A stretch of 64,000 nucleotides of DNA from Lysinibacillus agricola (GTDB taxonomy: Bacteria; Bacillota; Bacilli; Bacillales_A; Planococcaceae). The position numbers were made by a program, and so were the translations under genes. The notes below the pieces were generated by a model that was given only the letters and a program-made list of their open reading frames with translations, was not told the DNA's origin and did not search any database. Of this stretch, positions 1 through 64,000 are shown piece after piece. Position 1 is the stretch's first letter, and each line of letters begins with the position of its first letter. Location: NCBI RefSeq assembly GCF_016638705.1, contig NZ_CP067341.1:2855501-2919500 (forward strand), given 5' to 3'.

Positions 1-469
1 TAACTTGGTCAGAATTAGGATCATTTACTACTAATGAATTAAATGATTGCCGTGCAAACTGTTCAATATACTTTTGATCATAGCCAGTTAAGAGCTGCCA
101 TTTGCTCTCATCAGGCACTGAATACGGTTTTAAATAATTCGTTAAAACATCCGGCTTATCAACCTCAGGATCAACACTAAAAGCTACAATTTGATAGTCT
201 TCCACGCCTTTATCCTGAAGTGCCTTTTGTACCTCTGTCATGTTGAACGTCATTGGTGGACAAATGGAATTACAATTAGTAAAGATGAACATCGCTAACC
301 ATGGCTTACCTTTAAAATCATCAAGGCCAACCTGTTCATTTTTTTGATTTGTAACCGAAAAATCCTTTACCTCTATATTCATTTCTGGTTCAAATTTATA
401 ACTTCCGCAAGCAGTTAATATGCTACTTAATGCTAGTATCAAAACGAGCATGATACTTTTCTTTTTCAT
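1..469 (-). CDS. SCO1/SenC-family lipoprotein (3' end outside window)
   Basis: Reading leftward from an ATG at 469, the frame stays open to the window edge (about 156 residues seen). The product begins MKKKSIMLVL, has a hydrophobic signal and the lipobox LTAC (Cys21), so it should be an outward-facing membrane lipoprotein. A thioredoxin-like fold of the SCO1/SenC/YpmQ type follows, with the CxxxC copper/redox motif CNSICP after the FKGKPWLAMF strand, and the FSVDPEVDKPD segment. Members of this family deliver copper to the CuA centre of cytochrome oxidase or act in thiol redox control; that role is inferred. The conserved C-terminal His would lie beyond the window. The gene stands apart, with about 590 bases to the next gene, which is divergent. 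Confidence 0.88.
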   Translation of the reverse strand, partial: MKKKSIMLVLILALSSILTACGSYKFEPEMNIEVKDFSVTNQKNEQVGLDDFKGKPWLAMFIFTNCNSICPPMTFNMTEVQKALQDKGVEDYQIVAFSVDPEVDKPDVLTNYLKPYSVPDESKWQLLTGYDQKYIEQFARQSFNSLVVNDPNSDQV

Positions 470-955
470 TTATTTGCCCACTTCCCTTCAATTTACCATC
501 GTTGTTTATTGTATAAATTATAGAAACTAAATACAAGATTATGAGCTTATACTTTCAATTATTTATGTCAAACCTTTGTATATTGTATGATATTGGTATA
601 TTAATATCCTGTATACCAAAAAAAATTCACACTTTTATAAAAATTAAAAAAAGCTGTTTTTTATTATTTCGATTATTTCCCAAGCCATCACACAATTGTT
701 ATATAACAAAGTTTTTTTGCTAATCAAGATCTTCTACCATTTAATGACACGATAATAAATTCCTCAAAATTCTCTTTCGCGTTCAAATTTTCTCCTACAT
801 TCAAAATTATTATCACTAAACTATTTTAGGAATATTATTCTTATAGATAATTCCGTTCTCTTTCATACGGATTATTTCTATTAAATCCTTATTATTTCTA
901 TGTTATTTCCACATTCTGAAAATGATTAAAAATTATAAAAACTCAAAATTTAGTA
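470..955. other. AT-rich intergenic stretch, no gene supported
   Basis: This is the divergent gap between the SCO1-like lipoprotein gene and the first DUF485-symporter operon. It is very AT-rich. One 60-codon frame at 541-723 has no ribosome-binding site and no recognisable protein. The right end carries sequence (TTCTGAAAAT near 915) that recurs upstream of the second symporter operon, so the operon duplication included upstream DNA. Confidence 0.6.
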
Positions 956-984
956 TTGCATTATAAGAATCTTCCCCATAAAAT
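956..984 (+). promoter_or_regulatory. Candidate sigma-A promoter of symporter operon 1
   Basis: TTGCAT (956-961) and TAAAAT (979-984) are separated by 17 bases. The duplicated operon downstream has the nearly identical arrangement TTGCAA-17-TAAAAT at 3342-3370, which supports both calls. Confidence 0.55.
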
Positions 985-1058
985 AAGTGAATATAACGAC
1001 GAATGAAAAAGAAATATGTCGTTTAAAACAGAAATATATCACTTTAGGGGGAATAATA

Positions 1059-1394
1059 ATGGCAAACATTTCTGGGAACAAAAATATAGAATCAATTGAC
1101 TATAATGCAATTGAAGCTATGGAATCGTTCAACAAGTTCGTAAAAAAGAAGAATACCTTCCTTTTCTCGATTACAGCAGTTTTTTTAACACTTTATATTT
1201 TGCTACCAATCCTTGCTTTCCAACCTGTACTACAACAAAAATTCTTCGGAAATATTACGGGCGTTTGGGTTTATTCAGCTGGATTATTCATTATGACAAT
1301 CATTCTTTGTACATTATATGTGAAAAAAGCTGCTTCATTCGATAAAGCTGCGGCGGCAGTGCTAGCAGAGTATCACGAGAAAGGTGGAAAATAA
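1059..1394 (+). CDS. DUF485 membrane protein, copy 1 (YwcB/YjcH-like)
   Basis: A 111-residue protein with two predicted transmembrane segments (around FLFSITAVFLTLYILLP and VWVYSAGLFIMTIILCTLYV) and a charged loop between an N-terminal IDYNAIEAMESF block and the first helix. It matches the DUF485 family (E. coli YjcH, B. subtilis YwcB), which is nearly always encoded just before an ActP-type acetate/solute symporter, as here. I chose the ATG at 1059 because TAGGGGGAATA precedes it; an in-frame ATG at 987 lacks such a site. It ends one base before the symporter start, implying translational coupling. The family's exact role is unknown; a helper of the symporter is likely. Confidence 0.88.
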   Translation: MANISGNKNIESIDYNAIEAMESFNKFVKKKNTFLFSITAVFLTLYILLPILAFQPVLQQKFFGNITGVWVYSAGLFIMTIILCTLYVKKAASFDKAAAAVLAEYHEKGGK

Positions 1395-2948
1395 ATGAAC
1401 TTAGTATCCGTTGGTTTCTTTTTAGCAATCGTTGGTTTAACACTTGTTGTAACATATATCGCAGCGAAGCGTACGTCTTCTGCAGCTGATTTCTATACAG
1501 CTGGCGGCGGTCTTAAAGGTTGGCAAAACGGCTTTGCGATTGCTGGTGACTATTTATCTGCAGCCGCATTTCTTGGGGTGTCTGGTGCGATTGCTTTAAC
1601 TGGTTTTGATGGCTTTTTCTTCTCTGTAGGCTATGTAGTAGCAAACTTAGTTCTTCTCTATATAATTGCAGAGCCTATGCGTAACTTAGGTCGTTATACG
1701 TTAGCAGATATGCTTACTACTCGTTTTAATGAAAAACGTATTCGTGGGGTTGCTGCGTCAGGCACAATTATCATCGTAATCCTTTATATGATCGCACAAT
1801 TAGTAGGTGCTGGTGCCCTTATTAAACTATTATTTGGTATTGAGTACTGGATTGCGGTTTTAATCGTAGGTGTAATGATGACTACTTATGTATTATTCGG
1901 TGGAATGACAGCTACTTCTTGGGTGCAAATTATTAAAGCTAGCCTTCTATTATTCGGGACAGGCTTATTAGCTACATTAGTATTAATAAAATTCGATTTC
2001 TCTCTTATGAAAATGTTTGATACGATCGCTGTAGATCACGGTGAGAAATTCCTTGTGCCAGGGATGAAATATACAAGTTCAATTGATTCTGTTTCGATGA
2101 TGATGGCACTCGTTTTAGGTACATCTGGATTACCACATATTTTAATGCGCTTCTTCACAGTTAAAGATGCCAAAACTGCTCGTTCTTCTATTTCATGGAC
2201 AACTTGGATTACAGCTATTTTCTTCTCATTAACTATTTTCTTAGGTTTTGGGGCATTAAACTTTGTAGGTATCGATCAAATTCTTGCTGAAAGTAAAGCA
2301 GGTAACACTGCAGCCCCACTTCTTGCTAATTTCTTGGGCGGTGATGTGTTAATGGCATTTATCGGTGCAGTAGCATTCGCAACCATTTTAGCCGTTGTTT
2401 CGGGCTTAGTTTTAACAGGAGCTTCTGCCATTTCCCATGACATTTATGGTGAAATCATTAAAGACGGTAAATTAACAGAAAAGCAACAAGTTGTAGCAGC
2501 TCGGACTGGCTCTATTTCTATTGCCATTGTATCCATTATCCTTGCGTTATTTGCGCAAAACTTGAATGTATCATTCTTAGTATCCTTTGCATTTTGTATC
2601 GGAGCTTCAGCAAATTTACCAGTTATTCTTTACACAATATACTGGAAAAAATTCAATTCAACAGGTGCTATAGCAGCCATGGTGACTGGTTTAGTATCAT
2701 GCTTAGTGTTAGGTGCAATGGGACCGAATGTATGGAGTCCTGTTGAAGGTGCAGCTATCTTCGTTGGCAATCCTATCGTACCTTTAGCAGTCCCAGCAGT
2801 CATTACGATTCCACTTGGCTTTATCGCAGGTTACTTAGGCTCTGTGCTATCTTCTAGCAAAGTACCACAGGAAGAAGCAGATCGTATTTATAAGGAAATT
2901 CGCGTTAAAGCAAATACAGGTGTGTCTGTTTCTGATATTTCTCATTGA
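1395..2948 (+). CDS. actP: Cation/acetate-type symporter (SSS family), copy 1
   Basis: A 517-residue sodium:solute symporter of the ActP/YwcA branch, with about 13 membrane helices. Family landmarks include FYTAGGGLKGWQNGFAIAGD near residue 32, YVLFGGMTATSWVQIIKA in the core and GLPHILMRFFTVKD. E. coli ActP imports acetate and glycolate with a cation; the substrate here is inferred. The start follows directly on the DUF485 stop with AGAAAGGTGG as ribosome-binding site. A near copy of this two-gene operon lies directly downstream (3445-5336); the two symporters share long identical blocks but differ in the loop after FDFSLMKMF and at the C terminus. A strong terminator follows about 75 bases after the stop. 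Confidence 0.9.
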   Translation: MNLVSVGFFLAIVGLTLVVTYIAAKRTSSAADFYTAGGGLKGWQNGFAIAGDYLSAAAFLGVSGAIALTGFDGFFFSVGYVVANLVLLYIIAEPMRNLGRYTLADMLTTRFNEKRIRGVAASGTIIIVILYMIAQLVGAGALIKLLFGIEYWIAVLIVGVMMTTYVLFGGMTATSWVQIIKASLLLFGTGLLATLVLIKFDFSLMKMFDTIAVDHGEKFLVPGMKYTSSIDSVSMMMALVLGTSGLPHILMRFFTVKDAKTARSSISWTTWITAIFFSLTIFLGFGALNFVGIDQILAESKAGNTAAPLLANFLGGDVLMAFIGAVAFATILAVVSGLVLTGASAISHDIYGEIIKDGKLTEKQQVVAARTGSISIAIVSIILALFAQNLNVSFLVSFAFCIGASANLPVILYTIYWKKFNSTGAIAAMVTGLVSCLVLGAMGPNVWSPVEGAAIFVGNPIVPLAVPAVITIPLGFIAGYLGSVLSSSKVPQEEADRIYKEIRVKANTGVSVSDISH

Positions 2949-3022
2949 TGGATTTTTACAATCCAAATTATTGCAAAAATATCTATCAATCTTCCTATTC
3001 ATCTTAATAAAAATATCAAGTC

Positions 3023-3050
3023 AAAAACTCGATTTTCTATCGGGTTTTTT
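3023..3050 (+). terminator. Rho-independent terminator after symporter operon 1
   Basis: The stem AAACTCGAT/ATCGGGTTT (one G-T pair) has the loop TTTCT and is followed by a T run. It separates the two tandem operons into independent units. Confidence 0.75.
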
Positions 3051-3341
3051 GATTTTTATTACAAAAAATTTGCTAATTTACTTATTGAACAATACTATTC
3101 CCTTTCCAAAAAACAGAAAAAAACCAATTTTCACTAAGTAAATAGTGTTTATTTTTTTGGGGAAAAACAATTCTTTTTTCTAATTTTAACCTTATTTTCC
3201 GATCAGAAATCCAGACTTGACCTTACTTTATATATTTATCTGAATTTTCTGAAACATCCTATTTTTTTGGCTTTGTCATGTATATTCTCTTTCAAGACTA
3301 TTTTTCTGAAAATTATTTTTTCATAATTTTTCTGAAATGTA
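3051..3341. other. AT-rich gap between the tandem symporter operons
   Basis: There is no coding frame with a plausible start. The stretch consists of T-rich and A-rich runs, with TTTTTCTGAAAATTATT near 3301 resembling the sequence upstream of operon 1. Nothing else is seen. Confidence 0.5.
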
Positions 3342-3370
3342 TTGCAATTTTGTGAACTCTCTCATAAAAT
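3342..3370 (+). promoter_or_regulatory. Candidate sigma-A promoter of symporter operon 2
   Basis: TTGCAA (3342-3347), a 17-base spacer and TAAAAT (3365-3370), matching the promoter of operon 1 in both boxes and spacing. Confidence 0.55.
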
Positions 3371-3444
3371 GAAGATGTGAATTCACTAAACTAGCGAAAT
3401 TAAGTCTTTAAGCAGTAAAAATAAACACAAAATGGGGAATGTTA

Positions 3445-3783
3445 ATGGCGAACAATCAAGCAAACAAGGGCGTCGTGATTGACTATGATGCAATTGCAAA
3501 TCAAGAATCATTTAAAGCACTTGTACGAAAAAAGAATTCATTTCTTTGGTCAATGACTGCAATCTTTTTAGCAGCATATATGTTGCTACCAATTCTTACT
3601 TCGTACACGACAGTACTACACCAAAAGGCATTTGGGGAAATTACTTGGGTGTGGGTATATTCAGCAGGATTATTCATCATGACTTGGGGGTTATGTCACT
3701 TATATGTAGCAAAAGCGAACAACTTTGATAAAGAGGCAAAGGCGATTATCGCCGAATACGAGAACGGAGGTGGCCGCCGATGA
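3445..3783 (+). CDS. DUF485 membrane protein, copy 2 (YwcB/YjcH-like)
   Basis: A 112-residue paralogue of the protein at 1059-1394, with the same layout: an N-terminal VIDYDAIANQESF block and two membrane helices (SFLWSMTAIFLAAYMLLP; VWVYSAGLFIMTWGLCHLYV). The ATG at 3445 has GGGGAA at a good distance; an in-frame ATG two codons earlier lies too close to it. The stop overlaps the next start by four bases (ATGA), a stronger coupling than in copy 1. Function presumably parallels copy 1. Confidence 0.88.
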   Translation: MANNQANKGVVIDYDAIANQESFKALVRKKNSFLWSMTAIFLAAYMLLPILTSYTTVLHQKAFGEITWVWVYSAGLFIMTWGLCHLYVAKANNFDKEAKAIIAEYENGGGRR

Positions 3784-5336
3784 CTAACGGGATGAGTTTT
3801 ACAGCCATATTCTTCTTCGTAGCCATTGTTGGTTTAACATTAGTTATTACATGGTGGGCATCTAAACGAACTTCTTCTGCAAGTGATTTCTATACTGCAG
3901 GCGGTGGATTAACAGGCTGGCAAAATGGACTAGCCATCGCTGGTGACTACTTATCAGCAGCCTCTTTCTTAGGGATTGCCGGAGCAGTTGCATTATTTGG
4001 ATTTGATGGGTTCTTCTTCTCTATTGGTTATTTAGTAGCTTACTTAGTGGTGTTATACATCGTTGCTGAGCCATTACGTAATCTTGGTAAATTTACATTA
4101 GCTGACATGATCACAGCGCGTTTCAATAGCTCTAAAGTTCGTGGTACAGCAGCTTTAAGCACTATTACAATTGTATTATTCTACATGATTGCACAACTAG
4201 TTGGTGCAGGAGCACTTATTCAATTACTTTTAGGAATCGATTATTGGATTGCGGTTTTAATCGTAGGCGTTATGATGACAACTTACGTACTATTCGGTGG
4301 TATGACTGCAACATCTTGGGTACAAATTATTAAAGCTTGTCTTTTAATGTTAGGTACTGTCATTATTTCATTCTTAGTATTAAAAGAGTTCGGCTTTAGC
4401 ATTACAACGATGTTTAAAGAAATGGGAACTGCTACTGATAGCGGTGCAGCTTATCTGAATCCAGGTCTTAAATATACAAATGGTATTGATACTATTTCAA
4501 TGTTAATCGCTTTAGTATTAGGTACAGCTGGTCTTCCGCATATCCTAATGCGCTTCTTTACAGTAAAAGATGCGAAAACTGCTCGTTCCTCAGTTATTTG
4601 GGCTACTTGGATCGTAGGTATCTTCTACGTACTTACTATCTTCTTGGGCTTCGGCGCAGCTAAATTCGTTGGTAAAGAAGAGATTATTTCTGCAAACGCT
4701 GCTGGTAACATGGCTGCTCCACTTCTTGCAGAAGCACTCGGTGGCGATATCCTATTCTCATTTGTGTGTGCAGTAGCTTTCGCAACAATCTTAGCGGTAG
4801 TAGCTGGTCTTGTACTTTCTGGCGCATCTGCCCTATCACATGATATTTACGGTCAAATCATTAAAAAAGGTAAAATTACAGAGAAAGAGCAAGTACTTGC
4901 AGCTCGTATCGGTTCAATCACAATCGCTATTATTTCAATTCTTTTAGCGCTTGGTGCACAAACATTAAACGTAGCGTTCTTAGTATCACTTGCATTCTGT
5001 ATTGCAGGTTCAGCCAACCTACCTGTAATCATCTATACAATCTACTGGAAACGCTTTAATACAGCTGGTGCTGTAACGGCGATGTTAACAGGTTTAATCT
5101 CTGCTTTAGTACTCGTTGCAGTTTCACCAAACCTCTGGAATCCAGTTGAAGGAAAAGCAATTTTCGTTGGTGAGCCGTTAATTATGTTAACAAACCCAGC
5201 TTTAATCTCTGTGCCACTTGGCTTCCTTGGTGGTTTCATTGGAACATTACTTTCTAAAGAAACAAACGATGCGAAATATCGTGAAGTGGATGTTAAAGCA
5301 AACACAGGTATTTCTGTACAGGACGTATCTCACTAA
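3780..5336 (+). CDS. actP: Cation/acetate-type symporter (SSS family), copy 2
   Basis: A 518-residue paralogue of the symporter at 1395-2948. Long stretches are identical or nearly so (SKRTSSASDFYTAGGG, YVLFGGMTATSWVQIIKA, PHILMRFFTVKDAKTARSS), and both end in a related tail (VKANTGISVQDVSH here, VKANTGVSVSDISH in copy 1). Roughly three quarters of positions look the same by eye. Codons differ widely at synonymous sites, so the duplication is not recent. The pair may differ in substrate affinity or in expression. It is translationally coupled to the preceding DUF485 gene and closed by a strong terminator. Confidence 0.9.
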   Translation: MTNGMSFTAIFFFVAIVGLTLVITWWASKRTSSASDFYTAGGGLTGWQNGLAIAGDYLSAASFLGIAGAVALFGFDGFFFSIGYLVAYLVVLYIVAEPLRNLGKFTLADMITARFNSSKVRGTAALSTITIVLFYMIAQLVGAGALIQLLLGIDYWIAVLIVGVMMTTYVLFGGMTATSWVQIIKACLLMLGTVIISFLVLKEFGFSITTMFKEMGTATDSGAAYLNPGLKYTNGIDTISMLIALVLGTAGLPHILMRFFTVKDAKTARSSVIWATWIVGIFYVLTIFLGFGAAKFVGKEEIISANAAGNMAAPLLAEALGGDILFSFVCAVAFATILAVVAGLVLSGASALSHDIYGQIIKKGKITEKEQVLAARIGSITIAIISILLALGAQTLNVAFLVSLAFCIAGSANLPVIIYTIYWKRFNTAGAVTAMLTGLISALVLVAVSPNLWNPVEGKAIFVGEPLIMLTNPALISVPLGFLGGFIGTLLSKETNDAKYREVDVKANTGISVQDVSH

Positions 5337-5350
5337 TAATATGACAACCA

Positions 5351-5385
5351 CCTCGTAAGTTACATACTTACGAGGTTTTACTTTT
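5351..5385 (+). terminator. Rho-independent terminator after symporter operon 2
   Basis: The perfect 10-base stem CCTCGTAAGT/ACTTACGAGG with loop TACAT is followed by TTTTACTTTTT. Confidence 0.88.
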
Positions 5386-5513
5386 TCTTGGCTCATCACC
5401 AAAAGTTAAGGATAACATTTGTTAAAACGTACATCTTGTATATAAGCAACAGTCGGAACGAAAATCAACCCCACATTATGGTATATTCACAATAACAATT
5501 GGAGGTAATGATA

Positions 5514-5696
5514 ATGACGCAATCAAAAGCAAAAAAGAAGCGCATGCATGTAAAGCGCACTAAAGGGAAGGATGTTGAAAAAAATCGCCAAGTCTCCCCT
5601 TTTAGTACACATGAACGGGTGACAAAAACTAAAAAAGAAAGCATTGAACAAAAATTTACAAAGTATAAAAAACACAACCACTCTGAGGATTATTAG
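5514..5696 (+). CDS. Small basic hypothetical protein
   Basis: A 60-residue, Lys/Arg-rich protein beginning MTQSKAKKKRMHVKRTKGKD and ending in HNHSEDY. No membrane segment or known domain is recognised. The ATG at 5514 has a textbook site (GGAGGT, 7-base gap). The terminator stem begins inside the last codons, a compact layout typical of genuine small genes. The charge suggests nucleic-acid or ribosome contact, but that is a guess. Confidence 0.6.
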   Translation: MTQSKAKKKRMHVKRTKGKDVEKNRQVSPFSTHERVTKTKKESIEQKFTKYKKHNHSEDY

Positions 5697-5712
5697 TGGT
5701 TGTGTTTTGTTT
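5671..5712 (+). terminator. Rho-independent terminator overlapping the small gene's 3' end
   Basis: The stem AACACAACCACT/AGTGGTTGTGTT (12 perfect pairs) starts within the coding sequence and is followed by TTGTTT. Confidence 0.8.
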
Positions 5713-6038
5713 CTAATGGAATATCTTGATGGTTATAAGTAATTAGTTTTGGAATAATCAGAGCAAAAGGCAAATGATTTCCATTTTTCATTTTTTCTTC
5801 TAATTAGGTAGAGACTTATAAAGCCAGTAGCTGAAATCAAAATATCTAGCTGGAAAAATGACCAATTCCATATAACTAATAATTCATTTTGATAATCCTG
5901 ATATAAATACTCATTTAGTTTTCTTCATTAACTTCCTGAAGCGAAGCCATGTTTCTGTTTTAGCATACTCCATCAATCGATAAAGCCCTCCAATATAGAC
6001 TTCTATAAATATCTTTAAGAGAACAGCTGTGTTATTTG
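5713..6038. other. Intergenic stretch, at most a peptide-sized frame
   Basis: No supported gene. On the minus strand near 5920-6000, a frame ending LYRLMEYAKTETWLRF, with GGAGGG about 12 bases before an ATG, could encode a peptide of about 20 residues. No family is recognised and I do not call it. No clear terminator for the thiamine operon is seen here. Confidence 0.4.
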
Positions 6039-6788
6039 TTATAAATTATAAAATGTTGTCGTATTTCTTGTGAGGATGTGTGCCGCTTCCTGTGTTGTAA
6101 GCCCCTTGATTGAAGCAATAACCTCAATGGAATGATCCATCATCCAAGGAGACGTTCGTTTATTATCAAAAGGACCTTCGAACGGCCATGGTCCATCTGT
6201 TTCTACCATCATCAGCTCGATTGGATATTTTTTTATAAGCTGTTGAATCTCCCGCTCATACGTACAATCAGGCGTAACGGAAATAAAATACCCATTATGA
6301 ATCATCCGTTCAATCACTTCCTCATCGCCTTTAAACCAATGAAAATGAGCTTTCGTTACATGATGTTTTTCAAGTAAATTACAAGCAATAGCCGCATCCT
6401 CATAAACTGCGTGTAAAACAATTGGTTTATTTAATTCCTTTGCCAACACAATAAAACGTTCTAACAGTGCTTCATAAGGACGCTCATCAATCGCCTTCTC
6501 CTGCCTCAAATAATAAGGTAACCCTACCTCGCCAATTGCCACCATTTCATGAGCATGTTGGTGTATCCAATCGAATAAAGCATCTTCCTCCACTTTACTA
6601 GGTAAAGCTTGTTCAGGATGAAAGCCAAACGCTGCCTTTACCTTTGTATAGGCTTTCGACAACATCAACGTTTTCTCACACGATTGAAGGTTCATGCTAA
6701 CGGCAATCACATGTTCAGCTTCCTCTAACAAAGCTGGTATATCGTTTTCCTTATACTGATCTAAATGAATATGTGCATCAATCAACAT
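6039..6788 (-). CDS. TatD-family metal-dependent hydrolase in thiamine operon
   Basis: A 249-residue TatD-like amidohydrolase. It starts MLIDAHIHLDQ, where HIH supplies two metal ligands; later landmarks are the Glu in VAIGEVGLPYY, His in KPIVLHAVYED, His in KAHFHWFKGD and Asp in VETDGPWPF. TatD proteins are nucleases or hydrolases. Here the gene is last in a TPP-riboswitch operon, overlapping thiZ, so a thiamine-salvage hydrolysis step is an attractive inference. I chose the ATG at 6788 for spacing from AAGGATGAGG; an ATG three codons earlier is possible. It is shorter and more divergent than the housekeeping TatD. Confidence 0.85.
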   Translation of the reverse strand: MLIDAHIHLDQYKENDIPALLEEAEHVIAVSMNLQSCEKTLMLSKAYTKVKAAFGFHPEQALPSKVEEDALFDWIHQHAHEMVAIGEVGLPYYLRQEKAIDERPYEALLERFIVLAKELNKPIVLHAVYEDAAIACNLLEKHHVTKAHFHWFKGDEEVIERMIHNGYFISVTPDCTYEREIQQLIKKYPIELMMVETDGPWPFEGPFDNKRTSPWMMDHSIEVIASIKGLTTQEAAHILTRNTTTFYNL

Positions 6789-7527
6789 TCGCCTCATCCT
6801 TTTCTTCTTTTAAATACGTGAATAACTGTTGTTTTAATGCCGTAAATGTTGCCGAATGTCTAATTTCTTCTTGTCGCGGCCTTGCAAAAGGTACAATCAC
6901 TTCCTTTTTAATTGTAGCTGGCCGTTTCGTGAGTACAATGATACGATCAGCTAAAAAGAGAGCTTCCTCAATACTATGTGTAACGAACAATATAGATTTT
7001 CGATCTTTCTCCCATATCGATAAAAGCCACGCCTGCATTTCAAGCCTTGTAAACTCATCAAGCGCAGAAAACGGCTCATCTAAACATAGAATGGGCTTAT
7101 TACTGACAATTGCACGTATAAACGATACTCGCTGTTGCATACCGCCTGACAACTCATTTGGATAGGCATTTTCAAATGAAGCAAGCCCCACTTTGTCTAA
7201 CCACTCCTTGGCAAGTTTCACATTTGGTTTATGGTGAAGCTCCTCGACAATCGTGACATTTTCTACGATTGTACGCCATGGTAATAAGCATGGCTGCTGA
7301 GGCATATAGCCGATCGTTCCTCTTTTTTGCTGGATATCTGTGCCGTTTAATAAGATAGCTCCCTTATCAATAGAAGAAACACCACCAATTAATTGAAAGA
7401 GCGTGCTTTTTCCACTTCCTGACGGACCGATGATCGCAACAAATTCCCCGTCCTTTACCTCAAAAGATAAATTACGAATGACCGGAAGGGAATCAAAGGA
7501 TTTATCAATGTTTTGAATACTTAGCAT
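6778..7527 (-). CDS. thiZ: ABC transporter ATP-binding protein, thiamine precursor import
   Basis: A 249-residue nucleotide-binding subunit. Walker A GPSGSGKST is near residue 35, the signature is LSGGMQQR, Walker B with D-loop is ILCLDEPFSALD, and the switch His sits in FVTHSIEEA. It resembles the NitT/TauT/ThiZ branch. The start overlaps the permease gene by 23 bases, with GGGGAGAGGG upstream. With the permease and binding protein it forms an importer, probably for a pyrimidine thiamine precursor such as formylaminopyrimidine, as described for ThiXYZ of Bacillus halodurans. The substrate is inferred from the riboswitch and family. Confidence 0.88.
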   Translation of the reverse strand: MLSIQNIDKSFDSLPVIRNLSFEVKDGEFVAIIGPSGSGKSTLFQLIGGVSSIDKGAILLNGTDIQQKRGTIGYMPQQPCLLPWRTIVENVTIVEELHHKPNVKLAKEWLDKVGLASFENAYPNELSGGMQQRVSFIRAIVSNKPILCLDEPFSALDEFTRLEMQAWLLSIWEKDRKSILFVTHSIEEALFLADRIIVLTKRPATIKKEVIVPFARPRQEEIRHSATFTALKQQLFTYLKEEKDEANVD

Positions 7528-8275
7528 GTAGCCCTCTCCCCTTCACAACTAGCTTTTCCAATACTCGAATACCGCTAAATAATAGTAAACTTAAAAATAT
7601 AATGGCAAAAATCGCTACAAACACACGATCTGTTCGAAATGAAGATTGTGCCAATGTCATATAGACACCTATCCCCTTTTTCGCTCCTAGCCATTCAGCA
7701 ATAACAGCCCCCATAACGCTATAGGTTGCCGCAATCTTAATGCCTGAAAAAATCGCTGGATACGCATAGGGCCATTCAAGCTTCCAAAATGTTTGTGCTT
7801 TCGTTGCACCAATCATCTTAAAATAATGCTTCAGCTCAGGTGAGGTTTGACGAAAGCCATCCATTGCCGAAATAACAATGGGGAAAAAGCACACGAGACA
7901 AATAATAATAAGCTTTGGCAATAAACCAAACCCAAACCAGATGATTAATAACGGTGCTAGGACGAGCACAGGGACATTCTGTGACATAATGAGAATAGGA
8001 TAAAATAGCTCCCGAATAAACGTAAAACGATGTAATAACACGGCAACCGTTAGCCCACACAATATCCCAATGGCAAGGCCTAGAAGTGCTAATTGAACAG
8101 TTGCTAAAGCATGCGGCACAAACGTGTCATACGATTGAAAGCCCTCCATCAAAATGGCACTTGGCGCGGGCAATAGCCAATGTGGAACGTCTGCAAAGCG
8201 GACAATTAGTTCCCATATGAATAAGAGGAAGGCGATAAAAAATATCGTCCTTCCTTGTTTTATTGCTTGCTTCAT
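7505..8275 (-). CDS. thiX: ABC transporter permease, thiamine precursor import
   Basis: A 256-residue inner-membrane permease of the BPD_transp_1 (NitT/TauT/ThiX) type with about six helices and the EAA-loop region around ATKAQTFWKLEWPYAYPAIF. The ATG at 8275 overlaps the preceding stop (TGATG); a GTG one codon upstream is also possible. It sits between the thiamine-binding protein gene and thiZ in a gap-free operon. Confidence 0.88.
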   Translation of the reverse strand: MKQAIKQGRTIFFIAFLLFIWELIVRFADVPHWLLPAPSAILMEGFQSYDTFVPHALATVQLALLGLAIGILCGLTVAVLLHRFTFIRELFYPILIMSQNVPVLVLAPLLIIWFGFGLLPKLIIICLVCFFPIVISAMDGFRQTSPELKHYFKMIGATKAQTFWKLEWPYAYPAIFSGIKIAATYSVMGAVIAEWLGAKKGIGVYMTLAQSSFRTDRVFVAIFAIIFLSLLLFSGIRVLEKLVVKGRGLHAKYSKH

Positions 8276-8565
8276 CACTGATATTTTTCCGTTAAGGTTC
8301 CCATTGTAATACCAGTTGGCTGATATAAAATTTTCACTTGCGTAATCACATTAATAGCACCAAGCTCAATCATTTTGTCATTCATTTTTTCAATGATTAG
8401 TAGCAAAGTCGATAGTTCACCTTCCATTGTTGTTTCTAGTGGGTGAACTTCATATTTCACCCCTGATGCATCAATAACCGCAATCGCTGCATCGACAAAT
8501 GGGATCACATCTTCATATTTTTCAGTTTTCGGGATAATTTGTACACTTATTAATGAGTTTGCCAT
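8275..8565 (-). CDS. Thiamine-binding MTH1187/YkoF-like protein
   Basis: A 96-residue cytoplasmic protein of the DUF77/MTH1187 (thiamine_BP) family. The pattern is SVQIIPKTEKYEDVIPFVDAAI then VKYEVHPLETTMEGELSTL, with a ferredoxin-like fold expected. Relatives such as YkoF bind thiamine or its pyrimidine moiety. The ATG at 8565 lies one base after the thiY stop, with AAGGAGAC inside the end of thiY as ribosome-binding site. The location, second in a TPP-riboswitch operon beside an importer, fits intracellular capture or sensing of the imported ligand; this is inferred. Confidence 0.82.
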   Translation of the reverse strand: MANSLISVQIIPKTEKYEDVIPFVDAAIAVIDASGVKYEVHPLETTMEGELSTLLLIIEKMNDKMIELGAINVITQVKILYQPTGITMGTLTEKYQ

Positions 8566-8566
8566 A

Positions 8567-9562
8567 TTACTTTGTCTCCTTTTTTGGTAAAAAGTCATTT
8601 GTAAATGCTTGTTCTGCGTTAAATTCGCCCTCTAAAACTTTGTTGCTTTCCATCCATTTCGCGTAGTTTTCCCAAACAGTAAGTTTTTGCTCGCCCCATT
8701 GAGGAGCGTCATCTTGATACTTATCTGCTAGCCACTCCTGACCTTTATGCACAAGGTCTTTATCTAAATCAGGTACCGCTTCTAGTAAAATATCAGCTGC
8801 CTCACTTGGGTGATTTATCGCATATTCATAGCCCTTTGCTGCAGCAGCGACAAATGCTTTGACTGTCTTAGGATCATCCTTAATCATTTTTTCGTTTGTA
8901 GCAAGTACAGGTGTGTAATAATCTAACAGATCACTATAATCTGTTAAATAAAGCATGTTCAGCTTTTCGCCACGAAGTTCTGCTTCAATACCTGTCACTG
9001 CATAATAAATCCACGCAAAATCAATATCTTTTTTCATCATTGTGAAGAAATCGATATCGCCTGCATTGACGATATCTAACTTATTAATATCCGCATTTTC
9101 TGTTTGCATAAGTGATTGTAGTACTGCTTGTTCAAGCGGTGCACCCCAGCCACCGTATGTTTTACCTTCAAAATCCTTAGGTGACGTAATGCCTTTTGAT
9201 GCAATGGATGCGAAGCCAGAAGTATTATGTTGAATAATCGCTGCGATCGATACTAAAGGTACATCTTGCACACGTGCCTGTGTAATCCCTTCCTGATAGC
9301 TTACACCAAACTGAGCCTTACCAGACGCCACAAGCTGATCTGCACCTGCTTCACCAGGTAATAAAATATCAACATCTAAGCCCTGTTCCTTAAAGTAGCC
9401 AAGTTTTTTCGCTACATATAAACCTGTGTGATTTGTGTTCGGTGTCCAGTCAAGAACTACCGAGACTTTTGTTAATTCCTTAGTATCCTTTTTATCCTCC
9501 TTTTCACTACAGCCCACTAATGTTAAAAGCGCAGCCAACAGGATCAATAACCATTTTTTCAT
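8567..9562 (-). CDS. thiY: ABC transporter substrate-binding lipoprotein (NMT1/THI5-like)
   Basis: A 331-residue lipoprotein with the signal MKKWLLILLAALLTLVGC; Cys18 is the lipidation site. The mature part is an NMT1/THI5-like binding domain starting VSVVLDWTPNTNHTGLYVAK, the hallmark of ThiY and yeast Thi5-related proteins that bind pyrimidine thiamine precursors. It is the first gene of the TPP-riboswitch operon and presumably the most translated. The leader of about 275 bases upstream holds riboswitch, terminator and promoter. Pyrimidine-precursor specificity is inferred from family and regulation. Confidence 0.9.
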   Translation of the reverse strand: MKKWLLILLAALLTLVGCSEKEDKKDTKELTKVSVVLDWTPNTNHTGLYVAKKLGYFKEQGLDVDILLPGEAGADQLVASGKAQFGVSYQEGITQARVQDVPLVSIAAIIQHNTSGFASIASKGITSPKDFEGKTYGGWGAPLEQAVLQSLMQTENADINKLDIVNAGDIDFFTMMKKDIDFAWIYYAVTGIEAELRGEKLNMLYLTDYSDLLDYYTPVLATNEKMIKDDPKTVKAFVAAAAKGYEYAINHPSEAADILLEAVPDLDKDLVHKGQEWLADKYQDDAPQWGEQKLTVWENYAKWMESNKVLEGEFNAEQAFTNDFLPKKETK

Positions 9563-9680
9563 GCTGAATCCTCCCAGTAAGTAATTTGAAAGTGTTCATG
9601 AATGAATGTGTAACCAGAAGAAAGCGTATTCACGGTATGTCTGCACCTAAGCTTTGTGCATACAACAATTCTTGTAACAT

Positions 9681-9714
9681 AAAAAACGCCTAGGAATTCC
9701 TCCCAGACGTTTTA
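9681..9714 (-). terminator. Riboswitch-controlled terminator upstream of thiY
   Basis: On the minus strand AAAACGTCT pairs with AGGCGTTTT, with an inner AGG/CCT helix and a T run. It lies about 35 bases after the TPP aptamer and about 120 before thiY, as expected for attenuation by thiamine pyrophosphate. Confidence 0.8.
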
Positions 9715-9749
9715 CAATCAGTATCAAAAATTTTCTTTTTTTGAATAGA

Positions 9750-9840
9750 TGTTCCCTACGCTGGTACGAGCCAAATCAGGTTCAAAGGGTCAGCGTCTAT
9801 CGGACACAATCTCAGCTGGCAACTACCAGCCCCCCTACAT
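9750..9840 (-). promoter_or_regulatory. TPP (thiamine pyrophosphate) riboswitch
   Basis: Read on the minus strand, the aptamer starts GTAGGGGGGCTGGTAG, followed by the conserved CTGAGA and then ACCCTTTGAACCTGAT, which are the THI-box core elements. The downstream terminator stem suggests transcriptional control: TPP binding should switch off the five-gene thiamine import operon. Confidence 0.95.
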
Positions 9841-9866
9841 TCTTTCCATATGAACTTTTCGTGATT

Positions 9867-9896
9867 ATTATACCCATATCTATCTGTAAATGACAA
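9867..9896 (-). promoter_or_regulatory. Sigma-A promoter of the thiamine operon
   Basis: On the minus strand TTGTCA (9896-9891), an 18-base spacer and TATAAT (9872-9867). The inferred start is about 20 bases before the TPP aptamer. Confidence 0.7.
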
Positions 9897-10042
9897 GGGT
9901 CTCTTTCATGTTAAAGCATTATATTGTCATGTCATTTCAGAAAGCAATGTCAGACATAGCCCTTATCCCAAAATAAACTTTATAATTAAGTGTATACATT
10001 TGTGATCACTCATTCGTTGTATAAGAGTAAGGAGGATCAGCA

Positions 10043-10549
10043 ATGAAAAAAGAAAATGAACTAACCTCCTATCTAATCCATTTAGGAGAGGAAGTGTTCA
10101 ATCTATTACTAGCGAAAGGAGCCAAAAAAGAGGATGCGGAAGATATAATTCAAACCACCTATTATAAAATTTATACGTTGTTAGATAGCCTCACAGAAAG
10201 CAATATACGCCCATGGTTTTTTAGAGTTTCACTTAATCAATATATTGACTTGAAAAGGAAAAAGGAGCAGAAAAACATTTACATCACTGAGGAAATATAT
10301 TCAAAGCTCCAACACACCGATTATCATTTTGAGACATTGCTAAATAAGGATGAAATTTTCTATTTGTTAAAAGACATTAAAAAAGAATATAAAGAAATAT
10401 TCTTTTTAAAGTATTACTATGATTTTTCATATGAAGAAATTGCTACTTTGTTGGATATTCAAGTAGATAGCGTCAAGCAAAAATTATATCGTGCACGTAA
10501 ATTTATTCACTCAAAAATAGGAGGTAAACATGAATGGAAACTTCGTTAA
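10043..10549 (+). CDS. ECF-type RNA polymerase sigma factor
   Basis: A 168-residue sigma-70-family factor with only regions 2 and 4. Region 2 is DAEDIIQTTYYKIYTLLDSL...RPWFFRVSLNQYIDLKRKK, and the region 4 helix-turn-helix is FSYEEIATLLDIQVDSVKQK LYRARKFI. The size and layout are those of the SigM/SigV/SigW class. The ATG at 10043 follows AAGGAGGATC. The next gene overlaps by 16 bases and encodes a membrane protein of the kind that holds such sigmas inactive, so this is a sigma/anti-sigma operon, probably autoregulated and responding to envelope stress. I could not identify a convincing ECF-type promoter upstream. Confidence 0.88.
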   Translation: MKKENELTSYLIHLGEEVFNLLLAKGAKKEDAEDIIQTTYYKIYTLLDSLTESNIRPWFFRVSLNQYIDLKRKKEQKNIYITEEIYSKLQHTDYHFETLLNKDEIFYLLKDIKKEYKEIFFLKYYYDFSYEEIATLLDIQVDSVKQKLYRARKFIHSKIGGKHEWKLR

Positions 10550-11448
10550 ATAACGCTTTAAAAAAGGCTAAACGAAAACAACTACTAAAAATTATCATCA
10601 CTTCAATTATTGTAATATTAATTCTCTTACCCGTCTTTTATAAAACTGGTTCCTACTTTGCAACGGAAAGTTCTAAAAGACTTAAAGAACATCTTTTTTT
10701 ACATAATGACATTGCAGAACCTAATATTCAAGTCGACTCTCAAGTAACGGTAAGTAATTCATCAATGTTTGGTGGAAACATTATCACAAACCGTTCTAAG
10801 AATATTAACGGTTATGTAGTTCAATGGAGCACACTTACAAGTTCATTTGGATGGTTTCGAGGCAAAATTGACAAGAACGAGTTAACACCAGGATTTTATT
10901 GGTCTGATACAGAGTTCTATGAGTACGATAAACAGACAAAGACTAAATTTGCGACATTTTATCACCCATCCATAAAAAAATACCATGACGGTGTACAAAA
11001 CGAACTAGGTGAAATTTCGCAAATGGAGAATCACGTTGCAGAAGTTGCCGTATCTTTTAACAAACCTTATACATTAAAAGAAATACAAGGGAAGATTCCT
11101 AGCAATCTAAACATTGTATGGTTGTATATGGCATCACCAATTATGGATGAAAGTAAAGGACCTGCTGGTGTAGAGGTTTATGGATTTGATCCATCCGATT
11201 CACCGAGAGAGACCTACGAAGGCTTTATTGATTCACTTAAAGCATATGATGCAAATGAAAATAACGAAACAATCCAGGAGTTTTTAAATTCAAATAAAAA
11301 TAAACAGTTTGATGAAGTGGAAATTTTAGGGGTAATGCTCACTGGCAAAACAACTAATTTTAAAGCCTTAGAGAATCAAGATTTTATCCGTGGTGCTTCA
11401 GTAGGCGCAACTGCACAAATCGTTCCTTATATTAAACCTGAAAAATAG
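10534..11448 (+). CDS. Membrane anti-sigma / sigma regulator protein
   Basis: A 304-residue protein: a short cytoplasmic N terminus (METSLNNALKKAKRKQ), one membrane helix around residues 18-40 (LKIIITSIIVILILLPVFY) and a large extracytoplasmic domain. The order fits the 'sigma factor regulator' N- and C-terminal domains found next to ECF sigma genes. It should bind the sigma factor at the membrane and release it on a signal. The ATG at 10534 has GAGGT at 8 bases and overlaps the sigma gene. No zinc-binding HxxxCxxC motif of the ZAS type is present, so it is not a RsiW-type regulator. A strong terminator closes the operon. Confidence 0.8.
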   Translation: METSLNNALKKAKRKQLLKIIITSIIVILILLPVFYKTGSYFATESSKRLKEHLFLHNDIAEPNIQVDSQVTVSNSSMFGGNIITNRSKNINGYVVQWSTLTSSFGWFRGKIDKNELTPGFYWSDTEFYEYDKQTKTKFATFYHPSIKKYHDGVQNELGEISQMENHVAEVAVSFNKPYTLKEIQGKIPSNLNIVWLYMASPIMDESKGPAGVEVYGFDPSDSPRETYEGFIDSLKAYDANENNETIQEFLNSNKNKQFDEVEILGVMLTGKTTNFKALENQDFIRGASVGATAQIVPYIKPEK

Positions 11449-11471
11449 CGTAATGAGAAGTCAAAACCTTA

Positions 11472-11517
11472 AAAAGCGCGAGAAATCAATTTTAAAATGT
11501 TGATTTCTCGCGCTTTT
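11472..11517 (+). terminator. Terminator of the sigma/anti-sigma operon
   Basis: A very long stem, AAAAGCGCGAGAAATCAA pairing with TTGATTTCTCGCGCTTTT (18 perfect pairs). The flanking A and T runs make it bidirectional in principle. Confidence 0.88.
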
Positions 11518-11683
11518 CTGATGTAAAAATTTTTTTGATTTGAAAATATACTTACGTCCCAGCCACTTTCTTTTCTTTAACAACTAGAAGAATATCAATC
11601 GTTTTTTTCGTTGCAGTATACCCCACTGATTCTAATATCCTTTTCTACGTAGATTGAAAGCAACAAAATTAACAATGATACAT

Positions 11684-11716
11684 AAAAAAGCCCAGCTCTC
11701 AAAAAGAGCATGGGCT
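11684..11716 (-). terminator. Terminator of the parE-parC operon
   Basis: On the minus strand AGCCCATGCTCT TTTTG AGAGCTGGGCT is followed by a T run, 12 bases past the parC stop. Confidence 0.88.
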
Positions 11717-11728
11717 AGAAAATTATTT

Positions 11729-14161
11729 TTATTTTTCTTCTTTTTTGGCCGTTAATACATGTGAAATAGCACCGTCTGTCGCGATATCCACTTTAAAGGA
11801 GCCGTTTGAATGGCGATCTGCTCGAGTCAATGCTTGGACATCAATAATCTCTTGCACACCTTTTTCTGTTTCGATGATCAGCTGTTCGTCATTAGTAGCC
11901 TTGACTACATCCACGATACGATGTGGATTCGCTTTTAACTCTGTTAACACTTTTAAGCCGCGTTTCGCACGACTAGTTAACTCTACCTCGGCTACATTCA
12001 TTTTCTTCACAGCGCCACGCTGTGTCACAATCACAACATATTCAGTATCACTAGGCTGTAAGACATTGACACCGACTAAGGCTTCTCCTTCTTTCAGTGT
12101 AATCCCTTTGACGCCGCCTGTTTTTACGCCTGTTACTGGTAATTCCTCCATTGGGAAGCGGATTGCATAGGCTGTATCTGTCGTTAATAATAATTCGGCT
12201 TCGTCTGTCACGAAATCCGCAAATATCATTTCATCGCCTGACTTGACATTCATCGTTTTAATTGGCTTCGAATAACGTGTTACGGCATAATCTGCTAGAG
12301 ATGAGCGTTTAATTTGGCCATCTTTTGTAGCCGTTAAGATATACGTATTCGCCTGTTCGAATGTCTCAAAACCGTACACAGCAATAATAGATTCATCTTC
12401 TCCAGTCGGCACAATACTTGAAATATGCTGACCAAGATCCTTCCAACGAATATCTGGTAGCTCATGGACAGGCTGATAAATATAATTGCCTCGATTAGTG
12501 AATAGCAGTAGATGATGCTGCGTATTTAAGTTTGCTTCATACAATAAATAATCGGAATCCTTCATCGCAAAATCCTGACCATTCGAGGCTGCATGCGAAC
12601 GTGTAGATGTACGCTTAATATAGCCATCCTTTGTGACAGTCACTACGACTTCTTCACTTGGGACAAGGACATCTAATGTAATTTTGATTTCTTCAATTTC
12701 TTGTTCAATTTTCGAACGACGTGGTTCTGTAAAGCGCTTTTTAATGTCGAGCAATTCTTGTTTAATGACACGTACAAGTTTTGCTTCACTATTAAGAATA
12801 CCTTCAAGCTTGGCAATGAGTTTATTTAATTCGTCCTGTTCATTGCGAAGCTCCGTTATATCTGTATTTGTTAAACGGTATAATTGCAGGCTAACAATTG
12901 CCTCTGATTGCACTTCTGTAAAGTCAAACTTAACCTGTAAATTCGTTTTCGCATCTCGTTTATCATTTGAAGAACGAATCGTTGCAATAACTTCATCTAA
13001 AATGGACAGCGCCTTAATCAAGCCTTCAACAATATGCGAACGATCTTTAGCCTTTTGCAAATCATAGATGGAGCGGTTCGTCACAACTTCCTTTTGATGG
13101 GCAATATAAGAATCCAGTAATAACGGTAATGTCATCATTGTCGGACGACGATTATAGATCGCAATCATATTAAAATTATAAGCTACTTGTAAATCAGTTG
13201 TTTTGAACAAGTAATATAAAATACCTTGCCCAGGAACATCTTTTTTCAACTCAATAACAACACGTAAGCCTGTACGATCCGATTCATCACGAATTTCCGC
13301 AATTCCTTCAAGTCGTTTATCCACACGCTGCTCATCAATTTTCTTTACTAGATTTGCTTTATTAACATCATACGGCAATTCCGTAATAACGATTTGCTCT
13401 TTTCCACCTTTAATTGGCTCAATGACTGCTTGAGCACGGACAATGATTTTGCCTCGTCCTGTCTCATACGCTTTTTTAATGCCATCGACACCTTGAATAA
13501 TACCACCAGTTGGGAAATCAGGTCCTTTAATAACGGTCATTAATTCATCAACAGTGGTATTTGGGTTATCTAAGCGCATAAGAACACCGTCTAGCACCTC
13601 ATCTAGTGCGTGAGGAGGGATGTCTGTGGCATAACCAGCTGAAATACCTGTAGAGCCGTTTACTAGTAAATTTGGGAAACGAGCAGGTAAAACAGTTGGC
13701 TCCATATCCTGATCATCAAAGTTTGGCACAAATTCTACGGTTTCCTTACCAATATCTCGTAGCATCTCCGCTGCAATCGCAGAAAGTCTTGCCTCTGTAT
13801 AACGCATCGCTGCCGGTGGGTCACCATCAACAGAGCCATTATTACCATGCATTTCAATGAGCATATGGCGCGCCTTCCAATCCTGACTCATGCGGACCAT
13901 TGCTTCATATACCGAGCTATCACCATGCGGATGATAGTTACCAATTACATTACCGACTGTTTTTGCTGATTTACGAAATGGTTTTTCGTTCGTATTGCCC
14001 TCTGTAAACATCGCATATAAAATACGTCGTTGCACAGGCTTAAGACCGTCACGTGCATCAGGCAACGCGCGGTCTTGAATAATATATTTACTATAGCGAC
14101 CAAAGCGGTCACCCATTACTTCTTCTAAAGGTAAATCTTGAAACTTTTCCGTACTACTCAT
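11729..14161 (-). CDS. parC: DNA topoisomerase IV subunit A
   Basis: An 810-residue type IIA topoisomerase A subunit: winged-helix/tower breakage-reunion domain, then a C-terminal beta-pinwheel. The catalytic tyrosine is Tyr121 in [11 protein letters not shown]. The quinolone-resistance region reads [12 protein letters not shown]; Ser82 and Glu86 correspond to Ser80/Glu84 of Staphylococcus GrlA and are the sensitive-type residues. It unlinks replicated chromosomes together with ParE. It is called ParC rather than GyrA because it sits behind parE, near plsY, in the conserved Bacillus order. The start overlaps the parE stop by four bases (ATGA). Confidence 0.96.
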
Positions 14162-16134
14162 GCTTGGTCCTCCTCTTGTTGGATGAATTCATTGTCTAAA
14201 ATATTCGAATCATCCTCCATACCGAAGTCTACATTAGCTTCGATCCATTTACGACGTGGTTCTACTTTATCGCCCATTAATGTTGTCACACGTCTTTCAG
14301 CACGTGCACCATCCTCGATTGTTACACGAATTAATGTACGCGTTTCAGGGTTCATTGTCGTATCCCACAGCTGGTCAGCATTCATCTCACCAAGCCCTTT
14401 ATAGCGCTGTAATATGTAACCCTTTCCAACTTTTTTAATCGCCTGTTGTAAATCGTTTTCGGTCCAAGCATATTCAAGCACTTCTTTTTTACCAGTACCC
14501 TTTGATACTTTATAAAGAGGTGGTAATGCGATAAATACCTTTCCAGCTTCAATTAATGGTCGCATATAACGATAGAAGAACGTTAGTAGCAGCACTTGAA
14601 TATGCGCTCCATCTGTATCGGCATCGGTCATAATAACGACTTTATCATAGGCTGAATCCTCTACAGAGAAATCTGTTCCAACGCCAGCACCAATGGCATG
14701 GATAATCGTTGAAATCTCCTCGTTTTTCATAATATCCTGAAGCTTTGCTTTTTCCGTATTAATAACTTTACCGCGCAATGGTAAAATCGCTTGGAACGTA
14801 CGATCTCGCCCTTGTTTTGCAGAGCCTCCTGCAGAGTCACCTTCGACTAAATACAGCTCGTTTTTCGCCGCATTTCGAGATTGTGCAGGTGTTAATTTTC
14901 CAGAAAGAATCGTACTGCTTTTTTTGCTTTTCTTGCCGTTTCGTGCATCTTCACGCGCTTTACGAGCCGCTTCACGTACTTGCTGCGCACGAATAGCTTT
15001 TCGCACAAGAGACGCAGATAATTCAGCGTTTTCCTCAAGCACATATAAAATTTGCTCTGAAACGACACTATCTACTGCTGAACGTGCCTCACTCGTCCCT
15101 AGCTTACCCTTCGTTTGACCCTCGAATTGTAGTAAATGCTCTGGTATACGAACAGAAACAATCGCCGCTAAGCCCTCTCGAATATCTGTCCCTTCAAGAT
15201 TTTTATCTTTTTCTTTTAACAGACCAATTTTTCGAGCATATTCATTGAAAACACGTGTTAACGCTGCTTTGGCGCCTGTTTCATGTGTCCCGCCATCTCG
15301 CGTACGAACATTGTTAACGAATGATAGGATTGTTTCTGAATAGCCGTCGTTGTACTGGAAGGCGAACTCTACTTCAATATCGTCTTGAATGCCTTCTACA
15401 TATTTTACAGGATGGAGTACATCTTTCTCCTCATTCAAATACGCAACGAAAGCTTCAATGCCGTTCTCATAAAAGAAAACATCACTTTTGCCTTCCTCGC
15501 GTTCATCAATTAACTCAATTTTTAAGCCTTTTAATAAAAATGCTGACTCACGTAAACGTTCTGCAAGCGTATCATAATTGTATTTTGTCACAGAGAAAAT
15601 TGTGTCATCTGGTAGGAAATGGACAAGTGTTCCTGTCTGCTTTGTTTGTCCAATTTCTTCAAGCGTGGTCACAGGATGGCCACCGTTTTCAAAACGTTGG
15701 CGATACTTTTTACCGTCGCGGTGAATCGTTACTTCTAAAAAAGACGATAACGCATTAACAACTGAAGAACCTACACCATGTAAGCCACCGCTCGTTTTAT
15801 AGCCGCCTTGTCCGAATTTACCACCTGCATGTAGGACGGTAAAGATAATTTCAGGAGTTGGTTTACCCATCTTATGCATACCTGTTGGCATTCCACGGCC
15901 GAAGTCTCGAACGCTGATACTTTGATCTTTATGAATATGGACAATGATATGAGAACCAAAGCCAGCCAGTGCTTCATCTACCGCATTATCTACGATTTCA
16001 TATACTAGGTGATGAAGTCCACGGCCATCTGTAGAACCGATATACATGCCGGGTCGTTTTCGTACCGCTTCTAATCCTTCTAATACTTGAATGGCGTCAT
16101 CATTATAGACGCTTGGTGACTGTTTATTCGCCAA
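14158..16134 (-). CDS. parE: DNA topoisomerase IV subunit B
   Basis: A 658-residue GHKL-type ATPase subunit. The N terminus has [17 protein letters not shown], the ATP-binding Asp is in [13 protein letters not shown], and the glycine loop is [13 protein letters not shown]; the TOPRIM part has [19 protein letters not shown] and the metal-binding [13 protein letters not shown] chose a TTG start at 16134 because GGAGGG lies 8 bases upstream; no ATG is nearby. It lacks the insert and length of proteobacterial GyrB. It forms the A2B2 enzyme with ParC, encoded four bases overlapping. Confidence 0.96.
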
Positions 16135-16718
16135 AAAAATTCCCTCCAAAAAACAAACGCATGTTCTATTTATGTTCTCTTCCTAATAATAATAGCATTT
16201 CCTGTCAATAGCTAGTGACAGGCCCAATAAATTTTTAAAATTTCCTCACAGCTTTGTCGTTTTGAGCTTTTTACCGGAAGAGAAAGTTGCAATAGTTGCT
16301 TAATTATGTATCAACTACTATCCTATTCCCTTAAACGCAGTACAGTAAACATTAGTTGCAAAAATTAAACAACATATGGCTAACTTCTGATCATATCTCT
16401 TATCGCTGAGGCTTTAATCTTTCCATACAGAAGCATTTGAATATCCACTGAAAAATATACAGGTACATTAATAAATATAAGAAAATGGATTTCTTCTGTT
16501 GTTATTCTAGAAATTAAAGATAGACTTCTATTCTACCAAAGGAATGAGTGATTGACAAAATTGCCATTTTACCTATATTTTTAAAAAGGGCTTTCAAGCT
16601 GATTGTATGACTCGTGTCAAATAGCCTAAGCTAAATTCAATATACATCTAAAAACCCTTGAAAAATAGCTATCTTTTGTATTGAATTCAAGATACACAAG
16701 GAAATCTCCTTCATGACA
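16135..16718. other. Divergent intergenic region between parE and plsY
   Basis: About 580 bases of AT-rich DNA without a supported gene. A TTGACA on the minus strand near 16205 could serve parE but has no well-spaced -10. An inverted TTGAATTCAA lies near 16681. The same divergent arrangement with a long gap is common in Bacillaceae. Confidence 0.5.
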
Positions 16719-16747
16719 TTGTAGATTGTAGAGAAAAAGTGTAAAAT
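16719..16747 (+). promoter_or_regulatory. Candidate promoter of plsY
   Basis: TTGTAG (16719-16724), a 17-base spacer, then TAAAAT (16742-16747), about 55 bases before the plsY start. Confidence 0.5.
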
Positions 16748-16801
16748 ATTTGATACATATTATTAGTACCAAGTGATGGTATATGGGAAAGGAGTCCAGC
16801 T

Positions 16802-17407
16802 ATGCTAAATGGACTTATTATTATTTTATGTGCGTATTTAATCGGCTCTATACCTTCTGGATTATGGATAGGCAAAATTTTTTATAAAACAGATATACGT
16901 GAACATGGGAGCGGTAATTTAGGTGCGACGAATACATTCCGTATTTTAGGAAAAAAAGCAGGAATAGTAGTAACGATTATGGATGTTTTAAAAGGTACAG
17001 CAGCCGTATTACTCGCAGCTCTTCCTGTCTTCTCTGAAGTATCCATTCACTCATTAATTCTTGGTCTTGTAGCGGTGATTGGTCATATGTTCCCTATCTT
17101 TGCAGGTTTCCGTGGAGGTAAAGCTGTGGCAACATCAGCAGGAGTGCTGTTAGGATATTCATGGCCTCTATTTGTCTTATTATTTATTGCTTTTATTATA
17201 ACATTAAAAATAACGAAAATGGTCAGCTTAACTTCCATGATTGCCGCTTTAGTAGCACTTATTTATTCAATCGTTTATTATTTTGTTACAGGTGATTTTG
17301 CGTTAAGTATTTTAGTAGCATGTTTATTTACTTTTATCATTTATCGTCACCGAGCGAATATTGTCCGCATTAAAAATGGTACCGAACCAAAGGTGAAATG
17401 GCTGTAA
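16802..17407 (+). CDS. plsY: Acyl-phosphate:glycerol-3-phosphate acyltransferase
   Basis: A 201-residue membrane enzyme that transfers an acyl chain from acyl-phosphate to glycerol-3-phosphate, the first step of phospholipid synthesis. The three family motifs are visible: [12 protein letters not shown], the glycine-rich [12 protein letters not shown], and [18 protein letters not shown]. Length and about five helices fit PlsY (YneS). AAAGGAGTCC precedes the ATG. Its position, divergent from parE and followed by a HesB-like gene, matches B. subtilis yneS-yneR. Confidence 0.95.
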
Positions 17408-17426
17408 CGAAGAGAGGAGTATTCTA

Positions 17427-17717
17427 ATGAATATCGCACTAACAGATGAAGCTCTGCAATGGTTTAAAAATGAAATGGAAGTAGGATCCGGAGATACTAT
17501 TCGTTTTTATGCAAGATATGGTGGTTCCAGTCCTTTTCACGAAGGCTTTTCTCTTGGTATGACACGTGAAGAACCAATCGAAATTGGTGTGAAGACAGTG
17601 ATTGACGATGTTACCTACTATATTGATGAAAAAGATATATGGTTTTTCAATGATCACAATTTATATGTAGATGTGGATGCTACAAATGACGAATTAAAAT
17701 ATGAGTATAAAAAATAA
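17427..17717 (+). CDS. HesB/YneR-like protein
   Basis: A 96-residue protein of the HesB/IscA-like fold, YneR branch. It starts MNIALTDEALQWFKNEMEVG and contains the typical YGGSSPFHEGFSLG and YIDEKDIWFF. The three cysteines that hold iron-sulfur clusters in true IscA proteins are absent; indeed there is no cysteine at all. A scaffold role is therefore unlikely and the function is unknown. It follows plsY by 19 bases with AGAGAGGAG upstream, so it is probably cotranscribed; the terminator comes directly after the stop. Confidence 0.88.
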   Translation: MNIALTDEALQWFKNEMEVGSGDTIRFYARYGGSSPFHEGFSLGMTREEPIEIGVKTVIDDVTYYIDEKDIWFFNDHNLYVDVDATNDELKYEYKK

Positions 17718-17763
17718 AGCAGTGTTTCCTTTCGTTTATGCGAAGGGAACACTGCTTTTTTAT
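17716..17763 (+). terminator. Terminator after the HesB-like gene
   Basis: The stem AAGCAGTGTTTCCTTTCG/CGAAGGGAACACTGCTT, with one wobble, begins at the stop codon and ends in a T run. Confidence 0.88.
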
Positions 17764-17784
17764 TTGAATGCAATTCCAACCTTG

Positions 17785-17814
17785 GTTTATCTTCTCTCAA
17801 AGTTGTACATTCTA
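17785..17814 (+). promoter_or_regulatory. Candidate forespore (sigma-G type) promoter of the ger operon
   Basis: GTTTA (17785-17789) and CATTCTA (17808-17814) with an 18-base spacer fit the sigma-G consensus (GHATR / CATWHTA) with one mismatch in the -35. Forespore expression is the known pattern for germinant receptors. Confidence 0.45.
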
Positions 17815-17844
17815 TAGTTATGTACATCTTGAGGAGGAAAGAAA

Positions 17845-19392
17845 ATGTCTATTTCAAAAATTAGTGATACCTCCCAAAACAACGACCAACTATATACTTC
17901 TCTTTCTCAAAATTTGAAGATGATTAAAAACACACTCGGGAATAGTAATGACCTTGTTATACGAGAAATTACCATTGGAAAAGCTGAAAAATATACGCTA
18001 GCGATTATCTATGTAGATGGCTTATCCGATAAAATAAGCATTTCTAATGCTGTGATTGATAAACTAATGCTTGAAATTGAAGATAATCAGGATTCAGAAA
18101 TAGAAAAAATTATTCGATATTTAAGAGATTCTTGTTTAACAGTCGGCGATGTTAATGATATTTTCAATTTTTCAGCACTGTACAATTCTATTTTGAATGG
18201 TGATACGGTCATCTTATTAGATGAATCTTCAACTGGTATCGTGACAAGTACAAAAGGTGCAAAAGATAGAGCCGTTATGGAGCCATCAACAGAATCGGTC
18301 ATTAGAGGTCCAAGGGAAGCCTTTACGGAAACGTTACGTACTAACACGGCCCTGATCCGTCGAAAAATTAAAAGTCCAAATCTCTGGATTAAGTCCCGGA
18401 TTGTCGGTGAAGTAACAAAAACGGAAGTTGCTGTTATGTATGTAAATGGCATTGCAAATGACAAAATAGTAGCAGAGGTTCTTGCCCGATTAGATCGTAT
18501 TAATATTGATGGTATTTTAGAAAGCGGCTACATCGAAGATTTTATTCAAGATTCTAAACACACGATATTCCCTACTGTTTATAATTCGGAACGGCCAGAT
18601 GTTATTGCTGGTGAACTATTAGACGGTAAAATTGCTATTTTAGTGGATGGTTCACCGTTTGTCCTAATTGTACCGGCCTTATTTACATCCTTTTTACAGT
18701 CTGCTGAAGATTATTATCAGCATTGGATGATTAGCTCTCTTGTACGCTTATTGAGATTTTTTGGAATTGGCTTAGCCCTGGTGGCGCCATCGCTTTACGT
18801 AGCGATCACCACCTTCCATCAAGAAATGCTTCCAACTCCTATGCTAATAAGTATTGCATCTCAACGAGAAGGCGTCCCCTTCCCTGCCGTTGTCGAGGCA
18901 CTCATCATGGAGATTGCCTTTGAGGTGTTAAGAGAAGCAGGTCTTCGAATGCCAAGAACCATTGGACCAGCCGTATCCATTGTTGGAACATTAGTGATCG
19001 GTCAAGCTGCCGTAGAAGCAGGAGTTGTATCAGCCGTAATGGTCATTATTGTGGCATTAACAGCCATTTGTAGCTTCTTGTTCCCTGCTTATGGCTTATC
19101 CAATACAGTTCGTGCTCTTCGTTTCCCATTAATGATTGTAGCAGCAATCGTTGGATTGTTTGGTGTAATGTTTGGCCTTATGATCATCGTCCTACACTTA
19201 TGCAGCCTACGAACTTTCGGTGTTCCATATTTAAGTCCATTCGGTCCGTTAATTCTAAAGGATCAAAAAGATGCACTAGTGTTGTTCCCGCGTAGAGCTT
19301 TATTGACTCGACCACGCTTAATTAGTCAAAAAAATACTGTCAGAGGTCATAAATATTTTAATACGAAAAAAAGGAATCAAACGAATGTGTAA
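17845..19392 (+). CDS. Spore germination receptor subunit A (GerA family)
   Basis: A 515-residue GerA/GerAA-type subunit. The N-terminal two-lobed hydrophilic domain (about residues 30-260) is followed by about five membrane helices from about 285 onward, with the conserved GVPFPAVVEALIMEIAFEVL REAGLRMPRTIG stretch (the invariant PxP-like GLRMP). The protein sits in the inner spore membrane and, with the B and C subunits, recognises nutrients to trigger germination. AGGAGGAAAG precedes the ATG. It is first in an A-C-D-B operon. The nutrient ligand cannot be told from sequence. Confidence 0.93.
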   Translation: MSISKISDTSQNNDQLYTSLSQNLKMIKNTLGNSNDLVIREITIGKAEKYTLAIIYVDGLSDKISISNAVIDKLMLEIEDNQDSEIEKIIRYLRDSCLTVGDVNDIFNFSALYNSILNGDTVILLDESSTGIVTSTKGAKDRAVMEPSTESVIRGPREAFTETLRTNTALIRRKIKSPNLWIKSRIVGEVTKTEVAVMYVNGIANDKIVAEVLARLDRINIDGILESGYIEDFIQDSKHTIFPTVYNSERPDVIAGELLDGKIAILVDGSPFVLIVPALFTSFLQSAEDYYQHWMISSLVRLLRFFGIGLALVAPSLYVAITTFHQEMLPTPMLISIASQREGVPFPAVVEALIMEIAFEVLREAGLRMPRTIGPAVSIVGTLVIGQAAVEAGVVSAVMVIIVALTAICSFLFPAYGLSNTVRALRFPLMIVAAIVGLFGVMFGLMIIVLHLCSLRTFGVPYLSPFGPLILKDQKDALVLFPRRALLTRPRLISQKNTVRGHKYFNTKKRNQTNV

Positions 19393-19406
19393 ACGAGGAA
19401 TGCACT

Positions 19407-20606
19407 ATGGCAAAATTTAAGGCAATATGTTTACTAATGATTCTTACTTTACTTTTAAGTGGTTGCTGGAGTAAGCGTGAACTCAATGAATTAGCAATTG
19501 TCGTAGGACTAGGAATAGATAAAGTAGATAATGAATTTGAAATAACTGTCCAAGTCGTGGATCCTAGTGAAATTTCCTCAAAACAGCCTTCTTCGGGACG
19601 ATCACCCGTTATTACCTATCAGTCAAAAGGTGCAACGGTCTTTGAGGCCATTAGAAAAATGACAACAGTAACAGCTAGAAAACTTTATTTTTCTCATCTT
19701 CAAATAGTTGTACTAGGTGATGAATTGGCAAAAGAAGGAATTAGTGAACCATTAGATTTGATTTCAAGAGATCATGAATTCAGAAATGATTTCGATGTCA
19801 TCGTTGCTCATGACGCGACTGCCGAAGAAGTTTTAAATGTATTAACACCTATCGAAAAAGTACCAGCTAATAAAATGCTAAATTCTCTTAAAACGTCAGA
19901 GAAAACTTGGGGTACAACCCAATCCATTAAAATTGATGAATTAATCAATACTTTAAATAACAAAGAAACAAGTATCGTCATGTCTGCTATCGAAATCCTG
20001 GGGGATAAAAATGTTGGAATGGAGCAAATGAATGTTAAAAGATCGAAATCTCCTGTGCAATTGAAGTATACGGGCTTAGCTGTTTTTAAAGAAGATAAAC
20101 TCATTGGGCTTTTGACGGAAGATGAGAGTAGAAGCCTAGGTTTTATAAAGGACAAAATAGAAAGTACAATTGAAATTCTTGCTTGCCCTAAGGGAGGTAC
20201 GCTGTCAACAGAAATTACACATTCAAAGACGAAAATAAAAGGTGAATTTAAAAATGGAGCTCCTAAAATCAATGTTGTTATAGATGTTAACCAAAATGTC
20301 GGAGAAGTTGAATGTAATATAGACCTTACTAAAGAAAAATCGATTAAATACGTCAATAAAAAAACAGAAGAACTTATTAAAAAACGAATCGAAGAAACTA
20401 TCAAGACAGTTCAGCAAAATTACCGGGTTGATGTTTTTGGATTTGGTGCAGCACTTCACCGCAAAAATCCCAAAGAGTGGAAAAAAATAAAAAAAGAATG
20501 GCTAACCATATTTCAAGAGCTACCAGTTAAAGTTGAAGTACATGTGAACACACAAGGATTAGGGACGATGGAAAACTCATTAGTGAATAAGTCGAAGGGA
20601 GAATAA
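19407..20606 (+). CDS. Spore germination receptor subunit C (Ger(x)C lipoprotein)
   Basis: A 399-residue lipoprotein with the signal MAKFKAICLLMILTLLLSGC (lipidated Cys20), then the Ger(x)C start SKRELNELAIVVGLGIDKV. It has the three-domain layout of GerBC-type subunits, with a long coiled C-terminal segment (KKTEELIKKRIEETIKTVQQ) and a final FHAALHRKNP-like stretch (FGAALHRKNPKEWKKIKKEW). It stands at the outer face of the inner spore membrane and is required for receptor function. It lies 14 bases after subunit A. Confidence 0.93.
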   Translation: MAKFKAICLLMILTLLLSGCWSKRELNELAIVVGLGIDKVDNEFEITVQVVDPSEISSKQPSSGRSPVITYQSKGATVFEAIRKMTTVTARKLYFSHLQIVVLGDELAKEGISEPLDLISRDHEFRNDFDVIVAHDATAEEVLNVLTPIEKVPANKMLNSLKTSEKTWGTTQSIKIDELINTLNNKETSIVMSAIEILGDKNVGMEQMNVKRSKSPVQLKYTGLAVFKEDKLIGLLTEDESRSLGFIKDKIESTIEILACPKGGTLSTEITHSKTKIKGEFKNGAPKINVVIDVNQNVGEVECNIDLTKEKSIKYVNKKTEELIKKRIEETIKTVQQNYRVDVFGFGAALHRKNPKEWKKIKKEWLTIFQELPVKVEVHVNTQGLGTMENSLVNKSKGE

Positions 20607-20609
20607 GCC

Positions 20610-20843
20610 ATGGTTATGACAATATTCATTCTAATCATTACAGCTGTTATAGCCTTTGCCTTCATTCCAAAATTGAAAAAAAATAAAGAAACGAAAACAA
20701 TCGTAATTTTTTCGATTTTTTTATTGATCAGCGCCGCATTAAATATTGGGGTCTCATTAAAGCTCAAAATTCCGAGCCCACTAGATTTTATTACCTTTAT
20801 TTTTTCACCTATTAAAGATTTAATCATCTCCCTGACAAAATAA
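20610..20843 (+). CDS. Small two-helix germination receptor D-type subunit
   Basis: A 77-residue protein with two hydrophobic segments (TIFILIITAVIAFAFIP and TIVIFSIFLLISAALNIGVS) joined by a short Lys-rich loop (KLKKNKETK). It sits 3 bases after subunit C, with GGGAGAATAAGCC as ribosome-binding site. Small two-helix 'D' proteins are known from ger operons of Bacillus (for example GerKD), where they modulate germination rate. Assignment rests on size, topology and location rather than on sequence motifs. Confidence 0.75.
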   Translation: MVMTIFILIITAVIAFAFIPKLKKNKETKTIVIFSIFLLISAALNIGVSLKLKIPSPLDFITFIFSPIKDLIISLTK

Positions 20844-20881
20844 TAAGGCAACTTTATGTTAAGTAAAAAAGGGTATCGTTC

Positions 20882-22687
20882 ATGATGGAAAAAGAAATAA
20901 TTAGTTCAAGACAATTTATGATCATTACCCTTCTCTTTTCAATTGGTACAGCCATTTTAATTATCCCTGCAAGTGTAACAAGCGAAGCAAAGCAAGATGC
21001 ATGGATTGCAGCTATCATTGGTGTCGTTTTAAGTTTGCCCATCGTAAAGCTTTTCGTTGCTTTAGGAAATAGAACACCCACCCTTACATTTGTAGAGGCT
21101 AATGAAAAGATATTAGGTCGTTTTTTCGGAAAATTTACTACAATTTGCTTTATTATTATATCCTTACTTTCTGCTGGTGAATTATTATATTTCATTGAAT
21201 TTTTCATGAAAACGGAAATAATGCCTGAAACACCTACGATGGCCTTTGCATTTATGTTCAGTATTATCATTATTTATGCTGCATTTCTAGGAATTGAAGT
21301 TTTTGCTCGTTCTGCAGAAATACTATTTCCAATATTTATTTTAATTTTTATTTTCTTTGTAATTTTTATTTCACCATCCATCCATATTGAAAATTTACAG
21401 CCAATAATGGAAACACCAAAAAAATTAGTATTCTTTAGTATGATTCGATTTATAAGTCTTTTTTCATTCCCGCTTGCTGTATTATTAATGATTTTCCCTT
21501 CCGCAGTTAACGTCCAAAAATCTGCACAAAAAGGTTTTTACATTGGCACAATTATTGGAGGGATTGTCTTAATTACGATCATCACACTATCTATCCTTGT
21601 CCTAGGTCCGGCAAATACTGCTTCTAGGACATTTCCTAGCTATTCACTAGCTCAACGAATTTCAATCGGGAATTTTTTGCAGCGTATTGAAGTTATTATG
21701 GCAGCCATGTGGATTATATCAATTTATATTAGAACTTTTATGTATTTTTATGCTTCGGTTATCGGTATCGCACAATTATTTAAAATCAAAAATCATCGAC
21801 CACTCATTTTTCCACTCGGCATGATTATCCTTGGACTTTCACAAATTGTTCATCCTAATAACATTCATTCAGATATTTACAATAGAGAAACATGGCCAAT
21901 ATTTTCCTTCATTTTCATGATTTTATTACCATTATTTTTACTACTTATCGCGAAGATTCGCAAAATTAATGGTAATCAAGAAAATACTACACAATGTAAT
22001 AGTAGTACACAAAATGAAAGTGGTAGTAATAACGGAAATGCTTCTCAAAGTGATAGTAATAGTAATAGCGAAAATGCCTCACAAAGTGACAGTAGTAGCA
22101 AAAATGGAAATTCTTCTCAGAGTCAAAGTAGCAACAATGGCGGAAATGCTTCTCAAAGTGAAATTAGTAGCAATAGCGAAAATACTTCTCAAAATGAAAG
22201 TAGCAGCAATAGCGGAAATGCTTCTCAAAGTAATAGTAGTAGCAATAGCGAAAATGCCTCACAAAGTGACAGTAGTAGCAATAGCGAAAATTCTGCTCAA
22301 TGTCAAAATAGCAGTAATGGCGGAAATGCTTCTCAAAGTGAAATTAGTAACAATAACGAAAATTCTGCTCAAAGTGAAAGTAGCAGTAATGGCGGAAATT
22401 CTACTCAAAATGAAAGTAACTGCAAGAGCGAAAATACTTCTCAAAATGAAAGTAACAGCAATGGCGGAAATGCTTCTCAAAATGAAAGTAGCAGCAATAG
22501 CGGAAATGCTTCTCAAAGTGAAAGTAGTAGCAATAACGAAAACGCTTCTCAAAGTGAAAGTAGCAGTAATGGCGAAAATTCTACTCAAAATAAAAGTGAA
22601 AACGATGCCGGCAGTGCTACACAGAATGATAGCGATACTGGAAATACTCCAAACAGTGATAAAAATAAAGATTCGTCGGAAAATTAA
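20882..22687 (+). CDS. Spore germination receptor subunit B with long repeat tail
   Basis: A 601-residue protein. Residues 1-360 are a normal GerB subunit: an APC-superfamily permease fold with ten helices, starting ISSRQFMIITLLFSIGTAIL. Family members usually stop near residue 365. Here a 239-residue tail follows, made of about 18 copies of a 12-residue unit (consensus GNASQSESSSNS), rich in Ser, Asn, Gln and Glu and without hydrophobic residues. The start at 20882 is ATGATG; the ribosome-binding site is weak. The tail should face the spore core side or the germ-cell wall side depending on topology; its role is unknown. Confidence 0.92.
   Translation: MMEKEIISSRQFMIITLLFSIGTAILIIPASVTSEAKQDAWIAAIIGVVLSLPIVKLFVALGNRTPTLTFVEANEKILGRFFGKFTTICFIIISLLSAGELLYFIEFFMKTEIMPETPTMAFAFMFSIIIIYAAFLGIEVFARSAEILFPIFILIFIFFVIFISPSIHIENLQPIMETPKKLVFFSMIRFISLFSFPLAVLLMIFPSAVNVQKSAQKGFYIGTIIGGIVLITIITLSILVLGPANTASRTFPSYSLAQRISIGNFLQRIEVIMAAMWIISIYIRTFMYFYASVIGIAQLFKIKNHRPLIFPLGMIILGLSQIVHPNNIHSDIYNRETWPIFSFIFMILLPLFLLLIAKIRKINGNQENTTQCNSSTQNESGSNNGNASQSDSNSNSENASQSDSSSKNGNSSQSQSSNNGGNASQSEISSNSENTSQNESSSNSGNASQSNSSSNSENASQSDSSSNSENSAQCQNSSNGGNASQSEISNNNENSAQSESSSNGGNSTQNESNCKSENTSQNESNSNGGNASQNESSSNSGNASQSESSSNNENASQSESSSNGENSTQNKSENDAGSATQNDSDTGNTPNSDKNKDSSEN
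21998..22645 (+). repeat. 36-bp tandem repeats coding the GerB tail
   Basis: About 18 imperfect copies of a 36-base unit encode residues 373-588 of the GerB subunit. Units alternate between starts GGAAATGCTTCTCAAAG and GAAAATGCCTCACAAAG. Because 36 is divisible by 3 and the DNA lacks stops in other frames, long open frames also appear in +1 and on the other strand; these are by-products of the repeat. Confidence 0.92.
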
Positions 22688-22701
22688 TAACATAATGAAG
22701 T

Positions 22702-22744
22702 TAAAAATGATGACCTTGAAGTTATTAAGGTCATCATTTTTTCT
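22702..22744 (+). terminator. Terminator of the ger operon
   Basis: AAATGATGACCTT pairs with AAGGTCATCATTT, followed by a T run. Flanking A and T runs may let it serve the converging metA gene as well. Confidence 0.85.
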
Positions 22745-22766
22745 TTACAATTGCTATTGAACAGCA

Positions 22767-23702
22767 TTAAATATGATATTCAATTTGATCAACAAAATCC
22801 CATTCGTATGGTGTTTCTTGATAAACATAGTAATTCAACCAATTCGAGAATAATAAATGCGTATGGGCACGCCACGTATTAATTGGTTCATTTCCTGGAT
22901 CATCATTTGGGAAGTAATTCACTGGTACATTAATATCTAATCCTTTCGCGACATCCCGACTATATTCATCAGCTAAAGTTGTCGCATCATATTCAAGGTG
23001 GCCGGTAATCATGATATTTTTATTGTCCTTAGATTGCACAATAAAAACACCAGCATCTTCTGAATAAGAGAGTAATCGTAAATCAGGATGGTTGCGTACT
23101 TCCTCAATAGAAACAGATGTAAAACGAGAATGTGGAGCTGTAAATAAATCACTGAAACCACGTACTAAATCCACTGTTAAATCCGTAATGACATGAGAAT
23201 ATACACCTGAGCATTTAGCAGGAAGCTCAATTTTGCCGATACCGTAATGATGATATAACGCTGCCTGTGCACCCCAACATATATGAAGGACCGATGTTAC
23301 ATTTTTCTTGGACCAATCCATAATTTCTGAAATTTCCTGCCAGTAGTTCACGTCCTCAAAAGCCATTTTTTCAACTGGCGCTCCCGTTATAATCATACCA
23401 TCATAGCGGCGATGGCGAATTTGATGAAAGGTCGTGTAAAATAACTGTAAGTGTGATTTACTGACATTTTTCGATTCGTGCGTAGCTGTATTTAAAAATG
23501 TAATATTGACTTGTAACGGTGTATTACCAAGTAAACGTAGTAATTGCAGTTCTGTTTTCTCTTTTTCCGGCATTAGATTGAAAATTAATATATTTAACGG
23601 ACGAATTTGCTGAGTTTTCGCTCTGTCCTCTTCCATTACGAAGATTTTTTCCTCACGTAAATGTTCTCCAGCTGGTAAGTTTTTCGGAATATTAATTGGC
23701 AT
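22767..23702 (-). CDS. metA: Homoserine O-acetyltransferase (MetA type)
   Basis: A 311-residue MetA enzyme activating homoserine for methionine synthesis. The catalytic Cys142 is in [17 protein letters not shown] and the catalytic His235/Glu237 in ITGHLEYD. Residue 111 is Glu (EKMAFED); in B. cereus MetA this residue selects acetyl-CoA, whereas Gly favours succinyl-CoA, so the enzyme should be an acetyltransferase despite the family's succinyltransferase name. The ATG at 23702 is preceded by GAGAGGGGAATG; an upstream in-frame extension has no support. A SAM-I riboswitch controls it. Confidence 0.95.
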
Positions 23703-23820
23703 CTTGCATTCCCCTCTCTTTTGTTTCTCTCTTTCTAACATCAATTTGTGCCTTAGTATCAATGCGCGGCCTTGCGCAAAGTTCATAAAGTCTTTAATCG
23801 ATTATTAAACGATAAAATTA

Positions 23821-23866
23821 AAAAATCCCCCTCATTCCATTTGAGATAGAATGAGAAGGATTTTTA
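23821..23866 (-). terminator. SAM-riboswitch terminator upstream of metA
   Basis: On the minus strand AAAAATCC...CTCATTC pairs with GGAATGAG...GGATTTTT and a T run follows. It is located between aptamer and gene. Confidence 0.85.
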
Positions 23867-23876
23867 TCACGTTCAC

Positions 23877-23988
23877 TCTTATCTCTCAAAGGACAAATCC
23901 TTTGCTGGAATTAGCACCTTTCTAACTTTTGTTAGAGGTTGCTGAAGCGTCATCGGGCCAAATCCCTTAGCTTCTCTTGATAAGATTA
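23877..23988 (-). promoter_or_regulatory. SAM-I (S-box) riboswitch
   Basis: Read on the minus strand: CTTATCAAGAGAAG, then GGCCCGATGACGCTTCAGCA, AAGGTGCTAATTCCAGCA and the closing GATAAG of P1. These are the conserved S-box elements. With the terminator it should shut off metA when S-adenosylmethionine is plentiful. Confidence 0.95.
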
Positions 23989-24002
23989 TTTAATTAAAAA
24001 GA

Positions 24003-24031
24003 ATTGTAACATGAACAATTAAGAATATCAA
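24003..24031 (-). promoter_or_regulatory. Sigma-A promoter of metA
   Basis: On the minus strand TTGATA, a 17-base spacer and TACAAT, about 15 bases upstream of the S-box. Confidence 0.7.
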
Positions 24032-24117
24032 TAATACATAGAATATTTTGTTATTAACATGCATGGCATTTTGTAATTTGTTCAACACTAATCTTGGAGA
24101 GACGCATTGTTTATCTA

Positions 24118-24183
24118 GCGAAAGCGAAGCGTCAGCTACAAATCTTTTCTGTGCGAAAGCGAAGCGTCAGCTACAAATCTTTT
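24118..24183 (+). repeat. Direct repeat of 31 bp related to a dispersed element
   Basis: Two identical 31-base copies (24118-24148 and 24153-24183), each starting GCGAAAGCGAAGCGTCAGCT, with 4 bases between them. A 27-base part (24145-24171) matches the opposite strand at 47731-47757 at 25 positions, so this is a piece of a dispersed repeat family. Confidence 0.75.
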
Positions 24184-24273
24184 TTGCGCGACAGCGGCAA
24201 TTACGACAATGCGAAATTGATGGAAAACATGCAGTACTTATGTTAACATATACCTTTAGTAACAGAGAGGAAC

Positions 24274-24657
24274 GTGAAAAGTTTGATTAAAATTGAATTT
24301 CCAAAACCAGATTTAGTGATTCGCCAACGCGAGCAAGATTTAAAGCCAGGTGATGTGCCAATCACACCTTACCATGGTTTTATCGACTTCCATAAAATCA
24401 CGCGTGAAAACGGTGGTATTTTCTTATTCTATAACGAAGAGAACGAACTATTATTTGTCGGTAAAGCACGTAAAATTCGTCAACGTATTAAAAAGCATTT
24501 TGAGGACAATGTTTCACCGTTGAAAAATCATCGTGATGAAATTTTCAAAATTGAAGTGTATGAAGTAGAAGATCCAATGGAACGTGAAATTTACGAAACT
24601 TACGCGATCAATACATTCCGCGCTAAATACAATGTTGATAAAGTATTTTATTCATAA
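24274..24657 (+). CDS. GIY-YIG nuclease-like protein (UvrC N-domain type)
   Basis: A 127-residue stand-alone GIY-YIG-fold protein. The region GGIFLFYNEENELLFVGKAR KIRQRIKKHF corresponds to the UvrC/GIY-YIG core, where GIFLFY and LFVGKA take the place of the GIY and YIG strands, and Arg and Glu (DPMEREIYETYAI) are retained. Such short Firmicute proteins (YurQ-like) are annotated as excision-repair endonucleases; their activity is not proven. A GTG start at 24274 follows AGAGAGGAAC. An AT-rich region with direct repeats lies upstream and a bidirectional terminator downstream. Confidence 0.82.
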   Translation: MKSLIKIEFPKPDLVIRQREQDLKPGDVPITPYHGFIDFHKITRENGGIFLFYNEENELLFVGKARKIRQRIKKHFEDNVSPLKNHRDEIFKIEVYEVEDPMEREIYETYAINTFRAKYNVDKVFYS

Positions 24658-24679
24658 GACGACAGTCGCTGTTTAACAA

Positions 24680-24714
24680 AAAAAAGAATCTGCTTAGAGC
24701 AGATTCTTTTTTTA
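24680..24714 (+). terminator. Bidirectional terminator between convergent genes
   Basis: AAAAAGAATCTGCT/AGCAGATTCTTTTT with loop TAG. T runs on both strands let it serve the GIY-YIG gene and the TrmB-like gene. Confidence 0.88.
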
Positions 24715-24720
24715 ATGCCT

Positions 24721-25503
24721 TTACTCCAAGAAAAATGCTTTACGTTCTTTAGTAATCCATTCTTCAAGCTCCTTATCATCACGCTTTAACAGTCGATTGA
24801 CAAGGACGTCATGCCATATATAATCCTCTAGTAAATAAATATGAACTGGGTCATTTGTAATAAAAGCCGTTTCCTGATTTGACGGTGAGTGGCCATAAAT
24901 CATTTTCTGACCATCTACAGATAAAATAAACCAATGAGGCGTGGAAGATTTTCTCGTATATTGTGTTATGCGGTGCCGGTCAATAGATGCCTCATTTTCC
25001 TCCACAAACAGTGTAATTCCACGAACTGGAACATGCTCAGACACCTCATGAATATCTTCTCGTAATGCTTCATACATATCTTCCCACATCGATAATATGA
25101 CTTTTTTCTCCGCTTTTTTTAATAATGACTGACAATAATTGACGATTGCCTCTTTTCCTTTTAGCGTGACAACCTTATGCTCCGCTTCCTGCTCTTTTAC
25201 CTCTAATTTTTCTAATTGATCACTAATTGACGTGAAATTCGATTGCCAACGTTGCTGAACTTGTTGTAAAAATACAGCGACAGGAATGGAAGAGTACGTC
25301 GTTTGATCTGTAGTTTCTTCTTTCAGTACTAACCCTTTTTCAACGAGTAAATCAAGTATGTCATATATTCTTGCTCGTGGGATACCCGAGTTTTTACTTA
25401 CCTGATAGGCACTAACATGACTATTTTGAACGAGTGCCGTATAGGCTTTTGCTTCATATTCTGTGAATCCCAGTTCTTTTAATTGGGCGATTAATTCAAC
25501 CAT
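24721..25503 (-). CDS. TrmB-like transcriptional regulator
   Basis: A 260-residue regulator with an N-terminal winged helix (LKELGFTEYEAKAYTALVQN SHVSAYQVSKNSGIPRARIYDILDLLVEKGLV, a classic TrmB HTH), a coiled linker around residues 85-115 and a C-terminal PLD-like effector domain (KAEKKVILSMWEDMYEALRE). Archaeal TrmB proteins sense sugars; bacterial homologues regulate neighbouring transporters. It is divergent from a TSUP permease with a perfect palindrome over the permease promoter, so local repression is likely. The ligand is unknown. Confidence 0.85.
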   Translation of the reverse strand: MVELIAQLKELGFTEYEAKAYTALVQNSHVSAYQVSKNSGIPRARIYDILDLLVEKGLVLKEETTDQTTYSSIPVAVFLQQVQQRWQSNFTSISDQLEKLEVKEQEAEHKVVTLKGKEAIVNYCQSLLKKAEKKVILSMWEDMYEALREDIHEVSEHVPVRGITLFVEENEASIDRHRITQYTRKSSTPHWFILSVDGQKMIYGHSPSNQETAFITNDPVHIYLLEDYIWHDVLVNRLLKRDDKELEEWITKERKAFFLE

Positions 25504-25569
25504 TCGATCCCTCCATTTCCTATATTATAGAATATTGTCTTAACGATAAGCCAACGAAAAAAATTAGTC

Positions 25570-25612
25570 TTTACAGTTGCCTGAATATTAGTTACTATTT
25601 CAGTAGTAACTA
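25570..25612 (+). promoter_or_regulatory. Promoter with overlapping operator for the TSUP gene
   Basis: TTTACA (25570-25575), 17 bases, TACTAT (25593-25598). A perfect palindrome TAGTTACTA-TTTCAG-TAGTAACTA (25589-25612) covers the -10 box, the position expected of a repressor site; the divergent TrmB-like protein is the obvious candidate. Confidence 0.6.
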
Positions 25613-25629
25613 TCTAACGAGGTGCAAAC

Positions 25630-26403
25630 ATGCTATTTGAAGTAGATTTAAATTTAGTGATATTGTTAATTTCTTTTGGTTTTTTGGCAGCCTTTGTGGA
25701 TGCTGTTGTCGGAGGGGGTGGCTTAATTGCCTTACCAGCTTTAATGTTTGCAGGTTTAAATCCAGCAGCAGCAGTTGCGACCAATAAACTTGCTGGCACA
25801 ATGGGTTCTTTGACATCAACCATTTCCTTTTATCGTTCCGGACAGCTAGAAATTCGTTCTGTTCTCAAATACTTTCCTCTAGCCTTTATTGGATCGCTAC
25901 TTGGGGCATGGACCGTTCATTTAATAAATCCTGAGTTATTAAAACCAATAATGCTCGTTATGCTTGCTTGTGTTGCAGTTTATACAATTTTTAAAAAAGA
26001 TTGGGGTTCAGTAGCTGCGGTTAAAAAATTATCGTTTCCCCGTTTATTGCTATTTATGCTGTTGTTATTTAGCATCGGTTTTTATGATGGGTTTCTTGGT
26101 CCTGGAACTGGCTCATTTTTAATTTTTAGCTTTTTACTAGTCGGCTTCGATTTTTTAAAGGCAGCAGGAAATGCCAAATTTTTAAATTTAGCAAGTAATT
26201 TTGCTGGCCTTTTAATGTTCGCCTACTTAGGTCACGTTCATTATGTCTATGGACTACTGATGGGGGTAGCTCAAATTGGCGGTGCAATGGTAGGCTCGCG
26301 TGTTGCGATTAAAAAAGGTAGCGGCTTTGTTCGCGTGTTGTTTATTATCGTAACGATTACATTGCTAACTAAAAATGCTTATGATTACATAGTTCTTCAT
26401 TAA
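25630..26403 (+). CDS. TSUP family permease (TauE/SafE-like)
   Basis: A 257-residue membrane protein with about eight helices and the two TSUP repeats: FLAAFVDAVVGGGGLIALPA in the first half and GFYDGFLGPGTGSFLIFSF in the second. The family exports sulfite, sulfoacetate and related organosulfur anions; the substrate here is not known. The start follows AACGAGGTGC. It is divergent from and probably controlled by the TrmB-like regulator. Confidence 0.9.
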   Translation: MLFEVDLNLVILLISFGFLAAFVDAVVGGGGLIALPALMFAGLNPAAAVATNKLAGTMGSLTSTISFYRSGQLEIRSVLKYFPLAFIGSLLGAWTVHLINPELLKPIMLVMLACVAVYTIFKKDWGSVAAVKKLSFPRLLLFMLLLFSIGFYDGFLGPGTGSFLIFSFLLVGFDFLKAAGNAKFLNLASNFAGLLMFAYLGHVHYVYGLLMGVAQIGGAMVGSRVAIKKGSGFVRVLFIIVTITLLTKNAYDYIVLH

Positions 26404-26438
26404 AAAAACGCCGTAGATACTTTATCTTTACGGCGTTT
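26404..26438 (+). terminator. Terminator after the TSUP gene
   Basis: AAAACGCCGTAGATA / TATCTTTACGGCGTTTT, immediately after the stop. Nearly the same hairpin recurs at 26703-26738, on the other side of the 21-bp repeat array. Confidence 0.85.
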
Positions 26439-26463
26439 TCGCTTGTTTATAAACTTTGTTTGC

Positions 26464-26694
26464 TCTATCCTTTAATTCGGAGAGGCTATCCGGCATTTTG
26501 GAGGGTTCTTTCCGTCACTTTGAACGTTCTATCCATCAATTCAGAGATTCTATCCACGACTTTGGACGTTCTATCCATCATTTCGAAGGTTCTATCCGTC
26601 GCTTCAGTGATTCTATCCGTCACTTTGGGGGTTCTTTCCGTCACTTCGGAGGGTCTATCCGTCACTTCGGGGGTTCTTTCCGTCGCTTATCATC
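26464..26694. repeat. Array of 21-bp tandem repeats (11 units)
   Basis: Eleven imperfect units, consensus TTCTATCCGTCACTTCGGNGG, run without spacers between the TSUP and panF terminators. Because 21 is a multiple of 3, frames stay open on the plus strand (for example with the heptad SIRHFGG), but no ribosome-binding site or family supports a protein. The same unit recurs at 57590-57757. The role is unknown. Confidence 0.9.
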
Positions 26695-26702
26695 TGCAAT
26701 AT

Positions 26703-26738
26703 AAAACGCCGTAGATATTCACTCTCTACGGCGTTTTC
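26703..26738 (-). terminator. Terminator of the yhdT-panF operon
   Basis: AAAACGCCGTAGA/TCTACGGCGTTTT with a 9-base loop, directly after the panF stop on the minus strand. Its arms match those of the terminator at 26404-26438. Confidence 0.85.
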
Positions 26739-26742
26739 TTAG

Positions 26743-28188
26743 TTAGATAAACAACTTTTCTTCTTTAAATTTATGACTCGTTAATAAGCTAACAATAACA
26801 AAAATGAAAAAGGATGCTACAATTGGAATTGTAACGGTATGCATACCAAAGACAGAAGGGTAAAAACGATCAATGATAATATACAAGGTCATACCTGAAA
26901 TCATCGACACAATCGCACCATATTTATTGGCTTTTTTCCAATATAGTCCTAATACAACAGTCCAAATAAAGACTGCCTCAAGTCCGCCAAAAGCAAATAA
27001 ATTAAGCCATACTAATAAATCTGGTGGATTAAGTGCGAAAATGATGACTACTAAACCGATAACCGCTGTGACAATAAAGCTTGCACGCTTAATTTCCGTA
27101 TCGTTAGCTGTTGGTTTGATATAATTTAAGTAAATATCTTTCACTACTGTGGAGCTTACAAGCATAAGTAGTGCGTTCACTGTAGACATCGTTGCTGCCA
27201 TTGGTGCTGCTAAGACAATGCCAGCTAAAAATGGCGGCAAAACCTTTAATGTCAGTAGCGGCATCACTTTATCCCCTATTTCAATCCCTGGCAGTACTGG
27301 TCTTGCTAAAACCCCAATTAGATGCATCCCAAACATAATTGTCCCTATGGCAATAGTACCAATGATAATAGCTAAATGCATGCTTCTTGAATCTTTATAG
27401 CTCATGGCACGAACTGCGATTTGTGGGAGCCCCACAACTCCAATACCTATCAAAATCCAAAATGTAGAAACGTATAATGGCGTTAATTCGCCTTCTGCTC
27501 CAAATGGAGACACAAGGTTCGGGTTCTCAGCGACAAGTGAGGCCATAATATTATCGATTCCTCCACCAGCGATGACTGTCCCAATTAATAAAATGATCGT
27601 TCCAATAACCATAATCGAGCCTTGCACCGCATCCGTCAATGCAACAGCACGGAAGCCCCCGATGATGACATAAACTAATACAGAAAACGCAAAAATAAAG
27701 AGTGCAGTCGTGTAGTTTAAGCCAGTTAATGATTCGATAAGACGAGCACCACCTACCCATTGTGCCATCATCGCAGAAAATAAAAAGACGATAATACTAA
27801 TAGCTGATAAGATGACAATGACATGACTTTTATAGCGTTCTCTTAAAAAGTCAATTAACGTGATAGCTTGATAACGTCTTGCGATAATAGCAAATTTCTT
27901 CCTAAAAATCATTAAAACAAAATAACCTGCAGGAAGCTGCGCCATCGCCAGTAATACCCAGCCAAGCCCTTTCGTGTAAGCAACGCCTGGACCACCAATA
28001 AAGCTACTTGCACTACCGTACGTAGCAATCATTGTCATAGCAAGGATGAAACCTCCCATTTCACGACCACCGAGGAAGTATTCCTGTAAAAATGAATTAG
28101 AAGAGCGTATATGCTTATTTGACCAGATACCAATACCAAAGATGATGACTAAAAATAATAGCAGTGGAACAATAACTTGCCAGTGCAT
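26743..28188 (-). CDS. panF: Sodium/pantothenate symporter
   Basis: A 481-residue SSS-family symporter with about 13 helices. It starts with a helix plus the typical FLGGREMGGFILAMTMIATYGSASSFIGGPG block of PanF, and the core has YVIIGGFRAVALTDAVQG. PanF imports pantothenate for coenzyme A synthesis. The preceding yhdT-like gene, which shares one base with it (TAATG), is the standard partner of panF in many bacteria and strengthens the call over other SSS members. Confidence 0.9.
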   Translation of the reverse strand: MHWQVIVPLLLFLVIIFGIGIWSNKHIRSSNSFLQEYFLGGREMGGFILAMTMIATYGSASSFIGGPGVAYTKGLGWVLLAMAQLPAGYFVLMIFRKKFAIIARRYQAITLIDFLRERYKSHVIVILSAISIIVFLFSAMMAQWVGGARLIESLTGLNYTTALFIFAFSVLVYVIIGGFRAVALTDAVQGSIMVIGTIILLIGTVIAGGGIDNIMASLVAENPNLVSPFGAEGELTPLYVSTFWILIGIGVVGLPQIAVRAMSYKDSRSMHLAIIIGTIAIGTIMFGMHLIGVLARPVLPGIEIGDKVMPLLTLKVLPPFLAGIVLAAPMAATMSTVNALLMLVSSTVVKDIYLNYIKPTANDTEIKRASFIVTAVIGLVVIIFALNPPDLLVWLNLFAFGGLEAVFIWTVVLGLYWKKANKYGAIVSMISGMTLYIIIDRFYPSVFGMHTVTIPIVASFFIFVIVSLLTSHKFKEEKLFI

Positions 28189-28451
28189 TATTGATCCACC
28201 TCCTCATCGTCAAATGGTACCTCTTTGAAAAAGAGCTTCAAGACGACCCAGATTAAAATTATCATAAAGCCTGTCCCTGCAATACAGCTATAGAAAAACC
28301 ATGCAGGGAAACCGAATACATACGTATAGTTTGCTGGATCACCAGAGCCTAATCCATAGGCAAAGCCAAACCAAATCGCAAAGTTAACGATCACAAGCCC
28401 GATACCGATAAGCGCCTCTCGATGCGCAATTTTAAAGCGTTGATCTTTCAA
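28188..28451 (-). CDS. yhdT: YhdT-family membrane protein
   Basis: An 87-residue, two-helix membrane protein of the YhdT (DUF997) family. It starts KDQRFKIAHREALIGIGLVI and contains FAYGLGSGDPANYTYVFGFP AWFFYS, both characteristic. I use the TTG at 28451, which has AGGGGGAC upstream. Like DUF485 for ActP, it is a small partner of an SSS symporter (PanF), to which it is translationally coupled. An IS256-type element ends about 130 bases upstream, possibly altering expression. Confidence 0.88.
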   Translation of the reverse strand: MKDQRFKIAHREALIGIGLVIVNFAIWFGFAYGLGSGDPANYTYVFGFPAWFFYSCIAGTGFMIILIWVVLKLFFKEVPFDDEEVDQ

Positions 28452-28674
28452 AATATAGTCCCCCTAACCTACTCTATTTTACTGATATGTTCGTATTATG
28501 GGAACCTTTGTGAAAAAATAAATATCTATTAGCACAACTATTTTTTAAAAATAACGATAAACAGAGATTTTCCCTTTATTTCGGGACTGTCAATATTTTT
28601 GTGTAAATGACAATCCAACCTTTTCTTATAGATCATCACTTTTTGATTTTAAATAGATTTGTTCGAAGGAATGA

Positions 28675-28716
28675 TTTTGGTTTTTGGGAAGGGTTAACCC
28701 TTCCCAAAAACCAAAA
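28675..28716. repeat. Perfect 42-bp palindrome inside the IS
   Basis: The sequence from 28675 (TTTTGGTTTTTGGGAAGGG) to 28716 is its own reverse complement about the centre TTAA at 28694-28697. It lies about 34 bases past the transposase stop. It may end transposase transcription, although no T run follows, or form a cruciform. Confidence 0.85.
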
Positions 28717-28749
28717 TTTCGCGCTGCGTGTTCCTCCTGCTTATTCTTG

Positions 28750-29925
28750 TCACTCAAACATCGCTTCAAGTTCTGCTCGTGCCTGATTGAAACCAATATG
28801 ACAACGTGTCGCAAAGTTTTGGTTGTAATCTTCGAACTGTGAAACAAGGAAGCGTTCTAGTGATTCTTCATTTGGAAATTGCTCTTTGCGTTTTGTATAT
28901 TTCTTGATTTTTTTATTAAATGACTCAATCAGATTGGTGCTATAAATACTACGCCAAATCGCTTTTGGAAAGCTATAAAACGTCAGGAGATAGGCATTGT
29001 CCTGCAAAGATTTCACGACTTTAGGATAGGCTTTTCGCCATTTCGAACAGAAATCATTTAGCGCAAGTTGTCCTGCTTCTTTATTTGCCGCCTTGTAAAT
29101 TGTTTTAAAGTCATCACAGATTTCTTGACGATCTTCTACACGAACCTTATGTGAAATATTGCGTGCCACGTGTACTAGACAAGTTTGGTACTGTGCTTTC
29201 GGAAAGACCGTAGAAATTGCATCCACCATGCCTTTTAAGCCATCAGAAATAAACAGAAGAACTTCTTCGACACCACGTTCCTTGAGTTCTGTGAGAAGTT
29301 CCTGCCAGTTGTACGCAGATTCAGTTGGTGCAATCGTGTAGGCCAGAACTTCTTTTGAGCCATCTTCACGAATACCAACAGCGATATAAACAGCTTCTTT
29401 TGACACTGTTTCACGACGCACTGGAATATATGTCGCATCTAAGTAAACGCAGACATAACGTGCGTTTAAGGGACGTTTATTAAAAGCTTCTACCTGTTCT
29501 GTGACCACTTTTGTCATGTTAGAAATCGTCTGCGGTGTGTAATGATGGCCATACATCTTTTCAATTAAACCAGCGATTTCTGACATTGTAATTCCTTTTT
29601 GGAAGAGATGAATGACCGTTGATTCTAGTGTGTCATTTGAGCGTTTATAGGGTACGACGGTCTGTTGCTTGAACTCACCGTTGCGATCACGTGGAATCTG
29701 GATGTTTAAATCACCATATTCGGTATGTAACGTGCGTGAATACGAACCATTGCGTGAATTGCCAGAGTTGAAGCCAATTCGATCATATTTTTCGTAATCT
29801 AAAAAAGCCGTTAGTTCTGTCGCGAGTAGCGTATTGACCGCTGTTTCTAAATGGGTACGAAAAACTTCGGTAATATCTTGTTTTTTTACTAGAGCTTCGA
29901 CAATTTCTGTTGTAAACTGATTCAT
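28750..29925 (-). CDS. IS256-family transposase
   Basis: A 391-residue Mutator-type DDE transposase: N-terminal DNA-binding region, then the catalytic core with VCVYLDATYIPVRR (first Asp), LLFISDGLKGMVDAI (second Asp) and STNLIESFNKKIKK containing the conserved Glu. The length is normal for the family and no frameshift is seen, so it is probably active. AGAGGTCTTCCC precedes the ATG. Confidence 0.95.
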   Translation of the reverse strand: MNQFTTEIVEALVKKQDITEVFRTHLETAVNTLLATELTAFLDYEKYDRIGFNSGNSRNGSYSRTLHTEYGDLNIQIPRDRNGEFKQQTVVPYKRSNDTLESTVIHLFQKGITMSEIAGLIEKMYGHHYTPQTISNMTKVVTEQVEAFNKRPLNARYVCVYLDATYIPVRRETVSKEAVYIAVGIREDGSKEVLAYTIAPTESAYNWQELLTELKERGVEEVLLFISDGLKGMVDAISTVFPKAQYQTCLVHVARNISHKVRVEDRQEICDDFKTIYKAANKEAGQLALNDFCSKWRKAYPKVVKSLQDNAYLLTFYSFPKAIWRSIYSTNLIESFNKKIKKYTKRKEQFPNEESLERFLVSQFEDYNQNFATRCHIGFNQARAELEAMFE

Positions 29926-30120
29926 AGGGAAGACCTCTTTTCTAGGATTGGTTGTGGTGACTTAATTCTACCAAGAAAAGGTCTTTCTTTTTTGTCGTCT
30001 TATTCATTTACACAAAATATTTTATACTCTCTTTATTTCGTTTGACATTAGACTGTCATTTACAGTCTTTATTCAATGGTATCTAATAGCTCTACATTTA
30101 AATTTTCTCTATCTTCCCAG

Positions 30121-30276
30121 CTATGAAATATTTAGATGCCATTTATTTTTAAGTCTTTGATTTTTATTCGCTTCAATCCACATATGTAGATTATTATAGG
30201 CATCAATTATTTTATAATTGGCGTCTTTATGTCTTAAAACCGCATCTCTTTGGATCAGGTTTGTTAGAGTTACCAT
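30121..30276 (-). pseudogene. Possible gene remnant, 51-codon frame
   Basis: On the minus strand a frame reading MVTLTNLIQRDAVLRHKDAN and ending in WHLNIS has protein-like composition (mixed charge, several aromatic residues) but no ribosome-binding site and no recognised family. It lies just outside the IS256 element and may be the tail of a gene damaged before or by the insertion. Weak call. Confidence 0.3.
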
Positions 30277-30321
30277 ATCATTTTCAACATGTTTATTTCG
30301 CTAATACACTAAAGCCACCCG

Positions 30322-30738
30322 CTAGTTCAATGACTGCAATCTTATAACATCTTGTGTATCTTTGAATTTTATTTTGATTTTATATTTATCCTCTTTATAT
30401 GTTTCAACATTAACAGTACCAACCAAAAATGAAATAACGTTCCCTTTAATTTTTGTTTTCATATCTCCAACATTCCCTGTAATTAACCCATCTCTTCCTT
30501 CAAACTCAATGTCAATATTAAATAAATCCCCCTGCGATAGTTTTAAATCTTTCAATTCCATTTCAACCCAATTTACTCTTTTTTCAACATACAATTCAGG
30601 ATTGTAAATATACTTGACATTCCAATGTTCTCCCTCGCCATAGAAGATAACCTCATCTGCAATATCGGTTTGTTTCGATGATGAACAAGCTGTCAAACTA
30701 ATTAAAAGAAAAATACCAAACAAAAGTCTCAGTTTCAT
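30322..30738 (-). CDS. Hypothetical lipoprotein
   Basis: A 138-residue lipoprotein. The signal MKLRLLFGIFLLISLTAC ends in a lipobox with Cys18, followed by SSSKQTDIADEV. The rest is predicted beta-rich (for example DLFNIDIEFEGRDGLITGNV) and of unknown family. The ATG at 30738 follows AGAGGTGG. Monocistronic as far as can be seen. Similar short beta-sandwich lipoproteins are common in Bacillales and their role is unknown. Confidence 0.75.
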   Translation of the reverse strand: MKLRLLFGIFLLISLTACSSSKQTDIADEVIFYGEGEHWNVKYIYNPELYVEKRVNWVEMELKDLKLSQGDLFNIDIEFEGRDGLITGNVGDMKTKIKGNVISFLVGTVNVETYKEDKYKIKIKFKDTQDVIRLQSLN

Positions 30739-30896
30739 TTTCAAACCACCTCTTTAGGTATGTCCCATACAAGTCAAAATCATTTTTATATTCTTCGATT
30801 AAGGCATTATCAATAAGAACACTTGTTTCAAGAATTTTCAGCTTCCTCCTATTTCATTATTTATATATCCAATTTTAACATATAAAACCATTTATC

Positions 30897-30944
30897 TAAA
30901 AAAAGCCCCGTAAAAGTTAGATTGGTGTCTAACTTTTACGGGGC
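30897..30944 (-). terminator. Terminator of the chemoreceptor gene
   Basis: GCCCCGTAAAAGTTAGA pairs perfectly with TCTAACTTTTACGGGGC, followed on the minus strand by TTTTTTT. Confidence 0.88.
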
Positions 30945-31081
30945 AATTCATTTAATATATTCTATCGTTTAGTATAGACTATTAACCCATTACTTCTAAT
31001 GAGCAATAGTTAATATTCCCTTTTCTTTTCTGTACTTGTTTTACTTTAAACTGTTAGGATATAAAGCATTTTTCAACATCC

Positions 31082-32776
31082 TTAATATTGGAATTTTTTT
31101 AGTAAGCCTTGAAGCTCGTCTGCCTGTTGTGCCATCTCTTTGGCTGAAGAAGCCATATTATCTATGAATGCTAATTGCTCCTTCGCTGTTAACGTAACAT
31201 GCTCCGTACTTTCAGTTGCCTTGCTTGCAATGCGTGCCATTGTTTCTGTTGAGGCTGTAACTTCTTCAACACTTGCGGACATTTGCTCTGTCACAGCAGA
31301 GATGTCATGTAACTGTGTACTAACCCCTTTAATCGATTGCATGATCTTGTGGAAGGCTTGTTTTGTGTCATCTACAACATCCATACCTGCTGCAGTTTCC
31401 TTCGAGTTACTGGAAATAGCCGTAATTACATTGGTTGTATCATTTTGAATAGAATGAATAAGTGATGCTATTTGATCAGCAGATTCCTTTGATTGTTCTG
31501 CTAATTTACGAACTTCATCTGCAACGACAGCAAAGCCCTTTCCTTGTTCACCCGCACGAGCCGCTTCAATGGCAGCATTTAAAGCAAGCAAATTCGTTTG
31601 ATCGGCGATACTTGTAATAACATCAACGATATTGCCAATTTGCTGTGACTGATCACCTAATATACGGACCTGCGCCTCTACATTGTCTGATGATTCATTA
31701 ATAATTGTCATTTGTTTCATCACACGATTCAAAGAGTCATTTCCTTGAGTAGCCTCATCACTCATTAAATCAGCAGCATCTGAAACAGTTGAAGCGGTTT
31801 CAGCAACTTGCTGGATGCCAATCGCCATTTCCTGCATGGCAGTTAAGCTATCACTTGTGCTATGTAATGTTGTTCTTGAACCATCCGCTAAATCTTGCAG
31901 GGTTGATGTTAGCTGTCTCGTCATATCCGCCGTTTGCTGCGATTTAGATGTTAAGCCATCAGACGATACATCAACCTGTTTAGAGGACTGTGCTATTTGT
32001 TGCATTAATACTTTTAAGCTTGTCAGCATTTTATTAAAGGATTGCGCAAGCTCACCTGCTTCATCCTTTGAATTGATTTGTAGCTGTTTTGTTAAATCTC
32101 CCTCTCCATCCGCAATGTCATGTAGTTGATCATTCATTGCACGAAGCGGTTTCACAAATGCTCTTGTGAATAGGAAACTGCCTAAGACAGCAATGACAGC
32201 GCCGATGAACAATACAACGAGAAGTTTGCCGATAAATGCAAAAATAATAGCATTCACCTCATCAATCGTTTCACCAACAAACCACATGCCAATGATGTCT
32301 CCTTTGGCATCTTTAATTGGCGCATAGAGTGTTAAATATTTTGTTCCAACAACATCTGCTTCACCTATGAAGGTTTCCCCTTTCTCCATCACATTTTCAA
32401 CGACTTTTGGATCAGCATCTTTGCCAACTAAGCGTTCTCCATTTAGCTGTAAATTGGTGATAAGTCCTTTTGTGCCTTGGAAAATGGTGACACCACCTTC
32501 GATGCTTTCTCCTACCTCATCAACAAAGGCCTCCTGGTCAACTATTTTTGTATCCCCTTTGTAAAGCTCCCCATCTTTTATAGCCCAATCTCCCTTAAAT
32601 CGTTCCTCTAGCAGCATATAACCGACCTTTGAAATATGGGTTATGCTCTGCTCAAAATTGTTACGCATAATTTGTTTCACTTGTATATGGGAAACAAATC
32701 CAATCATAACGCTTAAAAAAATGATGACTCCTACTAAAAGCAAATTAAATTTTGTACTAATTTTAAAAGTGCGCAA
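31082..32776 (-). CDS. Methyl-accepting chemotaxis protein
   Basis: A 564-residue chemoreceptor: a first membrane helix at about 12-32, an extracellular single-Cache-type domain (about 35-175, with [10 protein letters not shown] near its end), a second helix at about 178-205, a HAMP domain (about 206-260) and the cytoplasmic signalling domain with the conserved tip [20 protein letters not shown]. It controls CheA and the flagellar motor; the ligand is unknown but the Cache type usually binds small organic acids or amino acids. A TTG start at 32776 is used (GGAG about 10 bases upstream). No C-terminal CheR-tethering pentapeptide is present. Confidence 0.93.
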
Positions 32777-33348
32777 AAAATCATTTCTCCTTTCTCATCA
32801 CTTCACAGGAATATTATGTATATAATGTAAGCCATATTTATTAAACATGATTCTATAAATAGTTTCAAGACATTATCAATAAATTAATATTTTTAATCAA
32901 TATGAGCTGTTAGTGGCTGAGGTAAGAATGAGGCTATGACAAATATAATAATACTAGTCATAAACACAACGTAGGGTTGATTTCCGTTCCGACTGAGCGC
33001 TTTCTTGGAGGCGTCCGATGAGCCTCACGGGCCTAAAGACATTGGTCGCGAAGGCGTTTTCACAGGATTTGATGGTTTCACCTTTGTTCCCCTACTGCTT
33101 AATTCCTAAGGAGTCGCTCAGTTTTAAGTTCAATCACTTATTGTAATTGTTACTGAGACAAACCACGAGAGTAGTTTTCGCTTTGTACTCTTCGATGAAA
33201 AATCGAATGTATTTTCTGTCATGATTGAGCCGCAAACTATTTATTGTCCGATTTGTCATGGGTCAACTGTGTGTCATGATCGCTTAATATGTTATTTACG
33301 CCATGGCTATGCTAGACATATTGGCGTGCTTTGGATATTGCCTTGCTA
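32777..33348. other. Intergenic stretch with a decayed repeat
   Basis: There is no gene. It contains an AT-rich upstream region for the chemoreceptor, a higher-GC repeat remnant at 32974-33138, and about 200 bases of unassigned DNA including short frames without start signals. Confidence 0.5.
32974..33138. repeat. Remnant of a Bacillaceae-type intergenic repeat
   Basis: It starts GGGTTGATTTCCGTTCC and ends near AGGAGTCGCTCAG. The inverted pair ACTGAGCG (32992-32999) / CGCTCAGT sits near its ends. From memory, GC-rich intergenic elements with TTGATTTCCG...GGAGTCGC ends are widespread in Bacillaceae. The interior is diverged. Confidence 0.5.
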
Positions 33349-33388
33349 AAAAAGAAAAATCCCGATTATCAACTATATGATAATCGGG
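33349..33388 (-). terminator. Terminator of ddh
   Basis: CCCGATTATCA/TGATAATCGGG with loop ACTATA, followed on the minus strand by a T-rich tract, 11 bases past the stop. Confidence 0.88.
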
Positions 33389-33398
33389 TAGTTTACTA

Positions 33399-34379
33399 TT
33401 ATAAAAGTTCTTTACGTAATTCAGCAGCTGATTTTGGTGATAACAGACCGAATGGGATATCGAATACTGTTTTTGCACCTTTGTCTCCAGCTTGATTTAA
33501 GCGATGAGCTGCTCGTGCAAAAGCAACTAGAACACTAGATGTGAAGTTTGGATTACTTTCAAGTTTTAATGAGAACTCAAGAATTTGTTTATCGTTAGCG
33601 CCGCTTTCGCCACTGCGAATAACAAATCCACCGTGTGGCATTCCTGTGTGGTTTGCTTTAAATTCTTCTTCAGAAATAAAGTTTACTGTTGTGTCATACT
33701 CGTCAAAATAGTTTGGCATTGTTACAATTTCTTGCTCAACCTTTGCTGCATCTGCACCTTCCTCAAGAACAACCCAACATTCACGCGCATGTTTTTCACG
33801 TGTTGTCAGCTCAGGGTTTTCACCGTTTCGCACACGGTCTACAGCCTCTTTAATTGGTAATGTGTATTGTACCGCATTTTTTACACCTTCAATGCGACGT
33901 ACTGCATCTGAGTGACCTTGACTTAAACCGTCTCCCCAGAATGTATAAGTTGTACCTACTGGTAGAACTGACTCCCCAAGTAAACGATTTAATGAGAATA
34001 AACCTGGATCCCAGCCAACTGAAATGACTGATACTTTACCAGATTTTTGTGCTACTGCATCTACAGCGTCGAAAAACTCAGGGATTTTCGCATGTGTATC
34101 AAAGCTATCAATTGTATTAAACCATTGTGCAAAGTGTGGTCCTTGCTCTGGTAAATCTGTTGCTGAGCCACCACATAAAATCATTACATCAATGTCATTT
34201 TGGAATTTTTCAGCATCATCCACTAAATATACGCCTGCATTACTTGCAATGTTTACAGTTGAAGGATCGCGACGTGTGAATACCGCTACTAATTCCATAT
34301 CTGGATTTTGTGAAATTGCATATTCCACTCCGCGCCCTAAATTTCCATAACCTACAATACCTACTCGAATTGCACTCAT
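33399..34379 (-). CDS. ddh: meso-Diaminopimelate D-dehydrogenase
   Basis: A 326-residue NADP-dependent enzyme that makes meso-diaminopimelate from tetrahydrodipicolinate in one step, feeding lysine and peptidoglycan synthesis. The Rossmann start is IRVGIVGYGNLGRGVEYAI. Family landmarks are LCGGSATDLPEQGP, SVGWDPGLFSLNR and FWGDGLSQGHSDAVRRIEGV. The length matches the Corynebacterium and B. sphaericus enzymes. GAGGAGGAAT precedes the ATG. It is a single-gene unit with its own promoter and terminator. Confidence 0.95.
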   Translation of the reverse strand: MSAIRVGIVGYGNLGRGVEYAISQNPDMELVAVFTRRDPSTVNIASNAGVYLVDDAEKFQNDIDVMILCGGSATDLPEQGPHFAQWFNTIDSFDTHAKIPEFFDAVDAVAQKSGKVSVISVGWDPGLFSLNRLLGESVLPVGTTYTFWGDGLSQGHSDAVRRIEGVKNAVQYTLPIKEAVDRVRNGENPELTTREKHARECWVVLEEGADAAKVEQEIVTMPNYFDEYDTTVNFISEEEFKANHTGMPHGGFVIRSGESGANDKQILEFSLKLESNPNFTSSVLVAFARAAHRLNQAGDKGAKTVFDIPFGLLSPKSAAELRKELL

Positions 34380-34410
34380 TAAAAATTCCTCCTCACGATT
34401 ACGTGACTAT

Positions 34411-34469
34411 GTGAAGTCCTTCACGTTAAATCTACTTACAATAATACGTTGTGTTAGGAAAATTCACAA
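34411..34469 (-). promoter_or_regulatory. Promoter and leader hairpin of ddh
   Basis: On the minus strand TTGTGA (34469-34464), 17 bases, TATTAT (34446-34441). Downstream, GTGAAGTCCTTCAC (34411-34424) is a perfect inverted repeat flanked by a further ACGTGA/TCACGT pair (34401-34426); it could be an operator or leader hairpin. Confidence 0.45.
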
Positions 34470-34661
34470 TAGTTTGAGTACGTGTTTTTCTCCAGAAATT
34501 ATACAAGTTTTCTATGATTTCTATTCGTTAATGGCATGAATACGGTTACATATTACTAATTCAATCACTAACCTTTAAGTTTTCGTAAAAGCCTTGTAAA
34601 TGAAGACTTTTCTCACCGCATGTCTTGTACAATAAAACTAACGACAAAGGGGGCATGTTGA

Positions 34662-34952
34662 ATGAAAGGTAATTGTTATTCACCAAGCACAACAATGGAA
34701 CAAGGAGAATTACTTACTCGTCCATTCCAAAATGCACAAAAATCTACTAAAGCTTATATCGAAACTGAGGTAAAGCACAAAAAGATTCCACCCAACACAC
34801 ACCAATGTTTAAGGGTTATACCTTTTGGCGTTATAGAAGAAACCCTAAATATCTCCATACAAAATCAAAGAGTCAATGAGGCTAACTTTTACCATAGCGG
34901 AAAGGAGATAGCACGCTGGTTAGTTAAAAAAAGTGAATACAATAAGTATTAG
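34662..34952 (+). CDS. Hypothetical small protein
   Basis: A 96-residue soluble protein starting MKGNCYSPSTTMEQGELLTR, with a basic C terminus (ARWLVKKSEYNKY). No domain is recognised. AAGGGGG stands 8 bases before the ATG, a good site. It ends 6 bases before the converging Crp/Fnr-like gene, and no terminator fits between them. Confidence 0.6.
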   Translation: MKGNCYSPSTTMEQGELLTRPFQNAQKSTKAYIETEVKHKKIPPNTHQCLRVIPFGVIEETLNISIQNQRVNEANFYHSGKEIARWLVKKSEYNKY

Positions 34953-34958
34953 CACTCC

Positions 34959-35621
34959 TTACAGTATTTCCTGTGCCAGTTCGGAAAGACGCTTTTCATT
35001 CATAATGTGATAGCCATTCTTTTTCTTCTCTAAAATTTTTTCTTCGCAAAATTGTGCAAGTACATATAATAAATGCCGATAAGAAACCCCCAAATATTCA
35101 CAGATTTCCGTATGCTTTTCTTTATAGACTCCTTGATCTGACGAAAATTGAATAAATGCAGCAAGTCGATTTTCAAGTGGAAATGCTTGATTTTGTGTAT
35201 ATTTTGACGTCATTTTGAACGCCTTTTCCCCTAAAAACACACAAAGTTTACGTAAAAATAGTACATCCTTGAGTAACTTTTCTTTGCAGGACTGTGTAAT
35301 CGAAAAACAAATTGTCTCGGTTACTGTCTGAATCCCCTTCGTATATCTTGCCTCATTAAGCAACTCAATTTCCCCCATAAAAAGTGGTGCTTCCAAGTAA
35401 TCGATAAGCGAGACCTTGCCATTTTTATGTGTCATGTATAGCTTCGCCTTTCCTTCGATCATGTAGTATAACGTATCTGGAAATGACCCTTCTTGAAAAA
35501 TCCATTCACCTTTGTCAAACTTACATATTTCTAGAAATGGATCAATTTCAAAAAGAAAAAAATCATCTATTGGATATTTATCAAGATAGTATGAACGTTC
35601 CTCAGCTGTCAGTATATGCAT
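34959..35621 (-). CDS. Crp/Fnr-family transcriptional regulator (YeiL-like)
   Basis: A 220-residue regulator: a cyclic-nucleotide-binding-type beta-barrel (EGSFPDTLYYMIEGKAKLYM) over residues 25-130, a dimer helix and a C-terminal winged helix (EICEYLGVSYRHLLYVLAQFCEEKILEKKK). It lacks the Cys cluster of Fnr. The recognition helix GVSYRHLLYVL resembles the YeiL type. The divergent MFS gene, with an exact TGTGA-N6-TCACA site between them, is the likely target. The effector is unknown. Confidence 0.87.
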   Translation of the reverse strand: MHILTAEERSYYLDKYPIDDFFLFEIDPFLEICKFDKGEWIFQEGSFPDTLYYMIEGKAKLYMTHKNGKVSLIDYLEAPLFMGEIELLNEARYTKGIQTVTETICFSITQSCKEKLLKDVLFLRKLCVFLGEKAFKMTSKYTQNQAFPLENRLAAFIQFSSDQGVYKEKHTEICEYLGVSYRHLLYVLAQFCEEKILEKKKNGYHIMNEKRLSELAQEIL

Positions 35622-35644
35622 TATTTTACTCTCTCCTCCGAAAA

Positions 35645-35664
35645 AATGTGAGATATCTCACATT
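35645..35664. promoter_or_regulatory. Perfect CRP/FNR-type operator
   Basis: AATGTGAGATATCTCACATT is a perfect 20-base palindrome containing TGTGA-N6-TCACA, placed between the divergent Crp/Fnr-like and MFS genes. Confidence 0.75.
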
Positions 35665-35722
35665 ATTGTACCGATGAACATGCTATTATTCAACATAGTT
35701 AACTTGGAGGTATGTAAAATTT

Positions 35723-36874
35723 ATGAACAATCAACGATGGCTTTCTCAAAATTTCTTTACATTTTTCATTACATGGGGTATTTTCTTACCTTATTGGACA
35801 GGTTGGCTTGTGGATGCTAAACATCTTACTGTATCACAGGCAAGTGTAGTAATGGGCTGTGGTCTTTTAGCACGGGCAACATCAAATCTATTTTTCTTCC
35901 CGACGCTTGCAAAATATGTGCATAATAAACGACTCATTAGTATCTTAGCAACAGGTGCCCTAATTACAACTTTACTTTATATACCAAGCACGGGCTTTAT
36001 CTCGCTTCTTATTGTTACCCTTTTATTTAGCATTTTTTATCCAGCGCTGTTACCTGCCGTTGAAAGTAGTGCAACAACGCTAGTACAGCATGGACTTGTA
36101 CACTATGGTAAAAGCCGCTCCTATGGTTCCGTTGGCTTTGTCATTGCAGTATTAATAATAAGTATGCTGACAGGCATATTTGGCAATGACATTATCCTTT
36201 GGAGTATGGTGATCGGTCTTATCGTTATGCTGTTGATGCAACAATTGGCTACACCAAAAGAGTTACTCGTTGTGCCGACAAAAGAACAACGTGCAAAATC
36301 ATTGTCGATGAAAACATTGTGGAAAATCAAAGGCTTCCCTATTGTTTTATTAATCGTTATCCTCTTGCAAGGCGCACATGCTTCTTATTACAGCTACGGC
36401 TATATATATTTAGGTGATTTACATGTCGATCCGTTCTATATGGGGATGATTATTAACATCGCCGTTATTTGCGAAATCTTATATTTTATGAAAGCTGATA
36501 CACTATTTAAAAATTGGCGCTCATCTTCTTTATTACTTTTAGCTGCAAGTGGTTCTTCATTACGTTGGCTACTGATTTACCTATTCCCTAATATCTGGGT
36601 ATTCGTCGCTTCTCAAACATTGCATGCATTATCATTTGCTCTAGCGCATTTCGCTTTTATCAGCTATTTAACAAAAACATTACCGAAGGAGCAAATTCCG
36701 AATGCACAAGGCCTTTACTCGGCATTAGGAATGGGATTAAGTACAGCTATCCTTACATTTTTAGGCGGCTACTTATACGAGATTTCACCTGGACTATCAT
36801 TTGCAGCAATGCTTATTTGTACAGTTCCAGCAATCGGTATATTGCTTGCTACTAGAAATAAATATCAATTTTAA
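35723..36874 (+). CDS. MFS transporter (HcaT/LacY-like MFS_1 type)
   Basis: A 383-residue, 12-helix transporter starting WLSQNFFTFFITWGIFLPYW TGWL, which resembles the MFS_1_like group (3-phenylpropionate and nucleoside:proton symporters). The central loop carries KEQRAKSLSMKTLWK. TTGGAGGTAT precedes the ATG. It is divergent from a Crp/Fnr-like regulator with a palindromic site between. The substrate is unknown. Confidence 0.88.
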   Translation: MNNQRWLSQNFFTFFITWGIFLPYWTGWLVDAKHLTVSQASVVMGCGLLARATSNLFFFPTLAKYVHNKRLISILATGALITTLLYIPSTGFISLLIVTLLFSIFYPALLPAVESSATTLVQHGLVHYGKSRSYGSVGFVIAVLIISMLTGIFGNDIILWSMVIGLIVMLLMQQLATPKELLVVPTKEQRAKSLSMKTLWKIKGFPIVLLIVILLQGAHASYYSYGYIYLGDLHVDPFYMGMIINIAVICEILYFMKADTLFKNWRSSSLLLLAASGSSLRWLLIYLFPNIWVFVASQTLHALSFALAHFAFISYLTKTLPKEQIPNAQGLYSALGMGLSTAILTFLGGYLYEISPGLSFAAMLICTVPAIGILLATRNKYQF

Positions 36875-36879
36875 AAAAC

Positions 36880-36923
36880 AAGCAGGTGAAGAAAGACAAT
36901 GTATCTTTCTTCACCTGCTTTTA
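36880..36923 (+). terminator. Bidirectional terminator
   Basis: AAGCAGGTGAAGAAAGA/TCTTTCTTCACCTGCTT, perfect, loop CAATGTA. It lies between the MFS gene and the converging bicupin gene. Confidence 0.88.
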
Positions 36924-36928
36924 TATGC

Positions 36929-38113
36929 TCACCTTGGATAATAAGAAAATCCAGGATATTTTACAACCGGCCACTTTTCCTTTCTTAAAACATTAAGAAG
37001 TTCAGGACCAACATTTAAATTGCTCTTTACTAGTTCAGATGGAGTTAGAGCCATCCATTGATTTAACGAGACATCCTGAAATCTATCACTTTTAAACATT
37101 TCAAGGAACCATAACGTCTCAGTACCAGTATTCTCAATGTAGTGACCATTTGCAAATGGCACGTACCCTACATCGCCTGCACGATAATCAAATGTTCTCG
37201 CCACACCATTAGCTGCAAACACTGTCATACGCCCTTTGCCTTGAAGGTAATATTGCCATTCGTCATTATTCGGGTGCCAATGCAGCTCTCTCATTGCACC
37301 AGGTTTAATCTCGACAAGTGCTGCTGCGATATTTTTAGAAATAGGAAAGTTTGTCGAATCCACAATTCTGACACTGCCACCAGGAGTTTTAATAGGAGTT
37401 TGTGCAAGCAGACGATGTTTGAACGTTTCGGGAGCTGTACCATATGGGGATTGTATTTTTTGTGTGTCTATAGGTCCTGGAACCTTATCTTGATAAATAT
37501 AGACCTGTTCTTTCGGAATATGTTTAAAAGCGCTAATAGGAACACCAAAATTGGAGGACAGCACATCTTTAGGAGTATGAGCAAACCAATCAGATATAGA
37601 AAATGTATTAAGATCTGAGAAATGCCCATCATCAAACACCAGTAGAAATTCACAGCCATCTTCAAGACCCTGTATGGAATGTGGAATTCCTGGTGGAAAA
37701 TACCATAAGTCTCCCGGTCCTACATCGGCAATAAAATTATGCCCATTTTGATCAACCGCTGTAATACGTGCATGACCAAGAAGCATATACGACCATTCTG
37801 CTTGTTGATGCCAATGAAGCTCACGTACTCCACCTTGTGTCAAACTCATATTGACACCTGCCAATGTAGTAGCAATTGGCAATTCACGAATAGTAATTTC
37901 TCGAGACCAACCGCCTTGATTTAAGGTCATATACGTATCAGAAAAAGAGAATTTTAAATTTGGTACAAGCCCAGCATCTGTTATTGGTGGGACAAGCATA
38001 TCAGGATTTTCCAGATCCCTCATAATATCTCTTGGCCCCTTATCCACCCCTCCCGCACCATCTTTCCGAATAGGCTGCGGAACATAAGAATAGCCCTCTG
38101 GCATGTTCTCCAA
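36929..38113 (-). CDS. Oxalate decarboxylase-family bicupin with altered lid
   Basis: A 394-residue bicupin. Two manganese sites are complete: His100, His102, Glu106 and His145 in the N-terminal cupin ([16 protein letters not shown]), and His278, His280, Glu285 and His324 in the C-terminal one. In B. subtilis OxdC a mobile lid SENST carries the essential Glu162; here the aligned segment is S-D-L-N-T (residues 166-170), so Glu is Asp and Asn is Leu. Published lid variants of OxdC turn toward oxalate oxidation. The enzyme therefore probably acts on oxalate, but decarboxylation is not certain. No signal peptide; AGGTGAATC precedes the ATG. Confidence 0.88.
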
Positions 38114-38259
38114 TGATTCACCTCTTCATAAAGAAATCGTTATTTAAAAATGTATGGATTCATTACTTGAATTATTCTTTTCTTGTAAGGATGGACTGTT
38201 CTGTTCACGAAATAGAACCACTCAGTGTTGAAAAAATAATGACTTGTTTCCCCTTTAAT

Positions 38260-38589
38260 TCAATCTCTCTCTTTTTTCATGCCTATATTAATCGCTACTT
38301 TTTGAGATGCTGTATTACCAATTGGAATAAGGGATATCATCTTATTTAAAGATAATTCTTTTTCGCCATATTCTCTCAAAGCTTTCGCCACTTCTGTTGC
38401 ATAACCCATACCCAAAAAATTTGGTGCAATCCAATAGTCTATTTCGATTTGTTCTTCCTCAATAATTCTTTGAGGGACAAGTCCTGCATGTCCAATTCGT
38501 TCGTTGGTTTCTTTTAATTCAATTATTTTTAATCCATATGCCTCATTCTTTTCATAAGTAATGATGCTGAGGCTTTTACTTCTCCAAAT
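38260..38589 (-). pseudogene. GNAT acetyltransferase fragment (N-terminus missing)
   Basis: A minus-strand frame of 109 codons encodes the C-terminal part of a RimJ/RimL-type acetyltransferase: IGHAGLVPQRI, then IEIDYWIAPNFLGMGYATEV (the acetyl-CoA loop) and the ending ASQKVAINIGMKKERD. Two stop codons in a row precede the fragment and there is no start, so about 60 N-terminal residues are lost. Confidence 0.7.
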
Positions 38590-38635
38590 CTACTAATATG
38601 TTATAATTTCTTTAACATATATTAGGTGGTTTTAA

Positions 38636-38758
38636 AAAGATGTATATCTTGATTATAGTCGTGTCTTCTTTAATGAAGATCGGTTGAGTCTACTCAATCT
38701 AGGTTTAGAAGCACCCTTGTGGACAAGAATTTTAATAAGAAAAGGTCATAAATTGTAA
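38636..38758 (+). pseudogene. C-terminal gene fragment, unknown family
   Basis: A 40-codon plus-strand frame (KDVYLDYSRVFFNEDRLSLL ... ending IRKGHKL) has protein-like composition but a stop right upstream and no start. It ends 15 bases before the NTPase gene. Probably the tail of a lost gene. Confidence 0.35.
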
Positions 38759-38773
38759 GGAGAATATCGAATA

Positions 38774-39352
38774 ATGAAAGATAGTAATTTATTCAGAGAT
38801 GATTTTATTATTATTACTGGAGGCCCCGGTTCTGGTAAAACGACTTTGTTGAATGAAATACAAAAAAATGACTATAACTACGTTCCTGAAGTCGCAAGGG
38901 ATATCATTCAAACACAGATTTCTTCCGAAGGTGATGCTCTGCCTTGGAAAAATGTAAAAAAATATCGAGATCTAATGTTAGATAAATCCATAGAAAGTTA
39001 TATTTCAGCATTGATGAACCCTCAAAAACACCCCCTATTTTTTGATAGAGGCATCCCAGATACTCTTGCCTATACACGCTTAATTAACATTCCGATTTCA
39101 GAGAACCTTGAATCTGCAATTAAAAAGTACAAGTATAATAAGAAAGTGTTTATTTTACCCCCTTGGAAAGAAATATACAAAACCGATTCTGAAAGAAAAC
39201 AGGATTTTGAAGATGCTGTAGCAACTTATAAAATCATGTTTGAAACTTATAAACATCTTGGTTATGAACTTATTGAGGTACCCAAAATGAAAGTCGAAGA
39301 AAGGGCAAGCTTTATAATTAAAAATGTAGTAAATTGCTCAAGCATCTTATAG
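38774..39352 (+). CDS. P-loop NTPase (AAA_28-like)
   Basis: A 192-residue ATPase/kinase-like protein: Walker A GGPGSGKTT (about residues 16-24), a likely second acidic motif PLFFDRGIPDTLAY and an Arg-rich lid further on. It matches the AAA_28 group of small P-loop proteins, similar in layout to nucleotide or small-molecule kinases. AAGGAGAATATCG precedes the ATG. It is flanked on both sides by gene fragments, so it lies in a turnover-prone spot. The substrate is unknown. Confidence 0.82.
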   Translation: MKDSNLFRDDFIIITGGPGSGKTTLLNEIQKNDYNYVPEVARDIIQTQISSEGDALPWKNVKKYRDLMLDKSIESYISALMNPQKHPLFFDRGIPDTLAYTRLINIPISENLESAIKKYKYNKKVFILPPWKEIYKTDSERKQDFEDAVATYKIMFETYKHLGYELIEVPKMKVEERASFIIKNVVNCSSIL

Positions 39353-39485
39353 TAATACCTTGGAGAGTCATGTAAGTCACCTACACCGCCTACTGCCATC
39401 AGTAATATAGCCTCGATACCGTATTGAGCCATTTTTATCCCAACAACCATTTCGGCACGTATTTCTTTGATTGCGTTAACCATAA

Positions 39486-39635
39486 AGGAGTGGTTTGGCG
39501 TTAGGTTCTGTAGGAGCAGATAGAATCTTTACTAACAACTTAGAAGCTATGTCAATACTGGTTGCATATATTTTCTTTATTAGTGGATTGATAGCCTTTG
39601 TTTTAAATGTTGCAAAGTTATCTAGAATTGATTGA
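39486..39635 (+). pseudogene. C-terminal fragment of a membrane transporter
   Basis: A 49-codon frame reads GLALGSVGADRIF, then a clear membrane helix (AMSILVAYIFFISGLIAFVL) and a basic tail ending KLSRID. A stop precedes it and there is no start. The layout suggests the last helix of a multi-helix transporter. Confidence 0.45.
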
Positions 39636-39692
39636 ACTTAGTGTTACTTTATTGCAACGCTTTTCTTAATGTTGCTGCACTTTATCTTTCGG

Positions 39693-39728
39693 AGAGCGTC
39701 CTTAATTGCACAAGGATGCTCTTTCTTT
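39693..39728 (+). terminator. Orphan terminator
   Basis: AGAGCGTCCTT/AAGGATGCTCT with an 8-base loop and TTCTTT behind it. It follows the transporter fragment, supporting that a real gene once ended here. Confidence 0.7.
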
Positions 39729-39931
39729 ATAAAAATTCTTTTGTTGGCATTTGTAAATCTAAAAGTTGCATACAAGAATCTATTCCTCTAAATAAAGGTT
39801 AGCGCAACAGGAAGAGTGGCACTTTTCGCAGAACTTATAGCGGGACTCGATCAGTTAATCCATTTTTATGAACAAAGCCTTGCCCGGGGTCATGACATAT
39901 TGATCAGCATTTAGTAAAACCGCATCAAATA

Positions 39932-40042
39932 TTAAACTGTACCCTCTCGAGAGACTTTTTTAAAGTGTCTACTCGAGAGGGTACAGTATACTATAGGATA
40001 GACTTTTTTCAAAGTGTCTATCTTATAGGGTACAGTTTAATG
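39932..40042. repeat. Paired-hairpin palindromic element (REP/MITE-like)
   Basis: A 111-base structure with perfect 15-base outer inverted repeats ATTAAACTGTACCCT/AGGGTACAGTTTAAT. Inside are two tandem hairpins of about 50 bases: the first (39938-39987) has the 15-base perfect stem CTGTACCCTCTCGAG/CTCGAGAGGGTACAG; the second (about 39988-40037) has CTATAGGATAGAC/GTCTATCTTATAG. The loops match (GAC, T6, about AAAGTGTC) while the stems differ but stay paired, so the arms changed together. Confidence 0.8.
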
Positions 40043-40098
40043 ATTACACAATGGGGATTTTTTTATAATCTACCTAAACACGTAATATAAAATTGCTT

Positions 40099-41526
40099 TC
40101 AAGTATCTTTTTTGACAATTTCAAATAAGTTTTTTAATCCTGTTTCCAACTCTTCGTATGTTGCATAGGCATACGATAATCGAATATGCTGGGTATCTTG
40201 TGGATTATAGATATAACCGGGGTTAATGAGGACTTGTCGTTGCAATAGTTTGATAAATAACTCTTTATCAACGATTGGTTCATGAAACTTTAGCCAAATA
40301 TAGAAGCCACCTTTTGGCTTATACCAGTCAGCAATATCACAGAATTTTTCTTGTAATATAGTCTCTACATAATCTGCCCTTTGCTGTAATTTTTGACGTA
40401 AGCTGACGATATGCTTTTCATACTTTCCAGATTGTAGCCAGTGCAGCACAATTTCCTGTGAGATTGCGCTTGAACCGTAATCTGTTTGCATTTTTATATC
40501 CGCTAACCGCTCAATAACGGTTGTTGGACCAATTAACCATCCAATTCGAAGTCCAGGGCTTAATGTTTTCGAAACACTCCCAATATATAGGACTTGCCCG
40601 CTATCATCCATTGATTTTATGGGAGGAGTTGCCGCTTCAAAGAGCAATTCGTGATAGACGTCATCCTCAATAATAGGAATTCGAGATTGTTTACACGCTT
40701 CATAAAGCTGCTTTTTTTCAAGCGCCGTCCACACCACTCCGGTCGGATTGTTTAATGTAGGAACAGCATAAAACACAGCCTGTCTTTTTCTTTTCTTTTC
40801 AGCTAATGTTTGTGCGAGCTGTGCATCACGATGGATAGCCATCATTTGCATACCGACAGACTGAAAAGGATGAACTGAATTTAAATAAGACGTTTGTTCT
40901 TGGAATACGATAGAACCCTGTTCAAGCAGTCCAACAGCAATGAGCTGCAATGCCTGTAGTGCACCAGACACAATACAAACATTTTGGGGATTTGCATGAA
41001 TCCCTCTTTTTTTCACATATTCACAAATCGCTTCTCTGAGTCTGTCACTACCCTGCGGTGATGAATAACCTAAAGCTTTCGGCTGTAAAGAAAGTTCCTT
41101 CAATGACGCTTCAATCTCAGCAGTTGGCAATAAACTTGGTGCTAGCTCTCCAGTTCCTAATCGTATGACATCATCGCGCTGCTCGTATTCATTAATTAAT
41201 TGAATGGTATGATAATTCGGCTTATGAAGACTTGTGTCAATATAGGTTTGCCAATTTGGCTGGGTTTGTGTAATTAATGAATGCCAGGAATTGTGAGCTA
41301 CATAAATGCCTGATCCTACCTTTGCTTCCAATATTCCTGTTGCCTTTAACTCCTCTAATGCCTGCTGAACCGTACTGCGATTTACCCCGAACTGCATAGC
41401 AAGCTGGCGTTGTGTTGGCAGCTTTGTTCCTGCTACCCAATCTCCTCGCTCTATATGCTCAGTAATCCATGTTACAATTTGTTGCTGTAATGTCATTTCG
41501 CTCTGTCTAATTGGCTTCCAGTTCAT
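40099..41526 (-). CDS. MocR-family regulator (GntR HTH + aminotransferase fold)
   Basis: A 475-residue fusion: an N-terminal GntR winged helix (GTKLPTQRQLAMQFGVNRSTVQQALEELK) and a C-terminal class I aminotransferase-like domain with PLP-binding Lys in YIGSVSKTLSPGLRIGW and the NNPTG motif. MocR proteins use PLP as effector or cofactor (PdxR, GabR, EnuR). The ATG at 41526 follows GAGGTGATACG; the more distal in-frame ATG lacks this. It is divergent from a LysE-type exporter gene, its likely target; by analogy it may sense an amino acid. Confidence 0.9.
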   Translation of the reverse strand: MNWKPIRQSEMTLQQQIVTWITEHIERGDWVAGTKLPTQRQLAMQFGVNRSTVQQALEELKATGILEAKVGSGIYVAHNSWHSLITQTQPNWQTYIDTSLHKPNYHTIQLINEYEQRDDVIRLGTGELAPSLLPTAEIEASLKELSLQPKALGYSSPQGSDRLREAICEYVKKRGIHANPQNVCIVSGALQALQLIAVGLLEQGSIVFQEQTSYLNSVHPFQSVGMQMMAIHRDAQLAQTLAEKKRKRQAVFYAVPTLNNPTGVVWTALEKKQLYEACKQSRIPIIEDDVYHELLFEAATPPIKSMDDSGQVLYIGSVSKTLSPGLRIGWLIGPTTVIERLADIKMQTDYGSSAISQEIVLHWLQSGKYEKHIVSLRQKLQQRADYVETILQEKFCDIADWYKPKGGFYIWLKFHEPIVDKELFIKLLQRQVLINPGYIYNPQDTQHIRLSYAYATYEELETGLKNLFEIVKKDT

Positions 41527-41546
41527 TCGTATCACCTCACACATTT

Positions 41547-41578
41547 CAAATTGGGTGGGTAAAAAACCATCCAATTGG
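41547..41578. promoter_or_regulatory. Candidate MocR operator
   Basis: CAAATTGGGTGG and CCATCCAATTGG form an imperfect inverted repeat around a run of A, between the divergent MocR and LysE-type genes. Confidence 0.4.
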
Positions 41579-41634
41579 TCGTTTTCTTTTAGTTATAACA
41601 TAATTAGAATATTAAGTGAAAGGAGGAATTTTCC

Positions 41635-42237
41635 TTGGAAGCATTTCTTCATGGGATGATTTTAGCATTTGGACTTATTTTGCCCTTAGGTGTACAAAAT
41701 GTCTTTGTTTTTTCTCAAGGTGCAACACAACCACATTTAGTTCGGGCCTTACCTGCCACCATAACAGCCGCGATTTGTGATACGCTCCTGATACTGCTTG
41801 CGGTATTCGGTTTATCTCTTATCGTCTTGCAATTTGAGTGGTTACGTATCGCTTTAATGAGTGTAGGTATACTTTTCTTACTTTATATGGGCTATACAAT
41901 TTGGCGTTCAAATCCGGCAACTGCCGATAATAACGAAGCACTTCCTATCAAAAAACAAATATTATTCGCGCTCTCTGTATCTCTCTTAAATCCACATGCC
42001 ATTTTGGACACTATAGGCGTTATTGGGACGAGTGCTTTAAAATATAGTGGCACGGAGCAAATCTTGTTTACTGCTGCATGCGTTTTGATTTCTTGGTTGT
42101 GGTTTATCGGTCTCACAATTGCTGGAGCTTCATTGAAAAAACTCGATAGCTCTGGGAAGCTAATGAATATTTTTAATAAATGCTCAGCGATTTTTATTTG
42201 GGCAACAGCTCTCTATCTTCTTAGTGGTTTACTGTAA
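41635..42237 (+). CDS. LysE/ArgO-type amino acid exporter
   Basis: A 200-residue, six-helix LysE-family exporter: N-terminal GMILAFGLILPLGVQNVFVF and the middle SVSLLNPHAILDTIGVIG, both typical of LysE/ArgO (basic amino acid export) rather than RhtB. A TTG start at 41635 is supported by AGGAGG 8 bases upstream. It is divergent from the MocR regulator. Lysine or arginine export is an inference from the family. Confidence 0.9.
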   Translation: MEAFLHGMILAFGLILPLGVQNVFVFSQGATQPHLVRALPATITAAICDTLLILLAVFGLSLIVLQFEWLRIALMSVGILFLLYMGYTIWRSNPATADNNEALPIKKQILFALSVSLLNPHAILDTIGVIGTSALKYSGTEQILFTAACVLISWLWFIGLTIAGASLKKLDSSGKLMNIFNKCSAIFIWATALYLLSGLL

Positions 42238-42339
42238 CCTATTTACATAAAAAACGCTCAGGATACTGTGTAAGATTAAAAACAAGTAATTGTACATGAT
42301 GTTTGATTACACCCTAGCTTTGGATGTATTATAGATGAA

Positions 42340-42710
42340 TGGACATATCTCGATTAATTCAATAGAATTGAGATTACGAGAGGACGTGTCCGACCATGAG
42401 TCAAAAAAAGTACAATAAAGAATTTAAACAAACAGTAGTCGAGATTTATCGCTCGGTTACACCGGTCAATCAAGGTAGCATTGGTTATGTCACACCCGAT
42501 GCGTACGAGAAAATGTGCCGAGCAGCAGCGTGAAAAAGGGGTACAAAGAAATCTACCCCACCACATTCGGGCGCAACTTCCATGCATTTTCCGCTCTACA
42601 TCCCGAGCAGGCGTTCAAAGGCTCTTTTCACTTTGACGGGCTACTCGGGATGTGGAACACTCCAAAAATGGACGTTGTGCAACACAAAAAAATTAACTTG
42701 AATATGTCCA
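42340..42710 (+). mobile_element. Internally deleted IS3-family element
   Basis: A 371-base relic with matching ends (TGGACATATCTCGATTAATT at 42340 and the inverse ending ATATGTCCA at 42710). Inside, a frame from ATG at 42396 reads MSQKKYNKEFKQTVVEIYRS (the start of OrfA) and then runs straight into GSIGYVTPDAYEKMCRAAA, which is the end of OrfB. About 1 kb between the two is missing. No clear target duplication is seen. Confidence 0.75.
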
Positions 42711-42755
42711 GACTCTTGACGTAGATCCAATTCACCATATCAATTGTAAATTAGG

Positions 42756-43664
42756 TTAATCGAAAAATTTAGAGACTCTAATTATTTCTTCAGTAGGAGT
42801 CAGTGTCGCTTCGGCAATACTCTTGCTACTGTTGGCTAAGTATTGTTTAATCAAGTGGTAACCAATAGTATAGCCTGCATTCTCTGATAAACCAACTGGA
42901 TTGAACCCTCGTTTCTTAGCAATGCCATCACCAAACATATAAGCTGATACTTCTCCAAAACCTTTAGTCTTTCGTCCCTCTTTTATCACTTCGATTGAGT
43001 ACGCCATTTCTTCTTTATCAAAATCTGCGATCCAAGGTCCTATCAATTCTTTCCCATACATTTCTTCAGCAAAACATTCGGCTAAACCTTCCAATACTAA
43101 ATATTCTTCTACAGTCACGTCACCATAATTAAATGGTTCAAATGTAAAACGAACATTATGATTAAACTCCTGAGCTAAAGCAGATTTTAATCGTTTCTTA
43201 TTAAAGTCATTAGGAATAACCATTAGCATGATATATCCTGGTATTCCACCAAAACCCGAATATCCTTTATTTACTTTCATTTCTTGACTTTCTTCATCCC
43301 CTAAAAGAATATTTACGTCGATTTTTTTTAGGGGAATAGAATAATCTATCTTTTCAAATTCATGAATTCCTTTTAAAATCACTTCTTGATATTCATCAAA
43401 AATTTTAGATTCTATAAGTTTTGGCAAATTATCTTTAACTTGTTGAGTAGATTTTCTTGGAGTCCAAATCCCTAACATCTCTGATGCCATAACAACATCG
43501 TATCCATTGGGTTGCGTTGTTTTTAACGGTACATTTAAATAATCCCACATTGTTTTCATTGGTTGCATCAATCCATATCGAAGTGAATTCTCATTAACAT
43601 TTCCTAATAAACACTTATTATAGAAATCTAAGCTATTGATTAAGTTGATTCTTACTTTTTCCAT
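42756..43664 (-). CDS. DUF2268-family protein with altered zinc motif
   Basis: A 302-residue protein of the DUF2268 (YjaZ-like putative zinc protease) family. Recognisable parts are GGIPGYIMLMVIPNDFN, then the helix SALAQEFNHNVRF and EEYLVLEGLAECFAEEMYGK, and the C-terminal GYTIGYHLIKQYL. Family members have HExxH where this protein has QEFNH (Gln165, Glu166, His169); the codon is CAG, a single change from His. The downstream Glu192 (LEGLAE) is kept. Zinc binding is probably weakened or lost. AGGAGGAGAT precedes the ATG. Monocistronic. Confidence 0.82.
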   Translation of the reverse strand: MEKVRINLINSLDFYNKCLLGNVNENSLRYGLMQPMKTMWDYLNVPLKTTQPNGYDVVMASEMLGIWTPRKSTQQVKDNLPKLIESKIFDEYQEVILKGIHEFEKIDYSIPLKKIDVNILLGDEESQEMKVNKGYSGFGGIPGYIMLMVIPNDFNKKRLKSALAQEFNHNVRFTFEPFNYGDVTVEEYLVLEGLAECFAEEMYGKELIGPWIADFDKEEMAYSIEVIKEGRKTKGFGEVSAYMFGDGIAKKRGFNPVGLSENAGYTIGYHLIKQYLANSSKSIAEATLTPTEEIIRVSKFFD

Positions 43665-43706
43665 ATTATCTCCTCCTTATCTAATAGCTTAATCCTTTAC
43701 GCAACG

Positions 43707-43862
43707 TTAATGTAAAGCTTTTAATGTTTTATATTTATCTTTAGAACCACTATGGCCATCAAAGCTATGGAGAGGGAAATTCATTTGTCTTAGCGCAGGC
43801 TTATTTAATGCTTTTTCCCTCTTTTTATTAATTAATGTTCCATTGGTTAGTTCCTGTATCAT
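43707..43862 (-). pseudogene. Possible gene remnant, 51-codon frame
   Basis: The minus strand reads MIQELTNGTLINKKREKALN and ends SKDKYKTLKALH, with PLHSFDGHSG between. It has protein-like composition but no ribosome-binding site, and a stop lies a few codons upstream. It could be the tail of a lost gene; the family is unknown. Confidence 0.35.
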
Positions 43863-43966
43863 ACGTTGTACTTGTTTGATTCAAATAAATTAAATTTATA
43901 TTGCATCCTACTAGGTATTTCACGGTCTTGTTTGAAAATTCTATTTATAAAAATCCGCTCTTTTTA

Positions 43967-43996
43967 TTGACAGAAAATTCAGTCTTAATATATAAT
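43967..43996 (+). promoter_or_regulatory. Sigma-A promoter of the FadR-like/hydroxylase operon
   Basis: TTGACA (43967-43972), an 18-base spacer and TATAAT (43991-43996), both perfect boxes. Confidence 0.75.
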
Positions 43997-44054
43997 TTTT
44001 GGTATTACCACTGTCTTTAATTTGTATGACCATAAAAACAAAGGGGACGAGGAT

Positions 44055-44738
44055 TTGAAAGAAAAGGAACGCTCCTCAGATAAAATTGAGAATGAATTAA
44101 TTAGATCCATATTGGCTGATGTTTATTCTGTAGGAAGTACTTTACCGCCGGAAAGAGAGCTTGCAAAAGAATTTAGTGTTGGTCGTCCAACTATTCGGGA
44201 GGCTCTTCAACGTTTAGGAAGGGGTGGATGGATAACAGGAAGAAAAGGAATGCCTGCGATTGTTAATGATTATTGGCGCAATGGGAATCTAACGACACTT
44301 GTTAATATTGTTGAGAATCATCCTATCATAACAGATGAATTTATCATGTACTTATTAGAATTAAGAAGTTCTTTGACTCCGACTTATATTCGTGATGCTG
44401 TTACTTTTAATCAACCTAAAGTGGTTGCTCTCCTTGCCAATTTAGAGCAGCTTGAAGATAGTGCAGAAAGCTATGCAGCATTTGATTGGGATTTGCAAAA
44501 AAGGTGTGCAGGCCTTGCTGTCAATCCAATCTTTCTACTCATTTTAAATAGCTTCGATTCCATTTATATAGATATGGCGAAAAGATATTTTTCTGTAAAA
44601 GATCATCGTGAGTTGTCCTTCAACTATTACCACGACTTATTAAAAGCTGCATTAAAGGGAGATGCAATGGAAGCGGAGAGGTTGTCTAAGACAACAATGG
44701 AGAAAAGCTTGGCTCTCTGGAAAGATAGAGAAAAATAA
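44055..44738 (+). CDS. GntR regulator with FadR-type acyl-CoA-binding domain
   Basis: A 227-residue regulator. The N-terminal GntR winged helix includes GSTLPPERELAKEFSVGRPTIREALQRLGRGGW. The C-terminal part matches FadR of enterobacteria rather than the common FCD domain: AAFDWDLQKRCAGLAVNPIF LLILNSFDSIY and KRYFSVKDHRELSFNYYHDLL align with the acyl-CoA-binding helices. I chose TTG at 44055 (GGGGA 7 bases upstream). Bacillus normally uses the TetR-type FadR, so this one is unusual. The next gene encodes a fatty acid hydroxylase-type protein, 21 bases on, pointing to lipid-linked control. Confidence 0.85.
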   Translation: MKEKERSSDKIENELIRSILADVYSVGSTLPPERELAKEFSVGRPTIREALQRLGRGGWITGRKGMPAIVNDYWRNGNLTTLVNIVENHPIITDEFIMYLLELRSSLTPTYIRDAVTFNQPKVVALLANLEQLEDSAESYAAFDWDLQKRCAGLAVNPIFLLILNSFDSIYIDMAKRYFSVKDHRELSFNYYHDLLKAALKGDAMEAERLSKTTMEKSLALWKDREK

Positions 44739-44759
44739 AGAATACAGGAGGCGTGATAA

Positions 44760-45377
44760 ATGAGATTGAAATATTTTAAAGAATATTTTTCATATCCTGA
44801 TATATTAATCATGACCTGTCTATTCCTCATTAGCTTTGGATTTATGATTCTACATTTAACCTCCATCGGAATTTTGGGTGCTTTTATTCTGGGAATGATT
44901 ATGTATTCCTTAGCTGAGTATGTTACACACCGGTTTCTTTTTCATCTGAAACCACCAAAGAATGCATTCTTGTTAAAAATGCTTAAACGCTTACATTATG
45001 ACCACCATTCAAATCCGAATGAATTACATTTATTATTTTTACCCTTATGGTATAGTGTGCCAAACATTGCAATTGTAGCAGCCATTTTTTATATTCTTTC
45101 ATCTAGCTTTATAATGACAAACGCATTTATTGCAGGGATCATGCTCTTTTTATTATTTTATGAGTGGACGCATTATATCGCCCATCGCCCCCTTCGGCCA
45201 ATATCTCCATGGGGGCGTTGGATGAAAAAGGTTCATTTATGGCATCATTTCAAAAATGAAAATTACTGGTATGGCGTTACGAACCCAGCCTATGATTTTC
45301 TCATGGGTACCTTTAAAAACCAAAAGGATGTTGACCAAAGTAAAACTGCTAAAAATTTAGAGAAACGTGGCGACTAG
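44760..45377 (+). CDS. Fatty acid hydroxylase / sterol desaturase superfamily protein
   Basis: A 205-residue integral membrane di-iron protein with four helices and the full set of His clusters: HRFLFH, HYDHHSN, HYIAHR and WHHFKNENYWYGVTNP. The superfamily inserts hydroxyl groups or double bones in membrane-bound lipids (fatty acid 2-hydroxylases, carotenoid hydroxylases, sterol desaturases); relatives without a cytochrome b5 domain are common in bacteria. AGGAGGCGTG precedes the ATG. It is in an operon with the FadR-like regulator, suggesting control by acyl-CoA. The substrate is probably a fatty acyl lipid. Confidence 0.87.
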   Translation: MRLKYFKEYFSYPDILIMTCLFLISFGFMILHLTSIGILGAFILGMIMYSLAEYVTHRFLFHLKPPKNAFLLKMLKRLHYDHHSNPNELHLLFLPLWYSVPNIAIVAAIFYILSSSFIMTNAFIAGIMLFLLFYEWTHYIAHRPLRPISPWGRWMKKVHLWHHFKNENYWYGVTNPAYDFLMGTFKNQKDVDQSKTAKNLEKRGD

Positions 45378-45478
45378 AAAATAGAATTATAAAAAATATG
45401 CTTCTAGGTAAAATATTCGGTCCTATTCTGTCTTTATGATAAATTTTGCACATTAGAAGAAATCTGTTTCCTGACTAC

Positions 45479-45678
45479 TCCCACAGCTAAAGCAGTGGGG
45501 TTCTTATATACTTAAGAGAAGCGTTACAAAGCTCTCCACAGATGGTGTTGCCATGTCCTGTGTACAACATCTTTGATTTATCCTCTGTTCCATAAGACTT
45601 TCTTATTTACACAACCGATGTTGTGTTGGCAATAAGTTTTAACGAAGGCAGGTAGCTCTACCTACGGAGGAATACCCC
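45479..45678 (-). ncRNA. Putative omega-RNA / right end of the IS605-type element
   Basis: Downstream of the tnpB stop on the minus strand lies about 200 bases with several short stems, such as AGGTAGAGCTACCT and CAACACAACATCGGTTGTG. It ends in the IS200/IS605-type hairpin CCCCACTGCTTTAGCTGTGGG (45480-45500), followed by AGTAGTC. In TnpB systems this part is processed into the guide scaffold, with the guide read from the flank just past the hairpin. The assignment is by position and shape. Confidence 0.45.
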
Positions 45679-47190
45679 TCACTTGATTTGTTGGATACCC
45701 ATGCTAAGAGGGAATGTTTTCTTTACTTGTTTCAAGTCTTCTATATGTTGATTGTGTAACGCTAAAAAGGTAGTAAACGTTTTATTGCATAAGTCTTGAT
45801 TAGTTTGTTGTAAATTTGGATCACTATTCATCAGTAAAAACGCACTATATAAATCTCGTTGTACGAGATGACTTCCAATTTGACTCCAACGTTGATGGAG
45901 TTTTTTCTTTTCATAACGATCCGTCACATGGTTATACTGACTGGCTCTAAAGGTTATCGTATTTACTTTCTGTATCGTTTGCTTTGTGTAACCTAATTTT
46001 TGATGGATGATTTCCACTAGCATGGCTGGGGCATGATTCCCAATGCTTTTTCCAAAACGCTTTTTGGATTGGAATTTGCCCTGTATAGTTGTTTTGGTTT
46101 CTTTTGTACGTTTTGCCAATCCTTTAAAATGCATGGTTTCGATGTACACCTCATCGCCAAGAGACAAAATTTTATTTGCTAACGCACCATGTTTTTCTTT
46201 GATGTAGGAAGCTTTTCTTTCTATATAATTCTTTTTACTTGTTCTTTTTGTTTTTTTGATAGTTTTTTTACTATATGTCCAACGGAGTTTGACGCCATGT
46301 TTTATAGTCCCATCCTTTTTGAAATTGTTAGGATTGGTACTTCTACGACTTCTATCCAACTTGCGTAATAAACGTCTTTTTTGTTTCTCCAATAAAGGTA
46401 CTTCTGGAGCAAGTTGTTGGATGAAAACTGTTTCTTCTGAAACAATCGCAATAGTAGAAGGACCAATGTCAATACCTACTCGTTGTTTTTTTTGATAGGA
46501 ATGCCGAAAGGCTCCTGTTGATGGTATTCTCTTGGCAGGAGGAATCCCATCCATCACAAGTTGTACGTAAAAAGTATGTTTTCCACGAATCACTTTTTTG
46601 ACTAGACGACAGTATTTAATGGTATGTAGGGCAAGGGATTCTTTTACAAACAAATCTTGTTTGCGAATACGAACAGGAAGGATTAATCCATTCCAATAGA
46701 CAATATTCTCTTTAAATCGAATGCCTGCTTTATTAGATTTCCCTTCTACAGAATGAAACATTCCGTATCGTTTAAAGTGTGCTTTGCTCCCTTTAAATAG
46801 AACATCTTGAACCGCTCTCCAGACAGTAGAGGCGATTTTCTGAGAAGTATTGCTATCTATATGTTTTTTATAGTTATGTTGATGCTTTTTAATATACGCA
46901 TGCAGTTGATATTCACTTAATCCAAAAGATTGACGAATGTTAGTTAATTCTTTTGCGATCTGCTTCAATTCTTTTGAATCATTCGTTTTTTTCGCTTTTT
47001 GGTAGCCACGTAATTGTTTTCGATAGTGTTTTGATTCTTGCATGAAAGTATATTGTTTTACTGCATAAGACAAAGTTGTATTATAGAGTGTACGGGCAAT
47101 TTCAAAACGTTTTAATAGGAGATCCTTTTGCCATGTATCTATAAGTAACTTGAGTTCTATAATAAAACAATCTTTCTTCCATTTCGTCAT
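45679..47190 (-). CDS. tnpB: TnpB-family RNA-guided endonuclease, zinc ribbon missing
   Basis: A 503-residue OrfB/TnpB protein of IS605/IS1341 type. The RuvC-like catalytic residues are all present: Asp241 in RVGIDIGPSTIAIV, Glu351 in VYIETMHFKGLAKR and Asp446 in LVQRDLYSAFLL. Typical TnpB carries a CxxC...CxxC zinc ribbon between the last two; here the span (352-445) contains no cysteine. At 503 residues it is longer than the usual 370-410, with an enlarged basic N-terminal half. No tnpA is nearby. AAAGGAGTGACGGGTA precedes the ATG. It could still be an active RNA-guided nuclease, or a diverged one. Confidence 0.9.
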   Translation of the reverse strand: MTKWKKDCFIIELKLLIDTWQKDLLLKRFEIARTLYNTTLSYAVKQYTFMQESKHYRKQLRGYQKAKKTNDSKELKQIAKELTNIRQSFGLSEYQLHAYIKKHQHNYKKHIDSNTSQKIASTVWRAVQDVLFKGSKAHFKRYGMFHSVEGKSNKAGIRFKENIVYWNGLILPVRIRKQDLFVKESLALHTIKYCRLVKKVIRGKHTFYVQLVMDGIPPAKRIPSTGAFRHSYQKKQRVGIDIGPSTIAIVSEETVFIQQLAPEVPLLEKQKRRLLRKLDRSRRSTNPNNFKKDGTIKHGVKLRWTYSKKTIKKTKRTSKKNYIERKASYIKEKHGALANKILSLGDEVYIETMHFKGLAKRTKETKTTIQGKFQSKKRFGKSIGNHAPAMLVEIIHQKLGYTKQTIQKVNTITFRASQYNHVTDRYEKKKLHQRWSQIGSHLVQRDLYSAFLLMNSDPNLQQTNQDLCNKTFTTFLALHNQHIEDLKQVKKTFPLSMGIQQIK

Positions 47191-47270
47191 TACCCGTCAC
47201 TCCTTTCTTTTTTGATTATTTACAATATACAATATAAACATATGTTCTATAAAGAAAAAGCACTTCATTC

Positions 47271-47294
47271 CTCCCACCTCTGAAGAAGTGGGCT
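47271..47294. repeat. IS605-type end hairpin upstream of tnpB
   Basis: CCCACCTC TGAA GAAGTGGG (47273-47292), flanked by TTCAT and GCTTCCTGAA, resembles the terminal hairpins of IS200/IS605 elements. It could be the left end of this element or the right end of a lost neighbour. Confidence 0.45.
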
Positions 47295-47438
47295 TCCTGA
47301 AGCTCACTTCTGTGAAGTATAAAAATGCCCTAGAACATAGGGACAACGTCAAAATAAGATATTTATAGACTTTAAATAAACATAAAAAGCCACAACCCAT
47401 TCTAAATTTCACTTCAAAAGAAATGAAATTACCAAAAA

Positions 47439-47526
47439 AATCCAATCATTGCTATTTAATGATTGGATTTAAACCTCACTTACTTACGGTACGGTTCACC
47501 GTAAAGTAACTAAACGAGGTTTTTAC
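47439..47526 (+). terminator. Two consecutive terminator-like hairpins
   Basis: AATCCAATCATT/AATGATTGGATT (47439-47469) is followed by a second, nested hairpin closed by AACCTC/GAGGTT with inner TTACGGT/ACCGTAA and TTTTTA behind (about 47470-47526). No gene directly precedes them on the plus strand. Confidence 0.5.
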
Positions 47527-47676
47527 ATACATATTTTTTTTAATACCTACTGCTATCAATAACATTATCAACAGAAGTATGCCTTCTTAAGTAATCTTAT
47601 TCTAACTCTGCAGCCCTGTCGATTAACATCTATTTGATCAGACGTGTTAATTAACCATTTTAATTAATTCGAAGAC

Positions 47677-47868
47677 GCTGATTTCCGCTGCGGGCGAGCG
47701 TCGGGCCGCTTCCTCCGCTTTGTTGTTGTTGCTGCCGCTTTGCTTTCGCACAGAAAACATCCGCTCCTTGCAGGGTCTTGTCTGTCTCGCTTTTCCCGTG
47801 GGAAGCTTTGCTCTGCGACGAAAGCGAAGCAACAGGAGCACTCTAGTAGCCCTCCGCTACAATCCGCA
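47677..47868. repeat. Bacillaceae-type dispersed intergenic repeat
   Basis: About 190 bases of higher GC than the surroundings, starting GCTGATTTCCGCTGCGGGCG and containing (minus strand) GGGAAAAGCGAGACAGACAA followed by GACCCTGCAAGGAGCG. These blocks resemble, from memory, the repeats common in Lysinibacillus/Bacillus intergenic DNA. The part at 47731-47757 matches 24145-24171 inverted (25 of 27). Confidence 0.65.
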
Positions 47869-48063
47869 AAAATGGGCACACATAAGTAAAATATCAACAA
47901 AAAAATCCTTTTATCGCTCAATAATAAACCTATATTTTCCTAATCAACACGCCTGCTATTTGATTAAGAAAGGGTTTTTCTCGCAAAAATATTTTATGGT
48001 ATGATGTTTAGGTTGTGTATCTACTATGTGACACATTTACATTTTCTAAGAAAAGAGATATTT

Positions 48064-49254
48064 ATGAAAACCGCAAATTTATCGAAGCGACATTGGTTGC
48101 TCATCTTAACACTTTCTTTATTAACATTTGTTCTCGGGACAAGTGAATTTGTTATTGTTGGAATCTTAACAGATATTTCTTCAAGCCTTCATATGACAAA
48201 TGCAAAAGCAGGCACACTGGTTTCTGCGTTTGCAATTACGTTTGCCATCGCCACACCACTAGTGATGTCAGCAACAAGTCATTTTCCAAAGCGTAAATGG
48301 ATGTTGTTTTTGATAGGATCTTTCATCGTCCTGAATGCTTTGTGCGTAATTTCGACGAACTACATTATGCTCCTTGCACTTCGGATTTTGACAGCGATTG
48401 TAACAGGAGTATTAATCTCTCTAGCCATGATTGTTGCAAGTGAAACCATGCCGATAAAAAAACGCGGACTTGCTATATCATTCGTTTTCGGTGGTTTCAC
48501 ACTTGCAAATGTCGTTGGAGTGCCAATTGGTATTGTAATCGCCGAATGGTACGGCTGGAATGCCTCTTTCATGTTAACCACTTTCCTTGGAGGGTTGGCG
48601 TTTTTGGCATCATTTTTTTTCTTACCGAATAAACTCAGCCAAGTACGCAGTTCGATACGGGATCAGTTTTCTTTAATGACACAGCCACGAATTTTGATAG
48701 CTTTTTTCATTCCTGCTCTCGGATTTGGCGCAACTTATGCCGTCTTTACGTACCTTGTTCCTATCTTGAAGGGAATGGGAGCACCAAATAATTCTATTAG
48801 TTTAATCTTATTTGGTTACGGGTTTATTTCGATTTTCAGCAACATCCTCGCAGGTAAAATTGCCAGTCACAATGCAATCGGTCGCCTTCGCTTTGTTTTT
48901 CTTGTGCAGGCAGTTGTTCTGACAAGTTTATTTTGGACTACAAATCATTTTATTTTAGGACTGGTAAATATCTACTTAATGTCGTTAATGGCCATCCTCT
49001 TAACAACATCTACTCAGCTTTATTTAATAGACCTCGCCGGAATTTATCAGCCAAAAGCTACAGGACTCGCTGCTTCACTTATGCCAGTGGCAAGCAACGT
49101 AGGCATCGCTTTTGGTTCTGCATTAGGCGGAATTGTATATCATCAAGGGAATTTAATGAATGTAACATGGGTCGGTGGGATCGTTGCAGTCTGTGCAAGT
49201 CTGCTAACTTTTTATAGTCATCTTTTAGACCAAAAACAAAAGAAATCAGCATAA
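48064..49254 (+). CDS. MFS transporter (DHA1 / AraJ-type)
   Basis: A 396-residue, 12-helix MFS exporter of the DHA1 (AraJ/NepI/YdhP) group: LGTSEFVIVGILTDISSSLH in helix 1 and the motif C-like FGGFTLANVVGVPIGIVIA in helix 5, which marks drug:proton antiporters. I chose ATG at 48064 (AAAAGAGAT upstream) over a longer frame from 48001. Substrate unknown; drug, purine-nucleoside or sugar efflux are family options. It is preceded by a repeat element and followed by debris, and no regulator is adjacent. Confidence 0.87.
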   Translation: MKTANLSKRHWLLILTLSLLTFVLGTSEFVIVGILTDISSSLHMTNAKAGTLVSAFAITFAIATPLVMSATSHFPKRKWMLFLIGSFIVLNALCVISTNYIMLLALRILTAIVTGVLISLAMIVASETMPIKKRGLAISFVFGGFTLANVVGVPIGIVIAEWYGWNASFMLTTFLGGLAFLASFFFLPNKLSQVRSSIRDQFSLMTQPRILIAFFIPALGFGATYAVFTYLVPILKGMGAPNNSISLILFGYGFISIFSNILAGKIASHNAIGRLRFVFLVQAVVLTSLFWTTNHFILGLVNIYLMSLMAILLTTSTQLYLIDLAGIYQPKATGLAASLMPVASNVGIAFGSALGGIVYHQGNLMNVTWVGGIVAVCASLLTFYSHLLDQKQKKSA

Positions 49255-49286
49255 TAATAATAGGCGCAATCATACATGAGTGAGAT

Positions 49287-49382
49287 TTATTCTACAACTA
49301 GAGTCCAAGCATTAAATGAAAGTCCATCCCCTTCAATGATTTCTAAAATACGGTCTCGAATTAGTTTGTTGAATACCGGCAT
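49287..49382 (-). pseudogene. Truncated phosphoribosyl-ATP pyrophosphohydrolase-like gene
   Basis: A 31-codon frame begins MPVFNKLIRDRILEIIEGDG, closely matching the start of MazG/PRA-PH-like 'house-cleaning' proteins (PVYNKLVRDKIPEII), then turns into unrelated residues and stops. A good ribosome-binding site (AGAGGGAG) remains. The rest of the gene is lost, so this is a 5' remnant. Confidence 0.6.
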
Positions 49383-49480
49383 AATGCTCCCTCTTTTCTA
49401 TTGAAATACTAGACACTTTTTTCAAAATACTAGATACTTTTTGAAATTTACTCGCCAAAATGCTCTTTAAAAGGTAAAAG

Positions 49481-49525
49481 AAAGCTACTTTCAAACGAAA
49501 GATTCGATTTGAAAGTAGCTTTTTG
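49481..49525. terminator. Bidirectional terminator hairpin
   Basis: AAAGCTACTTTCAAA pairs with TTTGAAAGTAGCTTT, with T and A runs outside. It may end the rRNA methyltransferase operon on the minus strand. Confidence 0.75.
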
Positions 49526-49610
49526 AACTGACCTTTACATAGGTTAGGGTTCATCTTTTTTAACACGTAATCAGATAACACATATCACTATTAGTATGCA
49601 CCACGATTTA

Positions 49611-49796
49611 TTAAAGTCGCTCTAAATCCTGGTATTCTTTCATATAAGGACCATCCTCTGCCACATATGAATGATATAATGCCTTTACTGCAAAATTTTT
49701 CTCTAAACCCATTTCAGATTTTAGCTTTTTTAATTCATCATGCAACGCTCGATGTTCATTGATAAGCTTTAGCATAATTGATTTATTATATTTCAT
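49611..49796 (-). CDS. Hypothetical small protein downstream of the methyltransferase
   Basis: A 61-residue, helix-rich protein (MLKLINEHRALHDELKKLKS EMG, probable coiled coil), then AVKALYHSYVAEDGPYMKEY. AAGGACGGATGA precedes the ATG, and it begins 13 bases after the rRNA methyltransferase stop, so it is probably cotranscribed. Family not recognised. Confidence 0.6.
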   Translation of the reverse strand: MKYNKSIMLKLINEHRALHDELKKLKSEMGLEKNFAVKALYHSYVAEDGPYMKEYQDLERL

Positions 49797-49809
49797 TTCA
49801 TCCGTCCTT

Positions 49810-51006
49810 TTAGCTTATAACTTGAATAATTACAACTTTTAAATAGTTAAATTCAGGGAAGTTATGTGGAACTGCAAAATCCTCGGGCAACTGATGTTGT
49901 TCTAGTATTTTGTAACGTGTATCTGTCTCTTTAAATGCTTTATCAATAAACGTTTTAAATTTTTTCATGTCAAAGCTCGCGTTATTCGTTGAAGCTATAA
50001 TTACACCATTATCAATCGTAATCGCAAGAGCATCCTTTAAAAGCTTTGGATAATCCTTTGCTGTACTAAAGGTCATTTTTTTTGTTCGTGCGAAACTCGG
50101 TGGATCAAGTACGACAACATCAAACTTCAATTCATGACGCTTTGCATAGCTAAAGTAGTCGAAGACGTTCATCACTTTAATATCCTGTGATTCATAATCA
50201 ATCTCATTCACTGCAAATTGTTCGATTGTTTTAGCTAAGCTACGTTTAGCTAAATCAACACTCGTTGTACCTGATGCGCCACCAAGTGCTGCTGCTACAG
50301 AAAATGCTCCTGTGTAAGAGAATGTATTTAACACGGTTTTGTCGATCGCATAATGATCGCGTAGTGCTTTCCGAACATTACGTTGATCAAGAAAAATCCC
50401 TGTCATTGCCCTATCGTTTAAATCAACAGCAAAGTTCATGCCATTTTCCTTGACGATTAATGGGAAATCACTTTTTTCACCTGATACATAATCATCTTGT
50501 TCTACATATTGTCCGTTAGTATTAAATCGCAATTTTTCATAAACGCCGCGCGTGTTCAGTGCTATATTTAACGCTTCATACACGACATCACGGAAAGCAT
50601 AAATTCCTTCACTATACCAGCTCACCATATAGAAGCCATTGAAGAAATCAATAGTTAAGCCACCAATTCCATCACCTTCTCCGTTAAATACACGGAAAGC
50701 CGTCGTTTGTTCTGAGGCAAAAAAAACAGCACGTTTCTCAGCCGCCTCGCGAATTTTTTTTGTGAAGAAGCGCACATCGATGACTTCTTTTTGTTTGCGT
50801 GATAGTACCCAGCCGATGCCTTTGTTTTGCTCACCATAATAGCCTGTCGCAATATAACCACCTTGTGCGTCTAATAATTCCACAATCGTTCCTTCTGAAA
50901 CGGCTACCTCTGGCATATCTATAGCTTCTTTTAAAATAAGTGGATAGCCATTTGTCATTTGCTTAATAAATTTTGGTTTTACATATATTTCGCGTATCTG
51001 CTCCAT
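49810..51006 (-). CDS. Class I SAM-dependent rRNA methyltransferase (RlmI/YwbD-like)
   Basis: A 398-residue protein with an N-terminal PUA domain (EGTIVELLDAQGGYIATGYY), an EEHEE-like middle part (FRVFNGEGDGIGGLTIDFF) and a C-terminal Rossmann methyltransferase with NTFSYTGAFSVAAALGGA, TSVDLAKRSL and the catalytic-type VVLDPPSFARTK. E. coli RlmI makes 5-methylcytosine 1962 of 23S rRNA; the target here is inferred. The conserved Cys expected just before the PPS region of some m5C enzymes is not obvious, as in other RlmI-like proteins. Confidence 0.88.
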   Translation of the reverse strand: MEQIREIYVKPKFIKQMTNGYPLILKEAIDMPEVAVSEGTIVELLDAQGGYIATGYYGEQNKGIGWVLSRKQKEVIDVRFFTKKIREAAEKRAVFFASEQTTAFRVFNGEGDGIGGLTIDFFNGFYMVSWYSEGIYAFRDVVYEALNIALNTRGVYEKLRFNTNGQYVEQDDYVSGEKSDFPLIVKENGMNFAVDLNDRAMTGIFLDQRNVRKALRDHYAIDKTVLNTFSYTGAFSVAAALGGASGTTSVDLAKRSLAKTIEQFAVNEIDYESQDIKVMNVFDYFSYAKRHELKFDVVVLDPPSFARTKKMTFSTAKDYPKLLKDALAITIDNGVIIASTNNASFDMKKFKTFIDKAFKETDTRYKILEQHQLPEDFAVPHNFPEFNYLKVVIIQVIS

Positions 51007-51282
51007 CGAGTCATCCTAACTGTTTCATAATCTATCTATTATGTCATGTTTCGCAGGAAAAAGCGAAGGAGTTAGGTATTTGCAGCATAACAGGGACGAT
51101 CGTTAGTTTTTCGTGGCGCATATCATACAAGGATGTGCTGATAGATTATATACGTTGATTGAGTGATTGAGGACTTACATTAATAACAACAATCAAGTTA
51201 AACAGAGCTAAAGATTGGCCTTATGAGAACCCCGCAGGCTTGCCAACCAGATTGTTTGAAACTTACCTGAGCATTAAAGATT

Positions 51283-54200
51283 TTACAGCTTAAAATAAAC
51301 AGTAACTTTTTCATCAAACACTTCTGTCTCTATATATCGTTCACCCTGATCTTCACTCACATAATGAATATCATTTAACAACACATTGGCCTTTAGTAAC
51401 GATTCATGCTGTTGGATGATAGTTATTGCTTTGGCACTTCCAGCAATCGAAATCGATACATACTGCTCAACAGGAAGTTTCCATTTTTTTCGTGTATCTT
51501 GAATTGTGCGAATTAGTTCTCTAATTTGGCCTTCCTCAAGTAAGCTAGTTGTCAGCTGAACATTTAAAAGGACTCGACATGAAGCATCTTCGGCTAAGAT
51601 GTAATGGTCCTTTACAATGGATTCAGTTAGCACGTGTGCTTTTAACAATGTCACCTGTTCCCCATCAATCGTTAACTCAACTGAACCTGTTCGTTGTAAA
51701 TTATTTTTCTCTTCATCATTTAATTGCACTACGTAATCTTTTACTTTGTTCACTTTTGGTCCAAATGCTGCACCTGCCGTTTTAAAATTAAGCTTATAAT
51801 GAACGGTTTCATATGCTGAGAAGTCATTTGTCCAAATGCATTCTTTTATATTTAATTCTTCTTTCACGAGCTCGCTATATGGTTGATAATCTGTTAGCTC
51901 ACCTTCAACAGAGGCAATGATTTCACTTAAAGGCTGCTTTACCTTGATTCCTTGACTATTTCGTATGCTGCGGCCTAGTTCTACGATTGATAAAATATTC
52001 GCCATTTCTTTCTCAAGCTTAGCATTTACGAGCGCTTCATTATATGTTGGGTAATTTTGTAAATGTACACTTTTTCCACATAATTGTCGATATAAATCCT
52101 CGGCAATAAATGGTGTGAAAGGTGCTAGCAATTGACAAATTGTTGATAGTAGCTCATACAGCGTACTAAAGGCACCTCGTTTATCCTCTGACAGACCATT
52201 TGCCCAAAATCTTGCTCGAGAGCGACGGATATACCAGTTACTTAGCTCTTCCACAAGCTTACCGATTTCACGTGTTGCCTGTGTAAATTGATAATCATCC
52301 ATAGATTTTGTCACAAGCTGAATTGTATGATGTAATCGAGACAGTATCCAATGATCTAATTTTGTACGTGTACCAGTTTTGTTAGCATCGTACTGGAAGC
52401 CATCTATTTCTGCATATAGCTGATAAAATTTGAACGTATTATCAAGTGTATCAACTAGCTTTGATTTCGCATCCATCACAATCTTCTTAGAAAAACGTTT
52501 AGGATTCCAAGGAGAACTGTCTACTAAGAACGCCCATCTTAAAGCATCTGCTCCGTACTGCTCTATCAGTTCAACTGGCTCTAATGCATTTCCTTTACTT
52601 TTCGACATTTTCTGTCCATGCTCATCTAAAACATGCCCTAAAGAAAGTACATTTTTATAAGGTGCTTTACCAGTAAATAATGTCGAAACAGCTAATAGAC
52701 TATAGAAAAAGCCTCGTGTTTGGTCAATACCTTCGATGACAACATCGGCAGGGAACTGATTGTTAAATGTATCAAGATTTCCAAAAGGATAATGATGCTG
52801 AGCAAACGGCATTGAACCACTGTCAAACCATACATCTATCACTTCAGGTGTACGTTCCATATCACCCTTACATGTTGGACAAGTACAAACAACCTCATCG
52901 ATATACGGCTTATGAAGCTCGATGTCATGTAAAGTGCCCTTCGCTAACTTTTTTAAAGAAGCAATACTATTTGGTGCCTCTTCATGTCCACAATCCTGAC
53001 AAACCCAGACATTGAGCGGTGTACCCCAATAACGATTTCGGCTAATATTCCAGTCCACTAAGTTTTCTAAAAAGTTGCCAAATCTACCGTGCTTAATGTG
53101 ATCAGGATACCATGTAACTTGTTCATTATTTTGTAAAAGTTTATCTTTCATTGTAGACATGTTGATAAACCAGCTGTCAGTCGCGTAATAAAGCAATGGT
53201 GAATCACAGCGCCAGCAATGAGGGTAGCTATGCTCATATTTTTCCTTATCAAACAATAGCTCATCTTTAGCAAGCATTTTGATAATATCGACATCACAAT
53301 CTTTCACAAATCTACCAGCAAGCTCTGGAACCTCTTCTGTATAACAACCTTTCAAATCAACAACATTGACAAACGATAGCCCATTTTGCTGAACCGTTTT
53401 ATAATCGTCCTCCCCATAGGCAGGCGCAATATGGACGATTCCAGTTCCACTATTCTCTGTAACGTAATCCGCTAGTACAACGACATGCCCTTTATCAACG
53501 GTTACGTATGAAAAAGGTGGAATGTACGATACACCTTCAAATTCATGCCCATTATGCTCACTTAATATTTCAACGGGTGCAGTAAAAACCTTTTCCACTA
53601 ATGATTTTGCCAAGATATATACTTTATCGTGCTGTTTCACTCGAACATACACAAGCTTAGGATTCATAGCCAATGCAACATTAGCAGGTAATGTCCATGG
53701 AGTCGTTGTCCAGCCAAGAAAATACTCATCTTTATCCTTCAATTTAAACATTGCCGTGACAGATAAATCCTTTACATCCTTATAGCCTTGTGCAACCTCA
53801 TGAGAGCTTAATGATGTTTGACAGCTAGGGCAATACGGTGAAACGCGGTGCCCCTTATATAAAAGCTTTTCCTTGTGCACATGACTTAAAATATTCCAAA
53901 CAGACTCAATGTAATCATTGCTAAGCGTTAAATATGGATCATCCATGTCAATCCAATAGCCAAGCTGCTCTGTAAAGGAGCGCCACTTCTTCTCATAGGT
54001 AAAGACACTTCCCTTACACTCTTGAATAAATTGTTCGACACCATATTTCTCAATTTCTTGCTTGCCAGAGATACCTAGCTTTTTTTCCACGCCTAACTCT
54101 ACAGGCAAACCATGTGTATCCCAGCCAGCTTTACGCTCAACCAAATAACCTTGCATCGTTTTATAACGAGCCACGACATCTTTAATCGTTCTACCAAATG

Positions 54201-54372
54201 CGTGACCAACGTGTGGTAATCCATTTGCTGTTGGCGGTCCTTCATAAAATACAAAAGGCTTATTGTTAGAACGGTTCGCAACAGATGCCTGGAACGTTCC
54301 TTCCTGTTCCCACAACTGACGAACCCTCATTTCCCTTTCTACAGTCGTTTCTTTTTTCTCTTCAACTTGCAT
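51283..54372 (-). CDS. ileS: Isoleucyl-tRNA synthetase, type 2
   Basis: A 1029-residue class I synthetase charging tRNA-Ile. The HIGH-type motif is HVGHAFG, followed by [10 protein letters not shown], the editing domain ([16 protein letters not shown]) and the KMSKS motif in [17 protein letters not shown]. Length and the signature fit the eukaryote-like type 2 enzymes, which are naturally less sensitive to mupirocin. The start at 54372 has GGAGGGAATTAC. A T-box, terminator and strong promoter lie upstream. Confidence 0.95.
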
Positions 54373-54409
54373 GTAATTCCCTCCTATACAATACGTATAA
54401 AAGGCATAC

Positions 54410-54655
54410 AAAAACCCCGTCCCAAGCAAGGGACGGGGTTAACCGCGAATACCACCCTAATTCTATTGAAACAGCGTTCAATAGCACTTAGCAACGTACA
54501 ATCATACGTGTTCTTTTTAACGGTAGACACCCGAATCGGCTTACTATGTTCAGCCAATCTTCTCAGAGAGGATCTTCATGTAACACTTGCACACCGACTT
54601 CCACCATTATGTCGGCTCTCTGTAGAACAAAATGAAACATTACTCTTTCTCATCA
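54410..54655 (-). promoter_or_regulatory. T-box leader with terminator, ileS
   Basis: On the minus strand the leader runs from about 54655, through Stem I, to the conserved T-box AGGGTGGTATTCGCGG (54458-54443), which pairs with uncharged tRNA. The terminator AACCCCGTCCC TTGC TTGGGACGGGGTT (54440-54410) follows. A GAAGATC segment near 54577 offers an ATC isoleucine specifier. Uncharged tRNA-Ile should favour readthrough into ileS. Confidence 0.93.
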
Positions 54656-54683
54656 ACGAATTTGTATGCTTTTATTGTCATTC

Positions 54684-54712
54684 ATCTTAACAAACTAATT
54701 TTTGTCTGTCAA
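54684..54712 (-). promoter_or_regulatory. Sigma-A promoter of ileS
   Basis: On the minus strand a perfect TTGACA (54712-54707), a 17-base spacer and TAAGAT (54689-54684), just upstream of the T-box leader. Confidence 0.8.
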
Positions 54713-54817
54713 TAATTTCAAAGCACTAAAATTGGTAGTGATTTCCTTATAATTCATCGAGACATGTTTCGATGCTTTTATGAAGAGCTGCGAGCTTAGG
54801 CTTTCCATTTGTTTTAA

Positions 54818-55351
54818 TATAAAAGCTTTGATGTACTTGGCTGGAATAAATGGGAGGGCGACGGCACAACAGAGGTCGTGACAGTAGGATTGTATCAACA
54901 ATTGCAATGTACATGGAATTTTAATGTAGCTCCTGAAAAATTGCTTCGTGAAATTTCATTAGAGGATTTTGATGCACTAGCGATTCCTGGAGGCTTTGAG
55001 GAGGCAGGGCTTTATGCTGATGCCTTTAGTGACGAATTTCAGGCAGTTGTTCGTCATTTCGATGAACACAAAAAACCGATTGCTACGGTTTGTGTAGCTT
55101 CCCTTATTTTAGGTCATAGCGGAGTACTACATAATCGAAAAGCTACTACTTATAATCATCCAACAAGTAAACGATTAGCACAGCTACAATCCTATGGTGC
55201 AGACATCGTCAACGAACGAATTGTTCAAACTGGACATATTATTACATCCTCCAATCCCGGCACTGCATTCGACGTTGCATTTAGCTTTCTGGAAATGCTG
55301 ACATCTGAGGAAAATGCAAAAAAGGTAAAGGATTTAATGGGGTTTAATTAA
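54818..55351 (+). pseudogene. DJ-1/PfpI-family protein gene lacking its N-terminus
   Basis: The frame is open from 54818 and reads SFDVLGWNKWEGDGTTEVVT, then LAIPGGFEEAGLYADAFSDE and the nucleophile-elbow region IATVCVASLILGHSGVL with its Cys, and ends in KVKDLMGFN. It is a DJ-1/PfpI fold, but the first beta strand and helix (about 25 residues) are missing: a stop (TAA) precedes the frame and no start with a ribosome-binding site exists until an internal ATG-less region. Translation from a GTG at 54878 would give 157 residues lacking strand 1. Probably a pseudogene; the ileS promoter region lies where its 5' end should be. Confidence 0.65.
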
Positions 55352-55354
55352 TTG

Positions 55355-55395
55355 AAAGAAGCTGTCTCAAAGCGTTAAATTGGGACAGCTTCTTT
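55355..55395. terminator. Bidirectional terminator
   Basis: AAAGAAGCTGTC.CA/TG.GACAGCTTCTTT between the DJ-1-like remnant and the LysR gene. Its right arm lies within the last codons of the LysR gene. Confidence 0.75.
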
Positions 55396-56251
55396 CCATT
55401 TTATTTGATAATAAATGTTGTAACTTCGATCCAAATTCTTTGCTTTTTGTAACCAATGAAATGGTTCTTGTTCTTCCAAAATTATTAATTGGTAAGGCAA
55501 AAAGCTGAAGATGACCAATATTTTTTGCCATTAGCTCTGGTACAATCGTAATCCCCATTCCAGAGGTCACAGCCCCCAAAATAAAATCGCCAAAGTTCAC
55601 TTCACTTATAATATTTGGTTTATAGCCAAGTGCTTGTATTTGTTCTACTATATCCTTTCTTGAATCACAAGGAGCCTGATGAACAATAAGCGGCTCCTCA
55701 CACAATTCTGCAAGGTCAACTGCTGGCCTTGAATTAAAACGATGGTTCAAAGGAAACACAGCATAGTAAGGTTCCGTAAACAATTCGCAACTCCACAAAG
55801 ATTCTCCCGTATATTTTGCATCCACAAAGACTGCATCAAGTCTACCTTTTTGTAAAGATTGCAACAGTTCATTTGAAGTATTTTGAATCATTAAGGTTAT
55901 AGGTCGATCTAGTAGCTTAAGTTCATTCATTTTATTTGGCAAATAATAAGTGGCTAAGCTAGGTAGACCACCGATGGCAATTGGATTGCTCTGGTTAAAT
56001 TGCTGTAATTCTTCACGAATGGCAGCTAGTTCAGTAATAACTGGTGTAATTCGAGTGTAAAAACGTTCTCCAGCTTCTGTTAATTCGATACCAATGGATG
56101 TCCTATGAAATAGCTCGATGCCAAGATTATTCTCTAAGTTTCGTATATGTTTACTTAGTGCAGGTTGGGAAAGATTCGTGATTTGAGCAGCTTTAGAAAA
56201 ACTTTTTTGATTGGCAGCAGCAATAAAACTATGTAACCATTCTACATTCAT
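55367..56251 (-). CDS. LysR-family transcriptional regulator
   Basis: A 294-residue LysR regulator: an N-terminal winged helix (FIAAANQKSFSKAAQITNLSQPALSKHIRNLE) and a periplasmic-binding-like effector domain starting about residue 90 (NPIAIGGLPSLATYYLPNKM). The ATG at 56251 follows TAGGGAGGAATAC; a 20-residue longer frame exists but has no such site. It is divergent from an MFS gene, with two related palindromes in the gap, so it probably controls that gene and itself. Ligand unknown. Confidence 0.9.
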   Translation of the reverse strand: MNVEWLHSFIAAANQKSFSKAAQITNLSQPALSKHIRNLENNLGIELFHRTSIGIELTEAGERFYTRITPVITELAAIREELQQFNQSNPIAIGGLPSLATYYLPNKMNELKLLDRPITLMIQNTSNELLQSLQKGRLDAVFVDAKYTGESLWSCELFTEPYYAVFPLNHRFNSRPAVDLAELCEEPLIVHQAPCDSRKDIVEQIQALGYKPNIISEVNFGDFILGAVTSGMGITIVPELMAKNIGHLQLFALPINNFGRTRTISLVTKSKEFGSKLQHLLSNKMERSCPNLTL

Positions 56252-56268
56252 TGTATTCCTCCCTAACC

Positions 56269-56285
56269 TATAACGATTTGTTATA
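56269..56285. promoter_or_regulatory. Candidate LysR box 1
   Basis: TATAAC-GATTT-GTTATA, a perfect inverted repeat containing T-N11-A, just upstream of the LysR gene. Confidence 0.6.
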
Positions 56286-56356
56286 CCCTTATAAAATAGT
56301 GATTGTTCCATATTCAGCGTTTTTTAGTAACCTATTAAATATAGAAGGTGCTTCGA

Positions 56357-56375
56357 TTATAACATATTGTTATAA
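56357..56375. promoter_or_regulatory. Candidate LysR box 2
   Basis: TTATAACA-TAT-TGTTATAA, a perfect inverted repeat sharing TATAAC/GTTATA with box 1, placed about 55 bases before the MFS start. Confidence 0.6.
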
Positions 56376-56427
56376 GTTATCTAATCGACAAAATACTTAG
56401 CATCTTTACTATATGGAGGTTCAATAA

Positions 56428-57570
56428 ATGAAAAATGTTTTATTATTATCCTTTGGCATGTTTGCCTTGGGCTTTGATGCCTATGTGATTGCAGGGCTTC
56501 TCCCAGGAATTAGCGATACGTATCAAAAAAGTACATCACAAGTCGGCCAGGCTGTGAGCATTTTTACTTTGTTTTACGCAATCTCAGCGCCGTTTTTTTC
56601 TTCTTTACTTGCAGGAAAACCAATAAAAAAAATCTTATTAGGGTCAATGCTTATCTTCACAATAGCGAATAGCATCACTGCTTTAGCGCCGACCTTTTCT
56701 ATTCTTCTACTATCGAGAGCAATTGCAGGGACAGGGGCTGGTTTATTTTCACCATTAGCCGTAGCAGCCTCTTCAAAGTTCGTTTCTAGTGAAAAGAGAG
56801 GGAGAGCTCTAGGTTTGACAATTGGAGGAATGAGTATGGGAACAGTGCTTGGCGTTCCTTTAGGTATATATATATCCAACTTATTTGATTGGAAATTAAC
56901 GCTTTGGCTATTAGTTATGATCGGTGTAATTGCTGTTTTATGTATGTATATTTTCCTGCCCGATTTCCCAACAACGCCTCCCCCTGCACTTAACGAACGA
57001 TTAAAGATGTTCCTAGATAAAAGAGTAACTATAACTGTATGTATAACATTTTTCGCCAGTGTTGCTAGCCTTGGATTGTACACATATCTATCTCCCCTAT
57101 TAGAGGAAATGGCAGGCTCCAGTAACTTAACGATATATCTTTGGGCATGGGGATTCGGTGGCTTGGTTGGAAGTATAATGATTGGTTACTTAATCGACTA
57201 TTTCGGGAAACCAAAAACTTTAGTTACAATCATTTTATTCACTTTAACTCTATCCATTATTTGTATACCATTAATGATTCACTTACCGATATTAAAATAC
57301 TTACCGTTCTTTGTCTGGGGAGCAATGGGTTGGGCATGCCAAGCACCTCAACAACATATTTTACTCTCCTATCAGCCGAATAACGGAAGTTCGGCAGTAG
57401 CATTAAACAGTTCTGTAAATTATTTAGGTAGTGCAATAGGTGCAAGTTTAGGTGGGATTGCATTGTCCTTACAGATGGGAACAATAACATTGATTTATTT
57501 TGCGATAATCTCAATGTCATTCGCAATTTGTTTACAGTTTTATAGTATGAAGAAGAAATTTAGCGTATAA
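56428..57570 (+). CDS. MFS transporter (DHA1 type)
   Basis: A 380-residue, 12-helix exporter of the DHA1/AraJ type: helix 1 LSFGMFALGFDAYVIAGLLP, loop 2-3 with AGKPIKKILLG, and motif C in helix 5 (GLTIGGMSMGTVLGVPLGIY). The second half is shorter than in many MFS proteins but complete. TATGGAGGTTC precedes the ATG. It is controlled, by inference, by the divergent LysR regulator. The substrate is unknown. Confidence 0.9.
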   Translation: MKNVLLLSFGMFALGFDAYVIAGLLPGISDTYQKSTSQVGQAVSIFTLFYAISAPFFSSLLAGKPIKKILLGSMLIFTIANSITALAPTFSILLLSRAIAGTGAGLFSPLAVAASSKFVSSEKRGRALGLTIGGMSMGTVLGVPLGIYISNLFDWKLTLWLLVMIGVIAVLCMYIFLPDFPTTPPPALNERLKMFLDKRVTITVCITFFASVASLGLYTYLSPLLEEMAGSSNLTIYLWAWGFGGLVGSIMIGYLIDYFGKPKTLVTIILFTLTLSIICIPLMIHLPILKYLPFFVWGAMGWACQAPQQHILLSYQPNNGSSAVALNSSVNYLGSAIGASLGGIALSLQMGTITLIYFAIISMSFAICLQFYSMKKKFSV

Positions 57571-57589
57571 ATGGATTTAAAAATTGCGG

Positions 57590-57757
57590 CTCTAATCGTC
57601 TATTTGATGATTCTATCCATCACTTCGATGGTTAGAGTCGCAACTTTGATGGCTCAATTCATCAATTTGACGCTTCCATTAACCACTTTGGTGGTTCTAT
57701 CCGTCATTTCGGCAGTTCAATCCATCATTTTAGCGTTTCTATCCACGATTTCGAAGG
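57590..57757. repeat. Array of 21-bp tandem repeats (8 units)
   Basis: Eight diverged units such as TTCTATCCGTCATTTCGGCAG and TTCTATCCACGATTTCGAAGG, sharing the consensus of the array at 26464-26694. It fills the gap between the converging MFS and YcdB-like genes and ends one base before the latter's stop codon. Confidence 0.85.
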
Positions 57758-57758
57758 T

Positions 57759-59165
57759 CTATACATTACTGACAATAATTTCGCCAGTTGTTGCATCAAT
57801 ATACCGAATAGGTAATCTAGTATGTCGATCACAAGCTTGATAGACAAGTTGATAAGACTCTATTTCATCATCGTAATTTTTGTCCCAAGTCAATTGGAAA
57901 TCGACATTTTCTAGAAATTGAAGATATGCTTTTTCCAAAGAGATAGCTGGCACTGGAGGTATTTGGCTAAGTTCATCCAAATCAAAATTCGGTCCATTAT
58001 AATGATCAATCAGACCTGTCGTACGATTAACAACAATGATCACCATATCAAAAATAATTATACCTTGATTACGGGCTTGGAATATAAAGGATTCTGATTC
58101 TCTTTCATCCTCTTCCTCATCTCCTCGAATTAATCGTTGAAGATAAGGATAGTAGTCAGGAATTATTTTTAGTAAAAAGTCTATTGCTTTTTGATAACAT
58201 GCTTCGTGATTAAGCTGTAGATTTCCTAAGCGTTTATGCATCCATCCAAAGCTATTTATTTTACCAGTTTTTATTGAAATAAAAGCTTTTACTGTATCTT
58301 CTGATTGCATTTTAAAAAAGCTGTTCATCGATAAATCTTTTTCTTTCATCTCCCAATTCCGCTTACGCCAAACAATCCCTTGATCTGCTCCTCTATCTAC
58401 TTCTCGAATAAGCTCCAGATCATCTGTTATACCAATAATATCTTCATTCGTAAATTCATTGGTCATTAAGTTAGCTGGCAAAGGAGGCAAAGCAGCATAA
58501 CTTTCAGGTACATTTTCATCATGAAGTATCGTTAATGTTGGGTCTAATGCATCTGCTTTAAAATTTAGAAATGAATTTACCTCATACACGAGATGAAGTC
58601 CATCTTTCTTCACATTGTAAATATCTCGTGATAATTTTGTTATCACTAGTTGTAACGCCAATGTATTCCGCACATATTCTATCAGAGCTTCCTTCGAAAC
58701 TAACTTTGAAGGTATTTCAGGGCTCGTTTTCACTCCGTAGTAACTAAATCTAACAATATTTCCCAAGAAATCAACATCAATAAAACAACCAGCATGTGCT
58801 AATGGTACATCCATAACAAACTGTTCAAAATAAAAACTTTCTACACACGACAGTTTTTTTATTTGAGAACATGTTAAGTCTTTTAATGCTTCTGGATAAT
58901 GACTCAGTAAAAATTGTTCCGCACTTCTTCTTTTTTCCTCAATAGATAAAGAATCAGCTTCTGACACAATATCATTCGTTTCAATTGATAAGTGTATGAG
59001 GTGACCGGTGCAATCTAACTCAACAGTCATACTTTCATCCTGTTGTTCATTCACCCAAGAGAACATCACTCTTTCGTCATCAGAATATTCTTCTATGATA
59101 AGCTCATAGTGACTTGGTAATGAAACAATGGATAAAGCCCGTTCTTTTAGTTCATCTTTTTGCAA
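57759..59165 (-). CDS. YcdB/YcdC repeat-domain protein
   Basis: A 468-residue protein made of PepSY-like YcdB/YcdC units (about residues 60-240 and 290-468), each with a segment like FYFEQFVMDVPLAHAGCFIDVD or IIVVNRTTGLIDHYNGPNFD. No signal peptide is visible, unlike many relatives, suggesting a cytoplasmic location. I chose TTG at 59165 because AAGGAGGGC lies 7 bases upstream. Monocistronic. Function unknown; the family is commonly found in sporeformers. Confidence 0.75.
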   Translation of the reverse strand: MQKDELKERALSIVSLPSHYELIIEEYSDDERVMFSWVNEQQDESMTVELDCTGHLIHLSIETNDIVSEADSLSIEEKRRSAEQFLLSHYPEALKDLTCSQIKKLSCVESFYFEQFVMDVPLAHAGCFIDVDFLGNIVRFSYYGVKTSPEIPSKLVSKEALIEYVRNTLALQLVITKLSRDIYNVKKDGLHLVYEVNSFLNFKADALDPTLTILHDENVPESYAALPPLPANLMTNEFTNEDIIGITDDLELIREVDRGADQGIVWRKRNWEMKEKDLSMNSFFKMQSEDTVKAFISIKTGKINSFGWMHKRLGNLQLNHEACYQKAIDFLLKIIPDYYPYLQRLIRGDEEEDERESESFIFQARNQGIIIFDMVIIVVNRTTGLIDHYNGPNFDLDELSQIPPVPAISLEKAYLQFLENVDFQLTWDKNYDDEIESYQLVYQACDRHTRLPIRYIDATTGEIIVSNV

Positions 59166-59201
59166 ACTAAAGCCCTCCTTACAAATATTTTTATGTATAG
59201 A

Positions 59202-59236
59202 CAAAAACCGATCTCCTAAGAGATCGGTTTTTTATT
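59202..59236. terminator. Terminator of acnA
   Basis: AAAACCGATCTC CTAA GAGATCGGTTTT, with T runs on both strands, lies between acnA and the downstream YcdB-like gene. Confidence 0.88.
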
Positions 59237-59245
59237 TTTAAATGA

Positions 59246-61951
59246 TTACTGAGCAGCTTTCGCGCGAAGAACCATTTGTAGGATACCACCGTGACGGTAG
59301 TAGTCTACTTCTACTTCTGAGTCGAAACGAGCTAAAGCTTGGAAAGTTTTAACTGATCCGTCTTCAGATTTAGCAGTTACTGTTAAGATTTCACGTGGTT
59401 TCACGTTGTCAGTAATGTTAACAGAGATTTCTTCTTTACCAGTTAAGCCTAAAGTATCAGCTGATTCACCTTGCATGAATTGAAGTGGAAGAACACCCAT
59501 CATTACTAAGTTAGAACGGTGGATACGCTCGTAAGATTGTGCGATAACTGTTTTGATACCAAGTAAGTTAGTACCTTTAGCAGCCCAGTCACGAGAAGAA
59601 CCCATACCATAGTCGTTACCAGCAAGTACTACTAAGCCAGTACCTTGCTCTTGGTATTTCATACATGCGTCATAGATGTACTCTACTTCACCTGTTGGCC
59701 AGTAAGTAGTGAAACCACCTTCTGTACCAGGAGCAACTTGGTTACGGATACGGATGTTTGCAAATGTACCACGCATCATAACTTCGTGGTTACCACGACG
59801 AGAACCGTATGAGTTGAAGTCACGGATTGCAACACCGTTTTCGATTAAATATTTACCTGCAGGTGTTTCTTTACCGATTGCACCAGCTGGTGAAATATGG
59901 TCAGTTGTAATTGAGTCACCGAACTTCGCCATAATGCGTAAGCCATCTAAGCCTTTAATAGCTTCTGGTTCTTTTGCAAGACCTTGGAAGAATGGTGGGT
60001 TTTGGATGTAAGTTGATTTGTCATCAAATGTGTATAGAGACTCAGTTGATGTTTCAATTGCATTCCATTTTTCGTTCGCTGTGAATACAGTTTCGTATTC
60101 TTTTTGGAATAATTCACGGTTAACTACAGTACCTAATACTGCGTTAACTTCTTCAGTTGAAGGCCAGATATCAGCGAAGAATACTTCGTTGCCATCTTTG
60201 TCTTTACCGAATGAATCTTTTTGTAGGTCAACATCCACAGTACCAGCAAGTGCATAAGCAACAACAAGTGGTGGTGAAGCTAAGTAGTTAGCTTTTACAA
60301 GTGGGTGTACACGGCCTTCGAAGTTACGGTTACCAGAAAGAACTGAAGTTACGAATAAGTCGTTCTCTTTGATAGCGTCTTCGATTTCAGGAAGTAATGG
60401 ACCTGAGTTACCGATACATGTTGTACAACCGTAACCTACAGTGTTGAAACCGATTTGGTCAAGGTAAGCTTGTAAACCTGAATCTTCAAGGTAACCAGTT
60501 ACTACTTTAGAACCTGGTGCTAAAGAAGTTTTTACCCATTTAGGCACAGTTAGACCTTTTTCTACAGCTTTTTTCGCAACTAAGCCCGCAGCGATTAATA
60601 CGTATGGGTTAGATGTATTTGTACAAGAAGTGATTGCAGCGATTGCTACAGCACCTGTTGGGATTTCTACATCACCTTCAGCGAATTTAGCTACAGAAGT
60701 TTTTGCGAATTCATCTTCAGTTAAACCGAAACCTTGTGTACCTTGTGGTGCCACTACTGCTTCTTTGTAACGAGTACGCATTTGAGATAGTGGAATTAAG
60801 TCTTGTGGACGTTTTGGACCAGAAAGGTTTGGTTCGATATCAGCTAAGTTTACTTCTAATACGTCAGTGTAAACTGGCTCTAAAGTTGGATCGAAGAACA
60901 TGTGGTTAGACTTTAAGTAAGATTCTACAACCGCGATGTGCTCTTCGTCACGACCAGTTAAACGCATGTAGTTTAATGATTCTTCGTCAATTGCGAAGAA
61001 ACCACATGTAGCACCATATTCAGGAGCCATGTTAGAGATTGTCGCACGGTCAGCTAGTGGTAATTTAGTTACGCCAGGTCCGAAGAACTCAACGAATTTA
61101 CCAACTACGCCACGTTGACGTAATACTTGAGTTACTTTTAATGCTAAGTCAGTAGCAGTAGTTCCGTTTGGAAGATCGCCAACTAATTTAACACCGATAA
61201 CTTCTGGAATTGGGAAGTATGAAGGTTGACCAAGCATACCTGCTTCAGCTTCGATACCACCAACGCCCCATCCAAGAACGCCAAGACCGTTGATCATTGT
61301 TGTATGTGAGTCAGTACCTACTACTGAGTCAGGGAATGTTTCGAAAGTACCGTCAGCATTTTCGTTTACGTGTACAACTGGAGCTAAATACTCTAAGTTT
61401 ACTTGGTGAACGATACCAGTTGCTGGTGGTACAGCACGGAAGTTATTGTAAGCAGTTTGAGCCCATTTTAAGAAGTTATAACGCTCAGCGTTACGTTCGA
61501 ATTCTAGGTCCATGTTTGCTGCTAATGCAGATGCATTACCGTATTTGTCAACTTGTACTGAGTGGTCAATTACAAGGTCAACTGGAATAGCAGGGTTGAT
61601 TTTGCTTGGGTCGCCGCCCATTTCCTTCATTGCAGAACGAAGAGATGCAAGGTCAACTACTACTGGTACACCAGTAAAGTCTTGTAATACAACGCGAGAA
61701 GGTTTGAATGGTACTTCTGCTTCTGGATCTGCACCGTTACCCCATTTTGCTAATTCGTTTACGTGCTCTTCTTTGATAACATATGCATCATATTGACGTA
61801 AAACTGATTCTAATAATACTTTGATTGAGTAAGGAAGGTTTGAAACTTTTGCAACGCCAGCTTTTTCAATCGCAGCTAAGTCATAGTAATTATAAGTTTT
61901 ACCATTAACTTCGAATGATGCGCGGCTGTTGTGTAAATTACCTTGTGCCAT
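59246..61951 (-). CDS. acnA: Aconitate hydratase A
   Basis: A 901-residue TCA-cycle enzyme interconverting citrate and isocitrate through a [4Fe-4S] cluster. Cluster ligands lie in [11 protein letters not shown] and [11 protein letters not shown]. The swivel domain has [20 protein letters not shown] and [14 protein letters not shown]. It is the AcnA/CitB type, which in Bacillus also binds RNA when iron is low. AGGGGGATCC precedes the ATG. Codon use appears strongly biased, as for a highly expressed gene. Confidence 0.97.
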
Positions 61952-62025
61952 TTGCGGATCCCCCTAAATATCTTTTTGAAAAGGCCTAATTAAAATAAAT
62001 TTAAAGCATCTTTTCTCCAATACCC

Positions 62026-62054
62026 ATGATAACGCATTTATATTCATAAGTAAA
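62026..62054 (-). promoter_or_regulatory. Candidate promoter of acnA
   Basis: On the minus strand TTTACT (62054-62049), 17 bases, TATCAT (62031-62026), about 75 bases before the start codon. I did not find an unambiguous CcpC or CodY box. Confidence 0.45.
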
Positions 62055-62383
62055 TTACATTAATATTATCTTTTTCAATAAGCAATACTTATGACCTTGG
62101 TTTGTAGCCAAATGTATTTAATTTTTATGGGTGCATAACATCAAGGTTTTACAAATCGGAGATTTTTATACCTTCCTATTTAAATGTATTTAAATGTATT
62201 TAACTGGGGCGTTTTTTGGGGCTCTTTCTGGGGCGTACGTAGTTTTTTAAAAATAGTGCCCCACCTTATAAAATAGTATTTTTATAATAATAGTTCGGAC
62301 AGGTACGTTATATAGTAGAAATCTTAACAAAGAAAATAATTTACAACAACTAGTATTTTTTTATTGTTAATCAGGTCTCAAAA
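62055..62383. other. Intergenic stretch with repeated GGGGC blocks
   Basis: No gene is supported. ATTTAAATGT is repeated near 62180-62200, then TGGGGCG, TTGGGGCT and CTGGGGCG (62205-62235). In one plus frame these give NWGVFWGSFWGVRS. This could be the decayed 3' end of an integrase-like gene or an attachment region at the border of the AT-rich operon to the right. Confidence 0.4.
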
Positions 62384-62422
62384 AAAGTCACTCATTTAAA
62401 TAATAAAAAAATGAGTGACTTT
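62384..62422 (-). terminator. Terminator of the nuclease operon
   Basis: AAAGTCACTCATTT/AAATGAGTGACTTT with a T run on the minus strand, about 25 bases past the stop of the second gene. Confidence 0.85.
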
Positions 62423-62444
62423 AATAAATGTATTTTTTATAAAT

Positions 62445-62885
62445 CTAACTCAGTACATCTGCAAGATGAATATTTTGATCAATTTTCAAAGTTATATTGT
62501 AATCTTTCCAAAATGCATCATTTTCATTATTAGCAATTATTTTACCAAGCTTTAATGATTCTTTAACTTCATTTCTAAAATTCCCCAACCCTAAGTCCTT
62601 GTATCTATTTAATCTAGGTGGCAACCTCTCAACATTTGATAAGTTAATTAAAAACGAATCCGGTATAAAATTTTCATAACTGTTTTTTCTAAGTTCTGTT
62701 ATTATTCCATCTTCAATTCGTATTGTGATAAGAAAGTCTTCATAAAAAGTAATACTTAATTCGAAGTAATCTTTCTTTAAAAGGAATTTATTGTTGACCA
62801 TTCTTTTAATCGTTTGTTCAATACTCTTTATGAATATTTTTTCATAATCAGCTACTACTGAGGAACGTATAAGATAATCCATCAT
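62445..62885 (-). CDS. Hypothetical protein, partner of the FokI-like nuclease gene
   Basis: A 146-residue soluble protein starting MMDYLIRSSVVADYEKIFIK, with alternating beta-rich parts (YFELSITFYEDFLITIRIED) and a C terminus DQNIHLADVLS. No family recognised. Its ATG directly follows the stop of the nuclease-like gene (TGAATG), with AGAGGGG inside the previous gene, so the two are translationally coupled and probably work together, for example as a target-recognition subunit or an inhibitor. The region looks AT-rich relative to acnA. Confidence 0.7.
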   Translation of the reverse strand: MMDYLIRSSVVADYEKIFIKSIEQTIKRMVNNKFLLKKDYFELSITFYEDFLITIRIEDGIITELRKNSYENFIPDSFLINLSNVERLPPRLNRYKDLGLGNFRNEVKESLKLGKIIANNENDAFWKDYNITLKIDQNIHLADVLS

Positions 62886-63995
62886 TCATCCCCTCTTTTT
62901 AAGTTTTTTATCAATATCCTTAGTTACCTTCACAGTATCCAATTCCGAATAATCAGCAAGATCTTTGTCGAGTGCTTGTTCCATAACTTCTTTTATATCC
63001 TCAGTACTAATCACTAATTTATCAGTTATAAGTACTTTGAATAATTCTTCCATAAATATATTTCTTGAATTATTAAGTTGTTGATAATGTTTTCTATATT
63101 CTGAGTGTAAAAAAGTTAACACTTCGATAGGTAAGAAGATTGGTCTTGTATGATTATTCTCAGGAAGCTTTTTGTAAAAATAATCTGCCATAGTCTCATA
63201 ATTGTTAGTGTTAAAGTTATTAGAAATAAATATATGTGCACTAAGCTGTTTAGTATTACTGAATTTCGTAATGTAATTTATTTGATTTAGCATTTCAACA
63301 TAATCATAAGCCTTTCTCTGCTCACTTTTACCTAAGTCATATCCATCAGAAGTTTTATTTAATTTACAGTCATACGAAAAAACATATTGTTTTTTTTGTT
63401 CTTCAGCTCCTTGTACTGTATACGTCAAAGCAAAAATCCCTTCAGGCACTTCTTTTCCTGACATTTTTTTACCCCATTTTTCAGCATTTGGAAAAATATC
63501 TTTTATAATATTAAACACATCATCTTCAAAATCTCCTGGCGAATATTTGTCCCCAATTGATTCTGGCTCCGGTAAATTTACTAATATATCAAATGATTTA
63601 CTTGCAACGCTTGATAAATATGATTTTGTACGATGTTTTATAGACTCATAAATCTGTCCAAAGAAATCCTTTGGTTCTTGCATGTTATAAACACTACCGA
63701 AACTTATTGGGAAAATACAATTATTGTTATATTTATCTAAATATTTCTCAAGAACACCAACAAAAACTATTACTGTAGGGGTTAAAGTACGATTTATTTT
63801 TTCAAGTACGCTGTTTGAAATTGCTCCTTGCTGTACAAGAATTTGTAAAGATTCGTTTGTTTGTTTATTATCTAAATTAATAAATTTATATTTATTTTTA
63901 TTATATTTTTTTTCTGTATCTTTATTTAATTCCCACTCTGTCTTTTCACAAAATGAAGTAGCAAGCTTCTTTACATATGCTCTAATTGTATCCAA
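62886..63995 (-). CDS. Probable PD-(D/E)XK nuclease with FokI-like signature (5' end uncertain)
   Basis: A protein of about 369 residues. The C-terminal half has the order of a PD-(D/E)XK core: Glu157 in a helix (FEDDVFNIIKDIF), Pro184-Glu185-Gly186, and after a strand Asp209-Cys210-Lys211 (SYDCKLNK), followed by DLGKSEQRKAYDYVEMLNQ. From memory this lines up with the FokI cleavage domain (KPDGAIY ... VDTKAYSGGYNLPIGQADEM). The N-terminal half (1-150) is unrecognised and could bind DNA. The likely first codon TTG at 63995 is five bases from the window edge and the frame is open beyond it, so the true start may lie outside. Confidence 0.65.
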   Translation of the reverse strand: MDTIRAYVKKLATSFCEKTEWELNKDTEKKYNKNKYKFINLDNKQTNESLQILVQQGAISNSVLEKINRTLTPTVIVFVGVLEKYLDKYNNNCIFPISFGSVYNMQEPKDFFGQIYESIKHRTKSYLSSVASKSFDILVNLPEPESIGDKYSPGDFEDDVFNIIKDIFPNAEKWGKKMSGKEVPEGIFALTYTVQGAEEQKKQYVFSYDCKLNKTSDGYDLGKSEQRKAYDYVEMLNQINYITKFSNTKQLSAHIFISNNFNTNNYETMADYFYKKLPENNHTRPIFLPIEVLTFLHSEYRKHYQQLNNSRNIFMEELFKVLITDKLVISTEDIKEVMEQALDKDLADYSELDTVKVTKDIDKKLKKRG

Positions 63996-64000
63996 TGAAA

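Follow-up and report, generated by a model that had tools for sequence, protein, structure and literature searches.

The window, meaning the whole 64,000-nucleotide stretch analysed here, spans positions 2855501-2919500 in a 5.29-Mb genome assembled as a single contig and ends within a prophage-carried gene pair. The fold and the conserved active site strongly support the larger product as a FokI-like PD-(D/E)XK nuclease. We propose that the pair is an anti-phage (anti-invader) DNA nuclease unit combining a clamp, a FokI-like cutter, a partner protein and release of expression by the SOS response, and we give this reading as a whole a probability of about 0.5. A defence role is likely from the genomic context. 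Nuclease-based defence of prophages and islands is known; the architecture found here is undescribed in the libraries and open-licence PMC literature searched, and that literature yielded no account of the pair.

Gene pair and nuclease domain of the large protein

The features of the pair are as follows (residues are those of the full-length large protein).

62078..62109, attachment-site repeat of 32 bp that bounds the prophage on the acnA side, with an identical copy at genome position 2969353
62381..62422, minus strand, inverted repeat and T run resembling a Rho-independent terminator, 3' of the small gene, by direct sequence reading
62445..62885, minus strand, small partner gene, 146 aa (145 aa from the second ATG)
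62886..64000, minus strand, 3' part of the large gene, the ORF being cut by the window edge
63363..63527, minus strand, codons of the nuclease catalytic core (E652, P679-E680-G681, D704-C705-K706)
Residues ~1-137, helical N-terminus
Residues ~138-270, perhaps to ~425, RdgC/CENP-N-like region in the predicted structure
Residues 456-479, zinc ribbon
Residues ~497-616, putative degenerate nuclease-like domain
Residues ~646-800, FokI-like nuclease, followed by C-terminal helices

The earlier note had described two coupled minus-strand ORFs in an AT-rich segment behind acnA; the ORFs, their AT-richness and their place behind acnA held. The ATG of the small gene directly follows the stop codon of the large gene (TGA, then ATGATG); because nothing but this stop codon lies between the two ORFs, translational coupling is plausible. 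The GC content of the pair was 27.8%, against 36.8% for the window, and none of the 122 other 1,556-bp segments was as GC-poor (range 31.7–42.8%). The value for the full operon was 28.2%, against 36.5% in the remainder of the prophage. The larger ORF exists as described, but it represents only the 3' 43% of its gene. Inspection beyond position 64000, as that note had advised, showed that the gene runs past the window edge to the equivalent of position 65480 (L002:2887-5481, minus strand), and the TTG of the window ORF was ruled out as the true start since the gene extends further upstream. The full protein has 864 aa if translation begins at a GTG that follows an RBS-like AAAGGG, or 866 aa from an upstream TTG. 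The same inspection revealed the N-terminal half with its predicted RdgC/CENP-N-like fold, the zinc ribbon, the prophage and a LexA-type box.

The residues seen in the truncated frame (Glu157, Pro-Glu-Gly 184-186 and Asp-Cys-Lys 209-211) correspond to E652, P679-G681 and D704-K706 in full-length numbering, and none of them varied in alignment A1 (31 sequences, query counted). E652, E/D680, G681, D704 and K706 were kept in every sequence of two further alignments (39/39, from 40 rows of which one is an N-terminal half without the nuclease region, and 29/29), and archaeal-type homologues have Asp at position 680. The acidic-acidic-lysine active site of the large protein is arranged as in FokI, and the predicted structure of the protein has the fold of the FokI cleavage domain. 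These results bear out the assignment of a FokI-like nuclease in the earlier note: the residues it numbered Glu185, Asp209 and Lys211 are conserved in the homologues, and no non-nuclease family in Pfam, NCBIfam or PHROGs was matched with confidence by the nuclease part.

By sequence, Pfam PF09254 was not matched by the window's own large protein and was matched by 3 of 31 homologues at E≤0.01 (best 0.002). A single-sequence comparison with a FokI-like protein fell short of significance (E 0.11), with the motifs in the right register, and the family profile gave a best E of 0.57 against the sequences of solved structures. In regards to the zinc ribbon, the second Cys column (C461) was invariant in the 31-sequence alignment and shifted in the other alignments. 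A HypA function was rejected, the weak match (E 0.008) being confined to the zinc ribbon. The archaeal-type homologue P0054 carries the source annotation "predicted RNA-binding Zn-ribbon protein" (DUF1610), a name that we take to reflect the zinc ribbon only.

Nothing convincing was found for either protein in Pfam, NCBIfam, PHROGs or PADLOC. PADLOC 2.0.0 (2023 copy) gave no family for the full 864-aa and 146-aa proteins at E≤0.01, and none at E≤1 for the window part of the large protein and the small protein.

N-terminal half and upstream region

When the predicted structure was compared with the PDB, RdgC gave the only matches below E 0.001, through the N-terminal half, and the model agrees with the fold of the RdgC/RexA/CENP-N-L group; RexA was absent among the PDB matches listed. 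The profile score against RdgC was 20.1 (1 of 100 shuffles scored higher) or 19.25 (3 of 60). The score against RexA was 14.2. Neither comparison reached significance, and the published pair RdgC-RexA was likewise undetected in this way. The RdgC sequence register (228-271 to 125-169) agrees with the structural register (144..268 to 1..166), which we regard as a hint only. The full large protein did not match PF04381 (RdgC) in a Pfam scan to E 5, had no Pfam sequence match to the eukaryotic inner-kinetochore proteins CENP-N/CENP-L (Chl4/Iml3), and had no detectable sequence similarity to RexA. RdgC was found in none of 21 genomes of the host lineage.

RdgC homologues are described as ring-shaped dimers that bind DNA non-specifically, and RexA as having the RdgC/IML3/CHL4 fold (PMC11077077). 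An N-terminal DNA clamp is plausible from the predicted fold shared with RdgC, and we infer from this model that the large protein would bind DNA and dimerise. RdgC of E. coli (303 aa) and RexA of lambda (279 aa), whose fold group the N-terminal half resembles, are both too short for an added nuclease part. Lambda RexA/RexB is a prophage-borne two-gene unit, as is the pair here, whereas the small partner lacks the strong hydrophobicity of RexB (19-aa maxima 0.74 and 2.39, respectively), so that a RexB-like membrane partner was not found.

FokI, whose relatives include Nt.BspD6I and the small subunit of R.BspD6I, has its own methyltransferases, whereas the present unit contains no methyltransferase gene and combines its cutter with a zinc ribbon and a predicted RdgC/CENP-N-like N-terminus. 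The N-terminus of FokI is different, its DNA-binding module being of the winged-helix type (PMC10853773).

The motif GAACN4GTTC was located 122 bp upstream of the large-gene start in the window's genome (L002), where we read it between TTGAAA and TAATAT, 17 bp apart. Upstream of the start, at a distance of 98-125 bp, it was present in five loci (L002, L003, L004, L019 and L033) and absent from the other 14. When the 200-bp upstream regions were shuffled by dinucleotides, 0.02 of 19 loci were expected to carry it, and none of 200,000 simulated draws reached five. The raw site density (44 in 605,099 bp, which includes overlapping loci and the five counted) gave an expectation of ~0.3, far below five. 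The five loci are related and not independent, and their two subgroups share little else upstream. The motif, known as the Cheo box, forms the core of the Gram-positive LexA consensus (PMC2248561), and its placement suggests that the pair may be under LexA control in the clade of the window's prophage. The Amphibacillus cookii copy (L003) has the box yet stands outside any obvious prophage, between an rRNA-methyltransferase-like gene (8084-8818) and an rpsD-like gene (13281-13883), both named by reading.

Small partner, prophage and neighbouring genes

The small protein is predicted to be soluble and of mixed alpha/beta structure. Its structure prediction was confident (pLDDT 93.4) and gave no convincing fold match in the PDB; the best PHROGs match (E 0.015) was taken as noise. 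In 14 of 19 bacterial loci a profile detected the small gene no more than 2.5 kb downstream of the large one (E 1.5e-68 to 6.2e-10), which indicates that the two-gene unit is conserved; the profile included 8 of these 14 sequences, the other six not having been entered as such. The gene was not found within this distance in L008, L011 (where a 40-aa frame at E 0.022 was left uncounted), L012, L015, L035 or three archaeal loci. Since L014 holds a diverged copy (E 3.6e-11), the five bacterial loci without the gene form one clade (tree support 94/98, not starred; the tree omits L019, whose large frame is broken). In the genus sample the small gene was present in 2 of 32 genomes, the same two as the large gene, and all three matches in viral contigs were in records that also carry the large gene. 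The earlier note had proposed that the small protein is a partner acting in specificity, immunity or regulation, for which the absent fold match and the loci lacking the gene give no support.

The same distribution bears on an alternative in which the pair acts by abortive infection or as a toxin-antitoxin system, with a triggered nuclease that damages the cell's own DNA and the small protein as antidote. The tight gene coupling, the small co-inherited partner, the LexA-type box in the promoter and carriage by a temperate phage are in its favour, but in a whole clade and three archaeal loci no partner gene is recognisable in the 2.5 kb downstream of the nuclease gene, and we consider this alternative unlikely.

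The two copies of the 32-bp repeat are separated by 51,775 bp, and the far one adjoins an integrase-like gene (named by reading); these features place the pair inside a prophage, between its lysis genes and the acnA-side attachment site; the pair stands behind acnA because the prophage ends there. Upstream of the pair we read genes for an endolysin (GH25 type), a holin and phage tail proteins. The pair has the position of cargo (a moron), within the att boundaries at the prophage edge, and an IMG/VR proviral record carries the large gene at 100% identity. Viral contigs also contain L004/L017, L013/L018 and L019, and phage genes lie upstream in L033 (by reading). By reading, an endolysin-like gene precedes the pair in L004, L019 and L033, and tail-fibre-like genes precede it in L013. 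Thus 5 of the 19 distinct bacterial loci are in a prophage or viral setting, and 14 are not obviously in prophages. In L019 (9995-12594) the large gene is split into several short frames and the small gene is open, which could reflect decay or an error-rich record.

The window's prophage contains two further genes of note. A C5 cytosine methyltransferase-like gene (PADLOC MTase_II match; G000:C1:2947387-2948939, L031:12387-13939, minus strand) lies ~26 kb from the large gene, adjoins a ParB-like gene (by reading) and could mark the prophage's own DNA. A ShosA/PsyrA-like gene (G000:C1:2952807-2953886, L031:17807-18886, minus strand; PADLOC E 2.8e-72) has same-strand neighbours at 2953902-2955119 and 2955146-2955646, the latter HAD phosphatase-like by reading, and these genes perhaps form a second defence unit.

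The presence of the C5 methyltransferase-like gene, by which the prophage's own DNA may be methylated, speaks against modification-dependent (type IV-like) restriction, in which the middle domains would read modified DNA and the FokI-like domain would cut beside it. Moreover, no base-reading domain was recognised, and the structural matches to AspBHI and MspJI span about residues 630-802 only, the common nuclease fold. We consider this mode of action quite unlikely.

The family is rare, being present in 5 of 261 genomes of the order, 3 of 398 in the class sample and 1 of 398 in the phylum sample (own genome counted each time). Members occur in Bacilli, at least one other Bacillota (Gracilibacter, L008) and haloarchaea. 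The large protein had no tblastn match in 50,697 phage records, a set that may omit records near the window's genome, and the ten plasmid records with a match were all haloarchaeal, the match being limited to the C-terminal part. On a Haloferax larsenii plasmid (L028:4655-7158) the fused protein of Bacilli is represented by two adjacent genes, one per half. On a plasmid of halophilic archaeon DL31 (L029:1519-6924) the genes for an AAA_5 ATPase, a McrC-like protein (by reading; no PADLOC match) and the FokI-like nuclease are in a row on one strand and perhaps form a joint unit.

We scanned 93 of the 147 proteins encoded near the pair in the 14 loci not obviously in prophages; the other 54, set aside by hand, were eight small partners and proteins mostly farther off or very long. 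The 93 proteins matched 346 PADLOC families at 1e-10, foremost type I methyltransferases and specificity subunits (5-6 proteins each), and Pfam gave 5 N6_Mtase, 5 Methylase_S and 4 HSDR_N. As a small control from one region, the 42 window proteins outside the pair matched three PADLOC families. Proteins were checked singly in 8 of the 14 loci (none from L003, L006, L007, L008, L012 and L014). A type I methyltransferase was near the pair in L005, L009, L015, L034 and L036, and we take these five to be parts of type I systems. Further neighbours were a type I restriction endonuclease (L009), a type IV-type restriction enzyme (L005), an effector endonuclease (L034), GajA (L011) and ShosA/PsyrA (L010). 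A restriction or defence gene recognised by PADLOC was thus nearby in 7 of the 14 loci, in which the pair shares its surroundings with known anti-phage systems (Gabija, Shos, type I R-M), and Tn7-like genes were found in one more. In this one (L035:6370-17999) the nuclease gene stands beside a gene for TniQ in PADLOC (TnsD in Pfam) and TnsC-, TnsB- and TnsA-like genes (by reading), and this relative is possibly Tn7-like cargo; two further L035 proteins had no match. A 361-aa gene without PADLOC match lies downstream in L035, at the place of the small partner in other loci.

The neighbourhoods in other genomes, which the earlier note had recommended for inspection, show a context of defence islands and mobile elements. 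They argue against prophage housekeeping, in which an SOS-induced recombination or repair nuclease would serve excision, replication or degradation of host DNA. The RdgC-like predicted fold, the LexA-type box and the position between the lysis genes and the attachment site would suit such a nuclease, but 14 of 19 loci are not obviously prophage, 8 of these 14 have restriction, defence or Tn7-like genes as neighbours, and the distribution is patchy; we regard this function as very unlikely. A dedicated type II R-M system was rejected, since the unit has no methyltransferase and no cognate methyltransferase gene was found next to the pair. Of the undescribed defence or restriction module that had been proposed, the defence part agrees with this context, whereas classical restriction finds no support, the unit having no methyltransferase gene.

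Proposed mode of action

In the anti-invader nuclease that we favour, the RdgC/RexA/CENP-N-type N-terminal clamp would grip double-stranded DNA without sequence specificity, probably as a dimer, and the C-terminal FokI-like domain would cut DNA on which two such domains come together. The intervening zinc ribbon and putative degenerate nuclease-like domain may set the geometry or read a DNA feature, and the small coupled protein may regulate or license the nuclease. In the clade of the window's prophage, LexA would hold expression and the SOS response would free it, so that the nuclease would appear upon DNA damage or invader replication. We infer that some rule would separate self from non-self in such a defence.

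A wider interpretation, which we offer as tentative, is that the bacterial and archaeal proteins form a nuclease family that permanently couples a FokI cleavage domain to an RdgC/RexA/CENP-N-L-type clamp, shaped as a ring or horseshoe, for sequence-independent, topology- or damage-sensing destruction of DNA, switched by the SOS response in temperate phages. If true, one DNA-gripping fold used for immunity would join Rex prophage exclusion, RdgC and the inner-kinetochore proteins CENP-N/L, and would suggest a prokaryotic mobile-element source of this fold. If the reading as an anti-invader nuclease is right, the pair represents a defence family, unnamed in the libraries searched, that unites a known cutting domain with the clamp fold of recombination, phage-exclusion and kinetochore proteins. 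Prophage exclusion of the RexA type would thereby be linked, in a way open to experiment, to direct cutting of DNA, and FokI-type nucleases would gain a natural member that grips DNA through another module.
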